This document shows, one piece after another, positions 1 through 64,000 of a stretch of DNA of 64,000 bases. Where the stretch lies: the NCBI GenBank assembly GCA_015059095.1, contig SVBA01000002.1, forward strand, positions 1 through 64,000, in the 5' to 3' direction. The DNA comes from Erysipelotrichaceae bacterium. Its GTDB lineage: Bacteria > Bacillota_I > Bacilli_A > RFN20 > CAG-449. The first letter of the stretch is position 1. Every line of letters starts with the position of its first letter. A program made the translations under genes and the position numbers. A model generated the notes under the pieces. That model searched no databases, was not told where the DNA came from, and worked only from the letters and a program-made list of their open reading frames with translations.

Positions 1-9
1 GAAAGATGT

Positions 10-58
10 GGAATCTAGTGGGGTCATTTTTTTTCGAAAAGTTTAAAACCCCATCAGA
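10..58. repeat. Long imperfect inverted repeat at the window edge
   Basis: The arms GAATCT..TGGGGT and ACCCCA..AGATTC can pair over about 14 positions with one mismatch, around an AT-rich loop. No coding frame is apparent in positions 1-140. It may be the end of an RNA or of an element lying upstream of the window; its identity is unknown. Confidence 0.4.
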
Positions 59-140
59 TTCTACAGAACCGAAATTATTAAATTACAAGAAAAGTATAAT
101 AAACTATAAAAATAGCAAATTACTTTCACAAGCAAAACAG

Positions 141-172
141 GGTGAGTTTGCCTTCGGGCAGATTCACCTTTT
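141..172 (+). terminator. Hairpin with UUCG-type tetraloop and T tract
   Basis: GGTGA pairs with TCACC and TGCC pairs with GGCA around a TTCG loop, followed by TTTT. This looks like an intrinsic terminator for a transcript that begins upstream of the window. The opposite strand lacks an equally good T tract. Confidence 0.65.
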
Positions 173-274
173 CATTTAATCTATATTAATAGATTATTTA
201 ATAGAAAAATGATATAATAAGATATCTAATAAAGAATTATGCGATTTATAATTGATAGAAGGGAGTTTTATATT

Positions 275-760
275 ATGGATGATAAAGAATTATTAAAATT
301 AACTCCAGGTGAACTAGTTGATTTAGGAATATGTCCAACTTGTTTTAATAGAAAACATAATGGTGCTTTGTATGGAGATAATAGCGATAAGTTAATATAT
401 GAAGATAAAGATATAGAATGTTTCTTTGGAGGTAATCCTAGAGCTGATGGACATATGTGTATATCTAGTATTAATCATTATCATGATTTAAGTGAAGCTC
501 CAGATTATATAAATGAAAAGATTATTAGATTTACTAAACAATTTATGATAATTATTAAAGAAGTATATAAGTGTGAAAGAGTATATATGTGTACTATGTG
601 TGATGGACCTAATAATCATTATCATATACAGTTAATTCCTAGATATAGTTATGAAAAGCGAGGTAGCAAGAACTTTGTTAAAGAAAGACATATTTATATT
701 TATGATGAAATTAAGTTAAATAAAGTAAAAGAAATGATACATAGTTATGTGGGTGAATAG
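275..760 (+). CDS. HIT family (histidine triad) protein
   Basis: A 161-residue protein of the histidine triad superfamily, whose members act on nucleotides as hydrolases or transferases. The signature HYHIQLI lies at residues 115-121, with Gln where the third His of the classic triad would be, as in the transferase-like branch. The upstream GHMCISSINHYHDL segment is typical of the family. CPTC near the N-terminus and CTMC just before the triad may bind zinc. The start at 275 is chosen because AAGGGAG precedes it at good distance, while the in-frame ATG at 239 has no ribosome site. The next gene starts 1 nt after the stop. The exact substrate is unknown. Confidence 0.75.
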   Translation: MDDKELLKLTPGELVDLGICPTCFNRKHNGALYGDNSDKLIYEDKDIECFFGGNPRADGHMCISSINHYHDLSEAPDYINEKIIRFTKQFMIIIKEVYKCERVYMCTMCDGPNNHYHIQLIPRYSYEKRGSKNFVKERHIYIYDEIKLNKVKEMIHSYVGE

Positions 761-761
761 T

Positions 762-1745
762 ATGGAAAAGATAAAATTAATTGAACCTACAATTGAATAT
801 GAAAAAGATATTTGGGATTTTAGACAAGAAATATTAGATTCTGATGATAATGATAAATTTGCTGGATGTGGTACATTAGAAAGATGTACGTCAGCTAATG
901 AATGGATTGAAAATTGCAAATCAAGAAGCAATAAAGATACTTGTCCTTCAGATAAAGTTCCTTCAAACGTTTTTATTGCTGTTAGTATTAGTGATAATAG
1001 AATCGTTGGAATTATAGATTTAAGGCATCATATAGATCATCCTATTCTATCTGCTTGGGGTGGACATATTGGTTATTATGTACGTCCAACTGAAAGAAGA
1101 AAAGGTTATGGAAAAGAGATGCTAAGATTGAATTTGCTTAATGCTCAAAAACTAGGCATTAAGAAGGTTTTAATCACTTGCAATAAAGATAATCTTGCTA
1201 GTGAAAAAACTATAGTTGCAAATGGTGGAATCTTTGAATCATTAATTACTGTTAATGATGAAATAATGAAGAGATATTGGATTACTGTAGATAGAGAATT
1301 GTTAAGAAAAGAATTGCAATGCAAAATCTATCCGTTAAACTCTTTGAAAAATTACAAATACACTGTTATTTGTTCGTATTATAATGGTCAATGGGTTCTA
1401 AGTAAGCATAAAAAAAGAAGTACTTACGAAACACAAGGTGGGCGCATAGAAGAAGGAGAAACTCCATTAGAATGTGCAAAAAGAGAATTATATGAAGAAA
1501 GCGGTATAAAGGATGCAACTATCTATCCAGTATGTGATTATGTAGGATATAATCATATTAGTTCATCAAATGGACAAGTGTTTTTAGCTATAGTTCATTC
1601 TTTAGATAAATTACCTGATAGTGAAATGTCGGAAATTAAATTATTTGAAAAATTACCTGAAAATTTAACCTATCCAAATGTAAGTCCTTGTTTGTATGAA
1701 GAGGCTTACAAGTTATATTTATTAATCATAAAAAAGTTACAATAA
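762..1745 (+). CDS. GNAT acetyltransferase fused to Nudix hydrolase
   Basis: A 327-residue two-domain protein. The first half has the GNAT acetyl-CoA-binding signature (RRKGYGKEMLRL, then a segment typical of motif B). The second half carries a complete Nudix box starting at G226, with the GX5EX7REXXEEXGX spacing intact (REL..EESGI). The GNAT half should acetylate an amine. The Nudix half should hydrolyse a nucleoside diphosphate-linked compound using Mg2+. The substrate of neither half can be read from sequence. It probably shares a transcript with the HIT protein, from which it is separated by 1 nt. The start at 762 is preferred over an overlapping upstream ATG at 747. Confidence 0.8.
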   Translation: MEKIKLIEPTIEYEKDIWDFRQEILDSDDNDKFAGCGTLERCTSANEWIENCKSRSNKDTCPSDKVPSNVFIAVSISDNRIVGIIDLRHHIDHPILSAWGGHIGYYVRPTERRKGYGKEMLRLNLLNAQKLGIKKVLITCNKDNLASEKTIVANGGIFESLITVNDEIMKRYWITVDRELLRKELQCKIYPLNSLKNYKYTVICSYYNGQWVLSKHKKRSTYETQGGRIEEGETPLECAKRELYEESGIKDATIYPVCDYVGYNHISSSNGQVFLAIVHSLDKLPDSEMSEIKLFEKLPENLTYPNVSPCLYEEAYKLYLLIIKKLQ

Positions 1746-1758
1746 AGGAGGCGAGAAA

Positions 1759-2220
1759 ATGAAAAAGATAATAGTCTTATTTCTTTTTGTACTAAATTTA
1801 ATAACTTTAACTGGATGTGATCCAAGTTCTTATTATTATAGTTATGAAGATTTAAATAGTAATGTTATATCTATTGAATTAATTAATTATGTGAATAATG
1901 ATGCTGTTGAACTTTTTGAAAAAAGAGATAAGGTAAAGAATTTTGATTTTTCTAAGTTGAATGTTATAGAGGTTCTTGATAACGATAAAAATAGCGAATT
2001 TCTTTTAGAGTTTTCTAAAATAGAATTTATGTTAGTATGGAGACATTTGGATTCTCCTAAAGGAGAAAGTATTAAAATCAATTATAAAGACGGAAGTTTT
2101 GATGTTATATGTTACTATGTTCAGTTTTCTTGCCAATATGATAAATCAGGAAATGTTAAAAAATTCATTGGAAGTGGTGGAGGAAACCAACTAAAAGAAT
2201 TAGTAGAAGACTCATTTTAA
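1759..2220 (+). CDS. Small lipoprotein of unknown function
   Basis: A 153-residue protein with a lipoprotein signal: a basic MKK start, a hydrophobic core and the lipobox LTGC with Cys at residue 20. The mature part is Asp/Lys/Ser-rich with no recognised domain. AAAGGAGG lies just before the start, and the gene follows the GNAT-Nudix gene by 13 nt, so it is likely co-transcribed. It is followed by a large hairpin. Confidence 0.7.
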   Translation: MKKIIVLFLFVLNLITLTGCDPSSYYYSYEDLNSNVISIELINYVNNDAVELFEKRDKVKNFDFSKLNVIEVLDNDKNSEFLLEFSKIEFMLVWRHLDSPKGESIKINYKDGSFDVICYYVQFSCQYDKSGNVKKFIGSGGGNQLKELVEDSF

Positions 2221-2225
2221 AAAAA

Positions 2226-2241
2226 TGTAAACAGGATAAGA
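2226..2241 (+). repeat. 16-bp repeat, copy 1 (TGTAAACAGGATAAGA)
   Basis: The sequence TGTAAACAGGATAAGA occurs here and at 2993-3008, each time within a few bases after a stop codon. Each copy is followed further down by a GGATACCC motif (2290 and 3050 regions). The shared header suggests that the two cassettes have a common origin. Confidence 0.7.
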
Positions 2242-2284
2242 CGTGCAACACTTTGCAACACTTAGTCTTGCACGTCACCTGTTT
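2229..2284 (+). terminator. Large two-part hairpin after the lipoprotein gene
   Basis: AAACAGG pairs with CCTGTTT and GACGTGCAA pairs with TTGCACGTC around a 19-nt loop. The T tract is short (TTTT), so this may be a terminator or a structured repeat. Its 5' arm contains the 16-bp motif that recurs at 2993. Confidence 0.5.
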
Positions 2285-2344
2285 TAACTAGGATACCCAG
2301 ATTAATCTAATTGAAGTTAATTATTTGGAGTTGCAATAGGATAG

Positions 2345-2539
2345 CCCTGTCGAGGGAGTGATTTATTTGGTACAATTTCCGGGAATACCATTCAAGAAAT
2401 TACTGCAAATGTGGGATGGGGAACTATCGCCGGAGCTTACCATGTATGTGCAGGAATTGCAGCAATACCAATGCTAGGAGCTAGAGTACTTACGGGGGCT
2501 GCCGCCTGTGTAATATTATTAATTGATATTTTTAATTAA
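2345..2539 (+). pseudogene. Remnant of a small-residue-rich hydrophobic peptide gene
   Basis: This 64-codon open stretch has no usable start codon: an in-frame TAG lies directly upstream and the first Met is mid-frame. It reads as a Gly/Ala-rich, partly hydrophobic peptide (for example NVGWGTIAGAYHVCAGIAA, then a membrane-like end CVILLIDIFN). Base composition is clearly richer in G+C than its neighbours. It resembles the C-terminal part of a secreted or bacteriocin-like peptide, but the family is not recognised. The upstream part is missing, so it is called a decayed fragment. Confidence 0.4.
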
Positions 2540-2553
2540 TTTGGAGGAAAATT

Positions 2554-2991
2554 ATGAATAACAAAATAATTGATGGAATGAGAAAAGAGGGCAAGCCATT
2601 TAGGAACATTATGTTGCTTGGATATATTTTTGCAATATTAATGCCTTTGTCCATTTATTTAATGAATAATGATAAATATAGCGATAAAGATATTATTTTA
2701 TTCGCAATCGCAGGGGTTATGTTTGGAACAATCGGCTTATATGGATGGCTATATTCTATTAAATATAGGTTAGAGTTTGATAATGAAAAAGTTTATTTAA
2801 AGACTTTATTTAGAAAAATTGAACTTAATATATGTGATATTAAAAAATATACATGTAATAGATATAGAAAATCTGTGTTCTATCAATTCAATTTATTCAT
2901 AAATGATAGAAAAGTATTGATTAATACAAGATATAAAGATGAATTCGAAAAAGTATTAAAAGAATATAAAATCGAACAAATAATTAAATAA
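2554..2991 (+). CDS. Small two-helix membrane protein with C-terminal soluble domain
   Basis: A 145-residue protein with two predicted membrane helices (about residues 18-37 and 48-67). A soluble domain follows whose strand-rich pattern (RLEFDNEKVYLKTLF onward) resembles bacterial PH-like membrane proteins. GGAGG precedes the ATG. Its position between a toxin-like remnant and an unknown soluble protein would suit an immunity role, but that is only inference. Confidence 0.55.
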   Translation: MNNKIIDGMRKEGKPFRNIMLLGYIFAILMPLSIYLMNNDKYSDKDIILFAIAGVMFGTIGLYGWLYSIKYRLEFDNEKVYLKTLFRKIELNICDIKKYTCNRYRKSVFYQFNLFINDRKVLINTRYKDEFEKVLKEYKIEQIIK

Positions 2992-2992
2992 T

Positions 2993-3008
2993 TGTAAACA
3001 GGATAAGA
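2993..3008 (+). repeat. 16-bp repeat, copy 2
   Basis: A second exact copy of TGTAAACAGGATAAGA, starting just after the stop of the preceding gene. The first copy is at 2226. The sequences diverge after the shared motif. Confidence 0.7.
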
Positions 3009-3088
3009 GTTGTGCTCAAATTTTGGGTACAGATCTGATTTTGCAAATGGGATACCCGTTTCAAGTTTATAAGGATGAAGGAGGCAAT

Positions 3089-3685
3089 ATGTTATTTAAA
3101 AGTCAAAGAAAAGTTTATTTAGACATTTGTAAGCAATATATTGAATGTAATATATCACTTGATGAATTTTGGAATATTTATTCAAAAGACAAAAAAATGA
3201 TAAAAGATATAGAAAAAATCAAACAAAAAAATGAATATTACTATCCTATTGAGTATTATATTGCTTCATTAAAAGGGAATACCCCTGGATTTTTTGGTAT
3301 AGTAGATTTGCAAAGAACTGTTCATAATTATTTGGTATATCATAATATAGAACATAGAATTATCGTAAAGGAATTGCCATTATATGATAAATGGAACAAA
3401 ATTATACCGAATTATTTATCTGGAGATTATAGAGTTTATTTAATGCTTGAAAAATATGACTCAAATAAAAATAAACCTAATGTTCATTATAATAAATGGT
3501 TGTTGGAACAATTTAAATTTGAAAAATATAGACCTAGATGGATGCATTATTCGGAATGGCCTATTGAAAATGGGATACCATTAATTTTTCAATATCAAAC
3601 TGGATTTCCTAATAATTATGACTTTATAGAGTATCATTTTGTGAGAGAAGATGGTACAAAAGTGGTTATTGAACAATATGATTGA
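3089..3685 (+). CDS. Unknown soluble protein, possible immunity-type protein
   Basis: A 198-residue protein rich in aromatic and charged residues, with no signal peptide or membrane helix. No family is recognised. The start at 3089 follows GAAGGAGG at good spacing; the longer frame from 3023 covers the repeat leader and is rejected. Its acidic, aromatic character and its place after a toxin-like remnant recall immunity proteins of polymorphic toxin loci, which is inference only. It ends in TGA. Confidence 0.6.
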   Translation: MLFKSQRKVYLDICKQYIECNISLDEFWNIYSKDKKMIKDIEKIKQKNEYYYPIEYYIASLKGNTPGFFGIVDLQRTVHNYLVYHNIEHRIIVKELPLYDKWNKIIPNYLSGDYRVYLMLEKYDSNKNKPNVHYNKWLLEQFKFEKYRPRWMHYSEWPIENGIPLIFQYQTGFPNNYDFIEYHFVREDGTKVVIEQYD

Positions 3686-3784
3686 TTTTTTAAAAGTACA
3701 AAAGCCTTTTCATTTATTTGTTTTAAATAACTTTTCAAAATAATGGACGGGCAGAAATAAATATTTCTTTAGATGTGAAAACGG

Positions 3785-3811
3785 AGGTAAAATGATGGAT
3801 GTTACCTTTTT
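3785..3811 (+). terminator. Possible weak terminator
   Basis: AGGTAA pairs with TTACCT over an 11-nt loop and is followed by a T tract. It would end the upstream unknown gene. The stem is short, so confidence is modest. Nothing else is evident between 3686 and 3830. Confidence 0.4.
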
Positions 3812-3830
3812 CTTTTAAAATTTTCCGAAT

Positions 3831-3857
3831 AAAAAAGCTTCCTAAATTGGAAGCTTT
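3831..3857 (-). terminator. Intrinsic terminator of the minus-strand membrane protein gene
   Basis: AAAGCTTCC pairs with GGAAGCTTT. Read on the minus strand it is followed by a run of six T residues. It lies just after the stop of the gene at 3862-4854. Confidence 0.8.
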
Positions 3858-3861
3858 GATT

Positions 3862-4854
3862 CTATAAACCGTTTGCGCCTTTATTTGGATTAGCAGCTTT
3901 CATACCTAAGAATGTAGATCTTAAGCCTAAACATAATACGTAAGCAACTTGTACGAATGATGAAATTATAAATCCTAATAAACAAGAAATAACTGCAGGA
4001 GCTAATGAAGCAAATGCAATAATTTGTAATGCTTCTAAGTAGTTTAATTTGTCACCTGTTGCGGATTTTAATCTAGTTAAAATCATTGTTAATAATGCAA
4101 CAACTAATGTTACACCTAAGTTAATTGCAGTTAATACACCTGTGTAACCCCATAAATATTGAGTTTTACTAATTTTGTATAAATCATTTAAGAAAGTTTC
4201 CCAATGTTTTAAACAAGCATCGATATCTTGAGAAGCGTAGAATGAATTGATATCTGTTCCTTTTGCTGATTCATTTAATCCAACAAATGTATAGTGAGCT
4301 TTAGCAGCTTCTTTTACAGCACCATCTTCAATAACATTTTTAATTTCTGCAGTATCTAAGTAAGTTGTTAAGTATACTTTTGATTCTGTAATAATTAAGT
4401 AAGAGTATGGTTTTTCTTTAACTGCATCAGTAGATACTTTTTTACCTTCTGAATAATTTTTGATTAAGTTTGTAGCATTTTTTTCTTCACAGATTGTAAA
4501 GATTAATAATTCTTTATCTTGAGCAGTTACAACGTGTTGATAATATTCTTTATCTGAAGGGATTAATGATTTAACATCAATAACTCCGTTTTCATCAATT
4601 GTAATATCAATATTGTTTTCTTCTAAATGTTTACTGACTAAAACTAAACTTGTATCTAAAGATGCGTTTTGAGTAGAAGTAAGTACTGCTGCACCTTGAA
4701 CTTTAGCGATTTGTACAAAAGAAGGGATAACGGCGACTATTAAAGAAATTAATGCAACAATAACAGCAGCCCACCATGGGTGTTTTTTAGATTCGTAAAT
4801 AACTTCTTCGTTATTAACTAAACCTTTGAATAAAAATTTAAAAAATTTTTTCAT
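3862..4854 (-). CDS. Polytopic membrane protein with extracytoplasmic domain (DUF1189-like)
   Basis: A 330-residue protein with one N-terminal membrane helix (about 28-50) and a soluble segment of about 180 residues expected outside the membrane. A group of three or so helices follows (about 230-315). This layout and the C-terminal helices recall DUF1189 membrane proteins, but no diagnostic motif is seen. GGAAAAAATG-type leader spacing supports the start. It is a single-gene transcript ended by the hairpin at 3831-3857. Confidence 0.6.
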   Translation of the reverse strand: MKKFFKFLFKGLVNNEEVIYESKKHPWWAAVIVALISLIVAVIPSFVQIAKVQGAAVLTSTQNASLDTSLVLVSKHLEENNIDITIDENGVIDVKSLIPSDKEYYQHVVTAQDKELLIFTICEEKNATNLIKNYSEGKKVSTDAVKEKPYSYLIITESKVYLTTYLDTAEIKNVIEDGAVKEAAKAHYTFVGLNESAKGTDINSFYASQDIDACLKHWETFLNDLYKISKTQYLWGYTGVLTAINLGVTLVVALLTMILTRLKSATGDKLNYLEALQIIAFASLAPAVISCLLGFIISSFVQVAYVLCLGLRSTFLGMKAANPNKGANGL

Positions 4855-4943
4855 AACATTTTTTCCTTTCTAACAAATAATATAGTATTAATTGTTAATT
4901 TTCAATTAAAAATTAAGGGTTTATATCAAATAGAAACAATTAT

Positions 4944-5660
4944 CTATCTTTTTTGCTTTCTAAATTCATATAATGCGATTGCTAGTGATGAAGGAAGATT
5001 TAAAGAATCTATTTCATTAGAATGTTCAATGATTATACTATTTTCATCAAGCAAAGAGATATCTAATCCTGAAGATTCATTACCAAATACTAATGACGTT
5101 AATTTATTTTTATTAAATGTTGTCTCTTGTAAAGTATTTTTTGCTTGTAGCATAAATGTTCTTTTTTCGTGATTAGGGAAAATAGAACAATAATCTTCAT
5201 AAGTAGAGAAATATTGGATATTTAAAGAAAACATCGCTCCCATAGATGCTCTAACAACTTTAGGATCAAAAATATCTACTCCAGGTCTAATAATTGCAAT
5301 ATCTTTTATTCCAAATCCTAAGCTAGAACGGATAATAGTACCAAGATTTCCCATATTAGATGGATTTACTAAGACGATATGATCATTATTACTATTTAGA
5401 CGATCGTGATATTTACTAAATACACCAATAACAAAGCAGTTTTCTTTTTGAGAAAGCTTATTGATCATCTTATCGTTAAATTCTACTTCACATTTTTTTC
5501 TTAAAGAATTAATCATATCAATTACTTCTTGATTTTTAAAAGAAGAGTGAATATAAATTTTAAGCGCATGTTCAGGATGTTTTTTTAAAAGTTCAATAGT
5601 TGGGAATGCTCCTAAAGTGTATGAATAGAAGCTATCCTTTTTATAAGATTTAATTTCCAT
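4944..5660 (-). CDS. TrmH/SpoU family RNA 2'-O-methyltransferase
   Basis: A 238-residue SpoU-class enzyme that uses S-adenosylmethionine to methylate a ribose 2'-OH in rRNA or tRNA. The three SPOUT motifs are present: NPSNMGNLGTIIRSS, then LVFGNESSGL, then LNLPSSLAIALYE at the C-terminus, which forms the knot. The N-terminal substrate-binding part is divergent, so the target nucleotide cannot be assigned. It is a separate paralogue of the RlmB gene at 15.5 kb. Confidence 0.8.
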   Translation of the reverse strand: MEIKSYKKDSFYSYTLGAFPTIELLKKHPEHALKIYIHSSFKNQEVIDMINSLRKKCEVEFNDKMINKLSQKENCFVIGVFSKYHDRLNSNNDHIVLVNPSNMGNLGTIIRSSLGFGIKDIAIIRPGVDIFDPKVVRASMGAMFSLNIQYFSTYEDYCSIFPNHEKRTFMLQAKNTLQETTFNKNKLTSLVFGNESSGLDISLLDENSIIIEHSNEIDSLNLPSSLAIALYEFRKQKR

Positions 5661-5702
5661 TTTTTATCACCAAGATACATTATATAATTTTTCGTAAATA
5701 AA

Positions 5703-5729
5703 AACTATTATTTAGTGAAAATAATAGTT
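5703..5729 (-). terminator. Intrinsic terminator of the polymerase-yolD operon
   Basis: AACTATTATTT pairs with AAATAATAGTT around a 5-nt loop, with a T run following on the minus strand. The hairpin overlaps the stop codon of the yolD-like gene. Confidence 0.75.
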
Positions 5730-6051
5730 AATTACAAATTTCAATCTTTAATAGATTTGAAAAGAAGATTCTGGTTTTATTGATTGTTAGTACCTGATTT
5801 GGAACATCAATTTTATTAATTATTCCTTGGGTAATTAATATTTGTCCTTGTTTATAGTGAGTGATATTTACTTCATCGTGATTGTAAGAAGAAAGACTAG
5901 AATTTATTTCTTGTATTTGTTCTTCGCTTAATATAGGTTTATTAACCATTTCTTTTATTTTGTATGTTGAATTTATGTAATCATCATAATGTTCTAAAGC
6001 ATTAAATGGTTGCCATTTTTTCATACCTCTTTGTGTTTCTATTTTTTTCAT
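5728..6051 (-). CDS. YolD-like protein
   Basis: A 107-residue protein with the YolD-family opening RGMKKWQPFNALEHY. YolD proteins are found beside Y-family polymerases in Firmicutes and are thought to modulate them. Its ATG overlaps the TGA of the polymerase gene by four bases (ATGA), indicating translational coupling. The partner role is inferred from this pairing. Confidence 0.8.
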   Translation of the reverse strand: MKKIETQRGMKKWQPFNALEHYDDYINSTYKIKEMVNKPILSEEQIQEINSSLSSYNHDEVNITHYKQGQILITQGIINKIDVPNQVLTINKTRIFFSNLLKIEICN

Positions 6052-7295
6052 CGTGCATGTCCTCCAATTCTAGAGTGTCTTTCTAAAGCATTTGATGCTT
6101 CTTTAAGTTGATCACATCTAAATATAGCATTGTCTCCAAAGCGCTTTTTAATACTATCTAAAGTATTCATTAATCTTCTTTTTCTTTCTTGAAGATGAAT
6201 ATCTTCTAGTAGTAATGGTTGATAGTAGTTTGTTTTTAATAATTTTCCTAAAGAAAGAGAAAGTGCTCTTATAGGTAAATCTTCAACGTATTTATTAAAT
6301 AATGATAGAAGACTTGAATAGATTACATCTATATCATCAGAATATGTTATAAGCTGAGTTTGTCGCGAAAAACCACCACCAAATTCTTTTGAATATCTTA
6401 TTGATAATGATACTTTTTTTGTAAGAGATTTTTCTTGTCTTAATCTAATCATTAAATCGTCTAACATTTCTTTTATTAAAATAGGTAGTTCATTAATAGA
6501 GTAGTCTCTAAATAAAACTTGTCCTACAGTGATACTATGATTATCCACTATATATTTTTCTCTAATATTTGATGTATCTATTCCATTAGAGTGATCGTGT
6601 AATTCTCCTCCAAGGATTCCAAAAGTTTTAATCATTATTTCTTTTGGTGTATTTGAGATATCTTTAAGGCTATATATTCCCATTTTATTTAGTTTTTTTT
6701 CAGTTTGAGATCCTATGGACCAAATTTTTGATAATGGTCTAATATTTTGAAGTTTTGTTACTACATCATCTTTAGTCCAATATGCGATTTGATTTGTATT
6801 CTTTTTGGCTTCATTATCTAGTGCTACTTTGGCTAAAAATAGATTTTCTCCTATTCCAATTGTTACATCTAATCCTAGTTCTTGATGAATCCTAGTTTTT
6901 ATTTCTTCTGCAAGATCTATAGGAGTTTTGTTATATAGATGGAGATAAGGGGTAATATTTAAAAAAGATTCATCAACTGAATAGACGTGTAAATCATCTT
7001 TATATACATAATCTAAAAAGATTGATATCGCTTTAGAAGAGATTTCTAAATATCTAGACATTCTAGGTTTTGCAAAAATGATTTCTTCGTCTTTTGGTAA
7101 TTCAAATACTCGTAATCTAGAAGGAACACCAAAAGTTTTTAAATAAGGGGAGACTGCTAGAACAATTGTTCCTTGTCCTCTTTCTTTATCAGCGACTACT
7201 AATTTTGTGGAATGAGGATTTAAACCTCGATCGATACATTCACAAGAAGCGTAAAATGATTTAAAATCAATGCAAAAAATGACATTATTTTCCAT
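6048..7295 (-). CDS. Y-family DNA polymerase (UvrX/UmuC-like)
   Basis: A 415-residue translesion DNA polymerase. The N-terminal palm motif CIDFKSFYASCECIDRG contains the first catalytic Asp and steric-gate region, and YSVDESFLN holds the second acidic pair. The little-finger part follows. These enzymes copy damaged DNA with low fidelity. The start at 7295 follows a strong AAAGGAGGTG; the longer frame to 7331 is not needed. It forms an operon with the yolD-like gene. No Bacillus-type LexA box is seen in its promoter, so SOS control is unproven. Confidence 0.88.
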   Translation of the reverse strand: MENNVIFCIDFKSFYASCECIDRGLNPHSTKLVVADKERGQGTIVLAVSPYLKTFGVPSRLRVFELPKDEEIIFAKPRMSRYLEISSKAISIFLDYVYKDDLHVYSVDESFLNITPYLHLYNKTPIDLAEEIKTRIHQELGLDVTIGIGENLFLAKVALDNEAKKNTNQIAYWTKDDVVTKLQNIRPLSKIWSIGSQTEKKLNKMGIYSLKDISNTPKEIMIKTFGILGGELHDHSNGIDTSNIREKYIVDNHSITVGQVLFRDYSINELPILIKEMLDDLMIRLRQEKSLTKKVSLSIRYSKEFGGGFSRQTQLITYSDDIDVIYSSLLSLFNKYVEDLPIRALSLSLGKLLKTNYYQPLLLEDIHLQERKRRLMNTLDSIKKRFGDNAIFRCDQLKEASNALERHSRIGGHAR

Positions 7296-7335
7296 TTCTA
7301 CACCTCCTTTGAAATCGACGAAAAATTGCAATATT

Positions 7336-7359
7336 AAAAAACATATTAATATGTTTTTT
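7336..7359. promoter_or_regulatory. 24-bp perfect palindrome in the polymerase leader
   Basis: A perfect palindrome built from AAAAAACATATT and its complement lies in the 5' untranslated region of the Y-family polymerase, between promoter and ribosome site. It could be a repressor operator or a weak attenuator hairpin. Confidence 0.5.
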
Positions 7360-7394
7360 ACTTCATTACTTATTATGGCTCGTTTTGTGGTTTT

Positions 7395-7423
7395 ATTATA
7401 TAGGATAGATTAAAAGATTGCAA
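7395..7423 (-). promoter_or_regulatory. Promoter of the Y-family polymerase operon
   Basis: On the minus strand TTGCAA (7423-7418) and TATAAT (7400-7395) are separated by 17 nt, a near-ideal housekeeping sigma promoter. The leader would be about 90 nt long and include the palindrome at 7336-7359. Confidence 0.75.
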
Positions 7424-7484
7424 TAGGGTTTTGAAATGATAATAAAGAATATTTTTTCATGTTTTTTCATTAATTTCAAATCGG

Positions 7485-7513
7485 TTGAATAAATGTTTCA
7501 AAACATTTATAAT
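7485..7513 (+). promoter_or_regulatory. Promoter with embedded inverted-repeat operator
   Basis: TTGAAT and TATAAT are separated by 17 nt and lie about 27 nt before the next gene. A perfect 10-bp inverted repeat (ATAAATGTTT, 2-nt spacer, AAACATTTAT, 7489-7510) fills the spacer and overlaps both boxes, so a bound repressor would block polymerase. The regulator is unknown. Confidence 0.7.
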
Positions 7514-7539
7514 AATATGCAGAAAGTAGGTGTTTTCTT

Positions 7540-8424
7540 ATGAAAAAGTTTAAATTTAGATTTTCATACTTCCTTATTTTAGGATTTATTGGAATAATTT
7601 TCCAAATGATTGGTTTCTTTTCTTGGGAGAATATTAATGTTAGTCAAGCTCAATTAATTTCTTCTAGTTCAACAGAACAATTTGAACTATATATGAAACA
7701 TAATTATTTTGTTATTGTATCTGCAGCATTTTTAATTGCTTTTGCAGTAGGAATAATTTTATGTTCAAAGAAAGAACAATTATTATTTAAAATTGGTGGA
7801 TATTCTCTTGGTATAAGCCAATTATTTATTGCAATTATTACAATCGTTTATCTAGTTTATGTAGATAAAAATAGATTAGATATGTTTAAGACAGCTGAAG
7901 AATATACAGTTTATAAAACAATTGGAACATTAGTTAATTTAAAATATACAGGTTTAATGATTTCTTCTATTGGATTATTATCTTCATCTTTAGGTTTAGT
8001 AATTTATAAAGGAGATGAAAAAATTGCTAAAGCTGGTGGTATTGTTGGTCTTATTAGTAATGGTTTATTCTTAATAGGTTTATTATTAACTTCTATAAGT
8101 GGTATTTTTACTTATTCTTATGATATCGTAAATGGTTTTATTTCCTTCTCACAAAAGATTGCAGATCCATATGAATTATTATTTAGTCAAACAAATGGTT
8201 TTACTTTAGGACAACTTAATAGAGTAGTAATGTTATTAGAAGAAATTGATTCTTATTCTAGTGTTGTTTCTTTCTCATTAAATAAATTAACTGCAAGTGC
8301 AGTTATTGCATTAATTACTTTAATTTGTAATGTTGTAACTATTGTTGGTAATATGTTCTTCTTAGCATTAGCAATCATTCAATCTTTTGATGTAAGTAAA
8401 GATGATAAGCCAATGGAAATTTAA
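7540..8424 (+). CDS. Unknown polytopic membrane protein
   Basis: A 294-residue protein with about six hydrophobic segments (near residues 9-28, 56-77, 84-107, 132-153, 163-187 and 250-277). No family motif is recognised. It lies 2 nt before the acyl-ACP thioesterase gene and shares its promoter, so a role linked to membrane lipid supply is possible but only inferred. Confidence 0.65.
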   Translation: MKKFKFRFSYFLILGFIGIIFQMIGFFSWENINVSQAQLISSSSTEQFELYMKHNYFVIVSAAFLIAFAVGIILCSKKEQLLFKIGGYSLGISQLFIAIITIVYLVYVDKNRLDMFKTAEEYTVYKTIGTLVNLKYTGLMISSIGLLSSSLGLVIYKGDEKIAKAGGIVGLISNGLFLIGLLLTSISGIFTYSYDIVNGFISFSQKIADPYELLFSQTNGFTLGQLNRVVMLLEEIDSYSSVVSFSLNKLTASAVIALITLICNVVTIVGNMFFLALAIIQSFDVSKDDKPMEI

Positions 8425-8426
8425 TT

Positions 8427-9146
8427 ATGTTAATTGAATATTTTGAAAAGTTTAATTTAAGAATTAATGATTTTGATCGTCATGATCGTATCTTAATGTC
8501 TTCGATTTTAGATATCTTTCAAGATGTAGCAGGTAAGCATGCGACTAAATTAGGTGTAGGCTTTCATGATTTATTAAAAAAGAATCGTATTTGGGTTGTT
8601 GTAAGAACTAAATTTGATATTTATAAACAACCTAAACAAGAAGAAACAGTAATTGTAAGAACTTGGCCTTTACCACTTGGAAAAATTGATGCGAATAGAT
8701 GTTATGAAATTAGAAATGAAATAGGTGAACTATTAATTAGAGGCGTTTCAAAATGGGTAACTGTCGATATCAATTCTAGAAAAGTAGTTAGGATGAATGA
8801 AATCAGTTATGGTGAAGGTGAGTTTGATGAAGATTATGGTTTATTAAAAGATTTTTCTAAAGTTAATAATTTCGAATCAAATAGTGAAGTTATTAAAATA
8901 AAACCTCAATATTTGGATTTAGATCATAATGGTCACATTAATAATTCTAAATATACAAATTTTGTTTTAAATAATGTTAAAGAATTACATGATAAAGAAA
9001 TTATCTTTTGTCAAATGGAACATATTCAAGAATTAAAAAAAGATGAGGAATTTACTTTATCTTATTTAGTTAATGAAAAGGAATGTTTGGCTAAAGGTGA
9101 AACAAATAGTGGAATTAGTTTTATAACAAAAATCTATATAAAATAG
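8427..9146 (+). CDS. Acyl-ACP thioesterase (FatA family)
   Basis: A 239-residue double hot-dog enzyme that releases free fatty acids from acyl carrier protein. The first domain has DRILMSSILDIFQDVAGKHA and WVVVRTKFDI. The second has LDLDHNGHINNSKYTNFV, which carries the conserved Asp, Asn and His residues of the family. It is co-transcribed with the upstream membrane protein gene. Translation start is the ATG 2 nt after the preceding stop. Confidence 0.85.
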   Translation: MLIEYFEKFNLRINDFDRHDRILMSSILDIFQDVAGKHATKLGVGFHDLLKKNRIWVVVRTKFDIYKQPKQEETVIVRTWPLPLGKIDANRCYEIRNEIGELLIRGVSKWVTVDINSRKVVRMNEISYGEGEFDEDYGLLKDFSKVNNFESNSEVIKIKPQYLDLDHNGHINNSKYTNFVLNNVKELHDKEIIFCQMEHIQELKKDEEFTLSYLVNEKECLAKGETNSGISFITKIYIK

Positions 9147-9150
9147 TAAG

Positions 9151-9174
9151 GAGAGAAATGTTTCTCTCTTTTTT
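9151..9174 (+). terminator. Intrinsic terminator after the thioesterase gene
   Basis: GAGAGAA pairs with TTCTCTC around a 4-nt loop, followed by six T residues. Confidence 0.8.
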
Positions 9175-9245
9175 ATTTAAAAATATTTAATAAATTATAA
9201 TTTAGTTTTATAATTTATTCATATATTAAGCAGGAGGTATAATGT

Positions 9246-10652
9246 ATGGCTTATTCAAGCTTTTTAGCATCAAAAAAAGATGTATGTAAAAAATTAGTTA
9301 ATAAGTTACTAGAAAGATATGAATATGTTTCTTTATTAGGTACTCATTCAACTGGTAAAAGTGTAAGTGTAACAAGTAGAGTAACGTCTATTTCTGATGG
9401 AATGGGTGGACAATGTGGGTTCGTATTAAAAATTTTTAATGGTTGTTCATATTCTGAATATTCTTTTTCGGAAATTGAAGAAGAAACATTAGATCAATTA
9501 GTAGAAGATGTTATTACTAAAGTAACATTATCTAGTAGTTTATTAGAAAGAAGAGTCTCTGTAGAGATGATGAAAGATGAACCTTTAGTTAAAGATTTTA
9601 TTCGTCCTTTAGAAGGAAAAGAATATTCTTTAGAAGAAGTAGTTTATAAACTTAGTGAATTTAAAGATAAAATGCACAGTTTATCTAATAAAGTTATTCA
9701 GGCTATGGCTAGATATTCTAAAACTGAGAATAGTAGTTTATTCATTTCTAGAAATAGAGAGTTAACTCAAAATTATTCTTGGGTAAATGTTAGTATTGGT
9801 GCGGTAGTTAGAGAAGGACAAAAAGTTCAAATGGGACATGATGTTGCAGCTTATAATAGTGTTGAAAAATCTTTTGAAGTTGCTGAAGCTAAATTAGAAG
9901 GTTGCGTCAAATTAGCAGAAGAATTATTAAACGCAGAAGCAATTGTTCCTGGAGAATATGAAATTATTACTGAACCATCAATCACTGGATTAATTGCTCA
10001 TGAAGCATTTGGTCATGGGGTAGAAATGGACATGTTTGTTAAAAATAGAGCAAAGGCTAGAGATTATGTTGATGAATATGTCGCTTCAGAATTAGTTGAT
10101 ATGCATGATGGTGCTTCTAGCATTTTATCAGCAGCTTCTTATTTCTTTGATGATGATGGAGTATTAGCACACGACACCTTAATTATTAAAAAAGGTATTC
10201 TTCAAACAGGTATTTCTGATGCTTTAAGTGCGCTTCAATTAGGAACTGAACCAACAGGTAATGGAAGAAGAGAATCAACAAAACGTAAAGCTTATTCAAG
10301 AATGACTAATACTTGGTTTGCTCCAGGTACAAGTAGTGTTGAAGAAATGATTAAATCTATTAAACATGGTTATCTATTAGCACAAACTGATAATGGTATG
10401 GAAGATCCTAAGAACTGGAATATTCAATGTGTATGTTCTTATGGTAGAGAAATTAAAGATGGTAAATTTACTGGTAAAATTGTTGCGCCAGTATGTATGA
10501 CAGGTTATGTACCAGATTTATTAAAATCTATTTCTATGGTTTCAAAAGAATTTGAAGTTATCGGTTCTGGATATTGTGGAAAAGGATATAAAGAATGGGT
10601 TCCAGTAGCAGATGGTGGACCATATTTAAAAGCAAAATGTAAGTTAGGATAG
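9246..10652 (+). CDS. tldD: TldD family metalloprotease subunit
   Basis: A 468-residue TldD homologue. The zinc-binding HEAFGHGVEMD motif (HExxxH, His252 to His257) is intact, identifying it as the catalytic subunit of the TldD-TldE pair. In E. coli that complex trims peptides such as microcin B17 leader. AGGAGGT precedes the ATG. It is followed 7 nt later by the tldE-like partner, and the pair starts a likely operon with ung, an rluA-type gene and a phosphatase. The substrate in this organism is unknown. Confidence 0.9.
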   Translation: MAYSSFLASKKDVCKKLVNKLLERYEYVSLLGTHSTGKSVSVTSRVTSISDGMGGQCGFVLKIFNGCSYSEYSFSEIEEETLDQLVEDVITKVTLSSSLLERRVSVEMMKDEPLVKDFIRPLEGKEYSLEEVVYKLSEFKDKMHSLSNKVIQAMARYSKTENSSLFISRNRELTQNYSWVNVSIGAVVREGQKVQMGHDVAAYNSVEKSFEVAEAKLEGCVKLAEELLNAEAIVPGEYEIITEPSITGLIAHEAFGHGVEMDMFVKNRAKARDYVDEYVASELVDMHDGASSILSAASYFFDDDGVLAHDTLIIKKGILQTGISDALSALQLGTEPTGNGRRESTKRKAYSRMTNTWFAPGTSSVEEMIKSIKHGYLLAQTDNGMEDPKNWNIQCVCSYGREIKDGKFTGKIVAPVCMTGYVPDLLKSISMVSKEFEVIGSGYCGKGYKEWVPVADGGPYLKAKCKLG

Positions 10653-10659
10653 TGATATT

Positions 10660-11946
10660 ATGAAAAGTATAATTGAATTATTAAATGAAAATAAAAAAGT
10701 TTCTGCTTGGAAATTGATTGAAACAGAAACTGAATCATGTGAATTATTTTATGTATTAAAGAATTTAGAAACTAATCGTGCGACTAAAACAAAAGATATA
10801 AATTTGACTATTTATATTGATGAAGAAGGTACTAGAGGTGCTGCAAATGTAGTTATTTATCCTCACATGAACGAAGAAGAAATTAAAAAGGTAATTGAAG
10901 AAGGCGTATATTCTGCTTCTTTTGCTAAAAATAAGTTTTATGAATTACCAAAAGGAACTAATGAAGAATTAAAATTTGATGTATCTAATTTAAGCGAAAA
11001 ACCATTTGTAGATGTAATTGAAGATATTGTTAATGCAGTATTTAAGGCTGATGTTCATAAAGATGGTTGGATTAATTCTACTGAATTCTTCTTATATAAA
11101 AAGAATATCCACATTAGAAATTCTAATGGTGTAGATGCTTCTTATGTTAAATATTATGGAAATATTGAAGTTATTCCTACTTGGAAAGGGGAAAAAGAAG
11201 AAGTTGAATTATATAAGATGATTGAATTTGGTAACTTAGATTTAGATTATATTACTAAAGAAGTTAGCGATATTCTTTTATTAGCAAAATTAAGAAGTGA
11301 AGCTGTTACTTTACCTCAAGGAGTAAAGGCGAATATCTTACTTACTGATGAAGAAGCAAGTCAAATTATTGATCATTTTGTTTCTGATTTATCTTATATG
11401 AGTGAATATCAACATATGTCTTTATCTAAGGTTGGTGAATCTGTCCAAGGAGATGAAATTAAAGGAGACAAGTTAAATGTTAAATTAGTTCCTTCTTTAA
11501 TTAATTCTTGTAAGAATTCTCCAGTTGATAGAGATGGAACTTTATTAAAAGAAATTCAAGTAATTAAAGATGGAATTGCTTTACAAAGACATGGTGATTT
11601 CCGTTTCGGTTATTATTTAGGAGAAGAAAATCCTACAGGAGTATATTCCAATATGAAAGTTGAATGTGGTAATACTTCGGAAACTGAATTAAAGAAAGAA
11701 CCTTATATTGAATGTTTAAAATTCTCTGGAATGCAAATGGATTCATTTAGTGGATTCTTTGGTGGAGAAGTTAGATTAGGTATCTATTTTGATGGAACTA
11801 ATACTTATCCAGTTACAGGATTCTCTATTTCTGGTAATATCAAAGAAAAAAGAGGTGAATTGATTTTATCAAAAGAACAAATTTCTACTTCTTCAGGTTA
11901 TGAAGGACCTAAATATATTTTAGTAAAAGGTATGGATATTGCTTAA
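10660..11946 (+). CDS. TldE/PmbA family protein
   Basis: A 428-residue member of the TldD/PmbA family that lacks the HExxxH zinc motif, as expected for the TldE partner. The C-terminal region includes the Gly-rich GFFGGEVRLGIYFDGTNTYP stretch typical of the family. It probably forms a heteromer with the upstream TldD. Its end overlaps the region where ung begins. Confidence 0.85.
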   Translation: MKSIIELLNENKKVSAWKLIETETESCELFYVLKNLETNRATKTKDINLTIYIDEEGTRGAANVVIYPHMNEEEIKKVIEEGVYSASFAKNKFYELPKGTNEELKFDVSNLSEKPFVDVIEDIVNAVFKADVHKDGWINSTEFFLYKKNIHIRNSNGVDASYVKYYGNIEVIPTWKGEKEEVELYKMIEFGNLDLDYITKEVSDILLLAKLRSEAVTLPQGVKANILLTDEEASQIIDHFVSDLSYMSEYQHMSLSKVGESVQGDEIKGDKLNVKLVPSLINSCKNSPVDRDGTLLKEIQVIKDGIALQRHGDFRFGYYLGEENPTGVYSNMKVECGNTSETELKKEPYIECLKFSGMQMDSFSGFFGGEVRLGIYFDGTNTYPVTGFSISGNIKEKRGELILSKEQISTSSGYEGPKYILVKGMDIA

Positions 11947-11947
11947 T

Positions 11948-12592
11948 ATGACTTTTCAAGAATTAATAAATATAGAAAGAAATAAGGAATACTTTAAAAA
12001 ATTGGAATCATTTTTAAAAGAGGAATATAGTTCAAAGACTATATTTCCTCCTAAAGATGAAGTTTTTTCTATGTTTAATTATTGCGAGTTAGATGAAGTT
12101 AAAGTAGTGATAATTGGTCAAGATCCATATCATGAAATAAATCAAGCCCATGGTTTAGCTTTTTCAGTAAAAGAAGGTAATAAATTACCTAAAAGCCTTA
12201 TTAATATTTATAAAGAATTATATGATGATTTATTAATAACTAGATTGACTGGAGAATTAAGTGATTGGGCAAGACAAGGTGTCTTTTTAATCAATACTAT
12301 ATTAACTGTAGAAGAAGGAAAAGCAAACTCGCATAGGAATAAAGGATGGGAAATTTTTACTTCTAGAGTAATAGAAGAATTAAATAAAGATAATCATCCA
12401 AAAGTCTTTGTTTTATGGGGAAAACAAGCGTTTGAGTATGAAAAAATGATCACTAATTCTAAACATGGAATTATTAAATCTGCTCATCCATCTCCATTAA
12501 GCGCATATCGAGAATTTTTTGGTTCAAAACCATTTTCTAGAATTAATGAATTTTTAAAAAACAATAATTTAGAACCAATAGATTGGAGCTAA
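11948..12592 (+). CDS. ung: Uracil-DNA glycosylase, family 1
   Basis: A 214-residue enzyme that removes uracil from DNA to start base excision repair. The water-activating motif GQDPYH and the C-terminal HPSPLSAYREFFG loop are both intact. The start at 11948 lies just after the stop of the TldE gene; an upstream in-frame TTG overlaps that stop. The next gene follows by 1 nt. Confidence 0.93.
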   Translation: MTFQELINIERNKEYFKKLESFLKEEYSSKTIFPPKDEVFSMFNYCELDEVKVVIIGQDPYHEINQAHGLAFSVKEGNKLPKSLINIYKELYDDLLITRLTGELSDWARQGVFLINTILTVEEGKANSHRNKGWEIFTSRVIEELNKDNHPKVFVLWGKQAFEYEKMITNSKHGIIKSAHPSPLSAYREFFGSKPFSRINEFLKNNNLEPIDWS

Positions 12593-12593
12593 T

Positions 12594-13475
12594 ATGTTAG
12601 TTAAATTAGAAGTAAATAAAAGATTTGAAGGTCTTACAATTAAAGAATTATTAAAAGAATATCATGTGGGTAAAGGGAAAATTGAAGAAATTAGAGTTAA
12701 TAAATTAGTACAATTAAATTCTAATCAAGTCTCATTAGAAACAAAAATAAAAGAAAATGATATTCTTAGTTTTAATATGGAAGAAAAGTTGAATTTTAAA
12801 CCTTCTAATAAGTCTATTGAAGTTGTTTATGAAGATGAACAAATATTACTTGTAAATAAACCTAGTGGAATATTGATTCATCCAGATGGAATTAGTAGTA
12901 ATGATGATACATTAGTAAATAGAGTGGCAAAATATTATTTAGATAATCATCTTTCTTTAGAAGTTAGATATGCTCATAGAATAGATGAAGAAACTAGTGG
13001 ACTAGTTATTTTCTGTAAAGATTTTTTAACTCATTCTATGCTTAATTATCAAATTGAAGAACATATAGTTATTAGAGAATATAGAGCGTTAGTTCATGGT
13101 AGTGTATCGAAAAATAATGGCGCTTTAGATTTTCCTATTGGAAGAGATCGACATATATCAAACAAATTTAGAGTGAGTGATTCTCAAAAGGCTAAAAACG
13201 CATTAACTAATTATCAAGTAATTAAAAGATTGAAAAATAAGACTCTAATTTCTTGTTTATTAGAAACAGGAAGAACTCATCAAATTAGAGTACATCTTTC
13301 ACATATTAATCATCCTTTATTAGGTGATACATTATATGGTGGAAATAAAAAAGAAATTAATAGAGTAGCATTACATTCTTATAGAGTGGAATTAGTTAAT
13401 CCTCTAACATTTAAAAGAATTAATGTTATAAAAGAAATACCTTTAGATATGGAGGGAGTAGTAAATGGAAAATAA
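12594..13475 (+). CDS. RluA family pseudouridine synthase
   Basis: A 293-residue enzyme converting uridines of rRNA or tRNA to pseudouridine. An S4-like RNA-binding region (about 1-70) is followed by the catalytic domain with HRIDEETSGLVIFCKD, containing the nucleophilic Asp, and the later GRTHQIRVHLSHINHPLLGD motif. Which site it modifies cannot be said from sequence. Its end overlaps the start of the phosphatase gene by 11 nt. Confidence 0.87.
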   Translation: MLVKLEVNKRFEGLTIKELLKEYHVGKGKIEEIRVNKLVQLNSNQVSLETKIKENDILSFNMEEKLNFKPSNKSIEVVYEDEQILLVNKPSGILIHPDGISSNDDTLVNRVAKYYLDNHLSLEVRYAHRIDEETSGLVIFCKDFLTHSMLNYQIEEHIVIREYRALVHGSVSKNNGALDFPIGRDRHISNKFRVSDSQKAKNALTNYQVIKRLKNKTLISCLLETGRTHQIRVHLSHINHPLLGDTLYGGNKKEINRVALHSYRVELVNPLTFKRINVIKEIPLDMEGVVNGK

Positions 13476-14133
13476 ATATAAAGCAGTCATCTTTGATTTA
13501 GATGGAACATTACTTGATACTCTAGAGGATTTGAAAAATAGTGTTAATGAATCACTAAGGATTAATGGATATAATGTTTCTTATACTTATGAAGAGGCTA
13601 AATGGCTAATTGGAAATGGAACTAAAAGACTTTGTGAGATGTCTATTGAAAAATTTAATCCTACTGAAGAAGAAAATAGAAAAGTATTTGAAGATTTTAC
13701 TAGATTATATAGAATTAAACAATTAGAAAATACTGTTCCTTATCCTCATGTAAAAGAGCTACTTTTTTCGTTAAAAGAAGAAGGTATAAAAGTTTGTGTT
13801 TTATCTAATAAAACAGAAGAAAATGTCAAAGAAATATTAGCATCTATATTTCCTAATTATCATTTTGATTTTGTGGTTGGTCAAAGAAAAGATGTTCCTA
13901 AAAAACCAGATCCATATTGTTTAAATAAAATGATTGAAGATTTAAAGCTTAATAAAAAAGAAATTTTATATGTTGGAGATTCAGACGTTGATATGATAGT
14001 ATCTAATAATGTTAATTTAGATAATGTTGCGGTAAGTTATGGATATAGACCAAGAGAAATGTTAAAACAATATAATCCAAATTATATAGTCGATGATATT
14101 ATTGAGATTTTAGAAATTATTAAAAATAAATAG
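13465..14133 (+). CDS. HAD superfamily hydrolase, phosphoglycolate phosphatase-like
   Basis: A 222-residue HAD phosphatase. Motif I is DLDGTLLDT with the nucleophile Asp, the Ser/Thr motif is LSNKTEE, the Lys motif is in KKPDP and motif IV is VGDSDVDM. An alpha-helical cap lies between motifs I and II, as in Gph and PgmB enzymes. The substrate is uncertain. GGAGGGAG lies inside the end of the upstream pseudouridine synthase gene. Confidence 0.82.
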   Translation: MENKYKAVIFDLDGTLLDTLEDLKNSVNESLRINGYNVSYTYEEAKWLIGNGTKRLCEMSIEKFNPTEEENRKVFEDFTRLYRIKQLENTVPYPHVKELLFSLKEEGIKVCVLSNKTEENVKEILASIFPNYHFDFVVGQRKDVPKKPDPYCLNKMIEDLKLNKKEILYVGDSDVDMIVSNNVNLDNVAVSYGYRPREMLKQYNPNYIVDDIIEILEIIKNK

Positions 14134-14191
14134 TATTTATTTTGTTTTATGATATAATTTTTGTGCTTAAGAGCATTAAAGGAGGAAAACT

Positions 14192-15532
14192 ATGGAAGTA
14201 AAATTATATAATAGTATATCTAATCAAATTGAAAAATTTAAACCAATTAAAGAAAATGAAGTTACTTGTTATGTTTGTGGACCTACTGTATATAATTATG
14301 TTCACTTTGGCAATATGAGACCAGTAGTTGTTTTTGATGTTCTTAGAAGATTATTTATTGAACTTGGATATAAAGTAACATTTATTTCTAACTATACTGA
14401 TATTGATGATAAAATCATTAAACAAGCAGAACTAGAAGGAATAAGTGAAAAAGAAGTAGCAGAAAAATATATTAAAGCATTTGAAGAAGATATGCTTAAT
14501 GTTCATTCTATGAAACCAGATTATCAACCTAGAGTTACTGAAACAATGCCTTTAATTATTAAGTTTATCGAGGATTTAATTGAAAAAGGTTTTGCTTATG
14601 AAGTAGAAGGTGATGTCTATTTTAGAGTTAGTAAAATAGAAGATTATGGATGTTTATCAAAAATGAAGAAAGATGATTTAGTGGTAGGTGCAAGAATTGA
14701 TGAAAATTCGAAAAAAGAATCACCACTAGATTTTACTCTTTGGAAAAAAACAGAAAAGGGAATTCAATTCTCTTCTCCTTGGTCAGATGGAAGACCTGGA
14801 TGGCATAGTGAATGTGTTGTTATGATTAACTCTTTAGTCGAAGAACATATGATTGATATTCATGGAGGTGGCTTTGATTTAAAATTCCCACATCATGAAA
14901 ATGAAATTGCTCAACAAGTTGCTTTACATGGAAATAAGATTGCAAATTATTGGATGCATAATGGTTTTATTAATATTGATAATGTCAAAATGAGTAAATC
15001 ATTAGGAAATGTAAAACAAGCAAAAGAAATGATTTCTCATTATGGAGGAAACATTGTTAGATTTATTTTAGTGAATTCTTATTACCGTACACCAGTAAAC
15101 TTTAGTGATGAATTAGCGCTTGCTGCTAAAAAGGAATTAGATAAAATTGAACAAGCGTTTAATAAAATGTCAATTCAATTACAGTTAAATAATTGTTCTG
15201 TTTTAGAATTTGATGGAACTTTAGATACCGAAAATTTCTTAAATGCATTATGTGATGATTTAAATACTCCTAATGCATTAACTGAAGTATATAGAATTGT
15301 TAAAGAAGCTAATATTGCTTTAAGAAGTAATCCTCTTGATGTAGAAGTATTAAAAGTAAAATTCTTCACACTTAAAAAGATGTTAGAAGTTTTAGGTTTA
15401 CAATTTGATGTTCATATCTTAACTAGTGAAGAAATTGAATTATTAAATAACTATAATTTGGCAAGAAAAGAAAAAGATTTTGTTAAAGCAGATGAATATA
15501 GAAAAGTATTAATTGAAAAGAAATTATTATAA
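14192..15532 (+). CDS. cysS: Cysteinyl-tRNA synthetase
   Basis: A 446-residue class I synthetase that charges tRNA-Cys. It has the GPTVYNYVHFGN signature (HIGH equivalent at His38), the zinc-site segment GWHSECVVM with the later HHENE, and KMSKS at residues 266-270. A TATAAT-like box lies shortly upstream, and AAAGGAGG precedes the ATG. The leader is far too short for a T-box. It opens a cluster syntenic with Bacillus cysS-mrnC-rlmB, but mrnC is absent here. Confidence 0.95.
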   Translation: MEVKLYNSISNQIEKFKPIKENEVTCYVCGPTVYNYVHFGNMRPVVVFDVLRRLFIELGYKVTFISNYTDIDDKIIKQAELEGISEKEVAEKYIKAFEEDMLNVHSMKPDYQPRVTETMPLIIKFIEDLIEKGFAYEVEGDVYFRVSKIEDYGCLSKMKKDDLVVGARIDENSKKESPLDFTLWKKTEKGIQFSSPWSDGRPGWHSECVVMINSLVEEHMIDIHGGGFDLKFPHHENEIAQQVALHGNKIANYWMHNGFINIDNVKMSKSLGNVKQAKEMISHYGGNIVRFILVNSYYRTPVNFSDELALAAKKELDKIEQAFNKMSIQLQLNNCSVLEFDGTLDTENFLNALCDDLNTPNALTEVYRIVKEANIALRSNPLDVEVLKVKFFTLKKMLEVLGLQFDVHILTSEEIELLNNYNLARKEKDFVKADEYRKVLIEKKLL

Positions 15533-15550
15533 AAAAGGCAGGGGATTTTA

Positions 15551-16279
15551 GTGGGAAACTACATATTTGGAAAAAACACAGTAGCAAATGCATTGTCACA
15601 TAATGATTCAATAAAAGAAATATATATGGTTTCTTCTTTTCAAGATGAAAGAATAAATAAATTAATTAAACAAAATAGAGTTAAAGTAATAAAAAAATCT
15701 TCTCAAGAAATTAACGCTTTAGTTGGTAATGTCAACCATCAAGGTGTAGTTGCATTATGTGATGAATATAAGTATTTAACTTTAAAACAATTAATTAGTA
15801 AACTTGAAAACAAAGAAAATCCATTAATAGTTTTATTAGATGGGTTAGAAGATCCGCATAATTTAGGAGCAATATTAAGAAGTGTTGATGCTTTTGGTGC
15901 TGATGGAGTAATTATTGGAGCAAACAGACAAGTTAGATTAAACGCTACAGTTGCTAAAGTTTCAACAGGTGCTATTGAATATGTAGATGTTGCGATGGTC
16001 ACTAATTTAAACCAAGCGATTAAAGAATTAAAAGAAGCAGGCTATTGGGTTGTTGCTAGTGATGGAGAAGCTAAACAAGACTATAGAGAAATTGACTATA
16101 ACATGAAAACTGTTTTAATTGTTGGTTCAGAAGGTTTTGGAGTATCTCAATTACTATTGAAAAATTCTGATTTTATTGTTAAGATACCTATGGTAGGACA
16201 CGTTAATTCGCTTAATGCTTCAGTAGCATGCGCATTGTTCCTAGCACAGATTTATAATTCAAGAAATCCGGTGAAATAA
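15551..16279 (+). CDS. rlmB: 23S rRNA guanosine-2'-O-methyltransferase RlmB
   Basis: A 242-residue SpoU enzyme with the complete C-terminal knot motifs: LDGLEDPHNLGAILRS, VGSEGFGVS and HVNSLNASVACALFL. RlmB methylates G2251 of 23S rRNA in E. coli. The start is GTG at 15551. Position directly after cysS supports the assignment. The next start follows the stop at once. Confidence 0.88.
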   Translation: MGNYIFGKNTVANALSHNDSIKEIYMVSSFQDERINKLIKQNRVKVIKKSSQEINALVGNVNHQGVVALCDEYKYLTLKQLISKLENKENPLIVLLDGLEDPHNLGAILRSVDAFGADGVIIGANRQVRLNATVAKVSTGAIEYVDVAMVTNLNQAIKELKEAGYWVVASDGEAKQDYREIDYNMKTVLIVGSEGFGVSQLLLKNSDFIVKIPMVGHVNSLNASVACALFLAQIYNSRNPVK

Positions 16280-16837
16280 ATGTTAGAAGAAGAATTGATT
16301 TACAATTATAGATTAGGTAATAAGGGGGCGTTAGGCTCCCTTTTTTCTATCTATGAGAAAAAAGTGGGACCTTTTTATAAGCAATATGAGAATATTTTTG
16401 AGGCTAATGGATATGATAAAGAAGACATGAAAATATTTGTCAAAAATTGTGTTATTACTGCTCTTCAAAACTATCGTTTTGGAGAAAAAAGTTTTAATAC
16501 ATATTATTCAGCTGTAGCGTATCGATCGGTAATCTCATTATATCGTCAAATAGAAGGAATGGTTGAAGATAAAATGATTGAAAGAAATATTTCTTTAAGC
16601 GACCATTATGTTCAAGAAAGATTTTCATTAAAAGAAAGTGGAGAAAATCAAATTGATTTGAGTCTTGTTTTAGAAAAAGTGAAGTCGATTGGTGAAAAAG
16701 ATTATAAAATTTTAAAATTTTATTTAGAAGGTAATTCATATAAAGAAATAGCAGAGAAACTAGGCATAAAACCAAAATCGGTGTGCAACTATCTTCAAAA
16801 AATTAGAACAAAACTAAAAAAATGGATTGTTAAATAA
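16280..16837 (+). CDS. Sigma-70 family factor (SigH position)
   Basis: A 185-residue sigma-like protein. The C-terminal helix-turn-helix (YLEGNSYKEIAEKLGIKPKS, about 152-171) matches region 4. The N-terminal part fits a divergent region 2. It occupies the place of sigH between rlmB and rpmG in Bacillus, although similarity to SigH is weak by eye. A terminator-like hairpin lies inside its first codons. Its target promoters are unknown. Confidence 0.7.
   Translation: MLEEELIYNYRLGNKGALGSLFSIYEKKVGPFYKQYENIFEANGYDKEDMKIFVKNCVITALQNYRFGEKSFNTYYSAVAYRSVISLYRQIEGMVEDKMIERNISLSDHYVQERFSLKESGENQIDLSLVLEKVKSIGEKDYKILKFYLEGNSYKEIAEKLGIKPKSVCNYLQKIRTKLKKWIVK
16322..16346 (+). terminator. Terminator-like hairpin inside the sigma factor gene
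   Basis: AAGGGGGC can pair with GCTCCCTT (one G-T pair) around a 5-nt loop, and a six-T run completes it. It lies at codons 15-23 of the sigma factor gene, where it could attenuate transcription unless covered by ribosomes. Confidence 0.55.
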
Positions 16838-16856
16838 AAATATTTAAAAATAATTA

Positions 16857-16885
16857 TTGTACAAAAAAAATACTTGTGTTATTAT
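16857..16885 (+). promoter_or_regulatory. Promoter of rpmG-secE-nusG
   Basis: TTGTAC and TATTAT are separated by 17 nt, with a TGT extension before the -10 box. It lies about 36 nt before rpmG. Confidence 0.7.
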
Positions 16886-16921
16886 GCTATCGCAAACTTT
16901 AAAAATTAGGAAGGTGATTAG

Positions 16922-17071
16922 ATGAGAGAAAAAGTAATTTTAATATGCTCAAAATGCTTATCTAGAAACTATCAAACTACTAAGAAAAAAGATGCAGTTT
17001 CTAAACGATTAGAATTAAAAAAGTATTGTCCAAAATGTAATGAAAACACATTGCATAAAGAGTCCAAATAG
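16922..17071 (+). CDS. rpmG: 50S ribosomal protein L33
   Basis: A 49-residue protein too short for many gene finders. It starts [12 protein letters not shown] and has the second pair CPKC near the C-terminus, giving the four-cysteine zinc site of C+ type L33. AGGAAGGTGA precedes the ATG. It is placed immediately before secE, as in Bacillus. Confidence 0.92.
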
Positions 17072-17080
17072 GAGGTATAT

Positions 17081-17338
17081 ATGAGTAAAATTAAAAGATA
17101 TTTTAAAGGCGTAGTAGAACAAGCTAAAATGGTTAGATGGCCATCAAGAAAAGATTTATTAAGTTCAGTAGCAATTGTTTTAGGCGTAGTTGTTGTCGCA
17201 GCTTTAGCTTTATCGTTAAGTGATGCTCTAGTCGGCGAATTATTAAAATTATTAGAAAATCAAAATGGAGCACCAAGTTCTGAAACTTCAGAACATGTTC
17301 ATGCAGCAATTAGATTATTAGGTAATCTATTTTTCTAG
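17081..17338 (+). CDS. secE: Preprotein translocase subunit SecE
   Basis: An 85-residue subunit of the SecYEG channel. The amphipathic segment VEQAKMVRWPSRKDLLSS is diagnostic, followed by the single membrane helix (about 30-52). AGGAGGT precedes the start. The C-terminal tail after the helix is longer than in Bacillus. Confidence 0.92.
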   Translation: MSKIKRYFKGVVEQAKMVRWPSRKDLLSSVAIVLGVVVVAALALSLSDALVGELLKLLENQNGAPSSETSEHVHAAIRLLGNLFF

Positions 17339-17347
17339 GAGGTAGTT

Positions 17348-17899
17348 ATGGAATATCAAATTGAAAAACAATGGTATGTAGTTTCTACATACAACGGTCA
17401 TGAAAATAAAGTTAAAGATAATCTTGAAAAACGTATTGAAACTCAAGGATTAACTGATTATATCTTTAGAGTTTTAGTCGCTGAACATGAAGTTCCAGTT
17501 ATGAGAGATGGTCAACCAACTGGTAAAACAAAAATGAAAAATATTTACCCAGGATATATCTTCGTTGAAATGATTATGACAGATGAAGCTTGGTTTATTG
17601 TTCGTAATACTCCAGGGGTTACAGGTTTCGTTGGTTCTTCAGGTGGTCATGCTAAACCTTTCCCAGTAACTAGAGAACAAATTGAACCAGTATTAAAGAG
17701 AATGGGTATGGTTGATGAAGAAATGTACTCTAACTACGAAGTTGGTGATATGGTTAGAATTCTTGCTGGATCATTTGAAGGTATTGAAGGCGAAATTGAA
17801 TCTATTGATTCTTCAATTGGTGAAGTTACAATTTCTACTATTTTATTCGGTAGACCAACACCAATTACTGTAAAATTCTCAGAAATTGAAAAATTATAA
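17348..17899 (+). CDS. nusG: Transcription elongation factor NusG
   Basis: A 183-residue factor with the NGN domain at the N-terminus (WYVVSTYNGHENKVKDNL, then IYPGYIFVEM) and the KOW domain at the C-terminus (GDMVRILAGSFEGIEGEIES). It binds RNA polymerase and modulates pausing and termination. AGGAGGT ends the secE gene. Its stop overlaps the convergent yihY-like stop. Confidence 0.95.
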   Translation: MEYQIEKQWYVVSTYNGHENKVKDNLEKRIETQGLTDYIFRVLVAEHEVPVMRDGQPTGKTKMKNIYPGYIFVEMIMTDEAWFIVRNTPGVTGFVGSSGGHAKPFPVTREQIEPVLKRMGMVDEEMYSNYEVGDMVRILAGSFEGIEGEIESIDSSIGEVTISTILFGRPTPITVKFSEIEKL

Positions 17900-18736
17900 T
17901 TTATTAAAGGAATCTTCTTCCCGAAGGTTCCTTTTTAATTTATTTATTTGTACTCCTAATAAAGCAATGTAAGATGAGTAATAAATAATTAGTAGTAAAA
18001 GAATAAAATTTGTTAATGATCCATAGTAGTTTATAGCGTTAGAATAATTATCTAAATAATAAATATATACACTCATTCCAACACTTATTGATAATGAAGA
18101 AATTAAAGCGCCTAAATACACATCTTTAAAACGTGTTTTTTTGTTTGAAGAAATAGAATATAAAAACACAAAAAATACGAATAAAATAACGAGTAAAATA
18201 AAAGAGAAAATTAAAGATTTTAGGCTTTGATTTTCGATAAATAAAATATTATCAAAAAGCACCAAAAATATAATTAAAAATGATAAAAATGCTTCTAAAA
18301 TTAAACTTGTTATTACTCCCCATAATCTTTGAAGAAAAAACTTTTTAAATTTCATTTCTTCATCATTTATTTTTGCATATGCATACATGAAAAAAGTGAT
18401 TCCTTTACTAGAGATGTAAATCATAACAAAAATACCGATTCCAAATAGTATTTTACTTATGCTAGGAATGTTTAAAAAATAATGTTCTAAAATGTTCATA
18501 GATTGTTCTTGTAAATCTAAATTCTCTTGAATATATTTTAATATGTCTTCTATTTGATATCCGAGTAATGATAGTAAATATACTATCAATGTGATTACTG
18601 GAACAAGTGAAATCATTATAAAAAAAGTTAAAGAAGAAGGCGCAAATTTTGAATTACCTCCTAATGTGAAAAGCGTCTTTATAGAATTGTAAAGTTTTGA
18701 TTGTTTAATTTTTAAAAAAGTGTCTTTTATCTTCAT
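17894..18736 (-). CDS. YihY/BrkB-type inner membrane protein
   Basis: A 280-residue protein with about six membrane helices and a short basic C-terminus, fitting the YihY/UPF0761 family. Family function is poorly defined. It sits on the minus strand between nusG and rplK, splitting a run that is contiguous in Bacillus. Its last six bases overlap the nusG stop region. Confidence 0.75.
   Translation of the reverse strand: MKIKDTFLKIKQSKLYNSIKTLFTLGGNSKFAPSSLTFFIMISLVPVITLIVYLLSLLGYQIEDILKYIQENLDLQEQSMNILEHYFLNIPSISKILFGIGIFVMIYISSKGITFFMYAYAKINDEEMKFKKFFLQRLWGVITSLILEAFLSFLIIFLVLFDNILFIENQSLKSLIFSFILLVILFVFFVFLYSISSNKKTRFKDVYLGALISSLSISVGMSVYIYYLDNYSNAINYYGSLTNFILLLLIIYYSSYIALLGVQINKLKRNLREEDSFNKL
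17906..17936 (+). terminator. Intrinsic terminator of nusG, inside the convergent gene
   Basis: AAAGGAA-T-CTTC pairs with GAAG-G-TTCCTTT around a 5-nt loop and is followed by T residues. The hairpin lies within the last codons of the minus-strand YihY-like gene. Confidence 0.75.
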
Positions 18737-18803
18737 ATTTTCGATCTTTCATGCCAGATTATTATAAATAATCTAGAAATTTTTAAAAAAATTAAAAAAG
18801 TTC

Positions 18804-18832
18804 TTGCAAGGTTGTCTATATTAGTATATACT
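18804..18832 (+). promoter_or_regulatory. Promoter of the rplKA operon
   Basis: TTGCAA and TATACT are separated by exactly 17 nt. It gives rplK a leader of about 130 nt containing the L1-type site. Confidence 0.8.
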
Positions 18833-18886
18833 AATCCAGCATGGTTTTATTCATTGGAGTAGAATTGAACCATTCAAAATTGCGCA

Positions 18887-18934
18887 GTGGAAGGGTTTAT
18901 TACTAGTAATAAGTTAATCAAATCCGTTAACCAC
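18887..18934 (+). promoter_or_regulatory. Probable L1-binding site in the rplK leader
   Basis: GTGG (18887-18890) can pair with CCAC (18931-18934). An AA opposes GTTAA as an asymmetric internal loop, then GGGTTT pairs with AAATCC. This two-helix plan matches known L1 sites in rRNA and mRNA, and is shared with the site before rplA. Confidence 0.6.
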
Positions 18935-18969
18935 AGCACGGACAAAAAACTATATAGGAGGTGTGTCAC

Positions 18970-19383
18970 GTGAGTAAGAAAATCGCAAAAGTTGTAAAAC
19001 TTGAAATCCCAGGTGGACAAGCTAAACCTGGACCAAAATTAGCATCTGCAGGTATTATGATGCCTAAGTTCTGTACTGACTTCAACGCTAAAACAGCTGA
19101 TAGACAAGGTCAAACAGTTCCAGTAATCATCACTGCATATGAAGACAAATCATTTGATTATGTCATTAAAACAAGCCCTGTTGCTGAATTATTATTAAAA
19201 GAAGCAGGCATCAAAAAAGGCTCTAGTAATTCAAAAACTACAATTGCAGGTACAATTACTAAAGCACAATTAAGAAAGATTGCTGAATACAAAATGCCAG
19301 ATTTAAACTGTTATGATGTTGAAGCTGCAGAAAAAATCGTTGCAGGTTCTGCTCGTAATATGGGCATCGCAATCAAAGACTAA
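18970..19383 (+). CDS. rplK: 50S ribosomal protein L11
   Basis: A 137-residue protein, four shorter than usual. The start is GTG at 18970 after TAGGAGGTG; an upstream GTG at 18961 overlaps the ribosome site. The segment between GGQAKPG and FCTDFNAKT is four residues shorter than in typical L11, and the usual Pro-rich PPVGPALG stretch is altered. This stretch lines the GTPase-centre site bound by thiostrepton. The C-terminal rRNA-binding part (KMPDLNCYDVEAA, ARNMGIAI) is normal. Confidence 0.93.
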   Translation: MSKKIAKVVKLEIPGGQAKPGPKLASAGIMMPKFCTDFNAKTADRQGQTVPVIITAYEDKSFDYVIKTSPVAELLLKEAGIKKGSSNSKTTIAGTITKAQLRKIAEYKMPDLNCYDVEAAEKIVAGSARNMGIAIKD

Positions 19384-19386
19384 TTA

Positions 19387-19413
19387 GTGGAAGGGACTTC
19401 CCGCTAGTACCAC
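19387..19413 (+). promoter_or_regulatory. Probable L1-binding site before rplA
   Basis: GTGG pairs with CCAC, AA opposes GCTAGTA, and GGGA pairs with TCCC around a 2-nt loop as drawn. The site ends directly at the AAGGAGG of rplA, so bound L1 would block initiation. Confidence 0.65.
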
Positions 19414-19428
19414 AAGGAGGATTAAGAA

Positions 19429-20112
19429 ATGAAGAAAGGTAAAAAGTATGTAGCAGTTGCTAGTAAAGTTGATTCAAACAAACTTTACACAATTGAAGAA
19501 GCATGCGCATTAGTCAAAGAAACTTCAACAGTTAAATTTGATGCAACAGTTGACGTTTCATTCCGCTTAAATATTGATCCAAAATATGCTGATCAACAAT
19601 TAAGAGGCACAATCGCTCTACCACATTCAAATGGTAAAACAAAGAAAATCTTAGCTATTACAAGAAATCATGAAGCAGCTAAGGAAGCAGGAGCAGACTT
19701 TGTCGGTGACAAAGATATGCTTGAAAAAATCCAAAAAGAAAACTGGTTTGGATTTGATGTCATCGTTGCAACTCCAGATATGATGGCTGAATTAGGTAAA
19801 ATGGGTCGTATCTTAGGTCCTAAAGGATTAATGCCAAACCCAAAAACAGGTACAGTTTCTGTTAACATTGCTCAAGCAATTAAAGAAATTAAAGCTGGTA
19901 AAGTTGAATACCGTACAGATAAAAATGGTAACATCCATGTTTCAATCGCACGTGTTTCATTCGAACCAACAATCATTGCTGAAAACTTAAAAGCAGTAAT
20001 CGATACAATGTTAAGAGTAAAACCATCATCTGTTAAAGGACAATATGTTAAAAACTGTGTAATCAGTACAACAATGGGTCCTTCAATTAAAGTCACTTTC
20101 AACGGACGTTAA
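19429..20112 (+). CDS. rplA: 50S ribosomal protein L1
   Basis: A 227-residue protein of the L1 stalk, also the usual translational repressor of its own operon. Signature segments include [18 protein letters not shown] and the terminal segment [17 protein letters not shown] precedes the ATG, directly behind the proposed L1 site. Confidence 0.96.
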
Positions 20113-20124
20113 TTGTAAAAAAAT

Positions 20125-20238
20125 TAGAAAGCTCCAATATACCATAGACAGCAACGGTCAAGGGACTTAATAAGGTTGCCGAGGTAACTATTATAAATAC
20201 GAAATAGGAAAACTCTGTATATTGACGCCTATAAAACA
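20125..20238 (+). ncRNA. Ribosomal protein L10 leader
   Basis: The leader before rplJ carries the hallmarks of the L10 leader family of Firmicutes: AACGGTCAAGGGACTTAATA, then GTTGCCGAGGTAA and the late TGTATATTGACGCC. In Bacillus L10(L12)4 binds this RNA and lowers rplJL expression. Confidence 0.85.
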
Positions 20239-20276
20239 AATTCTTAAAAAAAATTTAAAAGAAGGAGGTGCTCTCA

Positions 20277-20762
20277 ATGAATCAAAACGTTTTAGAACAA
20301 AAGAAGGCTATTGTTGAAGAAGTTAGTTCGTTATTAAAAGATTCTGGATCAGTTGTTGTAGCTGAATACCGTGGATTAAACGTAGCAGAAATTTCTGAAT
20401 TAAAAAGAGCTCTTTTAAAAGAAAACGCTAAAATGTGTGTTTACAAAAACACATTAGTTGACAGAGCTGCTGAAGCTTGCGGTTTCGGAGATATGAAACA
20501 ATATTTAGAAGGCCCTAACGCATTAATCAGTTCAGTTGATTCAATTAGTGCAGCAAAAATTGCTACAAAGTTTGCTAAAAAACATGAAAACCTTGTTATT
20601 AAAGCAGCAATCGTTGAAGGCAAAGTCGTCGGTAAAGATGATGTAATTGCATTATCAAAATTACCAAACAAAGAGGGTATGTTATCAATGTTACTCTCTG
20701 TATTACAAGCACCAGTCAGAAGCTTCGCATGTGCAGTTAAGGCTGTTGCAGAAAAAGAATAA
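20277..20762 (+). CDS. rplJ: 50S ribosomal protein L10
   Basis: A 161-residue protein that anchors L7/L12 dimers on the ribosome. VVAEYRGLNVAEISELKRAL is typical of the family. The start at 20277 follows GAAGGAGGTG at good spacing, so an upstream GTG at 20268 is rejected. It lies behind the L10 leader and is followed by rplL. Confidence 0.95.
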   Translation: MNQNVLEQKKAIVEEVSSLLKDSGSVVVAEYRGLNVAEISELKRALLKENAKMCVYKNTLVDRAAEACGFGDMKQYLEGPNALISSVDSISAAKIATKFAKKHENLVIKAAIVEGKVVGKDDVIALSKLPNKEGMLSMLLSVLQAPVRSFACAVKAVAEKE

Positions 20763-20786
20763 TAGAACATTAGGAGGAAATTTATT

Positions 20787-21161
20787 ATGGCAAAATTAAC
20801 AAATGAAGAAATCATCGCTTCTTTAAAAGAAATGACAATCTTAGAATTAAACGCATTAGTAAAAGCAATTGAAGAAGAATTCGGTGTTACAGCAGCAGCT
20901 CCAGTAGCAGCAGCAGCAGCTCCAGCTGAAGAAGAAGGACCAAAAGGACCAACTGAAGTTACATTAGTATTAAAATCATTCGGTGCTTCAAAAGTTCCAG
21001 TAATTAAAGCTGTTCAAGCTATTACAGGTTTAGGCTTAATCGACGCTAAGAAATTAGTTGACGCTTGCCCATCTAACATTAAAGAAAACATTTCTCCAGT
21101 TGAAGCAGAAGAACACAAAAAAGCTCTTGTTGCAGCTGGTGCTGAAGTTGAAATTAAATAG
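20787..21161 (+). CDS. rplL: 50S ribosomal protein L7/L12
   Basis: A 124-residue stalk protein. The N-terminal dimerisation part is followed by an Ala/Pro-rich hinge (about 33-48) and the C-terminal factor-binding domain ([15 protein letters not shown]). The residue after GLGL is Ile where Lys is usual. AGGAGG precedes the start. Confidence 0.95.
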
Positions 21162-21182
21162 TTTAAACTTCACTAAAAAATT

Positions 21183-21212
21183 AACCTGCCCCATTTTTGG
21201 GGTGGGTTTTTC
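21183..21212 (+). terminator. Intrinsic terminator after rplL
   Basis: AACCTGCCCC pairs with GGGGTGGGTT (two G-T pairs) around a short T-rich loop, followed by a T tract. It separates rplJL from rsmC-rpoBC; partial readthrough is plausible. Confidence 0.8.
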
Positions 21213-21234
21213 TCACTTTTAAGGGGTTGATGAA

Positions 21235-21849
21235 ATGGATCATTATTTTACAAATAATTCGAATTTACAATCAAATCCTAAGTTAATTTCTTTTGAATTT
21301 AACAACAAAAAATTTACATTTAAAACTGACATAGGTGTATTTTGTAACTCTTATCTTGATGAAGGTTCTTTGGCTTTGATGAAGGTATTGATTAAACAGA
21401 ATATGCAAGGAAGAAACCTTGACGTTGGATGTGGCTACGGCCCTATAGGGGGGAGTTTGGCCTATTTTAACCCAGGGGGTCACTTTATTTTAATAGATAT
21501 TAATACCCGTGCGTGCGCGCTCGCAAGAGAAAATGTGCAAGCATTGAACCTAACTAATGTGGAGGTTATTGAAAGTGATGTCTATCAAAATGTTGAAGGC
21601 ACTTTTGATAACATATTTATAAATCCACCAATTAGAGCAGGGAAAAAAGTTATCTACAAAATGTTTGAAGATGCTAAAGGGTTATTAAATAAAAATGGGT
21701 CATTATTTTTTGTGATTAGGAAGAGCCATGGAGCAGAATCTGCTCAAAGATTCGTTAATAGTGTCTTTGGAAATTGTACATTATTAAAACGAGATAAAGG
21801 CTATTATATCTATCAAGCAATAAATGATGAACAAAATACTAATGTATAG
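21235..21849 (+). CDS. RsmC-like class I methyltransferase (YbxB position)
   Basis: A 204-residue SAM-dependent methyltransferase. Motif I is LDVGCGYGPIG and the catalytic NPPI motif is present at IFINPPIRAGK, as in RsmC, which methylates guanines of 16S rRNA. It occupies the ybxB position between rplL and rpoB. A few stretches are unusually G+C-rich (around 21430-21530). Confidence 0.85.
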   Translation: MDHYFTNNSNLQSNPKLISFEFNNKKFTFKTDIGVFCNSYLDEGSLALMKVLIKQNMQGRNLDVGCGYGPIGGSLAYFNPGGHFILIDINTRACALARENVQALNLTNVEVIESDVYQNVEGTFDNIFINPPIRAGKKVIYKMFEDAKGLLNKNGSLFFVIRKSHGAESAQRFVNSVFGNCTLLKRDKGYYIYQAINDEQNTNV

Positions 21850-21864
21850 AAGGGAGATTTGCAA

Positions 21865-24800
21865 ATGAGCAAAAATTTAGAAAAAGAATATAAGTACCTT
21901 CATAATGGACGAATTGATTTCTCAAAAATTTCTGGTACATTACCTTTACCAAATTTAGTTGAAATCCAAACAAAATCTTTCGCTTGGCTTTTAGAAGAAG
22001 GCATCGATGAAGTTTTTAGAGATGTATATCCTATCGCTGATCGTAACGATAAATTAATTATCGAATACGTTGGTTGTAGATTAGACAAACCTAAATACGA
22101 TCATTTAGAATGTAAAACTCGTGACTTAACTTATAGTGCACCTTTAAAAGTTACTTTGAGATTAATCAATAGAGCTACTGGCGAAATTAAGGAAAACGAA
22201 GTCTTCATGGGTGATTTCCCATTAATGACAGATTCAGGAACATTTATTATTAATGGTGCTGAAAGAGCAATCGTTTCTCAATTAGTTCGTTCACCAGGCG
22301 CCTACATGAAGAAAGAAAGAGATAAATCAGGTAAATACCTTTATAGTGGAGATTTAATTCCAACTAGAGGTACATGGCTACAATTTGAAGCTGATACAAA
22401 AGATATCATTTCAGTAAGAATTGATAGAACTAGAAAAATGCCTGCTACAATCCTTTTAAGAGCATTAGGTATCCTAGACTATAATTTGATGATTGAATTG
22501 TTCGGAGATACTCCACAATTTTTAAATACAATCGAAAAAGAAAAAGAATCTCATGCAGGTTTAAATTTTGAATTAAAAGCTTCTTCTGCTTTACTTGAAA
22601 TTTATGCTAAGTTAAGACCTGGAGAACCAGCACCAAATGATAGTGCTGCTAGTTTCTTCCGCTCTAAATTCTTCGATCACAAACATTATGATTTAGGTCG
22701 TGCAGGTAGATTTAAATACGCTAAAAAATTAGGCGTATATAACCGTTTAGTTGGTAGAATTTTAGCTGAACCATTAATTTCTGTTGATGGTGAAGTTGTT
22801 TATGATGCTGGCACTGAAATGACTAGACCAATGGTTGAAAAATTACAAGAAGAAAACTTCTTTGAAAAAGGTGCTCATGCTATCGAATTACCTTACAATG
22901 AATTATTAGATGATCATAACGTAGTTAACAAAGTTAAAGTTTACGTTGATGAAAAACAAGACAGAACTATTAACATTATTGGTACAGATTTAAATATCGA
23001 TGTTCCATATGTAACTATTTCTGATATGTTAGCTTGTTTCTCATACTTCTTAAATATTATTGAAGGTTTCGGTGATACAGATGATATTGACCATTTAGGT
23101 AATAGAAGAATTCGTTGTGTTGGTGAATTAATTCAAAATCAATTTAGAATTGGTTTATCAAGAATGGAAAGAACAGTTAAAGAAAAAATGTCTTTAGCTA
23201 CTGATGGTGTTGTTACTCCTCAAAACTTAACTAACATCCGTCCATTAACTGCTGCAATTAAGGAATTCTTTGCATCATCTCAATTATCACAATTTATGGA
23301 CCAAACTAACCCTCTTGCTGAACTTGCTAATAAGAGAAGATTATCAGCATTAGGTCCTGGTGGTTTAACTAGAGATAGAGCATCTACTGAAGTTCGTGAT
23401 GTTCATACTTCTCACTATGGTAGAATCTGTCCAATTGAAACTCCAGAAGGTCAAAATATCGGTTTAATTAATAACTTAGCATGCTATGCTAAGATTAATG
23501 AATATGGCTTTATTGAAACTCCATATAGAAAAGTTGATAAAGCTACATTAAGAGTTTTAGAAGAAACTGAATATTTATCAGCAGATAAAGAAAGAAATCA
23601 CTATATTGCTCACGCTTCTAACAGAATCGTTGGTGGTGAATTCTTAGATCAATTAGTAATTGCTAGATACAATGGCGAAAACGTTATTGTTGATAAAGAA
23701 TTAATTGATTATGTTGACGTTTCTCCAAAACAAATTTTATCTATCGCTTCTGCATGTATTCCATTCTTAGAAAATGACGATAACCACCGTGCATTGATGG
23801 GTGCGAACATGCAACGTCAAGCTTTACCTTTATTAAAACCTCATTCACCATTTGTTGGTACAGGTTTAGAACACAATATTGCTCATGACTCAGGTTCAGC
23901 AGTTGTTTCTAGTGTTGATGGTGAAGTTGTTAAGATGGATGCAAAACATATCGTAGTTAAAGATGATGAAACTGGTGATGAAGTAAATTATATTTTACAA
24001 AAATTCGCTAGATCAAACTCTGGTACTTGTATCAACCAAACTCCAATCGTTCATGTTGGTGATAAGGTAACTAAAGGACAAATTATCGCTGATGGTCCAG
24101 CAATGGATAATGGTGATTTAGCATTAGGTCAAAACGTTACTATCGCATTCATGACTTGGAATGGTTATAACTATGAAGATGCTGTTATCATGTCAGAAAG
24201 ATTAGTTAAAGATGATGTTTATACTTCAATTCATATTGAAGAATATTCGATTGAATGTCGTTCAACTAAACTTGGTGATGAAGAAATCACTCGTGATATT
24301 CCAAACGTTTCAGAAGAATCAAAAGCTAACTTAGACGAATTTGGTATCATTATCCCAGGTGCTGAAGTTAAAGAAGACGACTACTTAGTTGGTAAAGTTA
24401 CACCTAAAGGTGTAGCAGAACCTACTCCAGAAGAAAAATTATTAATGGCAATCTTTGCTGAAAAGACTAAAGATGTCAAAGATAATTCATTAAAAGTACC
24501 TCATGGTGGTGCTGGTATCGTTCTTGATGTTAAGAGATTTAAACGTGAAGATGGTGCAGAACTTCCAGCAGGTGTAAACGAAGTTGTAAAAGTATATATC
24601 GCTCAAAAGAGAAAAATCTCTGAAGGTGATAAGATGTCTGGTAGACATGGTAACAAAGGTGTTATTTCAAGAATCTTACCAGAAGAAGATATGCCATACT
24701 TACCAGATGGTACACCAGTTGATATTATGTTAAATCCATTAGGTGTTCCTTCTCGTATGAACATCGGTCAAATCTTAGAAATCCATTTAGGTATGGCTTG

Positions 24801-25425
24801 TAAGAAATTAGGCTTACATATCGCTACTCCAGTATTTGATGGTATTTCCAATGAAGAATTATTTGATTTAATGGATAAAGCAGGTATGTCTCCAGATGGT
24901 AAAACTGTTTTATATGATGGTAGAACTGGTGAAAGATTCGATGAAAGAATTTCAGTTGGTGTCATGTATATGATTAAATTAGTCCACATGGTTGACGATA
25001 AATTACATGCTCGTTCAACTGGACCATACTCACTTGTAACTCAACAACCTTTAGGTGGTAAAGCACAAAATGGTGGTCAAAGATTCGGTGAAATGGAAGT
25101 TTGGGCTCTTGAAGCTTATGGTGCTGCTCATATCTTACAAGAAATTATTACATTAAAATCTGATGATATGGTTGGTAGAGCTAAAGCTTATGAAGCAATC
25201 ATTAAAGGACAAAATATTCCAAAACCAGGTATGCCTGAAGCATTCCGTGTATTAGTAAAAGAATTACAATCATTAGCAATCGATGTTAAGTTATTAGATG
25301 AAAATAGAGAAGAAATTGATACTTCTTCATTATCTAAAGATAACGAAAAAGAAACTAAGAAAATTTCTAGTGAAGTAAGAGAAATTACTTCTGATATCAG
25401 AGTTGCTACTGATGATGAGTTATAG
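21865..25425 (+). CDS. rpoB: DNA-directed RNA polymerase beta subunit
   Basis: A 1186-residue beta subunit. The start at 21865 follows AGAAGGGAGA. The rifampicin-pocket region [17 protein letters not shown] is followed by [20 protein letters not shown]. Asn489 (23329-23331) is the position of E. coli His526, and Ala precedes it where Thr525 is usual. Asp516 and Ser531 equivalents are kept. Other core motifs such as SGRHGNKGV and the C-terminal [21 protein letters not shown] segment are intact. It is followed 15 nt later by rpoC. Confidence 0.97.
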
Positions 25426-25440
25426 GAGGAGGGAAAAGAT

Positions 25441-28400
25441 ATGTTAGATGTTAAAAATTTAACTGCAATTCAAGTTGGTCTTGCTTCTCCAGATAAGATC
25501 AGACAATGGTCTCGTGGCGAAGTTAAAAAGCCTGAAACTATTAACTATCGTTCACAAAAACCAGAAATGGATGGTTTATTCTGTGAAAGAATCTTTGGCC
25601 CTGCTAAAGATTATGAATGTCACTGTGGTAAATATAAGAAAATTAGATTCCAAGGTATCGTTTGTGAAAAGTGTAAAGTTGAAGTAACAACTAAAGCTGT
25701 TCGTAGAGAAAGAATGGGTCATATTGAATTATGTTCACCATGTGCTCACATTTGGTATTTAAAAGGTATCCCTTCAAGAATGGGATTAATCTTAGATATT
25801 TTACCAAAGCAATTAGAAGAAGTTATCTACTTCGTTTCACGTATCTGTTTAAATGCAGGTGCTTCTGAAATTTTAAAGAAAGGTGAAGTTCTTGATGAAA
25901 GAACTGCACGTGTTGAATTCGTTTCAGTTATTAAAGAAATTCAAGCATCATTAGATCCTGAATCATTTGATTATCAAAGAGCAGATGAATTAATCGCTAG
26001 AATGGAAAATACTCAAGAAACATTCAACTTTACTTCAACTGCAAATTTCATTTCTAAATTCACAGGCGCAGAATTTGGTTCTGGTGCAGAAGCAATTAAA
26101 CGCTTATTATCAGAAGTTGATTTAGATGAAGAATACAAGAAAGTTGTTGAAGAAATTAAGAATTCTTCAGGACAAAAAAGACAAAAAGCTTATAAGAGAT
26201 TAGAATGTATTGAAGCATTCAGAAACTCTAATAACCGTCCTGAATGGATGATCTTAGATGCACTACCAGTAATCCCACCTGATTTAAGACCTATGCTTCA
26301 ATTAGATGGTGGTAGATTTGCTACTTCTGACTTAAACGATTTATATAGACGTGTTATTACACGTAACTCTCGTTTAAAAAGAGAAATTGACATGAACGCT
26401 CCAGATGTTATCTTAATGAATGAAAAACGTATGCTTCAAGAAGCTGTTGATGCATTAATTGATAACGGTAGACGTACAAAACCTGTTACTGGCCCAGGTG
26501 GTAGACCATTAAAATCATTATCTTCGATTTTAAAAGGTAAACAAGGTCGTTTCAGACAAAACTTATTAGGTAAACGTGTTGACTATTCAGGACGTTCAGT
26601 TATCGCAGTTGGTCCATTCTTAAAAATGTATCAATGTGGTATTCCAAGAGAAATGGCAGTTCAATTATTTAGACCATTTATTGCTGCTATTATGATTAAA
26701 GAAGGTATTGCTACTTCTCATAAACAAGCAAATAAGATGATTGATCATTACGACGAAAGAGTTTGGGATATCGTTGAAAGAGTTGTTAAAGAACACCCAG
26801 TTTTATTAAACCGTGCTCCTACTCTTCACCGTTTAGGTATCCAAGCTTTCCAACCAGTTTTAGTTAATGGTAGAGCAATCCGTTTACATCCATTAGTTTG
26901 TGCTGGTTTCAACGCTGACTTCGATGGTGACCAAATGGCTGTTCACGTACCTTTATCTAAAGCAGCTCAAGAAGAAGCTTATGACTTAATGCTTGCTTCT
27001 CACAATATCTTAGGTCCTAAAGATGGTAAACCTATCTGTACTCCTTCTCAAGATATGATCTTAGGAAACTATTACTTAACAATTGAAAAGAGTAAAGAAG
27101 ACTTCTTAGCTCATGCTGAAAAATGTAGAGCAAGAGGAGATATTTCTGAAGCTGAATTATATGAAAAATATGCTGAAAGTGAAGCTAAAGTCTTTAAAAA
27201 TGTTGATGAAGTAATGTTAGCATATCAAACAAAACAAATCCACTTACACAATAGAATCGCTATTAAAGGTTCTGTTATTGGTAAAGAAAACTTAACAGAA
27301 GAAATGAATGATTCATATTTGATTACTACTGTTGGTAAAGTTATCTTTAACCAAATCTTCCCAAAAGACTTCCCATATTTAAATGAAGTTAATAAGGCAA
27401 ACTTAACAACTAACCAAATTAAATTCTTCGTTCCAAAAGGAACTAACATTAAAGAATTTATTGCTTCTCAACCATGTAGAAATCCTTTCATTAAGAAAGA
27501 TATCGGTAAAATTGTTGATGAAATCTTTAGACGTTATCAATCAAAGATTACTTCTCAAGTATTAGATGATTTAAAGGATCAAGGTTTCGCTTATTCAACA
27601 GTAGCAGGTATTACAGTATCTATTGCAGATATTAACGTTATTCCTGGTAAACAAGATATTATTGCTGAAGGTGATAAAGAAGTTGCACAAGTTCAAGACT
27701 TATATGATTATGGTTTCTTATCTAATGAAGAAAGACATAAACAAATTATTGATATTTGGACAGATGTTAAATCTCAAATTGAAGGTTCATTAAAGAAATT
27801 AATCGACGAAGATAAGACTAACCCAATCTTCATGATGTCAAAATCTGGTGCTCGTGGTAATACTTCTAACTTCGTTCAATTATGTGGTCTTCGTGGTTTG
27901 ATGGCTAATACTAGTGGTGAAACTATCGAATTACCAATTAAGACATGTTTCCGTGAAGGTCTTTCAGTTTCTGAATTCTTCATTGCTACTCACGGTGCTC
28001 GTAAGGGTGGTGCAGATACTGCTTTAAAAACAGCTGACTCTGGTTACTTAACTAGAAGATTAGTTGACGTTTCTCACGATGTTATCGTAAGAGAAGAAGA
28101 CTGTGGAACAGATCATGGTTTCGTTGTTGAAGAAATTCGCGATACTCAAAAAGATACAACAATCGTTTCTTTAGAAGAAAGATTAATTGGTCGTTATACA
28201 GTTAGAGATGTTATTCATCCAGAAACTAATGAAGTTATCGTTCCTGCTAATACATTAATGAGTGAAGTAGACGCTAAAAATATTATTAATGCAGGCATTA
28301 CACGTGTTGAAATTAGATCATTATTTGGTTGTGAAACTAAAGATGGTGTATGTAGACATTGTTACGGTATCTGTTTAGCAACAGGTAAAGAAGTTGAATT

Positions 28401-29304
28401 AGGTGATTCAGTTGGTGTTATGGCTGCTCAATCGATCGGTGAACCAGGTACTCAATTAACAATGAGAACTTTCCATACTGGTGGTGTTGCCGGAGGCGAT
28501 ATTACTCAAGGTTTACCTAGAGTTGCTGAATTATTCGAAGCTCGTACTCCAAAAGGTGAAGCTTTAATTTCTGAAATTTCTGGTACAGTTACTTCTATCC
28601 ACTCAGAAGGTGGTAGATATACAGTTGTTGTTAAAAACGACTTAGAAGAAAAAACTTATTTAACTAACTTCGGTGTTAGATTAAGAGTTAAAGAAGGCGA
28701 TACAGTCGTCAATGGACAAAAGATTACAGAAGGTGCTAAAAATCCAAAAGAATTATTACGTGTTTCTGATGTAACTGAAGTTCAAAAATACATTGTTAAA
28801 GAAGTTCAAAAAGTTTATAAAGGTAACGCGATTGACGTTTCTGATAAACATATTGAAGTTATCGTTAGACAAATGTTACGTAAGATGATGGTTATTGATG
28901 CTGGTGATACAGATTTATTACCAGGTACAAAAGTAGATGTAATTAAGTTTACTAGCAAAAACCAAGAAGCATTATTAAATGGCAAACGTCCAGCATATGG
29001 TGCTCCAATTATCTTAGGTATTACAAAAGCTGCTTTAGATACTGAATCATTCCTTTCTGCAGCATCATTCCAAGAAACTACAAGAGTCTTAACTGATGCA
29101 GCAATTAAAGGTAAGATTGATACATTACATGGTCTAAAAGAAAATGTAATGGTTGGTAAATTAATTCCTGCAGGTACTGGTTTAATAGAAGAGGAAGAAG
29201 AAATCGACGATTTAGACTTACTTGAAGAGGAAGAAGAAGTAGTTGCTCCAGTAGAAAAAGATGAAGAATCAGAACAACAAGTATTTGATTTCACACAATT
29301 CTAA
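25441..29304 (+). CDS. rpoC: DNA-directed RNA polymerase beta' subunit
   Basis: A 1287-residue beta' subunit. The N-terminal zinc ribbon has Cys60, Cys62, Cys75 and Cys78, and the catalytic NADFDGDQM lies at residues 491-499. The second zinc site is seen at [13 protein letters not shown]. The C-terminus ends in a long acidic tail of about 50 residues. AGGAGG precedes the ATG. Confidence 0.97.
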
Positions 29305-29311
29305 TTAATTA

Positions 29312-29339
29312 GACTCCTATTTTATAGGAGTCTTTTTTT
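29312..29339 (+). terminator. Intrinsic terminator of rpoBC
   Basis: GACTCCTAT pairs with ATAGGAGTC around TTT, followed by seven T residues. It is one of the strongest terminators in the window. Confidence 0.92.
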
Positions 29340-29407
29340 CTTTTCTAATTGAAGAGAAAAGGATTATTTGTTATCATTATATTAGTGAATTAAAGAGGTA
29401 TAATATT

Positions 29408-30004
29408 ATGGAATTTAATAGTAAATTAGGATGGATTGAAGTAATCTGTGGACCGATGTTCGCAGGTAAGTCTGAAGAATTAATTAGAAGAATTAAAAGA
29501 ATAGAATATGCTAAAAAGAAGGTTATCGTTTTTAAACCTTTAATTGATAATCGATATTCTGAAGATGAAGTTGTTTCTCATAATAAGAGAAAAACAAAAT
29601 GTTATAATTTATCTTCTTCTAAGGATGTTTATAAATATATAACAGATGATACTTATGCAGTAGCATTTGATGAAGTTCAATTTATGGATGAAGGTATCAT
29701 TAATGTGTGTCAAGATCTTGCAGATAGAGGAATTAGAGTTATCTGCGCAGGATTAGATAATAACTTTAAAGGGGAACCATTTTCTATTATGCCTCAGTTA
29801 CTTTGCTTAGCAGAAGATGTAACTAAGTTAACTGCAATCTGTAATGTATGTGGAAGTAACGCTACTAGAACTCAAAGAATAGTAAATGGAATTCCAGCTT
29901 CTTATGATGATCCTATTATTATTGTAGGAGCATCAGAAGCATATGAACCTAGATGTAGACATTGTCATGAAGTTAGAAATAAAATAAAGTTTAAGTTAAA
30001 GTAG
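29408..30004 (+). CDS. tdk: Thymidine kinase
   Basis: A 198-residue type II thymidine kinase that salvages deoxythymidine. The P-loop [11 protein letters not shown] is near the N-terminus, the DEVQFMD motif follows, and the zinc lid has CNVCG and CRHC pairs. A partial second copy of its 3' portion lies at 52080-52438. It is followed by copy 1 of the structured repeat. Confidence 0.93.
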
Positions 30005-30240
30005 ATATAGTAGAAGAAGTTGTTATTAAATAACTTCTTTTTATTATCTTTAGATAAGAAATTTAAAAAATGTAAAAAGTACATTTTTCTAAAACAATAG
30101 ACTTTTTAGTGAAAAACATCGACTTTACTATGAGTCGAGTTGAGAGTAGCCAAAAAGTAACTACCTATTTTTAATACAAGTAGTGTATAATTAATTTAGT
30201 TAAAGATGATGATATCTTCTGAACTAGAAATGTAATTAAT
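30003..30240. repeat. Structured repeat element, copy 1 (after tdk)
   Basis: This element of about 200-240 bp occurs also at 50873 and 52438. It starts with a terminator hairpin (AAGAAGTT/AACTTCTT, 30014-30039). Next comes an ATGTA..TACAT hairpin with a T run. A nested structure follows: outer stem ACTTTTT (30101-30107) with AAAAAGT (30152-30158), inner hairpin 30120-30142. A TATAAT box (30186-30191) lies 27 nt after the outer stem. No gene follows on the plus strand, and no coding frame is evident up to the folT terminator. Confidence 0.8.
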
Positions 30241-30303
30241 AATATATAAAAATTTTTGAAACAAAAAAATTTAAGCAACAGAAAATTAACAAATAAAAGC
30301 ATT

Positions 30304-30330
30304 AAAAAAATCCACCTTAGAAAGTGGATT
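30304..30330 (-). terminator. Terminator of the folate transporter gene
   Basis: AATCCAC pairs with GTGGATT around 8 nt; the minus strand then shows a run of T residues. It lies just after the stop of the gene at 30343-31566. Confidence 0.8.
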
Positions 30331-30342
30331 GAAATATTATTG

Positions 30343-31566
30343 TTAAATTAGTGATATACTCTTGCTTGAGTTTTTAGGTAAGAAACCCATTCTTTCTAAT
30401 GTTGGAGCAAGAGTTTTTATTATGATAAATAATAGAATTGATTGAGGTAAAAGATATACTAAATTCTTAGGTAAAGAATAAAGTAAAGCATAAATTTTAT
30501 AAGCTTCCATCAATTCTTCATGAGGTATAGTTCCACTTTGAATATAGATAGTAACCATTAATAAACTACCATAAGCAACATTTAATACTAGATTAATAAT
30601 TATTCTAGAAAGTAATACTTTTGAAAAAGTTATTCTTGTTCTATATAAACATAAAGCATAAGTTAGAGAAGCTAATATTGCTTGAATTGTATAACCTGCA
30701 TTAAAGGCATAAGCATTAGTTCCAATAAAATATCCTAATACGTCAGAGAATAATCCTACTCCAATACTAACAATTGGACCATAGATCATACAAATAATTG
30801 ATAAAACTAAATATCCAAAGTTGATACCTAAATCACCAAAACCAGATGGTAAAGAAGGAATTAATTTTGTTACTAGTAAAAGGGCGAATAGCATTGCTAG
30901 AGAAACGATACTTTTTGTTGTTCTAAGTTCATGTAAACTCTTCATCCAATAGTTGATTGAGAATGGATGTTTGAAGATATTTTCGTTATCAAAAATAGTT
31001 TCGTTTTTTTCATTTTTTAGCGTTTTTTTAGGAAAAATGATAATAATTAAAGTAGTTAATAATAACCCTCCTCCTAATCCGATAACTCCTCCAATCCAAG
31101 AAGAAAAAGTATTCGTAATTTCTCCGATTTTATTATTTGAATAAACAATAGAATCTTTACTAGAAGTAAAATCGATTAACGTATATTTGATAAAGGTTTC
31201 TGCTCTTGAAAGTACTTTTAATGAAGAGAAAATAAAACTTGTTTCATAGTATTTAATTTTAGTTGTGATTGTATATGTATTATCTTCATTATAAGTTATT
31301 TTAAAATCTTCCTTTTCTAACATCTTTTCGATATTGATATCTTCTAAAGAAAGATTTGGATGATTTTCTTTGACTGAATTTAAAAAATCTTCATCGATAA
31401 TATTATTAAAATCTATGTTTTTATCTCCTACATAAGAAAAGGTGGATACATATTCTCCTTTATTAGTATTAACTAAATCGGTAATAAAGAATCCTAGAAT
31501 AAAAGAGAAAACAATACTAATAATATAAATGAAGATGAGTTTTTTGATTTGTTTAGTGTTTTTCAT
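30343..31566 (-). CDS. folT: Folate-type ECF transporter S component with N-terminal extension
   Basis: A 407-residue protein, about twice the usual length of an S component. The C-terminal 200 residues form the polytopic substrate-binding unit of the folate/general ECF type (LRTTKSIVSLAMLFALLLV onward, several helices, FGDLGINFGYLVLS). The N-terminal half has one helix (about 9-29), an extracytoplasmic segment of about 120 residues, and another helix (about 153-176). The THF riboswitch upstream strongly supports folate as substrate. Energising EcfA and EcfT subunits are not in this window. Confidence 0.82.
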   Translation of the reverse strand: MKNTKQIKKLIFIYIISIVFSFILGFFITDLVNTNKGEYVSTFSYVGDKNIDFNNIIDEDFLNSVKENHPNLSLEDINIEKMLEKEDFKITYNEDNTYTITTKIKYYETSFIFSSLKVLSRAETFIKYTLIDFTSSKDSIVYSNNKIGEITNTFSSWIGGVIGLGGGLLLTTLIIIIFPKKTLKNEKNETIFDNENIFKHPFSINYWMKSLHELRTTKSIVSLAMLFALLLVTKLIPSLPSGFGDLGINFGYLVLSIICMIYGPIVSIGVGLFSDVLGYFIGTNAYAFNAGYTIQAILASLTYALCLYRTRITFSKVLLSRIIINLVLNVAYGSLLMVTIYIQSGTIPHEELMEAYKIYALLYSLPKNLVYLLPQSILLFIIIKTLAPTLERMGFLPKNSSKSISLI

Positions 31567-31573
31567 TTAAAAA

Positions 31574-31590
31574 GACCTCCACTTGAGGTC
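31574..31590 (-). promoter_or_regulatory. Expression platform: hairpin covering the folT ribosome site
   Basis: On the minus strand GACCTC pairs with GAGGTC, which contains the GGAGG ribosome site, and a T run follows before the ATG. An alternative pairing uses GCGGAC (31588-31593) with GTCCGC from the aptamer 3' end (31604-31609). The two pairings exclude each other, so ligand binding should favour the blocking hairpin. Confidence 0.7.
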
Positions 31591-31601
31591 CGCATATTTT
31601 A

Positions 31602-31690
31602 CAGCGGACGCGTTAGAAAACCGCCACTGTGTGTTCGTCCTATATCTTCGCTCTTGAAATAGGCACTTAACGCTTTCTAACTACTCTGTA
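31602..31690 (-). ncRNA. Tetrahydrofolate (THF) riboswitch aptamer
   Basis: The minus strand shows AGAGTAG, then AAAGCGTTAAGTGCC, a stem, GGACGAA, and GGCGGTTTTCTAAC followed by GCGTCCGCT. These match the conserved core of the class I THF riboswitch. It precedes an ECF S-component gene, the usual THF-riboswitch target in Firmicutes. Confidence 0.85.
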
Positions 31691-31696
31691 TCTCCA

Positions 31697-31726
31697 TTAT
31701 AGTAAAAGAGATATAAAATAGCCAAT
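31697..31726 (-). promoter_or_regulatory. Promoter of folT
   Basis: On the minus strand TTGGCT and TATAAT are separated by 18 nt, placing the transcript start just before the THF aptamer. Confidence 0.65.
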
Positions 31727-31764
31727 TAATTTTATATTTTTCTTAAAATATAATAAAAATCATT

Positions 31765-31792
31765 TTGAAGTTTGATAAAAATGTAGTATTAT
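31765..31792 (+). promoter_or_regulatory. Probable promoter of secG
   Basis: TTGAAG and TATTAT are separated by 16 nt about 35 nt before secG. It is divergent from the folT promoter. Confidence 0.5.
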
Positions 31793-31825
31793 ATAAAAGA
31801 CCCTTTAGAAATAGGAGGATTTAAT

Positions 31826-32047
31826 ATGGAAATCGTTTTAATTATCGTATCAATTTGTATGATTATTGTCACTTTACTTCAAGGTGGTAAATCTCAAGGT
31901 GCTTCTGGTGCAATTACTGGTGGTAGCAAGATGAATATCTTTGCTAAAACTAAGGAAAGAGGATCAGAAAAGGTCATTTCAATTGCAACATTAATCATTG
32001 GAATTATCTTCTTCTTATTCACTTTATTAACTAAGTATTTTGGTTAA
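31826..32047 (+). CDS. secG: Preprotein translocase subunit SecG
   Basis: A 73-residue two-helix protein (about 2-20 and 50-70) with the loop LLQGGKSQGASGAITGGS, which is diagnostic for SecG. AGGAGG precedes the ATG. It precedes rnr and smpB, the common Firmicutes order. Confidence 0.92.
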   Translation: MEIVLIIVSICMIIVTLLQGGKSQGASGAITGGSKMNIFAKTKERGSEKVISIATLIIGIIFFLFTLLTKYFG

Positions 32048-32052
32048 TTGCT

Positions 32053-32075
32053 AAAGAGGTGTGAACCTCTTTTTA
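32053..32075 (+). terminator. Terminator-like hairpin between secG and rnr
   Basis: AAGAGGT pairs with ACCTCTT around a 4-nt loop, followed by T residues. No clear promoter lies between it and rnr, so it may act as an attenuator. Confidence 0.7.
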
Positions 32076-32098
32076 TTTTCTAAGGAAAGGAGAAAGTT

Positions 32099-34228
32099 AT
32101 GCTTAAAGAAAGAATTATTAATTTATTAAGAAAACATTCTTTATCGGATAAGTTATTATTCGAATTCTTTTCTAATGAAAATGAAACTAAAGAGGCGATA
32201 AAAGAATTAGTTGAAGAAGGAAGAATTGTTAAAGTAAGAAAAGAATATTATATTCCTGAAGATTTAGGTTTAATTAAAGGAACTATCGTTTCTATTAAAG
32301 AAAATTTTTCTTTTGCAAAAATAACTGACGAAGAAGATGTTTATATTGATAATAAAAATTTAAATAGTGCTTTTTTAAATGATGTAGTTTATTTATTAAA
32401 AGATAAACATTCTAGAAGAGACGAATATATTGTATATTCAATAATTTCCAGATCTAGAAAAACTATTGTTGGTGAGATTAAATCTTTATATGGTCAATTT
32501 ATTTTAGATGTTCAAGATATTGCACCTAGTAAAATGACTTTTGTAATTAATCCTACACCAATTAAATTATTTGAAGGATATATTGCTTTATGTAGTATTG
32601 CTAAACAAAGTAAAAATACAACTTATGTTGATGTTATTTCTTTAATCGGCAATAAAAATGATCCAGGAGTAGATATTACTCATATTATTTTAAAACATAA
32701 TGCAAGTATTGAATTTCCTTATGAAGTAAGAAAAGAATTAGAATCTTTACCTAGTGTTGTTAGTGAAGAAGAAATTAAAGATAGAGAAGACTTTAGAGAT
32801 CATCTAATTGTAACAATTGATGGGGAAGATGCTAAAGATTTTGATGATGCTGTTGAAGTTAATAGATGTGCTGAAGGTTATGAGATAGGTGTTCATATTG
32901 CCGATGTTGCTCATTATGTTAAAAAGGAAAGTGCATTAAATAAAGAAGCATTAAATAGAGGAACTTCAATCTATGTAACAGATAGAGTAGTTCCAATGTT
33001 ACCTTTTGAATTATCTAATGGAATTTGTTCTTTAAATCCTCATGTTGATAGATTAACTACTTCATGTATTTTTAAAATGGATCCTTATGGTAATATTCTT
33101 TCTAGTAGAATTACTAAAGGCGTAATTAAATCTAAAGCTCGTTTAACTTATACTTATGTTAATGAAGTTTTACAAAAGAAAAATAAACTTCGTTTTGGTG
33201 AAGAAGTTGATAAATTAATTTATTTATTAAATGAAGTTTCTACTAAATTAAGAAAGAAAAGAAAAGCTAGAGGAGCATTAGATTTAGAATCAACTGAAAT
33301 TAAGTTTATTTGTGATAGTAATGGTGAACCTATTGGAGTAGAAAAAAGAGTACAACAAGATGGAGAAAAATTAATTGAAGATTTAATGATTGCTGCTAAT
33401 GAAATTGTTAGTGAAACAATTGAATCTATGGGATTAAGTTTTATTTATCGAATTCATGAAAAACCTAAATCTAAAAAGATGGAAAACTTCATGAAGATGA
33501 GTGAACATTTAGGATATAGATGTAATTTTTCTTCTTTAAAAGTAAGCCCTAAAGAATTACAAAAATTAATGGAAAAAGTAGAAGATGAATCACAAAAAAA
33601 GATCATGTCTATGATGATGCTTAGATCTTTAGCTAAAGCTCGTTATTTTTCACAAAATCTCGGTCATTTTGGTTTAGCAAGTCCATCTTATACTCACTTT
33701 ACTTCACCTATTAGGAGATATCCTGATTTATTAGTTCATCGATTGATAGATTTATATTTAGTTGAAGGTAAAGTGGAGAATAATAAAATCTTAAAAGAGG
33801 AGATAGATTATATTGCTGAAAATTCTTCAATTAAAGAAAGAAACGCAATTACTATTGAAAGAGAAGTTGAAGATTTAGTATCCGCTAAATATATGGCAAC
33901 AAAAATAGGTAATCAATATAAAGGATTTATTAATGGAATGATCAGTAGTGGATTCTTTGTTGAACTTGATAATGGTATTGATGGGTTTGTAGAATTTGAT
34001 GATATCAGTGATGATTATTATGTTTATGATGAAACATATATGTCGGCTTTCGGGGTAAGAAAAGGTAAAGAATTTTCTTTGGGTGATGAAGTTGAAGTTA
34101 TCGTTAATAAAGTATCTATTGAAGAATCGAGAATTACTTTTAGTTTGATAAATAATCAAAAAACTAATAAAATAGTAGTACATAAGAAATCTAAAAAAGG
34201 AGGAAAGAGAAATGGCAGAAGAAATTAA
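32099..34228 (+). CDS. rnr: Ribonuclease R
   Basis: A 709-residue 3'-5' exoribonuclease. It has an N-terminal winged-helix and cold-shock region, the RNB catalytic core with TIDGEDAKDFDDAVEV (acidic metal ligands), and a C-terminal S1 domain ending in a basic tail. RNase R works with SmpB and tmRNA in clearing stalled messages. It overlaps smpB by 17 nt, indicating coupling. Confidence 0.95.
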   Translation: MLKERIINLLRKHSLSDKLLFEFFSNENETKEAIKELVEEGRIVKVRKEYYIPEDLGLIKGTIVSIKENFSFAKITDEEDVYIDNKNLNSAFLNDVVYLLKDKHSRRDEYIVYSIISRSRKTIVGEIKSLYGQFILDVQDIAPSKMTFVINPTPIKLFEGYIALCSIAKQSKNTTYVDVISLIGNKNDPGVDITHIILKHNASIEFPYEVRKELESLPSVVSEEEIKDREDFRDHLIVTIDGEDAKDFDDAVEVNRCAEGYEIGVHIADVAHYVKKESALNKEALNRGTSIYVTDRVVPMLPFELSNGICSLNPHVDRLTTSCIFKMDPYGNILSSRITKGVIKSKARLTYTYVNEVLQKKNKLRFGEEVDKLIYLLNEVSTKLRKKRKARGALDLESTEIKFICDSNGEPIGVEKRVQQDGEKLIEDLMIAANEIVSETIESMGLSFIYRIHEKPKSKKMENFMKMSEHLGYRCNFSSLKVSPKELQKLMEKVEDESQKKIMSMMMLRSLAKARYFSQNLGHFGLASPSYTHFTSPIRRYPDLLVHRLIDLYLVEGKVENNKILKEEIDYIAENSSIKERNAITIEREVEDLVSAKYMATKIGNQYKGFINGMISSGFFVELDNGIDGFVEFDDISDDYYVYDETYMSAFGVRKGKEFSLGDEVEVIVNKVSIEESRITFSLINNQKTNKIVVHKKSKKGGKRNGRRN

Positions 34229-34664
34229 AGTTATTACTTCTAATCGAAAAGCACATTTTGAATACTTTCTTTCTGATTTCTTAGAAGCAGGTATTGAACT
34301 TGTAGGAACTGAAATTAAATCTATTAGATTTCATGGCTGTTCTTTAGATGATTCATACATTTTAATTAGAAATGATGAAGCTTATATTATTGGAATGAAT
34401 ATTGCTCCATTCTTTAATGGAAATATTTTTAATCATGAACCTTTAAGAACTAGAAAGTTACTTTTACATAAAAAAGAAATTAGAAAACTAAAACAAAAGA
34501 TTCAAGAAAAAGGATTTACTATTGTCTGTACTAAAGTTTATTTAAAAAAGGGAAGAGTAAAATTAGAAATTGCTCTTGCTAAAGGTAAAAAACTTTATGA
34601 TAAACGTGAATCTATTAAAGAACGTGATTTAAAAATGGAAGCAAGAAAGGCTGAAAAATATTAA
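34212..34664 (+). CDS. smpB: SsrA-binding protein SmpB
   Basis: A 150-residue tmRNA partner in trans-translation. Typical segments are ISNRKA-like ITSNRKAHFEYF, GIELVGTEIKSIR and the basic C-terminal tail with YDKRESIKERD. The tmRNA gene itself is not found in this window. Confidence 0.95.
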   Translation: MAEEIKVITSNRKAHFEYFLSDFLEAGIELVGTEIKSIRFHGCSLDDSYILIRNDEAYIIGMNIAPFFNGNIFNHEPLRTRKLLLHKKEIRKLKQKIQEKGFTIVCTKVYLKKGRVKLEIALAKGKKLYDKRESIKERDLKMEARKAEKY

Positions 34665-35272
34665 TGAGTGATATTTTAAAGGATTATTTTTATACTGGTA
34701 TATCTTTTTCTTCATACTTTATTGATGAAGGAGTTTTTTACTGTTTAAAAGTAGAAAAATCTAAATTTCCTTTAATGAAAAGTTATTATCTTTCTAAGTT
34801 ACGTGCTTATTTAAAAAATAATGAGGAAACTGATCCTTGTTTAAAAGGTAATGAAAGATATTTAATATATCAAAATGTTGTCGCTTTAAGTAATGCATCC
34901 ATTTTATTTTCAAATGATGATAATCAAATTAAATTATATCGTCAATTGAAAAATGATAAAGAAGCATTAGTTTGTGAAAAGTTTGATATTGATGATCTAA
35001 CTAAAGAAAGTTTAGATAGTCCTATAACTGTAGTATTAAAAAACGAAGGAAGTAAACAAAAGTTTAATGAATTGATTTTACAAGCAAAAGAAGTTAAGTA
35101 TATCTATTTAGATAATTTAAGAAATGAAACAAATAGAGAAATTATTTTTGATGCGATTAAAGTAAAATTACTACAAGATGAAACGGAATTATATTTTATT
35201 GAAAAGGGAATGTATGCAAATTATATTTCAAATTGCATTTTTGGTTTAAATAAAATTGCAATTATTATTTAA
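34664..35272 (+). CDS. Unknown soluble protein after smpB
   Basis: A 202-residue protein with mixed charged and hydrophobic composition, no signal peptide and no membrane helix. No family is recognised. Its ATG overlaps the smpB stop by one base (TAATG), so it is probably made from the secG-rnr-smpB transcript. Confidence 0.65.
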   Translation: MSDILKDYFYTGISFSSYFIDEGVFYCLKVEKSKFPLMKSYYLSKLRAYLKNNEETDPCLKGNERYLIYQNVVALSNASILFSNDDNQIKLYRQLKNDKEALVCEKFDIDDLTKESLDSPITVVLKNEGSKQKFNELILQAKEVKYIYLDNLRNETNREIIFDAIKVKLLQDETELYFIEKGMYANYISNCIFGLNKIAIII

Positions 35273-35310
35273 TTTCACTACAATAAAATATGCTTGAAAG
35301 AAGGGGTAAT

Positions 35311-35658
35311 ATGAGAAGACACATTTATATCAATCCAACAGTTAAAAAGATTATTACTATCGCAGTAGTAGAATTGTTTCCTGCTGTCATAGCTTTAGTA
35401 TTAACTTTAACTCTTAGTAACTTCTTATATTTTCACTATATTTATGCGTTATTTGCTATTATTATGCTTTTATTTGCACTAATAAGAAATTGGAGAAGAG
35501 ATACTAAAAACTATAAAAAACAACACTCAATTGTTGAAGATCCAAAAACAGAGGATTTTAAAGAATACAAAAGGTTTCAAAGAACTTTATGGATATTAGG
35601 TGCTGTTAACATAGCAATTTCTTATTTATTTTGGTTCATATATTTGTGGACAAAGTAG
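35311..35658 (+). CDS. Small membrane protein
   Basis: A 115-residue protein with about three hydrophobic segments (near 12-35, 40-57 and 89-112) separated by a basic loop. No family is recognised. The start at 35311 follows AAGAAGGGG; an upstream in-frame ATG at 35290 has no ribosome site. It lies 9 nt before the next gene. Confidence 0.6.
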   Translation: MRRHIYINPTVKKIITIAVVELFPAVIALVLTLTLSNFLYFHYIYALFAIIMLLFALIRNWRRDTKNYKKQHSIVEDPKTEDFKEYKRFQRTLWILGAVNIAISYLFWFIYLWTK

Positions 35659-35667
35659 GTGGATGTT

Positions 35668-37755
35668 ATGATTTTTAATAATAAATTATTTAAGGAAAAC
35701 CCATTACATTTATATTCTTTTGATATTGTTGATAATATTCTTAAATTAGTATTGATTAATATAGATAATAAGGATGTATCAACTATTTTTATCGTTCATA
35801 ATGAACACGATTATCAAATAGAGGTTAACTCTAAAGATAAAGTAATTGAAGTTCAAGTTGAGTGTAAAGAGAAAACAAATTCATTAGAAACACCAATTAT
35901 TAAAGAAGCAATTATTGATGGAATAAGAGTGAATTTTAATTATTCTTATGAGTATTTATATATTATTCAACCAAAATCGATTGCTTCAATGAAGGATGAA
36001 AAATATTTATATATTCAAAAGATGGTTAAATATAATGGTTGTAAGAAAGAAAATGTAAAATGTTATTCTGATCAATTTAAAGATTATTGGCATTGTTCTT
36101 GCGGTAGTGTAAATCTTAATTGTCAAGATGAATGTATATCTTGTGGTATAGATAGAAATAAATTATTTACTCAAGAAATTGATAATAGTGTAGAAGAAAT
36201 TGAAACAAGAAAGATAGTAAAGAGTAATTTATACATTATGGCATGGTTTGCTATTATTTGCTTTATTCAATTTATCATTGTCGATACTATGTTTGGGGCA
36301 AATATTGTTTTTGAAACTAAACTTGCTTCTTCTACATTAGGTATTATTTTAAGATTTATTCTTTTACCAGTAGTCATTATACTTTCTATAGGTATTGTTT
36401 TAGCAAGAAAAAGATATTTACTTCCTCTTGTAAAAGGTCTTGAAATCGCTAGAATGCTAACACTTTTATTTTTAAATGTTGTTTGTAATTCATTAATACT
36501 AAAAACATCGTATATATTCTTTGTATTTGTTAGTTTGGATTTAGTGTTTATTCCATTCTATTTCTATCATTATTTTAAGGTTAATAAAAAAGTTATTAAT
36601 TTAATAGCTTCTAGTGCGTTAATTATTTCTTTGATTTCTGGAGTAGGACAAGAGATTTATTATTCTCAATATGATCTTACAATTGAAAAAGAAGGACTAT
36701 CATTAGTAATTGATACTCGAGAAGAAAAATATGTTGTTCCAAATACAATAAATAATATTAGTGTTACTGGTATTTGTTTTGATTCTAGTTATGATTATTC
36801 TAACCTTAAAGAATTATATATTAATAAGGATTTAAAGGAAGTAGTTATCGCTAATAGTAGAGTTTTACCTTCTTTAAGTAAAATAGTTATTGACGAAGAA
36901 AATGATAACTTCTATTTAGATCAAAGTATTTTATTTTCCAATATCACTAATGATGTAGCTTTAGTTCCTGCTTCTACTAAGGAAATTGTAATAACTTGGG
37001 ATAAAGTAAGACCATTGAGTATTTCTGATTGTCCAAACTTAGAAAAAGTTACGATTTCTAAGAATGTTAAAGAAATTGGTAGAATGGCATTTGCTAATTG
37101 TGAAAATCTTAAAACTATTGAGTTTGAAGATAATAGCTCTCTTTCTTTAATAGAAGAAAATGCTTTCTACTATTGTACAAGTTTAAAAGAAGTTAAATTA
37201 CCAAAATCTATTCAAAAGATTAAACATGCGATTTTCTATGGATGTTCATCATTAGAAAAAGTATCTACTCCTTTTGTTGGAGAAAGAAGATACTATACTC
37301 ATGAATCTTCTAATACTGATGTTGCCGCTTATTTATTTGGTGCAGGATATAATTTTGATCAAATAGAAAATGTTAATGTTAAAGAAATTGAAATTACTGA
37401 TCAACCATTGTTTGATAATGTTACTTTCTATAATTGTAAGGCTGATAAAATTATCATTCATGGTGAAGCTTTATTAGAAAATGAGTCTTTAGGAAAGAAT
37501 GCTTTCTTTAATTGTTTTAATTTAACTAGTTTCGTTGTTCCCGAAGGAATTAGTGAAATTTTAGAAGGATGCTTTAGAAATTGTGAAAATTTAGAAACAA
37601 TTACTCTTCCAAAATCATTAAAAACGATACATTTAGATGCATTCGAAAATTGTAAATCACTTAAAAAGGTAATTTATTTAGGTGAAAATTTTGAAGAAAT
37701 AGATATAAAAGATGGAAATAGCGCCCTAAAAAGCGCTTTTTCTTATACTTACTAA
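35668..37755 (+). CDS. Zinc-ribbon membrane protein with BspA-type leucine-rich repeats
   Basis: A 695-residue multidomain protein. Residues 1-140 form an unknown domain. A zinc ribbon follows (Cys143, Cys145, Cys156, Cys159), then about four membrane helices (near 190-325). The C-terminal half contains LRR_5/BspA-type repeats (NCENLKTIEF, CTSLKEVKLPKSI, NCENLETITLPKSLKTI). The zinc ribbon is expected in the cytoplasm and the repeats outside, so it may link surface contacts to an internal partner. The start is the ATG at 35668 rather than the GTG at 35659. The terminator lies inside the last codons. Confidence 0.72.
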   Translation: MIFNNKLFKENPLHLYSFDIVDNILKLVLINIDNKDVSTIFIVHNEHDYQIEVNSKDKVIEVQVECKEKTNSLETPIIKEAIIDGIRVNFNYSYEYLYIIQPKSIASMKDEKYLYIQKMVKYNGCKKENVKCYSDQFKDYWHCSCGSVNLNCQDECISCGIDRNKLFTQEIDNSVEEIETRKIVKSNLYIMAWFAIICFIQFIIVDTMFGANIVFETKLASSTLGIILRFILLPVVIILSIGIVLARKRYLLPLVKGLEIARMLTLLFLNVVCNSLILKTSYIFFVFVSLDLVFIPFYFYHYFKVNKKVINLIASSALIISLISGVGQEIYYSQYDLTIEKEGLSLVIDTREEKYVVPNTINNISVTGICFDSSYDYSNLKELYINKDLKEVVIANSRVLPSLSKIVIDEENDNFYLDQSILFSNITNDVALVPASTKEIVITWDKVRPLSISDCPNLEKVTISKNVKEIGRMAFANCENLKTIEFEDNSSLSLIEENAFYYCTSLKEVKLPKSIQKIKHAIFYGCSSLEKVSTPFVGERRYYTHESSNTDVAAYLFGAGYNFDQIENVNVKEIEITDQPLFDNVTFYNCKADKIIIHGEALLENESLGKNAFFNCFNLTSFVVPEGISEILEGCFRNCENLETITLPKSLKTIHLDAFENCKSLKKVIYLGENFEEIDIKDGNSALKSAFSYTY
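37720..37741 (+). terminator. Terminator inside the 3' end of the repeat-protein gene
   Basis: AGCGC pairs with GCGCT around 8 nt, followed by five T residues, 12 nt before the end of the reading frame. The end of the protein is encoded by the terminator itself. Confidence 0.65.
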
Positions 37756-37758
37756 TTT

Positions 37759-37772
37759 AGAAAACGCTTACA
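37759..37772 (+). promoter_or_regulatory. Candidate cre (CcpA) site upstream of the opp operon
   Basis: AGAAAACGCTTACA matches 13 of 14 positions of the Bacillus cre consensus TGWAANCGNTNWCA. It ends 12 nt before the -35 box of the binding-protein gene. Carbon catabolite control of peptide uptake is a reasonable inference. Confidence 0.55.
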
Positions 37773-37784
37773 TTAAAAAAATAT

Positions 37785-37813
37785 TTGCATTTGTTATTTC
37801 ACTCGCATATAAT
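37785..37813 (+). promoter_or_regulatory. Promoter of the peptide-binding protein gene
   Basis: TTGCAT and TATAAT are separated by 17 nt, an almost ideal promoter. The transcript leader is about 65 nt. Confidence 0.85.
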
Positions 37814-37886
37814 CTAACTATCTTATAGAAAAAAAGACATGCAATAATTATATTTGTCTTAAAATTAGAAAGGGGATTATAAGATT

Positions 37887-40001
37887 ATGAAAAGCAAAAA
37901 ATTAGTATTATTAATGGCTGCTTTATTAGTTTCTGCCGTCGGTTGTGGAAATCCTGATAGAGAATACATTGCATACGAAGCTGCTGGTTTTGAATCTGTT
38001 CAAAAAATGGAAGAAGCAGTTTTAGGTGCATATGACGCAAAATATCAAGCAGCAGCATCAATCACAGATGCAACAAAAATTAAAGAACGTTATCAAAAAT
38101 TCGCTGATGCAGAATATTCTTTAATTTATGAAGAAGGTATTATCGTACCTTGGTACACAGCTTCTGGTTACTCAGCATCAGTTGCAAGAACTGTACCATG
38201 GCAAGCTGGTAGATCAAGCTATGGTTTAACAGCTGACAAATTAAAAAACGTAGTTGTTACTAATAGTGCAATTACAAAAGCTCAAAGAGAAGCTGTTACA
38301 GCTGCTTATGAAGCTGGTAAGAGTGCTACTCCAGACACAACTCCAGACAAAGATGGTTGGATCTCATTAGCTAACGCTGGTGAAAACCCTGCTTTAGTTG
38401 GCAACAAATATACAGTTGGCGGACAAGAATTCGAAATCAAAAATGAATTCAAAATGGCTTATTCTTCAGAAATCGCTAACGACTGCTTAAACTACTTAAA
38501 AAATACTTGGACTTACAACTCAGCTCACTATACAAACATGGTTGATGGCTTAGTTGAAAATAACAAATATGGTGCTATCGTTGGTGCTTTAGCAGAATCT
38601 TACAAAATTTCTAGAGATAGTGATGGTAACCAAGTTTGGTCATTCAAATTACGTGATGGCTTAAAATGGGTTGATAACGCTGGTAATGAAAAAGGTGATT
38701 TAACAGCTAAAGACTTCGTTAACTCTGCAAAATACGTTTTAGACGCTGTTAACGCTTCTGGTACAGCTAACTTAGTTACTGGTTTCGTTAAAGGTGCTGA
38801 AGCATATTACAAAGGCGAAACAACTGACTTCTCAACAGTAGGCGTTAAAGCTTCTGATGATGGTAAAGTTATTTCTTATACAATGGTACAAGATTGTCCA
38901 TATTTCAACACAGTATTAACATACTCTCCATACTTACCAGTTCACGAAGATTGTTTAAAAGAATTCGGTACAGAATTTGGTGCTACAGTAGATAAGATCT
39001 GGGTATGTGGTGCTTTCAGAGTAACAAAACATGAAAATAGTTCAACTATCGTTTACGAAAAGAACCAATCTTACTGGGATAAAGAACACGTTTACGTTGA
39101 CAAAGTAACTCAAAAATTCTATTCTTCTGCAGTTGCTACTCCAGAAACAACAAGATTATGGTACGCTTCTGGTGAAATTGATTCATTCTCAGTTTCAGCT
39201 CAAGACGAAGCTGGTTGGAAAGAATATGTTGCTGGTGCAGACGGAAAAGGTACTCAAAAGAATCCTGCTCACAACGAATGTAATGGTATCTTATCTGTTG
39301 GTGATGCTACATACATTGGTTACTTCAACTTCAACCGTATGACATATGAATACAACAACAAAGACTACATCAAATCTTATGATGACAAATATGCTACAAC
39401 AATGGCATTATTAAACAAAAACTTCAGATTAGCATTCGTTCATGGTATCGAAGTTGAAGAATACTTCAAGAGATTATCTCCAACTGAACCATATAACTAT
39501 ATCATGAGAGGTTATACTAACCGTGAATTAGTTAAAGACGAAGCTGGTAAAGACTATGCTGACTACGTTGATGATGTTTACAATCAAAAACAAGGTACTA
39601 CTGGTGTTACTTTAACTGGTATTAACGCATTAAAAGACCCAGTATTCGATGCTGCTAAAGCTAAATCTTACTTCGAAGCTGCTAAAGCTGAATTAATCGC
39701 AGCAGGTACATTAAAAGAAAAAGACTTCCCAATTAAGATTGATATTATTGGTACAATGTCAGTTTCTGTTCAAGCTTATGAAAAAGCTATGTACGCTGAA
39801 TTAGAAGAAGCTGGTAAAGGTATTATCGAACTTCAATACAACATCCCAACATCTGATGATCAAGATCAAGACTGGGGTTCAATCTCTGCTAACTATGACT
39901 TCTCTATGTGGTCAGGTTGGGGCCCAGACTATGCTGACCCTAATACATTCTTACACACTATGGCAATCGATGGTGACATGGTTGAAATGTTAGGTTTCTA
40001 G
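37887..40001 (+). CDS. Oligopeptide-binding lipoprotein, SBP family 5, circularly permuted
   Basis: A 704-residue family 5 solute-binding lipoprotein with lipobox SAVGC (Cys20). Residues about 25-124 resemble the normal C-terminal end of such proteins: an ERYQKFADAEYSLIYEEG helix, then IIVPWY and the DKLKNVVV end. A Thr/Pro/Asp linker (about 145-157) leads to the normal N-lobe (ALAESYKIS, VWSFKLRDGLKW, DFVNSAKYVLDA). The protein stops soon after SGWGPDYADPNTFLHT, where family members usually continue for about 100 residues. The parts thus appear in permuted order. A strong terminator follows. Confidence 0.85.
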   Translation: MKSKKLVLLMAALLVSAVGCGNPDREYIAYEAAGFESVQKMEEAVLGAYDAKYQAAASITDATKIKERYQKFADAEYSLIYEEGIIVPWYTASGYSASVARTVPWQAGRSSYGLTADKLKNVVVTNSAITKAQREAVTAAYEAGKSATPDTTPDKDGWISLANAGENPALVGNKYTVGGQEFEIKNEFKMAYSSEIANDCLNYLKNTWTYNSAHYTNMVDGLVENNKYGAIVGALAESYKISRDSDGNQVWSFKLRDGLKWVDNAGNEKGDLTAKDFVNSAKYVLDAVNASGTANLVTGFVKGAEAYYKGETTDFSTVGVKASDDGKVISYTMVQDCPYFNTVLTYSPYLPVHEDCLKEFGTEFGATVDKIWVCGAFRVTKHENSSTIVYEKNQSYWDKEHVYVDKVTQKFYSSAVATPETTRLWYASGEIDSFSVSAQDEAGWKEYVAGADGKGTQKNPAHNECNGILSVGDATYIGYFNFNRMTYEYNNKDYIKSYDDKYATTMALLNKNFRLAFVHGIEVEEYFKRLSPTEPYNYIMRGYTNRELVKDEAGKDYADYVDDVYNQKQGTTGVTLTGINALKDPVFDAAKAKSYFEAAKAELIAAGTLKEKDFPIKIDIIGTMSVSVQAYEKAMYAELEEAGKGIIELQYNIPTSDDQDQDWGSISANYDFSMWSGWGPDYADPNTFLHTMAIDGDMVEMLGF

Positions 40002-40027
40002 TCTAAGAGTTGATAAATTATGAAACA

Positions 40028-40063
40028 AAAGAGAAGAAAGCGATTTCTTCTCTTTCTTTTTTT
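40028..40063 (+). terminator. Intrinsic terminator after the binding-protein gene
   Basis: AAAGAGAAGAAA pairs perfectly with TTTCTTCTCTTT around GCGA, followed by a T tract. Partial readthrough into the permease genes would give the usual excess of binding protein. Confidence 0.88.
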
Positions 40064-40147
40064 ATAAAAAAAGAAAAGAACTATTTATTTATAAAAAATT
40101 ATAAGTTATAATTAATAAAATGTAAAAGAAAGAAAGGATGTGTAAAT

Positions 40148-41356
40148 ATGGAAGAAAATTTACAAAAAGAAAATAATTTCTTATCAAAGTGTAAATCAAT
40201 TGCTTCTAAGATTTCAGAAGGCTGGCACAATTTTTGGAATAAACCAAAAGTAAAAAAAATTGTAAAGCCATTTAAAAATCAAACATTTGTTTACATTGTA
40301 AAGAGAGTTTTATCTTCATGTTTTACTTTAATTTTATTAGTTGCTTTAGTTGCACTTTTAATTAGATTGCTTCCAGAAACTAAGTTCTATGATGTTAAAC
40401 ATTACAGAACATTATGTGGTAAAGATGAATTAATGGGAGAAAGATATAGATGGTCATCACTATATCAATACGGATTCGTTGATTTTGAAGGAAATGAAAG
40501 ATCAGTATTCTATAGTATGTTCCAACAAATTTATTATATCTTACCAATTCCAAAATCAATTGAATATGCTTGGGCAGATGCATATTGTAAAGTACCTCTT
40601 GAAGGTGCTGCAGGTACTTGGACTGGTTTAATTTATTTAGGAAGAAGTGTTCAAAGAAAAGAATTCATTACTGACATGTTAGTAAGCGGTATGGGAATTT
40701 CTATGAAAGTTTCTTTAATCACTGTATTCTTTACTTATTTAATCAGTGTTCCTTTTGGTATTGCAATGGCTAAAAAACCAGGTGGTATTGTTGATAAAAT
40801 TGGTAATATTTTTATTGTTTTAAACTATGCTATTCCAGCATTAGTATTCTATTTAATTATGAATAGAGTTTTAGGTGATAGTAATGGTGTATTTGGTGAA
40901 CTAGATTTCGGTTTCTTCTATGATGCAGAAAAACCATGGTCATTATTCCCACCAATCTTCTGTGTAGTATTCTTATCAATTCCAGGTGTTATTATCTGGA
41001 TTAGAAGATTTATGATTGATGAATTAAGCTCAGATTATGTTAAATTCGCTAGATCAAAAGGTCTTTCTGAAAATAGAATTATGTACACTCATGTTTTAAG
41101 AAATGCATGTGTACCATTAGTTAGAAATATTCCTGGTACTTTATTAGGTGCTTTCGTTGGTTCATATTATATTGAAACAATTTGGACAATTCCAGGTACA
41201 GGTAGATTATTAACTAACGCATTACAAACATTTGATATCCCTACTATTCAAGGGTTAACAGTAGTTTATGCGGCTATTTCAATGTTATCGTTCTTATTAG
41301 GCGATATTGTTACAGTATTCTTTGATCCTCGTATCAAGATTACTTCAAGTAATTAG
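40148..41356 (+). CDS. oppB: Oligopeptide ABC transporter permease, OppB type
   Basis: A 402-residue permease with an N-terminal helix (about 50-72), a long extracytoplasmic segment, and five more helices. The EAA-type loop is seen in YVKFARSKGLSENRIMYTHV, which contacts the ATPase. GAAAGGATG-type ribosome site precedes it. A TATAAT-like box lies upstream, so a separate promoter is possible. Confidence 0.88.
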   Translation: MEENLQKENNFLSKCKSIASKISEGWHNFWNKPKVKKIVKPFKNQTFVYIVKRVLSSCFTLILLVALVALLIRLLPETKFYDVKHYRTLCGKDELMGERYRWSSLYQYGFVDFEGNERSVFYSMFQQIYYILPIPKSIEYAWADAYCKVPLEGAAGTWTGLIYLGRSVQRKEFITDMLVSGMGISMKVSLITVFFTYLISVPFGIAMAKKPGGIVDKIGNIFIVLNYAIPALVFYLIMNRVLGDSNGVFGELDFGFFYDAEKPWSLFPPIFCVVFLSIPGVIIWIRRFMIDELSSDYVKFARSKGLSENRIMYTHVLRNACVPLVRNIPGTLLGAFVGSYYIETIWTIPGTGRLLTNALQTFDIPTIQGLTVVYAAISMLSFLLGDIVTVFFDPRIKITSSN

Positions 41357-41370
41357 GAAAGGAGAAATTT

Positions 41371-42369
41371 ATGGAAAACGAATTAAAAAACAATTTTCAT
41401 TCTGTAGAAGCTTCAGACTTAGTTAATGAAGAAATTGACGAAGATTCATTATTTAAAAGAGTAAATCTTGATGAAACTGAATCTGAACATATTGCTGCTG
41501 AACCTTATTCATATTGGAAAGCAGTATTGAGAGTATTTATCAAAAAGCCAGCTGCTATTATTAGTTTAACTTCTTTAGCAATTTTACTTCTTGGTATGAT
41601 CATCATTCCATTATTTGCTCCAGAAGGTTCTATGGAAGTTACTGCTAATTCTTCCAAATTAGCTAACTTAGCTCCATCTTTAGAACATTTATTTGGTACT
41701 GACCAAGCAGGTAGAGATCTATTCTTCATGTGTTGGAAAGGCTTAGGTTTATCATTATTATTAGGTATTGTTGAATCAGCAATTGTTGTTTTAATTGGTA
41801 CATTAATTGGATTAGCTTGGGGTTATTTTAGATGGTTAGATAGAATTATGATTGAAATATATAACTTAATTTCTAACGTCCCATCATTATTACTTTATAT
41901 GTTATTAGCTTCTATTTTAAAAGAAGCATTCCCAAGAATGGCTACTGAAGTTAAAATGATTATTTCATTAACTATCACTAGCTGGATTGGTATCGCATTA
42001 TTTATCCGTAACCAAACAATTATTATTACTAACCGTGAATATAATATTGCTTCAGTTACTTTAGGTACTCCACCAATGAGAATTATGACTAGAAACTTAT
42101 TACCATACTTATTAGCAGTTATCATTACTCAAATGTCAATGTTAATTCCAGGTATGATTTCAAGTGAAGTTTCAATGTCTTATTTCGGTGTTGGTCTATC
42201 TTCAGATACAATTGCAATTGGTGTTTTATTAAATGAAGGTAGAGCTTTATTTACTCAATATCCATGGCAATTATTAGCTCCTGCTGGAATGTTAGCAGTT
42301 ATCATCTTAACATTCTTCTTAATGGGTCTTGCTTTATCAGATGCATTAGATCCTAAGAAACATCGTTAG
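41371..42369 (+). CDS. oppC: Oligopeptide ABC transporter permease, OppC type
   Basis: A 332-residue permease with an N-terminal acidic tail, one helix (about 60-80), the HLFGTDQAGRDLF motif typical of OppC/DppC, and further helices. The EAA loop is NREYNIASVTLGTPPMRIMTR. It pairs with the upstream OppB in the membrane. Confidence 0.9.
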   Translation: MENELKNNFHSVEASDLVNEEIDEDSLFKRVNLDETESEHIAAEPYSYWKAVLRVFIKKPAAIISLTSLAILLLGMIIIPLFAPEGSMEVTANSSKLANLAPSLEHLFGTDQAGRDLFFMCWKGLGLSLLLGIVESAIVVLIGTLIGLAWGYFRWLDRIMIEIYNLISNVPSLLLYMLLASILKEAFPRMATEVKMIISLTITSWIGIALFIRNQTIIITNREYNIASVTLGTPPMRIMTRNLLPYLLAVIITQMSMLIPGMISSEVSMSYFGVGLSSDTIAIGVLLNEGRALFTQYPWQLLAPAGMLAVIILTFFLMGLALSDALDPKKHR

Positions 42370-42382
42370 GGAGGAGAGAATT

Positions 42383-43504
42383 ATGGCTGAAAAATCATTA
42401 AAAAATATTAAATTAAATAGCCCTGCAACTGTAAATGAAGGTGAAGTAATCGTTTCAGTTAAGGACTTAGAAGTTCAATTCTCAGTTAGAAACAGAATTT
42501 TAACAGCAATTAGAAAAGTATCTTTGGATATTTATAAAGGTGAAACAATTGCTATCGTTGGTGAATCTGGTTCAGGTAAATCAGTATTCACAAAAACATT
42601 AACTGGTATGTTAGAAGAAAACGGACATATTAGTGGTGGTTCTATTGAATATGCTGGTGTTGATTTAACTCAATTCCATACAAATGATGATTGGTGTCAC
42701 ATTAGAGGTAAAAGAATTGCTACTATTTTCCAAGATCCAATGACTTCTTTAAATCCATTAAGAAGAATTGGTTCACAAATTACTGAAGTTGTAAGATTAC
42801 ATAGAGGATTAAGCAAAGAAGAAGCTAAAAAAGAAGCTATTAACTTATTAAAGAGAGTTGGTATTTCTGATGCTGAAAGAAGATTCTATGACTATCCTTT
42901 CCAATATTCAGGTGGTATGAGACAAAGAGTTGTTATCGCTATTGCATTAGCTTGTGCTCCAGATATTCTTATTTGTGATGAACCTACAACAGCATTAGAC
43001 GTTACAATTCAAGCTCAAATCTTAGACTTAATTAAAGAATTAAAGAAAGAATATGGCTTTACTGTAATCTTTATTACTCACGACTTAGGTGTTGTTGCTG
43101 AAGTTGCTGATAGAGTAGCAGTAATGTATGCTGGACAAATCGTTGAATATGGTACAGTTGAAGATGTTTATTATGATCCTGCTCATCCATATACATGGGC
43201 ATTATTATCTTCATTACCTCAATTAGGTGAAAAAGGTGAAACTTTATATTCTATTACAGGTACTCCACCATCATTATTCAATGTTGTTAAGGGCGATGCA
43301 TTTGCTCCTAGAAACCCATTTGCTTTAGAAATCGACTTTGTAAAAGAACCACCAATGTTTAAAGTAAGTGATACTCACTATGCAAAAACATGGTTATTAG
43401 ATCCAAGAGCTCCAAAGGTTGAAAGACCAGCAGTTATTGGTGAAATTAGTGCTCGTGTTGAGCGTATTTATGGAGGTGTAATCAACAATGGAAAAAAAGG
43501 TTAA
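42383..43504 (+). CDS. oppD: Oligopeptide ABC transporter ATPase, OppD type
   Basis: A 373-residue ATPase with Walker A GESGSGKS, the signature YSGGMRQR, Walker [13 protein letters not shown] and the switch His in FITHDL. The C-terminal oligopeptide-type extension ([12 protein letters not shown] onward) is present, but its usual Cys-rich iron-sulphur motif is not visible. It overlaps the next gene by 17 nt. Confidence 0.92.
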
Positions 43505-44498
43505 AGAATACAATTACTCACATCCATATGAACCAGTTATCGATGAAACAGGAAAAGAAGTATTAGTTGATGTTCAGGATGCTTCTATTCACTTTAAAAT
43601 CGGTAGAGGTAAAACTGTTAAAGCTGTAAGACATTGTAGCTTTAAAATTTATAAAGGTGAAACTTTTGGTTTAGTTGGTGAATCTGGTTCAGGTAAAACA
43701 ACTATTTCACGTGCTATTTTAAGAATTAACCATTTAACAAGTGGTAGAATCTTATTCCATGGAATGGATATTTCATATAGAAAAGGAAATAAATTAACTA
43801 AAGAACAAGTAATGGAAGTTAAGAAAAACATTCAAATGATTTTCCAAGATCCAGCAGCTTGTTTAAACGATAGAGCAAATATTGACTATATCGTATCTGA
43901 AGGTTTATATAACTTCCATATGTTTGAAACAGAACAAGAACGTGTAAAAATGGTTACTGATATGTTAGGTAGAGTTGGTTTATTACCAGAACACTTAACT
44001 AGATACCCTCACGAATTCTCTGGTGGTCAAAGACAAAGAATTGGTATTGCTAGAGCATTAGTTATTAAACCAGAATTAATTTTAGCAGATGAACCTATTT
44101 CTGCTCTTGACGTATCTATTCGTGCACAAGTATTAAACTTATTAAAGAAATTACAAAGAGAAGAAAATTTAACATATTTATTCATTGCTCATGACTTATC
44201 AATCATTAGATATATTTCTGACAGAATTGCAGTTATGTATAGAGGACAAATTGTTGAATTAGGTGAAGCTGAAGAATTATTTAATAATCCTTTACACCCA
44301 TATACAAAATCTTTATTAGCAGCTATTCCAGTTCCAGATCCAAAAATGGAAAAGAATAGAAAACGTTATGCTTATGATCCTTCAGTTCATGATTATAGTG
44401 AAGAAGGTCCTTCATTTGTAGAAGTTAAAAAAGATCACTTTGTATTAGGTAATTCAAAAGAAATCGAAGAATATAAGAAAATTCTTGAAAGCAAATAA
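43488..44498 (+). CDS. oppF: Oligopeptide ABC transporter ATPase, OppF type
   Basis: A 336-residue ATPase with Walker A GESGSGKT, signature FSGGQRQR, Walker [13 protein letters not shown] and switch FIAHDL. The C-terminal end has the [16 protein letters not shown] segment of OppF/DppF. It ends the transporter operon. Confidence 0.92.
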
Positions 44499-44512
44499 TT
44501 ATTAGTTTAAAT

Positions 44513-44547
44513 AAGTGGTGTCATTATTTGCTTTGATACCACTTTTT
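44513..44547 (+). terminator. Terminator of the opp operon
   Basis: AAGTGGT pairs with ACCACTT, with TCA/TGA continuing inside, then a T tract. Confidence 0.75.
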
Positions 44548-44568
44548 CGCAAAAAGGAGGCATTAATT

Positions 44569-45012
44569 ATGTCATATTATGCAATCTCAGATAATAAATT
44601 AAAACATTCTATTGCTGTTGGTAGATATATGCAAAAATATGCTACTGAAAGATTGTTAGATCCAGAATTAGGCAAAGAATGGTTCATACTTGGCTACTTA
44701 CATGATATTGGTGAAGAATTCACAAATAAAAAAGAAGAACACAATAAAGTAGGTGGCACTATATTAAAAGAACAAAAATATAAATATTGGAAAGAAGTTT
44801 ATTATCATGGTGATCCTAAAACTCCATATATCTCTCCAGCATTATTAGTTCTTAATTTAGCAGAATTATGTGTTGGTAGCGATGGTAAAGTTGTAGGTGT
44901 TGATACTAAATTAAACAAAATTAAAGAAAAATTTGGTGAAGATTCTATTCAATATAAAAATACAAAGGCTCTAGCTAATTTAGTTAGAAATACTCCTGTA
45001 GTATTAAAATAA
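44569..45012 (+). CDS. HD domain protein
   Basis: A 147-residue small phosphohydrolase-type protein. The metal-binding HD pair occurs in LGYLHDIGEEF, with a preceding His in KLKHSIAVGRYM. The start at 44569 follows AAAAAGGAGG; a longer frame from 44515 runs through the preceding terminator and is rejected. The substrate is unknown. Confidence 0.78.
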   Translation: MSYYAISDNKLKHSIAVGRYMQKYATERLLDPELGKEWFILGYLHDIGEEFTNKKEEHNKVGGTILKEQKYKYWKEVYYHGDPKTPYISPALLVLNLAELCVGSDGKVVGVDTKLNKIKEKFGEDSIQYKNTKALANLVRNTPVVLK

Positions 45013-45021
45013 TCTCATAAG

Positions 45022-45042
45022 GGCACTAATGTAGTGCCTTTT
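45022..45042 (+). terminator. Terminator after the HD gene
   Basis: GGCACTA pairs with TAGTGCC around ATG, followed by T residues. Confidence 0.8.
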
Positions 45043-45279
45043 TGAATGAAAAAAGAAAAAAATGTATAGAATATAATTAAGTAGTCAAAAAACATTTTGT
45101 CTATCTTATTGAAAAATATATATATTTTTTATATAATTTTTCTATAGACTTGTTACTATGCCTATTTTTTGGCACGGAACAATTAACAAATAGAATTTTT
45201 TGCGAAAAACAATAATCTGTTTAAAGCAAACTTTTTAAGAAAAGGAGAGGCGAGGTAGTCTACTCGCAAAAGATGGCTT
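45043..45279 (+). other. AT-rich intergenic leader with hairpin beside the start
   Basis: No gene is seen in these 237 bases. A TATAAT box lies near 45134. Before the next gene, AAAGGAGAG (about 45241-45249) is unusually far from the ATG at 45280. A GCGAG..CTCGC hairpin lies between them and may bring the two closer. Confidence 0.45.
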
Positions 45280-47238
45280 ATGAAAAAGAAAATATTTGTC
45301 AATTTTATTTTAGCTTTAGAATTTTTAGTCCTATTAATCTATGCTATTGATCTAAAGTATGTTCCAACATTAAGCTCGATTTTCCCATTGAACTATGTTG
45401 TAGCAGCTGGTGCTTTTGCTCATCAAAAGCTTCACGTATTAGGAGAATTAATTAAAGTTAAGTACCTAGTAAATTTATTAGTAGGATACAACATTAATAT
45501 GGTTGAAGTATTAATTACTTTAGTATTAGTTAACCTTGCTTGGATCATTGTATTCTATATTATCTTTGGTACAATTGGCGCGATTATTAAATCAGCAGGA
45601 AGAAAGAAAAGAAGAAAAGTTATTCCTGAATATAAGTTAACTCCAACAGAAGAAAAGAAATTCTCATATGTTAATTATAAAAAGAAAACTGGAAGATGGG
45701 TTAAATGGACTTTAATTATTCCTCTAGTTTTAATTGCAACATTTATTTTTGCTCGTTTTGATGTTAGAAACATTAGAGCGTGGAAGCCATTAATTAATAA
45801 TGAATATGGTTTTGAAATTTATTATCAAGGTATCTTACCAGCTTGTAATATGATTTTAGAACCATTCAATATCGACAAATATGTTAAAATCTTATTTACT
45901 AACTCTGCTGGTTGGGGATATTTTGATTTAATTAATAAATATCTTGTTAATTTAGCATGGTTAGAATACGTTATTTTAACTGTTGCTTCATTAGTCATTC
46001 TATTTGTTTGGTGGGCATTCTTTAAATTAATTTCATTAATCTTTAGAAAAGGTAGCGCAAAACGTCTTGCTAAGAAAGCAAAACGTAAATACATCGACAA
46101 GATGGAAAAACAAGAATACAGATTACGTAAAAAATATAAAGATGATGCAATTGCTAAAGGTGATGAATTCTTACGTATTATTGAAGAAGAATTATCTGAA
46201 GATGCTCTTGAAATTGCAAAAATTAAAGAAGAAAAATCTTCTCGTCATCAAAAGAAAATCGATGCTAGAAAGAAAGCTTACTTAGAAGAAATTGGTTACG
46301 GTGTAGTTGATTTAGGTGTTTCTGATGAAAAAGCTAAAGAAGTTAAAGAACCAATTGTTGAAAGAGAAATTAGATATATTTCTGATGCAGATATCGATAT
46401 CATCTTAGAAGAAGAACCAGTAATTGAAATCGTTGAAGAAGATGATATGGAAGAAGTTGAATTAGCTAATAAAGAAGACGATTTATTCTTTGAAAAATAT
46501 CAAGAAGATGATGTTGATCTTGAATTAGTTGAAGAACATAAACCAGAACCTCAAGATGTTATGGATTATGTTAAAGAAAAAGCTGAAGATAAAGAAGAAG
46601 CTCCAGTAGTTGAAGAAGTTGTTGAAGAAGAACCAGTTCACGTAGAAGAATACGTTGAAGAAGTTAAAGAAGATATCGTTGAAGAACCAATTAAAGAAGA
46701 GGAAGAAGTTCCTGCTCCAGTAGTTGAAGAAAAAGTTGAAGAAGCTCCTAAGAAAGTTGACCCATTTGCAGCTTATAGAGATAGAGTAAATAGGGGTCAT
46801 GGCGCTAAGAAAGTTCAATCATTTAAAGAAGCTGGCTTTAAAGAAGACGAAATGATGGTTAGAGATGATGGCGTTAAAGTTTCTATCAAATATGACCCAT
46901 TTGCAAAATGGCGTAATCAAGAACGTAAAAAAGGGTATGGTGCTAAGAAAGTACCTTCATTTAAAGAAATTCAAGCTCAAAAAGAAAGAGAAGCTGCTGA
47001 ACAAGCAAGCAAAGTTCCAGTAGCTAAAAAGCCTGCTCCAAAAAAAGCTAATCCTTTTGAAGCATATAAAGGTAAACCAAAAGCATCTACTGCTTCTAAA
47101 AAGGTTGCTCCGGTAAAAAAAGAAGTTAAACCAGTAGCAAGTAAACCTGCTTCTAGTAAAAAAAATGATCCTTTTGCAGCATATCGTAATAAAACAAGAG
47201 AAAAAGGACACGGTTCTAAAAAGGTAGGTTCAAAGTAA
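45280..47238 (+). CDS. Membrane protein with acidic coiled region and [DN]PF repeats
   Basis: A 652-residue protein not recognised as a known family. About four membrane helices lie in the first 255 residues. A highly charged helical segment (about 260-345) and a Glu/Val-rich acidic region (about 360-490) follow. The C-terminal 160 residues are basic and hold four imperfect repeats beginning DPFAAYR, DPFAKWR, NPFEAYK and DPFAAYR (residues 494, 539, 591, 630). Most are followed by GHGAKKV-like endings. It may be a cytoplasmic-facing scaffold. The nearest neighbours give no functional hint. Confidence 0.65.
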   Translation: MKKKIFVNFILALEFLVLLIYAIDLKYVPTLSSIFPLNYVVAAGAFAHQKLHVLGELIKVKYLVNLLVGYNINMVEVLITLVLVNLAWIIVFYIIFGTIGAIIKSAGRKKRRKVIPEYKLTPTEEKKFSYVNYKKKTGRWVKWTLIIPLVLIATFIFARFDVRNIRAWKPLINNEYGFEIYYQGILPACNMILEPFNIDKYVKILFTNSAGWGYFDLINKYLVNLAWLEYVILTVASLVILFVWWAFFKLISLIFRKGSAKRLAKKAKRKYIDKMEKQEYRLRKKYKDDAIAKGDEFLRIIEEELSEDALEIAKIKEEKSSRHQKKIDARKKAYLEEIGYGVVDLGVSDEKAKEVKEPIVEREIRYISDADIDIILEEEPVIEIVEEDDMEEVELANKEDDLFFEKYQEDDVDLELVEEHKPEPQDVMDYVKEKAEDKEEAPVVEEVVEEEPVHVEEYVEEVKEDIVEEPIKEEEEVPAPVVEEKVEEAPKKVDPFAAYRDRVNRGHGAKKVQSFKEAGFKEDEMMVRDDGVKVSIKYDPFAKWRNQERKKGYGAKKVPSFKEIQAQKEREAAEQASKVPVAKKPAPKKANPFEAYKGKPKASTASKKVAPVKKEVKPVASKPASSKKNDPFAAYRNKTREKGHGSKKVGSK

Positions 47239-47247
47239 TTGACTTAT

Positions 47248-47271
47248 AAAAGCACACTTTTGTGTGCTTTT
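47248..47271 (+). terminator. Terminator after the repeat-bearing membrane protein
   Basis: AAAAGCACAC pairs with GTGTGCTTTT around TTTT. The U-rich tail is provided by the 3' arm and following bases. Confidence 0.85.
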
Positions 47272-47285
47272 ATTTTGGGGGATTT

Positions 47286-48581
47286 ATGGCAAAAGATACA
47301 AATTTAAATTTAAGAAACCAAGTTATTTATCAAGTGTTTCCAAGACAACACTCTTCTAAATCTAATTTCATTGGTGTAATAGAAGATTTAGATCGAATTA
47401 GAAATTTGGGCGTTGATATTCTTTATTTATTGCCGATTCATCCTATCGGTCAAAAAAATAAAAAAGGTTCTTTAGGATGTCCTTATTCAATTCAAAACTA
47501 TCGAGAAATTAATAAAGATTTAGGAACTCTTGAAGATTTTAAATTATTAATTAGAGAAACTCATTCTAGAGGGATGAAATTAATTATTGATGTAGTTTAT
47601 AATCATACATCTAGAGATTCTTATTTATTTAATAAACATCCAGAATATTTTTATAAAAATAAAAATGGAGAGTTTGCTAATAGAGTAGGAGATTGGTGGG
47701 ATGTAACCGATTTAGATTATTCAAATAAAGAGTTATGGGAAGAATTAATTTCTACATTAGAATATTATGTTAAATTAGGAGTAGATGGATTTAGATGTGA
47801 TGTTGCTTCTATGATACCTCTTGAGTTCTGGAAAGAAGTTAGAAGAAGATTAAAAGAAATTAATCCTAATATTATTCTACTCGCTGAAACTATTCATCTT
47901 TCTTTTTTAAAAGGAATTAGGGATATGGGATTTGAAGCACATACTGATTCAGAAATGTATGAAGCTTTTGATATGGAATATGAATATGATGTTTATCCTT
48001 TATTTCAAGATTATATTGAAAAAGGATATGGCCTTAATACATGGTTAAAAGCAATATTAGAACAAGAGTCGCGTTATCCAAAGAACTATATTAAGATTCA
48101 TGGATTAGAAAATCATGATTCTAAAAGGATCGCGACTACTATTAAAGATGAAGATAAATTGTACAATTTAAATGCTTTAATGTTCTTTTTAAAAGGAACT
48201 ACTTTTGTTTATGCTGGTCAAGAAGCAATGGATGATAAATTGGAAAGTTTGTTTGATATAGATTTAATCTCTTGGAAGAAATTATCTACTTCTAGAATTC
48301 CTTATTTAATGAAAGTTCTTTCTTTAGTTAAAAAACATCCTTTATTTAAAGAAGGTAATTTTGATATAAAATTTCATCAAGAAGAAATTGGACATATCAT
48401 TTATCAAAATGAAACTCAAATTATAGAATGTATCGCGAATATGTCTTTAAAAGAAACAGATATTGAAGTATTAACTAAAGATGGAAATTATATTAATTTA
48501 ATTGATGGTAGTAGTGTAGAAGTTAGAAACGCTCATTTAAGAATCAAAAAAGATCCAATAGTCATTATTTCAAAGAAATAA
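47286..48581 (+). CDS. Glycoside hydrolase family 13 (alpha-amylase type)
   Basis: A 431-residue cytoplasmic GH13 enzyme with no signal peptide. Region I is DVVYNHTS, region II GVDGFRCDVAS with the nucleophile Asp, region III LLAETIH with the acid Glu, and region IV LENHDSKR. It is shorter than many family members and has a reduced C-terminal domain. It should act on internal alpha-glucans or maltodextrins; subfamily is unclear. The start at 47286 follows GGGGGA. Confidence 0.87.
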   Translation: MAKDTNLNLRNQVIYQVFPRQHSSKSNFIGVIEDLDRIRNLGVDILYLLPIHPIGQKNKKGSLGCPYSIQNYREINKDLGTLEDFKLLIRETHSRGMKLIIDVVYNHTSRDSYLFNKHPEYFYKNKNGEFANRVGDWWDVTDLDYSNKELWEELISTLEYYVKLGVDGFRCDVASMIPLEFWKEVRRRLKEINPNIILLAETIHLSFLKGIRDMGFEAHTDSEMYEAFDMEYEYDVYPLFQDYIEKGYGLNTWLKAILEQESRYPKNYIKIHGLENHDSKRIATTIKDEDKLYNLNALMFFLKGTTFVYAGQEAMDDKLESLFDIDLISWKKLSTSRIPYLMKVLSLVKKHPLFKEGNFDIKFHQEEIGHIIYQNETQIIECIANMSLKETDIEVLTKDGNYINLIDGSSVEVRNAHLRIKKDPIVIISKK

Positions 48582-48583
48582 GA

Positions 48584-48605
48584 AAAGCGCCTAGAAAGGC
48601 GCTTT
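48584..48605. terminator. Bidirectional terminator
   Basis: AAAGCGCC pairs with GGCGCTTT around TAGAAA. It can end both the GH13 gene and the convergent GerQ-like gene. Confidence 0.8.
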
Positions 48606-48978
48606 ATTTGTCAAATTCAACAAAATGAATGTATACTGATAGAATTAATACTTCTTTATTTAAAGATACTTCATCGACGATTAAATAGTCATCACCTGCT
48701 CCAGTAACTTTACCTTTAAATACTTTATCATGCCAGTCGGCAGAATCAGTAAATGAACAATATACAGTTACATTTTTACCAATATGTTCGTTTAAATATT
48801 TAGTGAAGTAATATTGATTTGTCTCGTAACTTGTATTGGTTTGTGGAGTATTTGAAGGTGGCTCTGCTCTACTAGGATATGGTGGATTAATTCCCATATT
48901 TGGATAAGGGTTATTTGCTTCCATAGTAGGAGGATAAGGTGATCCATAATAATTTGGTGGTAAGTTATTTCTATCCAT
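48604..48978 (-). CDS. GerQ-like coat-type protein
   Basis: A 124-residue protein. The N-terminal 60 residues are rich in Pro, Asn and Tyr. The C-terminal 65 match the pattern of the spore coat protein GerQ (YLNEHIGKNVTVYCSF, WHDKVFKGKV, DDYLIVDE, YIHFVEFDK). In Bacillus GerQ is a cross-linked coat protein needed for CwlJ-dependent germination. Whether this organism makes spores cannot be judged from this window. GGAG precedes the start. Confidence 0.7.
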   Translation of the reverse strand: MDRNNLPPNYYGSPYPPTMEANNPYPNMGINPPYPSRAEPPSNTPQTNTSYETNQYYFTKYLNEHIGKNVTVYCSFTDSADWHDKVFKGKVTGAGDDYLIVDEVSLNKEVLILSVYIHFVEFDK

Positions 48979-49033
48979 ATTTTATCTCCTTAATAACTAA
49001 TTAAATATATGATAGAAATATTTATTTAATACA

Positions 49034-49612
49034 TTAATCTTTTAGATATGAAGATTTAATAAATCTATTAATCCTTACTATTATTGGAAGAAGAAGACAG
49101 AAGATAACAAATACAATTCCTACACTTGGTCCAATATAAGAAATATTATAGACTAATGCCGGAACAAATTCATAATCCCAAAGTAACATAGAATCTATTG
49201 TTGCTCCCATTAATCTAACACATAGCATAACACCTATACATAAGAAAATTAAGACGTATGACAGAATGATTTTCTTAGTGTTATTTTCTTCCATTGATTT
49301 ATGGATAAAGTGGCTGAAAAAGCCTAAAATCCCCGCTATTCCAAATGCGAGGAAGTATTCAAGAGGATAAGTAATTAATCCATATCCATCAATAAGACAA
49401 GTGATGAATCCAAAGATGATTCCTCCTCCAATAAAGCCTTTAAATGGTCCATGTCTTAAAGAAATAATTAATAGAGGTAACATTGCTAAATTAATAGAAC
49501 CTCCTGTCGCACCTATTCTGATTTTTAAGAATTGATCAAGTACGATACTTAGTGCAGATAACATTGCTATTTCTACAATGTCATGCACATTAAAGCCAAA
49601 AGTTTTTTTCAT
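49034..49612 (-). CDS. thiT: Thiamine ECF transporter S component
   Basis: A 192-residue membrane protein with about six helices. The N-terminal IAMLSALSIVLDQF matches S components of ECF transporters, and the pattern SINLAMLPLLIISLRHGP with LEYFLAFGIAG fits ThiT. The TPP riboswitch upstream supports thiamine as substrate. AAAGGAG precedes the ATG. The shared energising module is not in the window. Confidence 0.88.
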   Translation of the reverse strand: MKKTFGFNVHDIVEIAMLSALSIVLDQFLKIRIGATGGSINLAMLPLLIISLRHGPFKGFIGGGIIFGFITCLIDGYGLITYPLEYFLAFGIAGILGFFSHFIHKSMEENNTKKIILSYVLIFLCIGVMLCVRLMGATIDSMLLWDYEFVPALVYNISYIGPSVGIVFVIFCLLLPIIVRINRFIKSSYLKD

Positions 49613-49632
49613 ATAATAATCTCCTTTGTAAT

Positions 49633-49670
49633 AAAAAAATCCTTTTTGACTAGTAATGAAACAAAAAGGA
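49633..49670 (-). terminator. Riboswitch-controlled terminator before thiT
   Basis: On the minus strand TCCTTTTTG pairs with CAAAAAGGA, followed by seven T residues, between the TPP aptamer and thiT. TPP binding should favour this terminator. Confidence 0.8.
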
Positions 49671-49689
49671 AAAATGATTAATATATGAT

Positions 49690-49770
49690 TTCCTTACGCT
49701 AGCATTACCTAGATCAAGTTATGGTCGATCTCTATACTAAGATCCTCTCAGCCTAATAAGTTAAGCTCCC
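49690..49770 (-). ncRNA. TPP riboswitch aptamer
   Basis: The minus strand has the conserved GGCTGAGAGGATC, CATAACTTGATCTAGGTAA and GCTAGCGTAAGGAA segments of the thi-box. It controls thiT, as is common in Firmicutes that import thiamine. Confidence 0.93.
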
Positions 49771-49878
49771 AATTAAATTATTAACTTTTTATTAAGATTA
49801 TGCAAGGAAAAAAATAAAGTTTATTTTATTACTTAAACATTGTATAATATTATGGTAGAGCTTTTCGGGAGGAAAATT

Positions 49879-50853
49879 ATGGAAAAGAAAGAAAATTTAA
49901 TCATTCCAGAACAAAGTCAACCAGTAGAAGTTGAAAATTTAGAAGTAGTAAAAACAAAGGTAAATGAAGCAAGAGAACAATTTTTAAAAACTCATGATAG
50001 TGTAATGAAAAAGAATAGAATTGCAAGTACTATTTATTTTGGTATTACAATTGGATTAGTTATTTTAGGAACTTTTGTTGAAAATTTAATGGGATTATCC
50101 TTTGGTATTATTATCGCAGGCTTAATTATTATTTGGATTTATACTAGACACCAAAGAAAGGTTATGGATGCAGGAACTCAACTTTATTTATATAGTTATA
50201 GTTTATATGCAAACTCATATATGTATGGAAAAGAAGATGTTAAAGATATTAATTTTGAATATAAAAGACATATTGATACAGAATTAATTAAAAAAATTAA
50301 TATTGTAGATGACATAAACATTATTAATAGTAGAGATATTGTTACTGGTAAAATGTATGATCAACCATTCTTAGCAAGTGATGTATCTTTAAAGGTTGGA
50401 AATCCAAGAAGACTAAAAGAACAAAAAGCATTATTTGTTGGTAAAGTTTATACATTAAATTATTCATTTGTAAATGAAGGAAGAACATTATTATATTTAA
50501 AAGGATGTGGAGATGCTACTCCTACTAAATTGCAAGATGTAAATCAAATTAATGTACCTTCTTTAAAAAAGGAATGGCAAGTATATACATCTCATAAAGG
50601 TTATGAAAAGATTTTTACAAGTGGATTAATTAAGGCTCTTAATAAGTTAGAATGTAATGATGTTATGAATGATGTTGTTATTTCTATTGCAGATGGAGTA
50701 GTAATTGTTGGTTTTTCTTATTCTGATGAAGCAATGGTGATTCCAATGCGTAATGAATATGAAACAAAACATTTAGAATTAAAAGAAGAAAATTATAAAG
50801 TATTTAAAATGATTAATAAAGCATTAATCGAAAATGATAATTTTGTAAAATAA
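49879..50853 (+). CDS. Membrane protein with DUF3137-like cytoplasmic domain
   Basis: A 324-residue protein. A charged N-terminus is followed by two helices (about 49-70 and 74-94) and a soluble domain of about 220 residues. The WQVYTSHKGYEKIFTSGLIKALNKLE portion recalls DUF3137 proteins, with modest confidence. The start at 49879 follows GGGAGG. Its last 48 bases are repeated at 54144-54191. The terminator that probably once followed it is now at 54197. Confidence 0.65.
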   Translation: MEKKENLIIPEQSQPVEVENLEVVKTKVNEAREQFLKTHDSVMKKNRIASTIYFGITIGLVILGTFVENLMGLSFGIIIAGLIIIWIYTRHQRKVMDAGTQLYLYSYSLYANSYMYGKEDVKDINFEYKRHIDTELIKKINIVDDINIINSRDIVTGKMYDQPFLASDVSLKVGNPRRLKEQKALFVGKVYTLNYSFVNEGRTLLYLKGCGDATPTKLQDVNQINVPSLKKEWQVYTSHKGYEKIFTSGLIKALNKLECNDVMNDVVISIADGVVIVGFSYSDEAMVIPMRNEYETKHLELKEENYKVFKMINKALIENDNFVK

Positions 50854-50854
50854 A
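50807..50854 (+). repeat. 48-bp direct repeat, left copy (end of the DUF3137-like gene)
   Basis: Positions 50807-50854 match 54144-54191 with one mismatch, the first 40 bases being identical. The repeat covers the last codons and stop of the gene. Together they bracket a 3.3-kb segment. Confidence 0.9.
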
Positions 50855-50872
50855 GCTTATAATATTCTAGAT

Positions 50873-51117
50873 AAAGTAGATATAGTAATGGAAGAAGTTG
50901 TTATTAAATAACTTCTTTTTATTATATTTAGATAAAAAAATTAAAAAATGTAAAAAACACATTTTTCTAAAACAATAGACTTTTTAGTGAAAAACACCGA
51001 CTCTACTATGAGTAGAGTTGAGAGTATCCAAAAAGTAACTAACTATTTTTAATAAATATAGTATATAATTTATTTAAATAAAAATAATGATATTTTCTGA
51101 TATAGAAACGTAATTAT
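50873..51117. repeat. Structured repeat element, copy 2
   Basis: This copy begins about 20 nt after the DUF3137-like stop. Terminator hairpin at 50892-50917, ATGT..ACAT hairpin, outer stem 50979-50985 with 51030-51036, and inner hairpin 50998-51020 with a perfect ACTCTACT/AGTAGAGT stem. The TATAAT box at 51064-51069 is again 27 nt after the outer stem and would drive the next lipoprotein gene. Confidence 0.85.
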
Positions 51118-51141
51118 TAATATATGAAAGGAGTAAATAAG

Positions 51142-51960
51142 ATGAAGAATAAAATAATAAAATTAATAATTGGTTTATTAATAATTGGAAGTACATCTTG
51201 TTCTTCTAAAAATTTGAATCCTTTAACGATGACATTAGAAGATTATAAGGGGATAGACTTCCGTGATGTAGTTGATGGAAAAGTTAAATTTAGAAAACCT
51301 AACGATATAACTAACGTTGAAATTAAAGATGATAGAGAACTATTAGAAAATGAAATCAAGATACCAGTATATATTTATGATAATGACAGGTTTAGTGAGG
51401 CTAAATATCAATATTTTATAAAGGGAGAAGATTATAGAGGCTATCCTTATTCTACAAATTATGTTAATTCTCAACGTGAATCAGATGGAGATTTTTCAGG
51501 ATTAGGTACACAACCATATATTATTGGATTTTATGAAGATTCAAAATTTGAAAAATTAATTGATCCTAATAAATTTATATCAGTAGATGAATCTATTAAA
51601 GAAATTCATGTTAGAAGAGTAGAAGAAAGATATGTTCCATATCAAATATATGCTGGAACGTATAAATCAGAAGAATGTGATATAAAAGTAGATGGTAATA
51701 CGTATGAATTTTCATATGATAATGCTAATTATAAAATAATAATCAAAAACAATTATAGTAATTATGAGATTCTTAAAATGTATATAGATGGAACTCAGGT
51801 AGAAGACACAGATAATTATGTATTTTATGTTGAACTATTAGATAATTGTGTATGGCAAGTAATGTCTTTAATCTTTACAACAAAAGAACATGAATATATT
51901 ATTCCATTTCCTACTCCAACAATTAGTGAAATAGCATATAGTGCAATATCACATTTATAA
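51142..51960 (+). CDS. Unknown lipoprotein of the island
   Basis: A 272-residue protein with a lipoprotein signal (basic KNK start, hydrophobic core, lipobox STSC with Cys at about 20). The mature part is charged and Tyr-rich with no recognised domain. The start at 51142 follows AAAGGAG. It is probably transcribed from the -10 box at the end of repeat copy 2. Confidence 0.7.
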   Translation: MKNKIIKLIIGLLIIGSTSCSSKNLNPLTMTLEDYKGIDFRDVVDGKVKFRKPNDITNVEIKDDRELLENEIKIPVYIYDNDRFSEAKYQYFIKGEDYRGYPYSTNYVNSQRESDGDFSGLGTQPYIIGFYEDSKFEKLIDPNKFISVDESIKEIHVRRVEERYVPYQIYAGTYKSEECDIKVDGNTYEFSYDNANYKIIIKNNYSNYEILKMYIDGTQVEDTDNYVFYVELLDNCVWQVMSLIFTTKEHEYIIPFPTPTISEIAYSAISHL

Positions 51961-52079
51961 ATCGGAATTATGTATCATACAATTTTATATATATTTGTGG
52001 TTTTAGAAAAATAAATAAGTAGTCGATGTTTTTATCTATTTCAATTTTAATAAACAAAATTAATTATCTTTTGAAGAAT

Positions 52080-52438
52080 ATATAACCGATAATACTTATG
52101 CAGTAGCATTTGATGAAGTTCAATTTATGGATGAAGGTATTATTAATGTGTGTCAAGATCTTGCAGATAGAGGAATTAGAGTTATCTGTGCAGGATTAGA
52201 TAATGACTTTAAAGGCGAACCATTTTCCATTATGCCTCAATTACTTTGCTTAGCAGAAGATGTAACTAAGTTAACTGCAATCTGTAACGTATGTGGAAGT
52301 AACGCTACTAGAATTCAAAGAATAGTAAATGGAATTCCAGCTTCTTATGATGATCCTATTATTATTGTAGGAGCATCAGAAGCATATGAACCTAGATGTA
52401 GACATTGTCACGAAGTTAGAAATAAATTAAAGTTTTAG
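52080..52438 (+). pseudogene. Duplicated 3' fragment of tdk
   Basis: This stretch matches tdk from 29637 to its 3' end almost base for base. It lacks the first 76 or so codons, including the P-loop, so it cannot be a working kinase. A 103-residue frame from the internal Met at 52127 stays open (changes such as LDNDF for LDNNF and a stop after KLKF). It is followed directly by repeat copy 3, just as intact tdk is followed by copy 1. Confidence 0.88.
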
Positions 52439-52635
52439 ATAAAGTAGTAGAAGAAGTTGTTATTAAATAACTTCTTTTTATTATCTTTAGATAAGAAATT
52501 AAAAAAAAGTAAAAAACACATTTTTCTAAAACTATAGACTTTTTAGTGAAAAACACCGACTCTACTGTGAGTAGAGTTGAGAGTAACCAAAAAGTAACTA
52601 CCACCTATATATAAAATTAACATATAATTTGATTA
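52438..52635. repeat. Structured repeat element, copy 3
   Basis: Terminator hairpin at 52451-52476, outer stem 52538-52544 with 52589-52595, inner hairpin 52557-52579 (loop GTG instead of ATG). The TATAAT box at 52623-52628 is again 27 nt after the outer stem and lies 25 nt before the regulator gene. Confidence 0.85.
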
Positions 52636-52653
52636 AGAAGAGTGGTGATTATA

Positions 52654-53274
52654 ATGTTTAAGGAAAAATTAAAAGAATTAAGAGAAAAGAATAAAATATC
52701 TCAATATGAATTAAGTACAATTATTCATGTTTCTAGAGCTGCTATAGCAAAGTGGGAAAGTGGAAAAGGTATTCCAAATAAAGAGAATATAAAAGTTTTA
52801 GCAGATTATTTTAAAGTTAGTAAAGAGTATTTATTAGATATTGATGATTTATATCAAGAACTAAATAAAAGAGACAAAATAAAATCTAATTTAAAATATC
52901 ATCTACCAGTTATCTTTTTATCATTTGTATTATTAATCTTAACAGCAGTCGAATTATTTGTTTTTGTTAGAGAAGGGATATATTTATTAGATTCTGGACA
53001 TTATCCTAATTTATCTATACTTACAATTTTTCAGGGCTGGTCTCTTATTCCTATAGGTATTTATATTATAATGATTCTATTTAATATTTTATTTATATAC
53101 AATACTTGGGAAATAACTAATAAGACTAGACTAATAATTACTGTAACTAGTTGTGTATTAGTATTAACATGTTATATTGTTTCTTTTGTTGTATCTTATA
53201 ATTTAGTTAAACCTTATAACTATGGAATGTTTTGGAAACCACATTTAGTGGAAGAAAGGAGTTGGATTAAATAA
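52654..53274 (+). CDS. XRE-type DNA-binding protein with membrane domain
   Basis: A 206-residue protein. The N-terminal helix-turn-helix (ISQYELSTIIHVSRAAIAKW, then GKGIPNKENIKVLADYF) is of the XRE/Cro type. After a charged linker come three membrane helices (about 85-110, 128-150 and 158-180). Membrane-tethered XRE proteins often respond to envelope signals. It is probably transcribed from repeat copy 3. The start at 52654 is chosen over 52642 for ribosome-site spacing. Confidence 0.78.
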   Translation: MFKEKLKELREKNKISQYELSTIIHVSRAAIAKWESGKGIPNKENIKVLADYFKVSKEYLLDIDDLYQELNKRDKIKSNLKYHLPVIFLSFVLLILTAVELFVFVREGIYLLDSGHYPNLSILTIFQGWSLIPIGIYIIMILFNILFIYNTWEITNKTRLIITVTSCVLVLTCYIVSFVVSYNLVKPYNYGMFWKPHLVEERSWIK

Positions 53275-53397
53275 TTAAAAATATTTCGTTAACTGCAAAT
53301 CAAATATATTATGTTAAAATAAATATGATACATGAAGATTATTGTGGTGACGTAACGTTAAGAATAACTTAGCTTTTATAATTTTAGGAGGATATTA

Positions 53398-53889
53398 ATG
53401 AAAAAAAATTTAAAAATTATTAGTATAGTGATTGCTATTTTCATTACCCTTTTAATAGGAGGAAAAATATTTATTTACTATCATTTTACAACGCCACCTA
53501 TAGAAGAAGGGATATATGAATTTAATTATTGTAATATTAAAGATGCAGACATATATTGTTCAATAACTATCAAACCAATAGATGAAAAAGAATATATATC
53601 AGCTAATGGGATAAATGTCGTAGAAGATATTTCCCATAGGAGAAAAAATAAATATTATTTTTTAGACATAAATACAATAATTAATGGTGAAGAATTTGAA
53701 ATCGAATTTATTAATTTAAAAGTGCAACCTGATTCGAAAGAGTGTGGTGACGATAATCGTAATTCTTTTGTTTACCGTTATAAAACAAGTGGGACTGATT
53801 TGGTAATATATTATAATGGATTAGCAATTTCAGATAAAAAAATACAATATGATTATAATACTATTGATGAATTTTATAATAGAAAGTAG
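53398..53889 (+). CDS. Small membrane-anchored protein of unknown function
   Basis: A 163-residue protein with one N-terminal helix (about 6-27) and a soluble domain expected outside. It has no lipobox and no recognised family. AGGAGG precedes the ATG. It follows the XRE-type regulator by 123 nt, so it may be its target. Confidence 0.62.
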   Translation: MKKNLKIISIVIAIFITLLIGGKIFIYYHFTTPPIEEGIYEFNYCNIKDADIYCSITIKPIDEKEYISANGINVVEDISHRRKNKYYFLDINTIINGEEFEIEFINLKVQPDSKECGDDNRNSFVYRYKTSGTDLVIYYNGLAISDKKIQYDYNTIDEFYNRK

Positions 53890-54040
53890 ATATTTTGTTT
53901 TAGAAGAAAAAGTTGGAGAGATAGAAGAATTGATAAATTTATTATTAAAATATAAGAAAGTGGCAATTTCTATTGGACTAATTACTACTATCATTATAGT
54001 TACAAGTTTAAAAAGAAACTTTTGTATAATGAAGATTTGA
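53890..54040 (+). pseudogene. Possible gene remnant encoding a membrane tail
   Basis: A short open stretch reads through an amphipathic helix (GEIEELINLLLKYKK) into a membrane helix (VAISIGLITTIIIVTSL). It has no good ribosome site or start of its own and begins within the previous gene. It could be the end of a decayed gene. From 54041 to 54143 nothing coding is seen. Confidence 0.35.
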
Positions 54041-54143
54041 TCGGGAGAAAAGTAATATTTGTAGTTATAAAAAATAACAAAGTAATGGTAGATAACATAA
54101 TTTAGATCTTTAACTGATTTGTAAAAAAAATAAAAAAAATTAT

Positions 54144-54191
54144 AAATGATTAATAAAGCATTAATCGAAAATGATAATTTTGTTAAATAAA
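54144..54191 (+). repeat. 48-bp direct repeat, right copy
   Basis: A second copy of the 3' end of the DUF3137-like gene, without the rest of the gene. It is followed at once by a terminator that fits as the original terminator of that gene. Confidence 0.9.
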
Positions 54192-54196
54192 AATGA

Positions 54197-54225
54197 GACT
54201 GATTTAGAAATAAATCGGTCTTTTT
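54197..54225 (+). terminator. Terminator after the right direct repeat
   Basis: GACTGATTTA pairs with TAAATCGGTC around GAAA, followed by five T residues. Confidence 0.88.
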
Positions 54226-54279
54226 ATTTTTTTTGATCTTATATGGTGGTATAATCGTAATGATAAGTGAGGACTAGTC

Positions 54280-54840
54280 ATGTTAGATTTAAGTTATATT
54301 GGTAAATGGATACACGTTCAAAGTTATAAACATGATGGTACTTTACATAGAACTTGGGATAGTGCGATGGTGGTAGATATTACAGAAGATTATATTGTTA
54401 TCGCATCCACTTGTAATAAGGTAATTGAAGCAGATGGTAGACGTTGGTTTACTAGAGAGCCAGCAGTATCAGTATTTTTCTTTAAAGAATGGTATAACTA
54501 TATTGCAATGTTTAAAGAAAATGCAATTATGTACTATTGTAATATTGCTTCACCTAGTTTAATTCATAAAGATTGCATTAAGTATATTGATTATGATTTA
54601 GATTTAAAATTGATGCCTGATAAGTCAATATTACAATTAGATTCTAAGGAATATGAATACCATCGTAAAAAGTATAGTTATTCTGACGAACTTAATAAGG
54701 TTATTAAGGGGGCGAATAATGAAGCTAAAAAGTTAATGGAAAAAGATGGATTTCCTTTTTCTGATAGCAAAATGAAAGAATATTATGATAAATTCTTAGA
54801 ATTAAAAGAGCATCAAGAAAAAACTATGTTAGAACAATAA
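54280..54840 (+). CDS. DUF402 nucleoside tri/diphosphate phosphatase-like protein
   Basis: A 186-residue DUF402 protein. The family motif is visible as WYNYIAMFKENAIMYYCNIA followed by YIDYDLDLKLMPD, containing the acidic metal ligands. Characterised relatives hydrolyse nucleoside tri- and diphosphates. A TATAAT box lies about 30 nt upstream. It is a single-gene transcript. Confidence 0.83.
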   Translation: MLDLSYIGKWIHVQSYKHDGTLHRTWDSAMVVDITEDYIVIASTCNKVIEADGRRWFTREPAVSVFFFKEWYNYIAMFKENAIMYYCNIASPSLIHKDCIKYIDYDLDLKLMPDKSILQLDSKEYEYHRKKYSYSDELNKVIKGANNEAKKLMEKDGFPFSDSKMKEYYDKFLELKEHQEKTMLEQ

Positions 54841-54863
54841 AAGAGCAGAAGACTGCTCTTTTT
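54839..54863 (+). terminator. Terminator after the DUF402 gene
   Basis: AAAAGAGCAG pairs with CTGCTCTTTT around AAGA, with a T tract. It may also serve the convergent reductase gene. Confidence 0.85.
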
Positions 54864-54891
54864 AAATGCTTATTTTTACCTAAAAAATCAA

Positions 54892-55836
54892 TTAAAAGTG
54901 AATTGGTATATTTTTTGTTGGATTAATAATTTGATCAATTTTTGTAATAGCGATTACTACTTCTCCTAATCCTGCAGTGATGTTTTTAACTTTATTTGGA
55001 TAGGTAATAATATTTCCACATGCAAAGACATTTTCTAATGAAGTTTGGTATGCTTCTTTTGTGATTATTAATCCACCTTTTTTCTCAATAGGGAAATTAT
55101 CTTTACTTGGTATTTGGCCATATTGAACAAAGATGTAGTCTCCTTTTATTTCTTCTTGAATTTTTGATTCGTTATCCTCAATAGTTAATATACATCTAGA
55201 ATTTGACTTGCATGCACTAAGCACGCCTTTATTTTTTAATACTTTAATTGAAGAAGATTCCATTTTTTCTACACTGCCTGATTGTGCTCTAAAATCGTTT
55301 CTTCTATGAATGATCGTTACTGATTTAGCTATATCTTCTAATAATAATGCCCAATCAACAGCAGAATCTCCTCCTCCTAAAATAACGACATCTTTATTTT
55401 TTAAAGTATCTTTAGAATCAATTTGATAAATGATGTTATCTATTTCATCTTCGTTATCTAAACCTATTTTTCTTGGAGTGAATAATCCCATACCATTAGT
55501 AATTAATAAACATCTAGTTTCGTATGTTCCTTTAGAAGTAGTTACTTCTATTATGTTTTCTTTTTTAGAAAAATTAATAACACTTTCATTTAAAAGTAAA
55601 TCTAGATGATTAGGATTAGATAAAAATTGAGATTCTAATTTATTGATATATTCTTGAGCAGTTACACTTTCAAAACCAGGAAGATCAATAATATTTTTTT
55701 CAGGATAAAGAGAAGTAAGTTGGCCACCTACTTGAGAACTTGCTTCTATTATTTTTCCTTTTAAGTTGTGGAGTGCTGCTAAAGTTGCACCATATAAACC
55801 TACTGGTCCTGCTCCTATAATAATTAAATCTTCCAT
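54892..55836 (-). CDS. Ferredoxin-NADP+ reductase type 2
   Basis: A 314-residue flavoprotein resembling thioredoxin reductase but lacking the CxxC redox pair, as in the YumC type of ferredoxin-NADP+ reductase. The FAD site is IIIGAGPVGLYGA and the NADP site VVILGGGDSAVDWAL followed by IIHRRNDFRA. The C-terminal FAD motif is VFACGNIITYP. It transfers electrons between NADPH and ferredoxin or flavodoxin. Confidence 0.88.
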   Translation of the reverse strand: MEDLIIIGAGPVGLYGATLAALHNLKGKIIEASSQVGGQLTSLYPEKNIIDLPGFESVTAQEYINKLESQFLSNPNHLDLLLNESVINFSKKENIIEVTTSKGTYETRCLLITNGMGLFTPRKIGLDNEDEIDNIIYQIDSKDTLKNKDVVILGGGDSAVDWALLLEDIAKSVTIIHRRNDFRAQSGSVEKMESSSIKVLKNKGVLSACKSNSRCILTIEDNESKIQEEIKGDYIFVQYGQIPSKDNFPIEKKGGLIITKEAYQTSLENVFACGNIITYPNKVKNITAGLGEVVIAITKIDQIINPTKNIPIHF

Positions 55837-55949
55837 AATATCTACCTCGATTGTTCTTATTATATATCTAAATTTATTGTATAAACAATAAATATTTAGT
55901 GCGTTTTATCTAAATAGTGGTATAATCTATTATGCAAAGGAGACTTGAA

Positions 55950-56432
55950 ATGGAAATTGTATATTTAAGTAAAAATTTAACTGATACAGAAAATTTAGCA
56001 AGAACTATTGCTAAAGGTCTTTTTCCTGGTGCTGTTTTAAGCTTAGATGGTGATCTAGGTGCAGGTAAAACCACATTCACTAAATCATTAGCAGCAACAC
56101 TAAATATAAAAGAAAAAGTTTCTAGTCCTACTTTTAATATTTTAAAATGTTACTTTGATGGTTACTTACCTTTATATCATATTGATGCTTATCGTTTAGA
56201 AGATGGGATGAATGCTGATATTGGTCTAGAGGAAGTTATTGAAGGTAATGGAGTTTGTATTATTGAATGGGGAAGATTTATAAAAGAATTAATTTATCAA
56301 CCTCTTGATATTAAAATTACAATTTTAAACGATACTGAAAGAGAATTTAAAATTACATGTAACTATACAAAATATGAAAAAATTATGTCTTTAATTAAGG
56401 AGGGACTATATGAAAACATTATTACTAGATAG
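55950..56432 (+). CDS. tsaE: tRNA t6A synthesis ATPase TsaE
   Basis: A 160-residue ATPase with Walker A GDLGAGKTTFTK, the SSPTFNI segment and HIDAYRL. It works with TsaB and TsaD to make t6A37 in tRNAs reading ANN codons. The start at 55950 follows AAAGGAGA; the frame from 55932 overlaps it. A TATAAT box lies at about 55921. It overlaps tsaB. Confidence 0.93.
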   Translation: MEIVYLSKNLTDTENLARTIAKGLFPGAVLSLDGDLGAGKTTFTKSLAATLNIKEKVSSPTFNILKCYFDGYLPLYHIDAYRLEDGMNADIGLEEVIEGNGVCIIEWGRFIKELIYQPLDIKITILNDTEREFKITCNYTKYEKIMSLIKEGLYENIITR

Positions 56433-56994
56433 TTCAAATACTGATTTAAATATTGCTATTTGTATTGATAATGAAATGAAATATGTAGTTTCATATCCTT
56501 GTTGGCAAAGACAATCAGAATTAATGATTCCTGAACTTGAAAAAGGCTTAAAAGAATTAAATCTTTCTTTGAAGGAATTTGATGAAGTTATTTGTGGAAT
56601 TGGACCAGGTTCATATACTGGAGTTAGAATTGCTTTAACCATTGCAAAAACAATTTGTACTCTTACAAAAACAAAATTAAAAGTTGTATCTTCTTTAAGA
56701 ATAATGGGCGATAAAGAATCTAAGTATATCGCTTTAATGAACGCTAGAAGCGGAAGAAGTTATTTTGGAGTTTATGATAAAGAAAATGTTGTTGTTCCTG
56801 ATACAATTATGACTAATGATGAAGTGATAGAATATATTAATAATCATCCAGATTTTGAAGTGATTTGTGATTACTTATATCTTGAGATTTCTGCTAAAAA
56901 GCCTGATATTTTAAAGGGGTTATTATCTTTTAAAGATATAATTGAACCAGTAGAAGATGTATTATCAATTAAACCAGTTTATTTAAAGGATTAA
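56410..56994 (+). CDS. tsaB: tRNA t6A synthesis protein TsaB
   Basis: A 194-residue ASKHA-fold partner of TsaD. The N-terminal LLLDSSNTDLNIAI and the GIGPGSYTGVRIALTIAKT motif are diagnostic. It overlaps tsaE by 23 nt and is followed by rimI. Confidence 0.92.
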   Translation: MKTLLLDSSNTDLNIAICIDNEMKYVVSYPCWQRQSELMIPELEKGLKELNLSLKEFDEVICGIGPGSYTGVRIALTIAKTICTLTKTKLKVVSSLRIMGDKESKYIALMNARSGRSYFGVYDKENVVVPDTIMTNDEVIEYINNHPDFEVICDYLYLEISAKKPDILKGLLSFKDIIEPVEDVLSIKPVYLKD

Positions 56995-56998
56995 TGTT

Positions 56999-57445
56999 AT
57001 GAAATATAGAAAAGCTAGTGTTAAAGATATTGATAGTTTATATGAAATTGAAGCAAAACATTTTTCTCATCCTTGGACTAAAGAACAATTTTTATATGAA
57101 ATTAGTGAAAATGAATTTTCTACTATTTTAGTCGCTGAAGATGAAGATAAAATTGTTGGTTTTTTAGTGTATTGGATTTTATTTGATAACGCTCAAATTT
57201 GTAATATATGTGTTAGAGATGAATATAGAAAAAAAGGTATTGCAAGTGATTTATTTGATATTGCTGAAACAGCATTCCAAATGCATGAATGTTTCTCAAT
57301 TACTTTAGAAGTTAGAGTATCAAATGAACCTGCGATTAACTTATATAAGAAGAGAGGATTTTCTACAGTCTGTGTTAAAAAAGGTTATTATAAAGACGGA
57401 GAAGATGCTTATTATATGATGAAAGGAGTTGGAGTAAATGGATAA
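56999..57445 (+). CDS. rimI: Ribosomal protein S18-alanine N-acetyltransferase RimI
   Basis: A 148-residue GNAT enzyme with HPWTKEQFLYEI and the acetyl-CoA motif VRDEYRKKGIASDLF. Position between tsaB and tsaD is typical for rimI. It overlaps tsaD by 8 nt. Confidence 0.88.
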   Translation: MKYRKASVKDIDSLYEIEAKHFSHPWTKEQFLYEISENEFSTILVAEDEDKIVGFLVYWILFDNAQICNICVRDEYRKKGIASDLFDIAETAFQMHECFSITLEVRVSNEPAINLYKKRGFSTVCVKKGYYKDGEDAYYMMKGVGVNG

Positions 57446-58454
57446 AATTATTTTAGCGATTGAATCTAGTTGTGATGAAACTTCGATTGCAATTTTAAAA
57501 AATGATAATGAACTTTTAGCAAATGTTATTTCAACTCAAATTGCAGTTCATCAAAAATATGGTGGAGTAATGCCAGAAATCGCATCTAGATTACATGTTG
57601 AAAATATTGGGGTTGTATTAAAAGAGGCTCTTGAACAAGCTAAAATTACTATGGAAGAAGTAAGTGCGATTGCGGTTACTTCAGGCCCTGGATTAATTGG
57701 CGCTCTTCATGTTGGGTTACAATGTGCTAAAACTTTAGCGCTTATGTATAATAAACCTCTTATTCCTGTTCATCATTTAGCAGGTCATATTTATGCTAAT
57801 GAGTATGTATCACCATTAAAATTTCCTTGTTTAGCAATTATTGTTTCAGGAGGTAATACTGAACTTGTAATTATGGATAAACATTTATCTTTCAATATTA
57901 TTGGTGAAACTAGAGATGATGCAATTGGAGAAGCATTTGATAAAGTTGCTAGAGTTGTAGGATTACCTTATCCAGGTGGAGTATCGATTGATAGATTATC
58001 TAAAGAAGGTAAATATACATATAAATTACCTAGACCTTTAAATGATCATTCTTATGATTATTCTTATTCAGGTATTAAAACTGCAGTTATTAACTTAGTT
58101 AATAATTTAAAACAAAAAGGTCAAGAAGTTAATGTTCCTGATTTAGCACATTCCTTCCAAAAGACAGCAGTTGATTTATTATTAGATAAAGCTTTACCTG
58201 CAATAGATGAATTTAATTGTGTACAAGTTGTTTTAGCAGGAGGAGTATCTGCTAACTCTTATTTAAGAGAACAAATTGTAGAAAGGTTAAAAGATAAAGA
58301 AGTAGAAGTTATTATTCCTCCATTATGGTGTACAACTGATAATGCTGCTATGATTGCTAAAGTTGGATCATATTTGTATGATGAAAAAGTTTTTGCAGAT
58401 TTATCTTTAAGTGCAAATCCTTGTTGGAAGTTAGAAGATTATCGTAAATTTTAA
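57438..58454 (+). CDS. tsaD: tRNA threonylcarbamoyltransferase TsaD
   Basis: A 338-residue enzyme that attaches the threonylcarbamoyl group to A37 of tRNA. Metal-binding His residues are in PVHHLAGHIYAN, the N-terminus has IESSCDETS, and VSGGNTEL and the late TTDNAAMIA segment are present. It ends the tsaE-tsaB-rimI-tsaD operon. A strong hairpin follows. Confidence 0.95.
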   Translation: MDKIILAIESSCDETSIAILKNDNELLANVISTQIAVHQKYGGVMPEIASRLHVENIGVVLKEALEQAKITMEEVSAIAVTSGPGLIGALHVGLQCAKTLALMYNKPLIPVHHLAGHIYANEYVSPLKFPCLAIIVSGGNTELVIMDKHLSFNIIGETRDDAIGEAFDKVARVVGLPYPGGVSIDRLSKEGKYTYKLPRPLNDHSYDYSYSGIKTAVINLVNNLKQKGQEVNVPDLAHSFQKTAVDLLLDKALPAIDEFNCVQVVLAGGVSANSYLREQIVERLKDKEVEVIIPPLWCTTDNAAMIAKVGSYLYDEKVFADLSLSANPCWKLEDYRKF

Positions 58455-59702
<1,248 letters not shown>

Positions 59703-59704
59703 TA

Positions 59705-60760
59705 ATGGATAAAATTGATGTATGCAATATTGAAAATTATGATTATTATTTACCAGAAGAATTAATCGCTCAATCTCCTTCTATAAAAAGAGATCATTCG
59801 AGACTAATGGTTTTAAATAAAGATAGTAAAACTATTGAGCATCATAATTTTTATGAAATTATCGACTTTTTAAAACCCGGTGATGTTTTAGTTAGAAACA
59901 ATTCAAAAGTTATTCCTGCTAGATTATTTGGTGTTAAAGAAGTAACTAATGCAAAAGTTGAAGTATTATTACTTAAAGATTTAGGTGATGATGTTTGGGA
60001 ATGTCTTTGTGGTAATGCTAAAACAATCAAACTAGATACTATTATTAGTTTTGGTAATGGTGAATTAAAAGCAAAGTGTGTAGAAATTAAAGATGAAGGC
60101 ATTAGAAGAATGAAACTAATCTATAATGGCATTCTTTTTGAAATTTTAGATTTACTTGGTAAAATGCCTTTACCTCCATATATTAAAAAACAATGTGATG
60201 ATAATTCTAGATATCAAACAGTGTATGCAAAAGTTGAAGGAAGTGCTGCTGCTCCAACCGCAGGGTTCCATTTTACTGAAGAATTGTTTAATAGAATTAA
60301 AGAAAAGGGTATTGAAGTAGTTGATGTTACTTTACATGTCGGATTAGGAACTTTTAGACCAGTAAAAGTTAATAACATTCAAGAACATCACATGCATTCA
60401 GAAATGTATGAAATGTCTAAAGAAACAGCAGATATTTTAAATAAAGCAAAAAAAGAAGGTAGAAGAATTATTGCAATTGGAACAACTTCTACTAGAACTT
60501 TAGAATCTGTTTATCAAAAATATGGAGAATTTAAAGAGTGTCAAGGAGAGACTTCTATCTTTATTTATCCTGGCTATAAGTTCTTAGGAATTGATGCTCA
60601 AATTACTAATTTTCATCTTCCTAAATCAACTTTGATTATGCTTGTTTCTGCTTTTGCAGATCGTGAATTTATATTAAAAGCATATGAAGAAGCAGTAAAG
60701 GAAAAATATAGATTTTTCTCATTTGGAGATTCGATGTTTATCTATGGAAATGACAAATAA
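59705..60760 (+). CDS. queA: S-adenosylmethionine:tRNA ribosyltransferase-isomerase QueA
   Basis: A 351-residue enzyme that builds epoxyqueuosine on tRNA-bound preQ1 using SAM. Motifs include YDYYLPEELIAQ, the VEGSAAAPTAGFHFT segment, and HVGLGTFRPV. It lies 2 nt after tgt and overlaps queH. Confidence 0.95.
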   Translation: MDKIDVCNIENYDYYLPEELIAQSPSIKRDHSRLMVLNKDSKTIEHHNFYEIIDFLKPGDVLVRNNSKVIPARLFGVKEVTNAKVEVLLLKDLGDDVWECLCGNAKTIKLDTIISFGNGELKAKCVEIKDEGIRRMKLIYNGILFEILDLLGKMPLPPYIKKQCDDNSRYQTVYAKVEGSAAAPTAGFHFTEELFNRIKEKGIEVVDVTLHVGLGTFRPVKVNNIQEHHMHSEMYEMSKETADILNKAKKEGRRIIAIGTTSTRTLESVYQKYGEFKECQGETSIFIYPGYKFLGIDAQITNFHLPKSTLIMLVSAFADREFILKAYEEAVKEKYRFFSFGDSMFIYGNDK

Positions 60761-61403
60761 AAAGGTTGTAAATTATTATCAAAAATCGATGATAGAAATA
60801 GACAAAATGAAGAGAGAAAATAAAGAGTATTCTATCTGTCTTCACGTTTGTTGTGGACCTTGTTCTACTCACCCATTAGAGTTCTTATCACAATATTTTA
60901 AAAATATTGTGTTGGTATTCAATAATTCAAATATTTATCCTAGTAATGAATATATAAGAAGGTATGAAGAATTAGTGAAATTTGTAGATATTTTCAATAA
61001 GGAAAATGAAGGGAAAATAACTCTAGTAGTGTTCGATTATGATAATAAAAAATATAATGAATTTTTAAGTGTTTATGGACCTCAAAAAGAAGGTAAAGAA
61101 AGATGCTTTGCTTGTTATAGAAAAAGAATGAGTGAGGCTTATGATTATGCGGATAAAATAGGGGTAGATTATTTTGCTACTATAATGACTATATCAAGAC
61201 AAAAGAATTCACAAATATTAAACGAAATTGGAATGGAGTTATCTAAAAATCATCAAGCTAAATACTTTTTTTCTGATTTTAAAAAGAAAAAAGGAATTGA
61301 TCGTAAAAAAGAATTGATTGAGAAATATAATATGTACAATCAAGAGTATTGTGGGTGTGTTTATTCTTATAGTGAATATTTAAAGAAGATGAGTGAAAAA
61401 TAG
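60750..61403 (+). CDS. queH: Epoxyqueuosine reductase QueH
   Basis: A 217-residue DUF208/QueH protein performing the last step of queuosine synthesis. Cys-rich motifs CLHVCCGPCSTHPLEFL, RCFACYRKRM and YCGCVYS supply iron-sulphur and metal ligands. QueH is the non-homologous alternative to QueG. The start is either 60744 or 60750, both inside the end of queA. Confidence 0.9.
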   Translation: MTNKKVVNYYQKSMIEIDKMKRENKEYSICLHVCCGPCSTHPLEFLSQYFKNIVLVFNNSNIYPSNEYIRRYEELVKFVDIFNKENEGKITLVVFDYDNKKYNEFLSVYGPQKEGKERCFACYRKRMSEAYDYADKIGVDYFATIMTISRQKNSQILNEIGMELSKNHQAKYFFSDFKKKKGIDRKKELIEKYNMYNQEYCGCVYSYSEYLKKMSEK

Positions 61404-61416
61404 CTCATCTTTTTTC
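61387..61416 (+). terminator. Terminator of the queuosine operon
   Basis: AGATGAG pairs with CTCATCT around 10 nt, followed by a T tract. The 5' arm lies in the last codons of queH. Confidence 0.8.
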
Positions 61417-61576
61417 TTGAAAATATTAAAAAACATGAAACACCATGAAAAGTTGTCAATAATAAATCGTGTTTCCTCGCGCGCGTGTTTATTTAGTATA
61501 ACTAACTAGAATAAGAGATAATTTTAATCATTAATAAGAAAAAAGAAAAAAAGTTAAAAATTTGTAAAAATAATTG

Positions 61577-61605
61577 TTGACTATTAATAAAAGTTTTAGT
61601 AATAT
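61577..61605 (+). promoter_or_regulatory. Promoter of the S10 operon
   Basis: TTGACT and TAATAT are separated by 17 nt. The stretch 61417-61576 before it is AT-rich apart from a CGCGCGCG block at about 61480-61487, and no gene is seen there. Confidence 0.8.
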
Positions 61606-61611
61606 GTTGAA

Positions 61612-61752
61612 GTCCAGTCTGTATAAGATACCCGTTGTGAAGTGGGAGATTGCTGAACGCCGACAGCCGTTGTCATTAGCCGCAACGAAACTTCGAAATT
61701 CAGGTAACTCACATGGAATGGGAAGTCTAACAATAGATTTAGACAGAAGGAG
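61612..61752 (+). promoter_or_regulatory. Structured leader of the S10 operon
   Basis: The leader of about 140 nt is richer in G+C than its surroundings and can fold. CCGTTG/CAACG-type, CCC/GGG and an enclosing CTGAA/TTCAG pairing are visible between 61631 and 61704. Ribosomal operon leaders of this kind often bind one of the encoded proteins. It matches no leader family that I can name with certainty. Confidence 0.5.
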
Positions 61753-61759
61753 AAAGAAA

Positions 61760-62068
61760 ATGGCAAAAACAAAAAAAATCAGAGTTCGCTTACAAGCTTA
61801 TGATCACAAGATCTTAGACTTATCAGTCGGCAAAATCGTCGCTGCAGCGAAAACAACAGGAGCAACAGTTGTAGGACCAATTCCTCTACCAACAGAGAAA
61901 CAAGTCTATACAATCTTACGTGCAGTTCACAAATACAAAGATGCTCGCGAACAATTCGAAATCAGAACTCACAAAAGAATTATCGATATCGTAAACCCAA
62001 CAAAACAAACAATCGATGCATTAACACATATGGATCTTCCAAGTGGTGTTGACATCGAAATTAAGTAG
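61760..62068 (+). CDS. rpsJ: 30S ribosomal protein S10
   Basis: A 102-residue protein, normal length. It begins [17 protein letters not shown] and contains [18 protein letters not shown]. The start at 61760 follows AAGGAGA; the longer frame covers the structured leader. Confidence 0.96.
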
Positions 62069-62088
62069 AAAGGAGACAGGAAACCAAT

Positions 62089-62796
62089 ATGAAATCAATT
62101 TTAGGTAGAAAAATGGGCATGACTCAAGTATTTGCTCAAGATGGCACAATGTATCCTGTCACAGTTATCGAAGTCTTACCAAACTCAGTATTACAAGTTA
62201 AAACTGTAGAAACAGATGACTACGATGCAATCCAAGTTGGATACGAAGATAAAAAAGAAAATCGCTGCAACAAAGCAGAATTAGGAATTTTCAAAAAAGC
62301 AGGTGTTTCACCAAAATATGAAATCGCTGAATTAAAAGGCGACGAAATGATGAAATACGAAGTTGGTCAATCAATCACATGTGACATCTTCGAAGCAGGA
62401 GAAATGGTTGACGTTACAGGCGTTTCAAAAGGTAAAGGATTCAGCGGTGCAATTAAGAGATGGCACTTCACAATCGGTCCTAAAGGTCACGGTTCAGGTT
62501 ACCACAGAGGCGCAGGTTCATACGCTACTAACGGTCGTTACAACCGTGGTGTTATGAAAGGCAAAAAGATGCCAGGACATGATGGTCACAAAACATCAAC
62601 AATCTTAAATTTATTAGTAGTTGCTGTTGATCCAGCAAACAATGCAATCTTAGTTAAAGGTGCTATTCCAGGACCTAAGAAATCAATCGTTAAAATTAAG
62701 AGTGCGGTAAAATGTAACAAAAAAGTAGAAGTTAAGCCATTAGTAAACTACACACCAGCAGTTACTGAAGTAGTTGAAGGCGGAGAGGAGAAATAG
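62089..62796 (+). CDS. rplC: 50S ribosomal protein L3
   Basis: A 235-residue protein, slightly longer than usual at the C-terminus. LGRKMGMTQVF opens it, and GFSGAIKRWHFTIGPKGHGS is the loop near the peptidyl transferase centre. AAAGGAGA precedes the ATG. Confidence 0.96.
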   Translation: MKSILGRKMGMTQVFAQDGTMYPVTVIEVLPNSVLQVKTVETDDYDAIQVGYEDKKENRCNKAELGIFKKAGVSPKYEIAELKGDEMMKYEVGQSITCDIFEAGEMVDVTGVSKGKGFSGAIKRWHFTIGPKGHGSGYHRGAGSYATNGRYNRGVMKGKKMPGHDGHKTSTILNLLVVAVDPANNAILVKGAIPGPKKSIVKIKSAVKCNKKVEVKPLVNYTPAVTEVVEGGEEK

Positions 62797-62799
62797 TTT

Positions 62800-63438
62800 A
62801 TGGCAGCAAAGAAAATTTCTTGTAAAGTCTTAAACCAACTTGGTGAAGAAGCAGGAAAAGTAATGCTTAAAGGCGAAGTCTTCGGTGTCGAAGTCAATAA
62901 CCAAGTCATGTTCGATGCAGTTCAAGTTTACTTATCAAACATGAGACAAGCTACTGCTAAAACTTTAACTCGTGGTGAAGTCTCTGGTGGAGGTAAAAAA
63001 CCTTGGAGACAAAAAGGTACAGGTAGAGCAAGAGCTGGTTCATCTCGTTCACCAATCTGGAGAAAAGGTGGTATCGTATTTGGCCCTACAGGTAATGAAA
63101 ATTACAAAATTTCTCAAAACAAAAAAGAACACGCTTTAGCACTTAGATCAGCATTAACATTAAAAGCTCAAGCTAAAGACGTAATCGTTGTTGAAGAATT
63201 AAACTTCGAAGCTCCATCTACTAAGGCAGCAGTTGAAGTATTAACAAAGATCAACGCTAAAGCTAAAACATTAATCGTTATCGCTTCTGATAATGACAAC
63301 TTAGTAGCTTCAGCAAGAAACATCCCAGGTGTTATCGTTGTTAAAACAAATAATTTAAGTGTTTATGACATCTTAAATTCAGACAGCGTAGTATTCACAA
63401 AAGAATCAGTTAAAGCTGTCGAAGGAGGTTTAGCATAA
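62800..63438 (+). CDS. rplD: 50S ribosomal protein L4
   Basis: A 212-residue protein with the extended loop GGGKKPWRQKGTGRARAGSS that lines the exit tunnel. It lies 3 nt after rplC and overlaps rplW by one base. Confidence 0.96.
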   Translation: MAAKKISCKVLNQLGEEAGKVMLKGEVFGVEVNNQVMFDAVQVYLSNMRQATAKTLTRGEVSGGGKKPWRQKGTGRARAGSSRSPIWRKGGIVFGPTGNENYKISQNKKEHALALRSALTLKAQAKDVIVVEELNFEAPSTKAAVEVLTKINAKAKTLIVIASDNDNLVASARNIPGVIVVKTNNLSVYDILNSDSVVFTKESVKAVEGGLA

Positions 63439-63779
63439 TGGCAAAGAAAAAAGAAAAAGTTGTAGTAGAAGAAAGAAAATACGCAGCTCCAGCAATTGAA
63501 AGCTTCGATATTATTCTTGCTCCAATTGTTACTGAAAAAACAATGAAACAACAACAAGAAGAAAACAAAATCACTTTAAAAGTTGCTAAATCAGCAAACA
63601 AGGCTCAAATCAAAATTGCAGTCCAACAAATCTTCAATGTAAAAGTTGATGAAGTAAAAATTATTAATGTTCTTCCAAGAGCAAAAAGAGTTGGCCGTTA
63701 CGAAGGCAAAGTAAGCGGCTATAAGAAAGCTATCGTTAAAGTTAACGCAGCTGACAAAATTAATGTAGTTAATGAATAA
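63438..63779 (+). CDS. rplW: 50S ribosomal protein L23
   Basis: A 113-residue protein with an N-terminal extension of about 28 charged residues before the usual start of homology ([15 protein letters not shown]). The core with [19 protein letters not shown] is normal. It starts at the overlap with the rplD stop. Confidence 0.94.
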
Positions 63780-63811
63780 GGCAAAAGCCGAATATAGGAG
63801 AAAAGAAAATT

Positions 63812-64000
63812 ATGCCAATTAAAAGTTATAAACCAACGACTCCATCACGTCGTGCTATGACTCAATCAACATTTAGTGAAATCACTACATCTACTCCTGA
63901 AAAAAGTTTATTAGTTTCAATTAAGAAAACTGGTGGACGTAATAATACTGGTGCTATCACATGCCGTCACATCGGTGGTGGTAACAAAAGAAAATACCGT
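63812..64000 (+). CDS. rplB: 50S ribosomal protein L2 (partial)
   Basis: The first 63 residues of L2 run off the window edge. It opens [18 protein letters not shown] and contains [20 protein letters not shown], both diagnostic. AGGAGAAAAG precedes the ATG. It continues the S10 operon order. Confidence 0.95.

Follow-up and report, generated by a model that had tools for sequence, protein, structure and literature searches.

The 64,000-nucleotide stretch of Erysipelotrichaceae DNA that was analysed (the window) encodes an OppA-type lipoprotein of 704 amino acids (37887-40001, + strand, ATG start) that is a true circular permutation, with the usual C-terminal end of the family placed at the front of the mature chain. 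We put at about 90% the probability that it is a naturally permuted OppA-type lipoprotein (SBP family 5, cluster C) which serves the adjacent OppBCDF in the ordinary way. The permuted order is conserved elsewhere and arose within a clade of canonical proteins, independently of two other permuted groups; the cut lies in one loop region, and the operon and the motif for the peptide N-terminus were retained.

Chain order and fold of the window OppA

The window OppA starts with a type II signal peptide, which is followed by the moved segment and an 11-residue Ser/Thr/Pro/Asp linker; then come the N-lobe and the middle part, as far as the GWGPDYADPNTFL region, and lastly a short tail:

37887..37946, +, signal peptide and lipobox (AVGC) with the lipidated Cys20, read from the sequence as MKSKKLVLLMAALLVSAVG-C
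37959..38321, +, moved segment, residues 25-145, the ordinary OppA C-terminal end (last domain III helices, cross-over strand IIVPWY, third domain I piece and terminal helix)
38322..38354, +, linker SATPDTTPDKD, residues 146-156, between the former C-terminus and the former N-terminus of the mature chain
38355..39998, +, N-lobe and middle part, residues 157-704, comprising domains I and II and most of domain III
39915..39929, +, GWGPD motif, residues 677-681, peptide amino-terminus site
39930..40001, +, new C-terminus YADPNTFLHTMAIDGDMVEMLGF and stop, in a variable domain III loop

The Pfam family PF00496 (SBP_bac_5) matched residues 231-694 (E 7e-34; 117.9 bits versus a cut-off of 32.4), and because it spans the middle part only, Pfam hides the permutation. 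When solved relatives were compared by phmmer, AliC aligned in two swapped pieces (residues 198-693 to chain positions 22-494 and residues 56-139 to 530-611). AliB and AliD gave the same two-piece pattern, and a full-length alignment to family 5 proteins in normal order was not found. Taken alone, segment 25-148 matched the C-terminal tails of the unpermuted homologues L035 (66% identity), L034 (61%) and L032 (61%) with E values of 7e-41 to 7e-45, which is far beyond chance, versus only 34% identity to the head of the permuted protein L012. Residues 158-704 matched the N-terminal portion of the ordinary relatives. Canonical relatives end at, or at most two residues from, the position of K145 (...YEAGK), and their chains are continuous across the loop LGF...EExVLG, at which the window OppA both ends and begins. 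The usual order, which the PF00496 profile does not itself probe, has the N-lobe first, the C-terminal strands and helix last and the termini in lobe 1; it is not that of the window OppA.

The earlier note had read the first ~100 mature residues as the usual C-terminal end, joined to the N-lobe by a Thr/Pro/Asp linker, and had placed the stop right after the YADPNTFLHT region. These readings were borne out, the chain ending 23 residues past D681 of GWGPDYADP. It had further stated that the missing segment is not encoded after the stop, where a terminator sits; no such C-terminal segment was found downstream of the oppA stop, and a 12-pair stem lies at 40028-40055.

AlphaFold2, run with 40 permuted sequences, returned a confident model (pLDDT 82.7, pTM 0.83; mostly 80-95 in the moved segment), as it did for the canonical L035 (pLDDT 87.0, pTM 0.87). 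The model elements H38-57, H62-82, E86-93 and H131-145 correspond to H616-637, H642-662, E666-671 and H711-726 of L035. Foldseek keeps to sequence order; on AliD it covered 551 columns for the permuted model (TMt 0.64) and 658 for a canonical relative (TMt 0.86). The shorter cover is what a permutation predicts. Matches to AliB and AliD over ~550 columns together with the pTM would fit a normal three-domain clam-shell, in which the moved segment would occupy its usual place and, going by homology and model confidence, residues 25-124 would complete lobe 1.

In AliD, domain III comprises residues 297-582 and domain I residues 29-63, 191-296 and 583-617, and helix alpha19 spans 622-652 (PMC11192437). 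With an offset of ~26 residues taken from the position of AliB W500, the cut would fall at about AliD residues 523-555, in domain III and hence in lobe 2. The lipid anchor would consequently be shifted from lobe 1 and attached via lobe 2. This agrees with the proposal that the old termini lie inside lobe 1 and that lipidation is kept at the new N-terminus, which by alignment and model would now lead into domain III. The closest solved relative, AliC (8qlh), forms a domain-swapped dimer in which lobe 1 from one chain sits on lobe 2 of its partner (PMC11192437), a swap which shows that the fold tolerates re-wiring between the lobes.

Canonical relatives, the opp operon and the peptide site

The nearest relatives of the window OppA, L032-L037, were found in metagenome-assembled genomes of Bacilli, Acholeplasmatales and Erysipelotrichaceae. 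They share 47-51% identity with the main part and 42-66% with the moved part and likewise stand in an oppA-B-C-D-F operon; unlike the window OppA, they are unpermuted, have the matching segment at their C-terminal end and stop where its linker starts. An automatic vote had scored L032 as permuted, misled by a spurious alignment of its N-terminal extension, but the sequence itself is canonical. At residues ~20-110, between lipobox and N-lobe, L032 (L032:5980-8289) carries an extra Ig-like domain, BIG2-like by eye.

Genes for OppB, OppC, OppD and OppF, the components of an Opp ABC importer, adjoin the window oppA, which is the first gene of the operon:

40028..40055, +, intrinsic terminator in the oppA/oppB gap, a 12-pair stem followed by CTTTTTTT
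40148..41356, +, oppB permease (PF00528)
41371..42369, +, oppC permease (PF00528, PF12911)
42383..43504, +, oppD ATPase (PF00005, PF08352), 88% identical to that of L031
43488..44498, +, oppF ATPase (PF00005, PF08352)

The order oppB-C-D-F is the same in permuted and canonical operons, and the products resemble those encoded next to canonical oppA (identity of 49-61% for OppB, 56-66% for OppC and 76-80% for OppD). As the operon order was kept and OppB-F are alike, the permutation arose in place and the transporter was not exchanged. Judged from its sequence, the terminator would reduce expression of the transporter relative to the receptor; a terminator behind the receptor gene, with a lower transporter level, is a common arrangement. 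The window OppA is the sole SBP_bac_5 protein found in its genome, and no second, canonical oppA was detected in this 38-contig, 95% complete draft. Directly 5' of the operon lies a gene for a membrane protein with BspA-type leucine-rich repeats (35659-37755), and directly 3' of oppF one for an HD-domain protein (44515-45012), spaced closely enough for co-transcription.

Residues G677, W678, P680 and D681 were invariant in 40 permuted proteins. In AliB, W500 and D503 bind the peptide N-terminus (PMC11192437); their equivalents in the window OppA are W678 and D681, so that the Trp and Asp of Ali/Ami-type proteins are present. AliC, AliB, AliD and AmiA (SBP_bac_5, cluster C; PMC11192437) resemble the window OppA in the sequence of both pieces, the GWGPD site, the C-terminal helix, the lipobox and an Opp/Ami-type transporter partner. 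The Ali proteins differ in having the normal order and both termini in lobe 1, whereas in the window protein the final ~120 residues stand at the front and domain III (lobe 2) holds the new termini. The most likely function is ordinary peptide uptake, with the window OppA as the oligopeptide receptor of the Opp importer in a rearranged chain. The receptor would capture peptide in the cleft and dock on OppBC.

Other permuted proteins and the number of origins

The search for relatives gave a match in 24 of 41 genomes. L002 (identical to L031; Bacillales bacterium UBA3210), from the same genus as the window genome, aligned over its entire length with the window OppA, in the permuted arrangement, at 53-55% identity. 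Nine more permuted proteins belonged to families f1, f2, f5 and f8 of the taxonomic order. Scanning 84,980 species genomes and then analysing ORFs raised the count of distinct permuted proteins to 58 that are Ali-type or similar, with L023 in addition; apart from L002/L031, the ~57 others were ~30% identical to the window OppA. The permuted proteins occur in Lachnospiraceae, Oscillospiraceae, other Clostridia, Erysipelotrichaceae and Bacilli. Among them are those of the isolates Butyrivibrio hungatei DSM 14810 (L087) and Butyrivibrio sp. INlla14 (L095). In L087, residues 215-740 aligned with AmiA 14-497 and residues 108-206 with AmiA 534-633. Of 120 genomes sampled evenly from the window's class (at least 85% complete), only the window genome and G130 gave a continuous permuted match, the other strong matches being canonical or limited to the middle part; permuted forms are therefore a minority in this class.

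A lipobox was present in 51 of the 59 permuted proteins, and Cys20 was conserved at 90% or more across the permuted set. L057, L071, L083, L104 and L110 are permuted without the lipobox Cys and have signal peptidase I-like ends instead; presumably they are secreted or retained in some other way. Permuted OppA proteins of two kinds, which evolved separately, occur within one genus: those of G001 and G005 (L007, L015) belong to the larger clade, and those of the window genome and G002 (L001, L002) to another event.

After rotation in silico, the permuted sequences were aligned with canonical proteins, and the part that both orders share (505 columns, 59 rows) was used to build a tree. The AU test rejected a single clade of all permuted proteins (lnL difference 329, p-AU 4.7e-9) but did not reject one clade of the permuted proteins without the window OppA and L002 (p 0.46). 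The latter two grouped with the canonical L032-L037 (SH-aLRT 100); as sisters of each other they obtained a low value of 66, so that they may derive from one event or from two. A further group is OppA/DppE-type: residues 129-606 of L023 (G038) aligned with B. subtilis OppA 16-450 and residues 58-128 with DppE 450-520. Among the relatives of L023, L113 and L114 are permuted and L115 (46% identical) is canonical. The AU rejection of one clade and this separate group with its canonical L115 give at least three independent permutation events, namely in the window/L002 clade, in the larger Ali-type clade and in the OppA/DppE-type group. L114 (G054, minus strand) consists of ORFs of 165 and 462 amino acids in overlapping frames, split near the junction of moved segment and N-lobe, which could be due to a frameshift or to an assembly error, or could mean that the protein is naturally made in two pieces.

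All cuts lie in one variable loop past the peptide-binding GWGPD motif. In the two Ali-type groups nearly all ends fall within ~3 residues of one aligned position. The third group was cut in the same loop with differing ends, L114 stopping at ...CQFGK and L023 continuing for 18 residues, which would fit different trimming of an initial overlap. The recurrence at this site may be explained by a variable, tolerant loop and by old termini that would be neighbours in lobe 1. Probably a tandem duplication or a fusion came first and both ends were trimmed afterwards; this route is conjectural, since no duplicated intermediate with the segment at both ends was found among the ORFs of the relatives examined.

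Alternative readings, precedent and significance

The earlier note knew of no described permutation in this family. For SBP family 5 this held, in that no published natural permutation was found in the open-licence literature. For substrate-binding proteins as such there is a precedent, from a different structural cluster: TpMglB-2 (Tp0684) of Treponema pallidum is a permuted cluster B glucose-binding lipoprotein, for which 'Type Ic / Cluster Bc' was proposed, and its authors considered the topology a possible adaptation to membrane anchoring (PMC4990184). It too is a lipid-anchored binding protein of an ABC transporter that was circularly permuted in nature, and its homologues occur in Spirochaetes and Gram-positives. 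It differs in its sugar-binding fold, in that the first strands were moved to the C-terminus, and in that one family, outside SBP family 5, was described (PMC4990184). The window OppA does not have this MglB-like fold, its Pfam and Foldseek matches being to family 5 and cluster C, and the permuted family 5 proteins would be the cluster C counterpart of TpMglB-2. The proof of ancestry is stronger here, with 61-66% identity in the moved piece versus 13% there, and the origin is repeated.

A draft assembly such as that of the window genome could in principle have collapsed tandem oppA copies and joined them in the wrong order. The same order was nevertheless recovered in independent genomes, over the full length in L002/L031 and in ~57 more distant proteins, two of them from the Butyrivibrio isolates, and the Ali-type cuts share an aligned position; an assembly or binning artefact, which would have refuted the earlier note, is thus extremely improbable. 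It is scarcely more credible that the moved segment is a foreign C-terminal piece fused from a different gene. That idea was raised by the authors of TpMglB-2, where the identity of the moved piece is so low (PMC4990184), but both pieces of the window OppA share L032, L034 and L035 as nearest relatives at comparable identity. One ancient permutation common to all permuted family 5 proteins, with several reversions to the canonical order, would account for the loop being the same in all groups, and we regard it as very improbable. The AU test rejects one clade, the window OppA and L002 are nested among canonical proteins, the matched solved OppA/Ali-type structures are canonical, and the reverse event would be needed repeatedly, restoring the exact ends each time.

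An adaptive reading adds to the preferred one, an in-place permutation of an ordinary Opp receptor, and does not exclude it: moving the anchor from lobe 1 to lobe 2 might alter the seating of the receptor on OppBC or the effect of tethering on ligand binding. The repeated origins at one loop in lineages with mostly lipid-anchored binding proteins, the frequent lipobox and the same suggestion for TpMglB-2 (PMC4990184) speak for it. However, the window OppB and OppC are as close to canonical operons as to that of the permuted L031 (59% and 65% identity), so there is no sign of an adapted transporter; some permuted proteins lack the lipobox, and loop tolerance by itself explains the recurrence. 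Hence we consider this reading rather unlikely. With the same reserve, family 5 may have been permuted at least three times at one domain III loop since anchoring via lobe 2 favours tethered receptors, convergently and in parallel to TpMglB-2 in cluster B. The re-anchoring may have been selected or neutral.

The permutation is not a one-off, as a large, older clade of permuted homologues and a third independent group exist. Annotators should be aware that standard alignments lose the moved 100 residues, and a peptide receptor already permuted in nature offers a ready scaffold for designing sensors. To our knowledge, natural circular permutations proven by close canonical relatives in place are uncommon. 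Here, one family offers at least three independent events at one loop along with unpermuted homologues, 47-51% identical, in the same operon setting, which makes the cause and retention of a permutation (loop tolerance, membrane tethering or transporter docking) directly testable.
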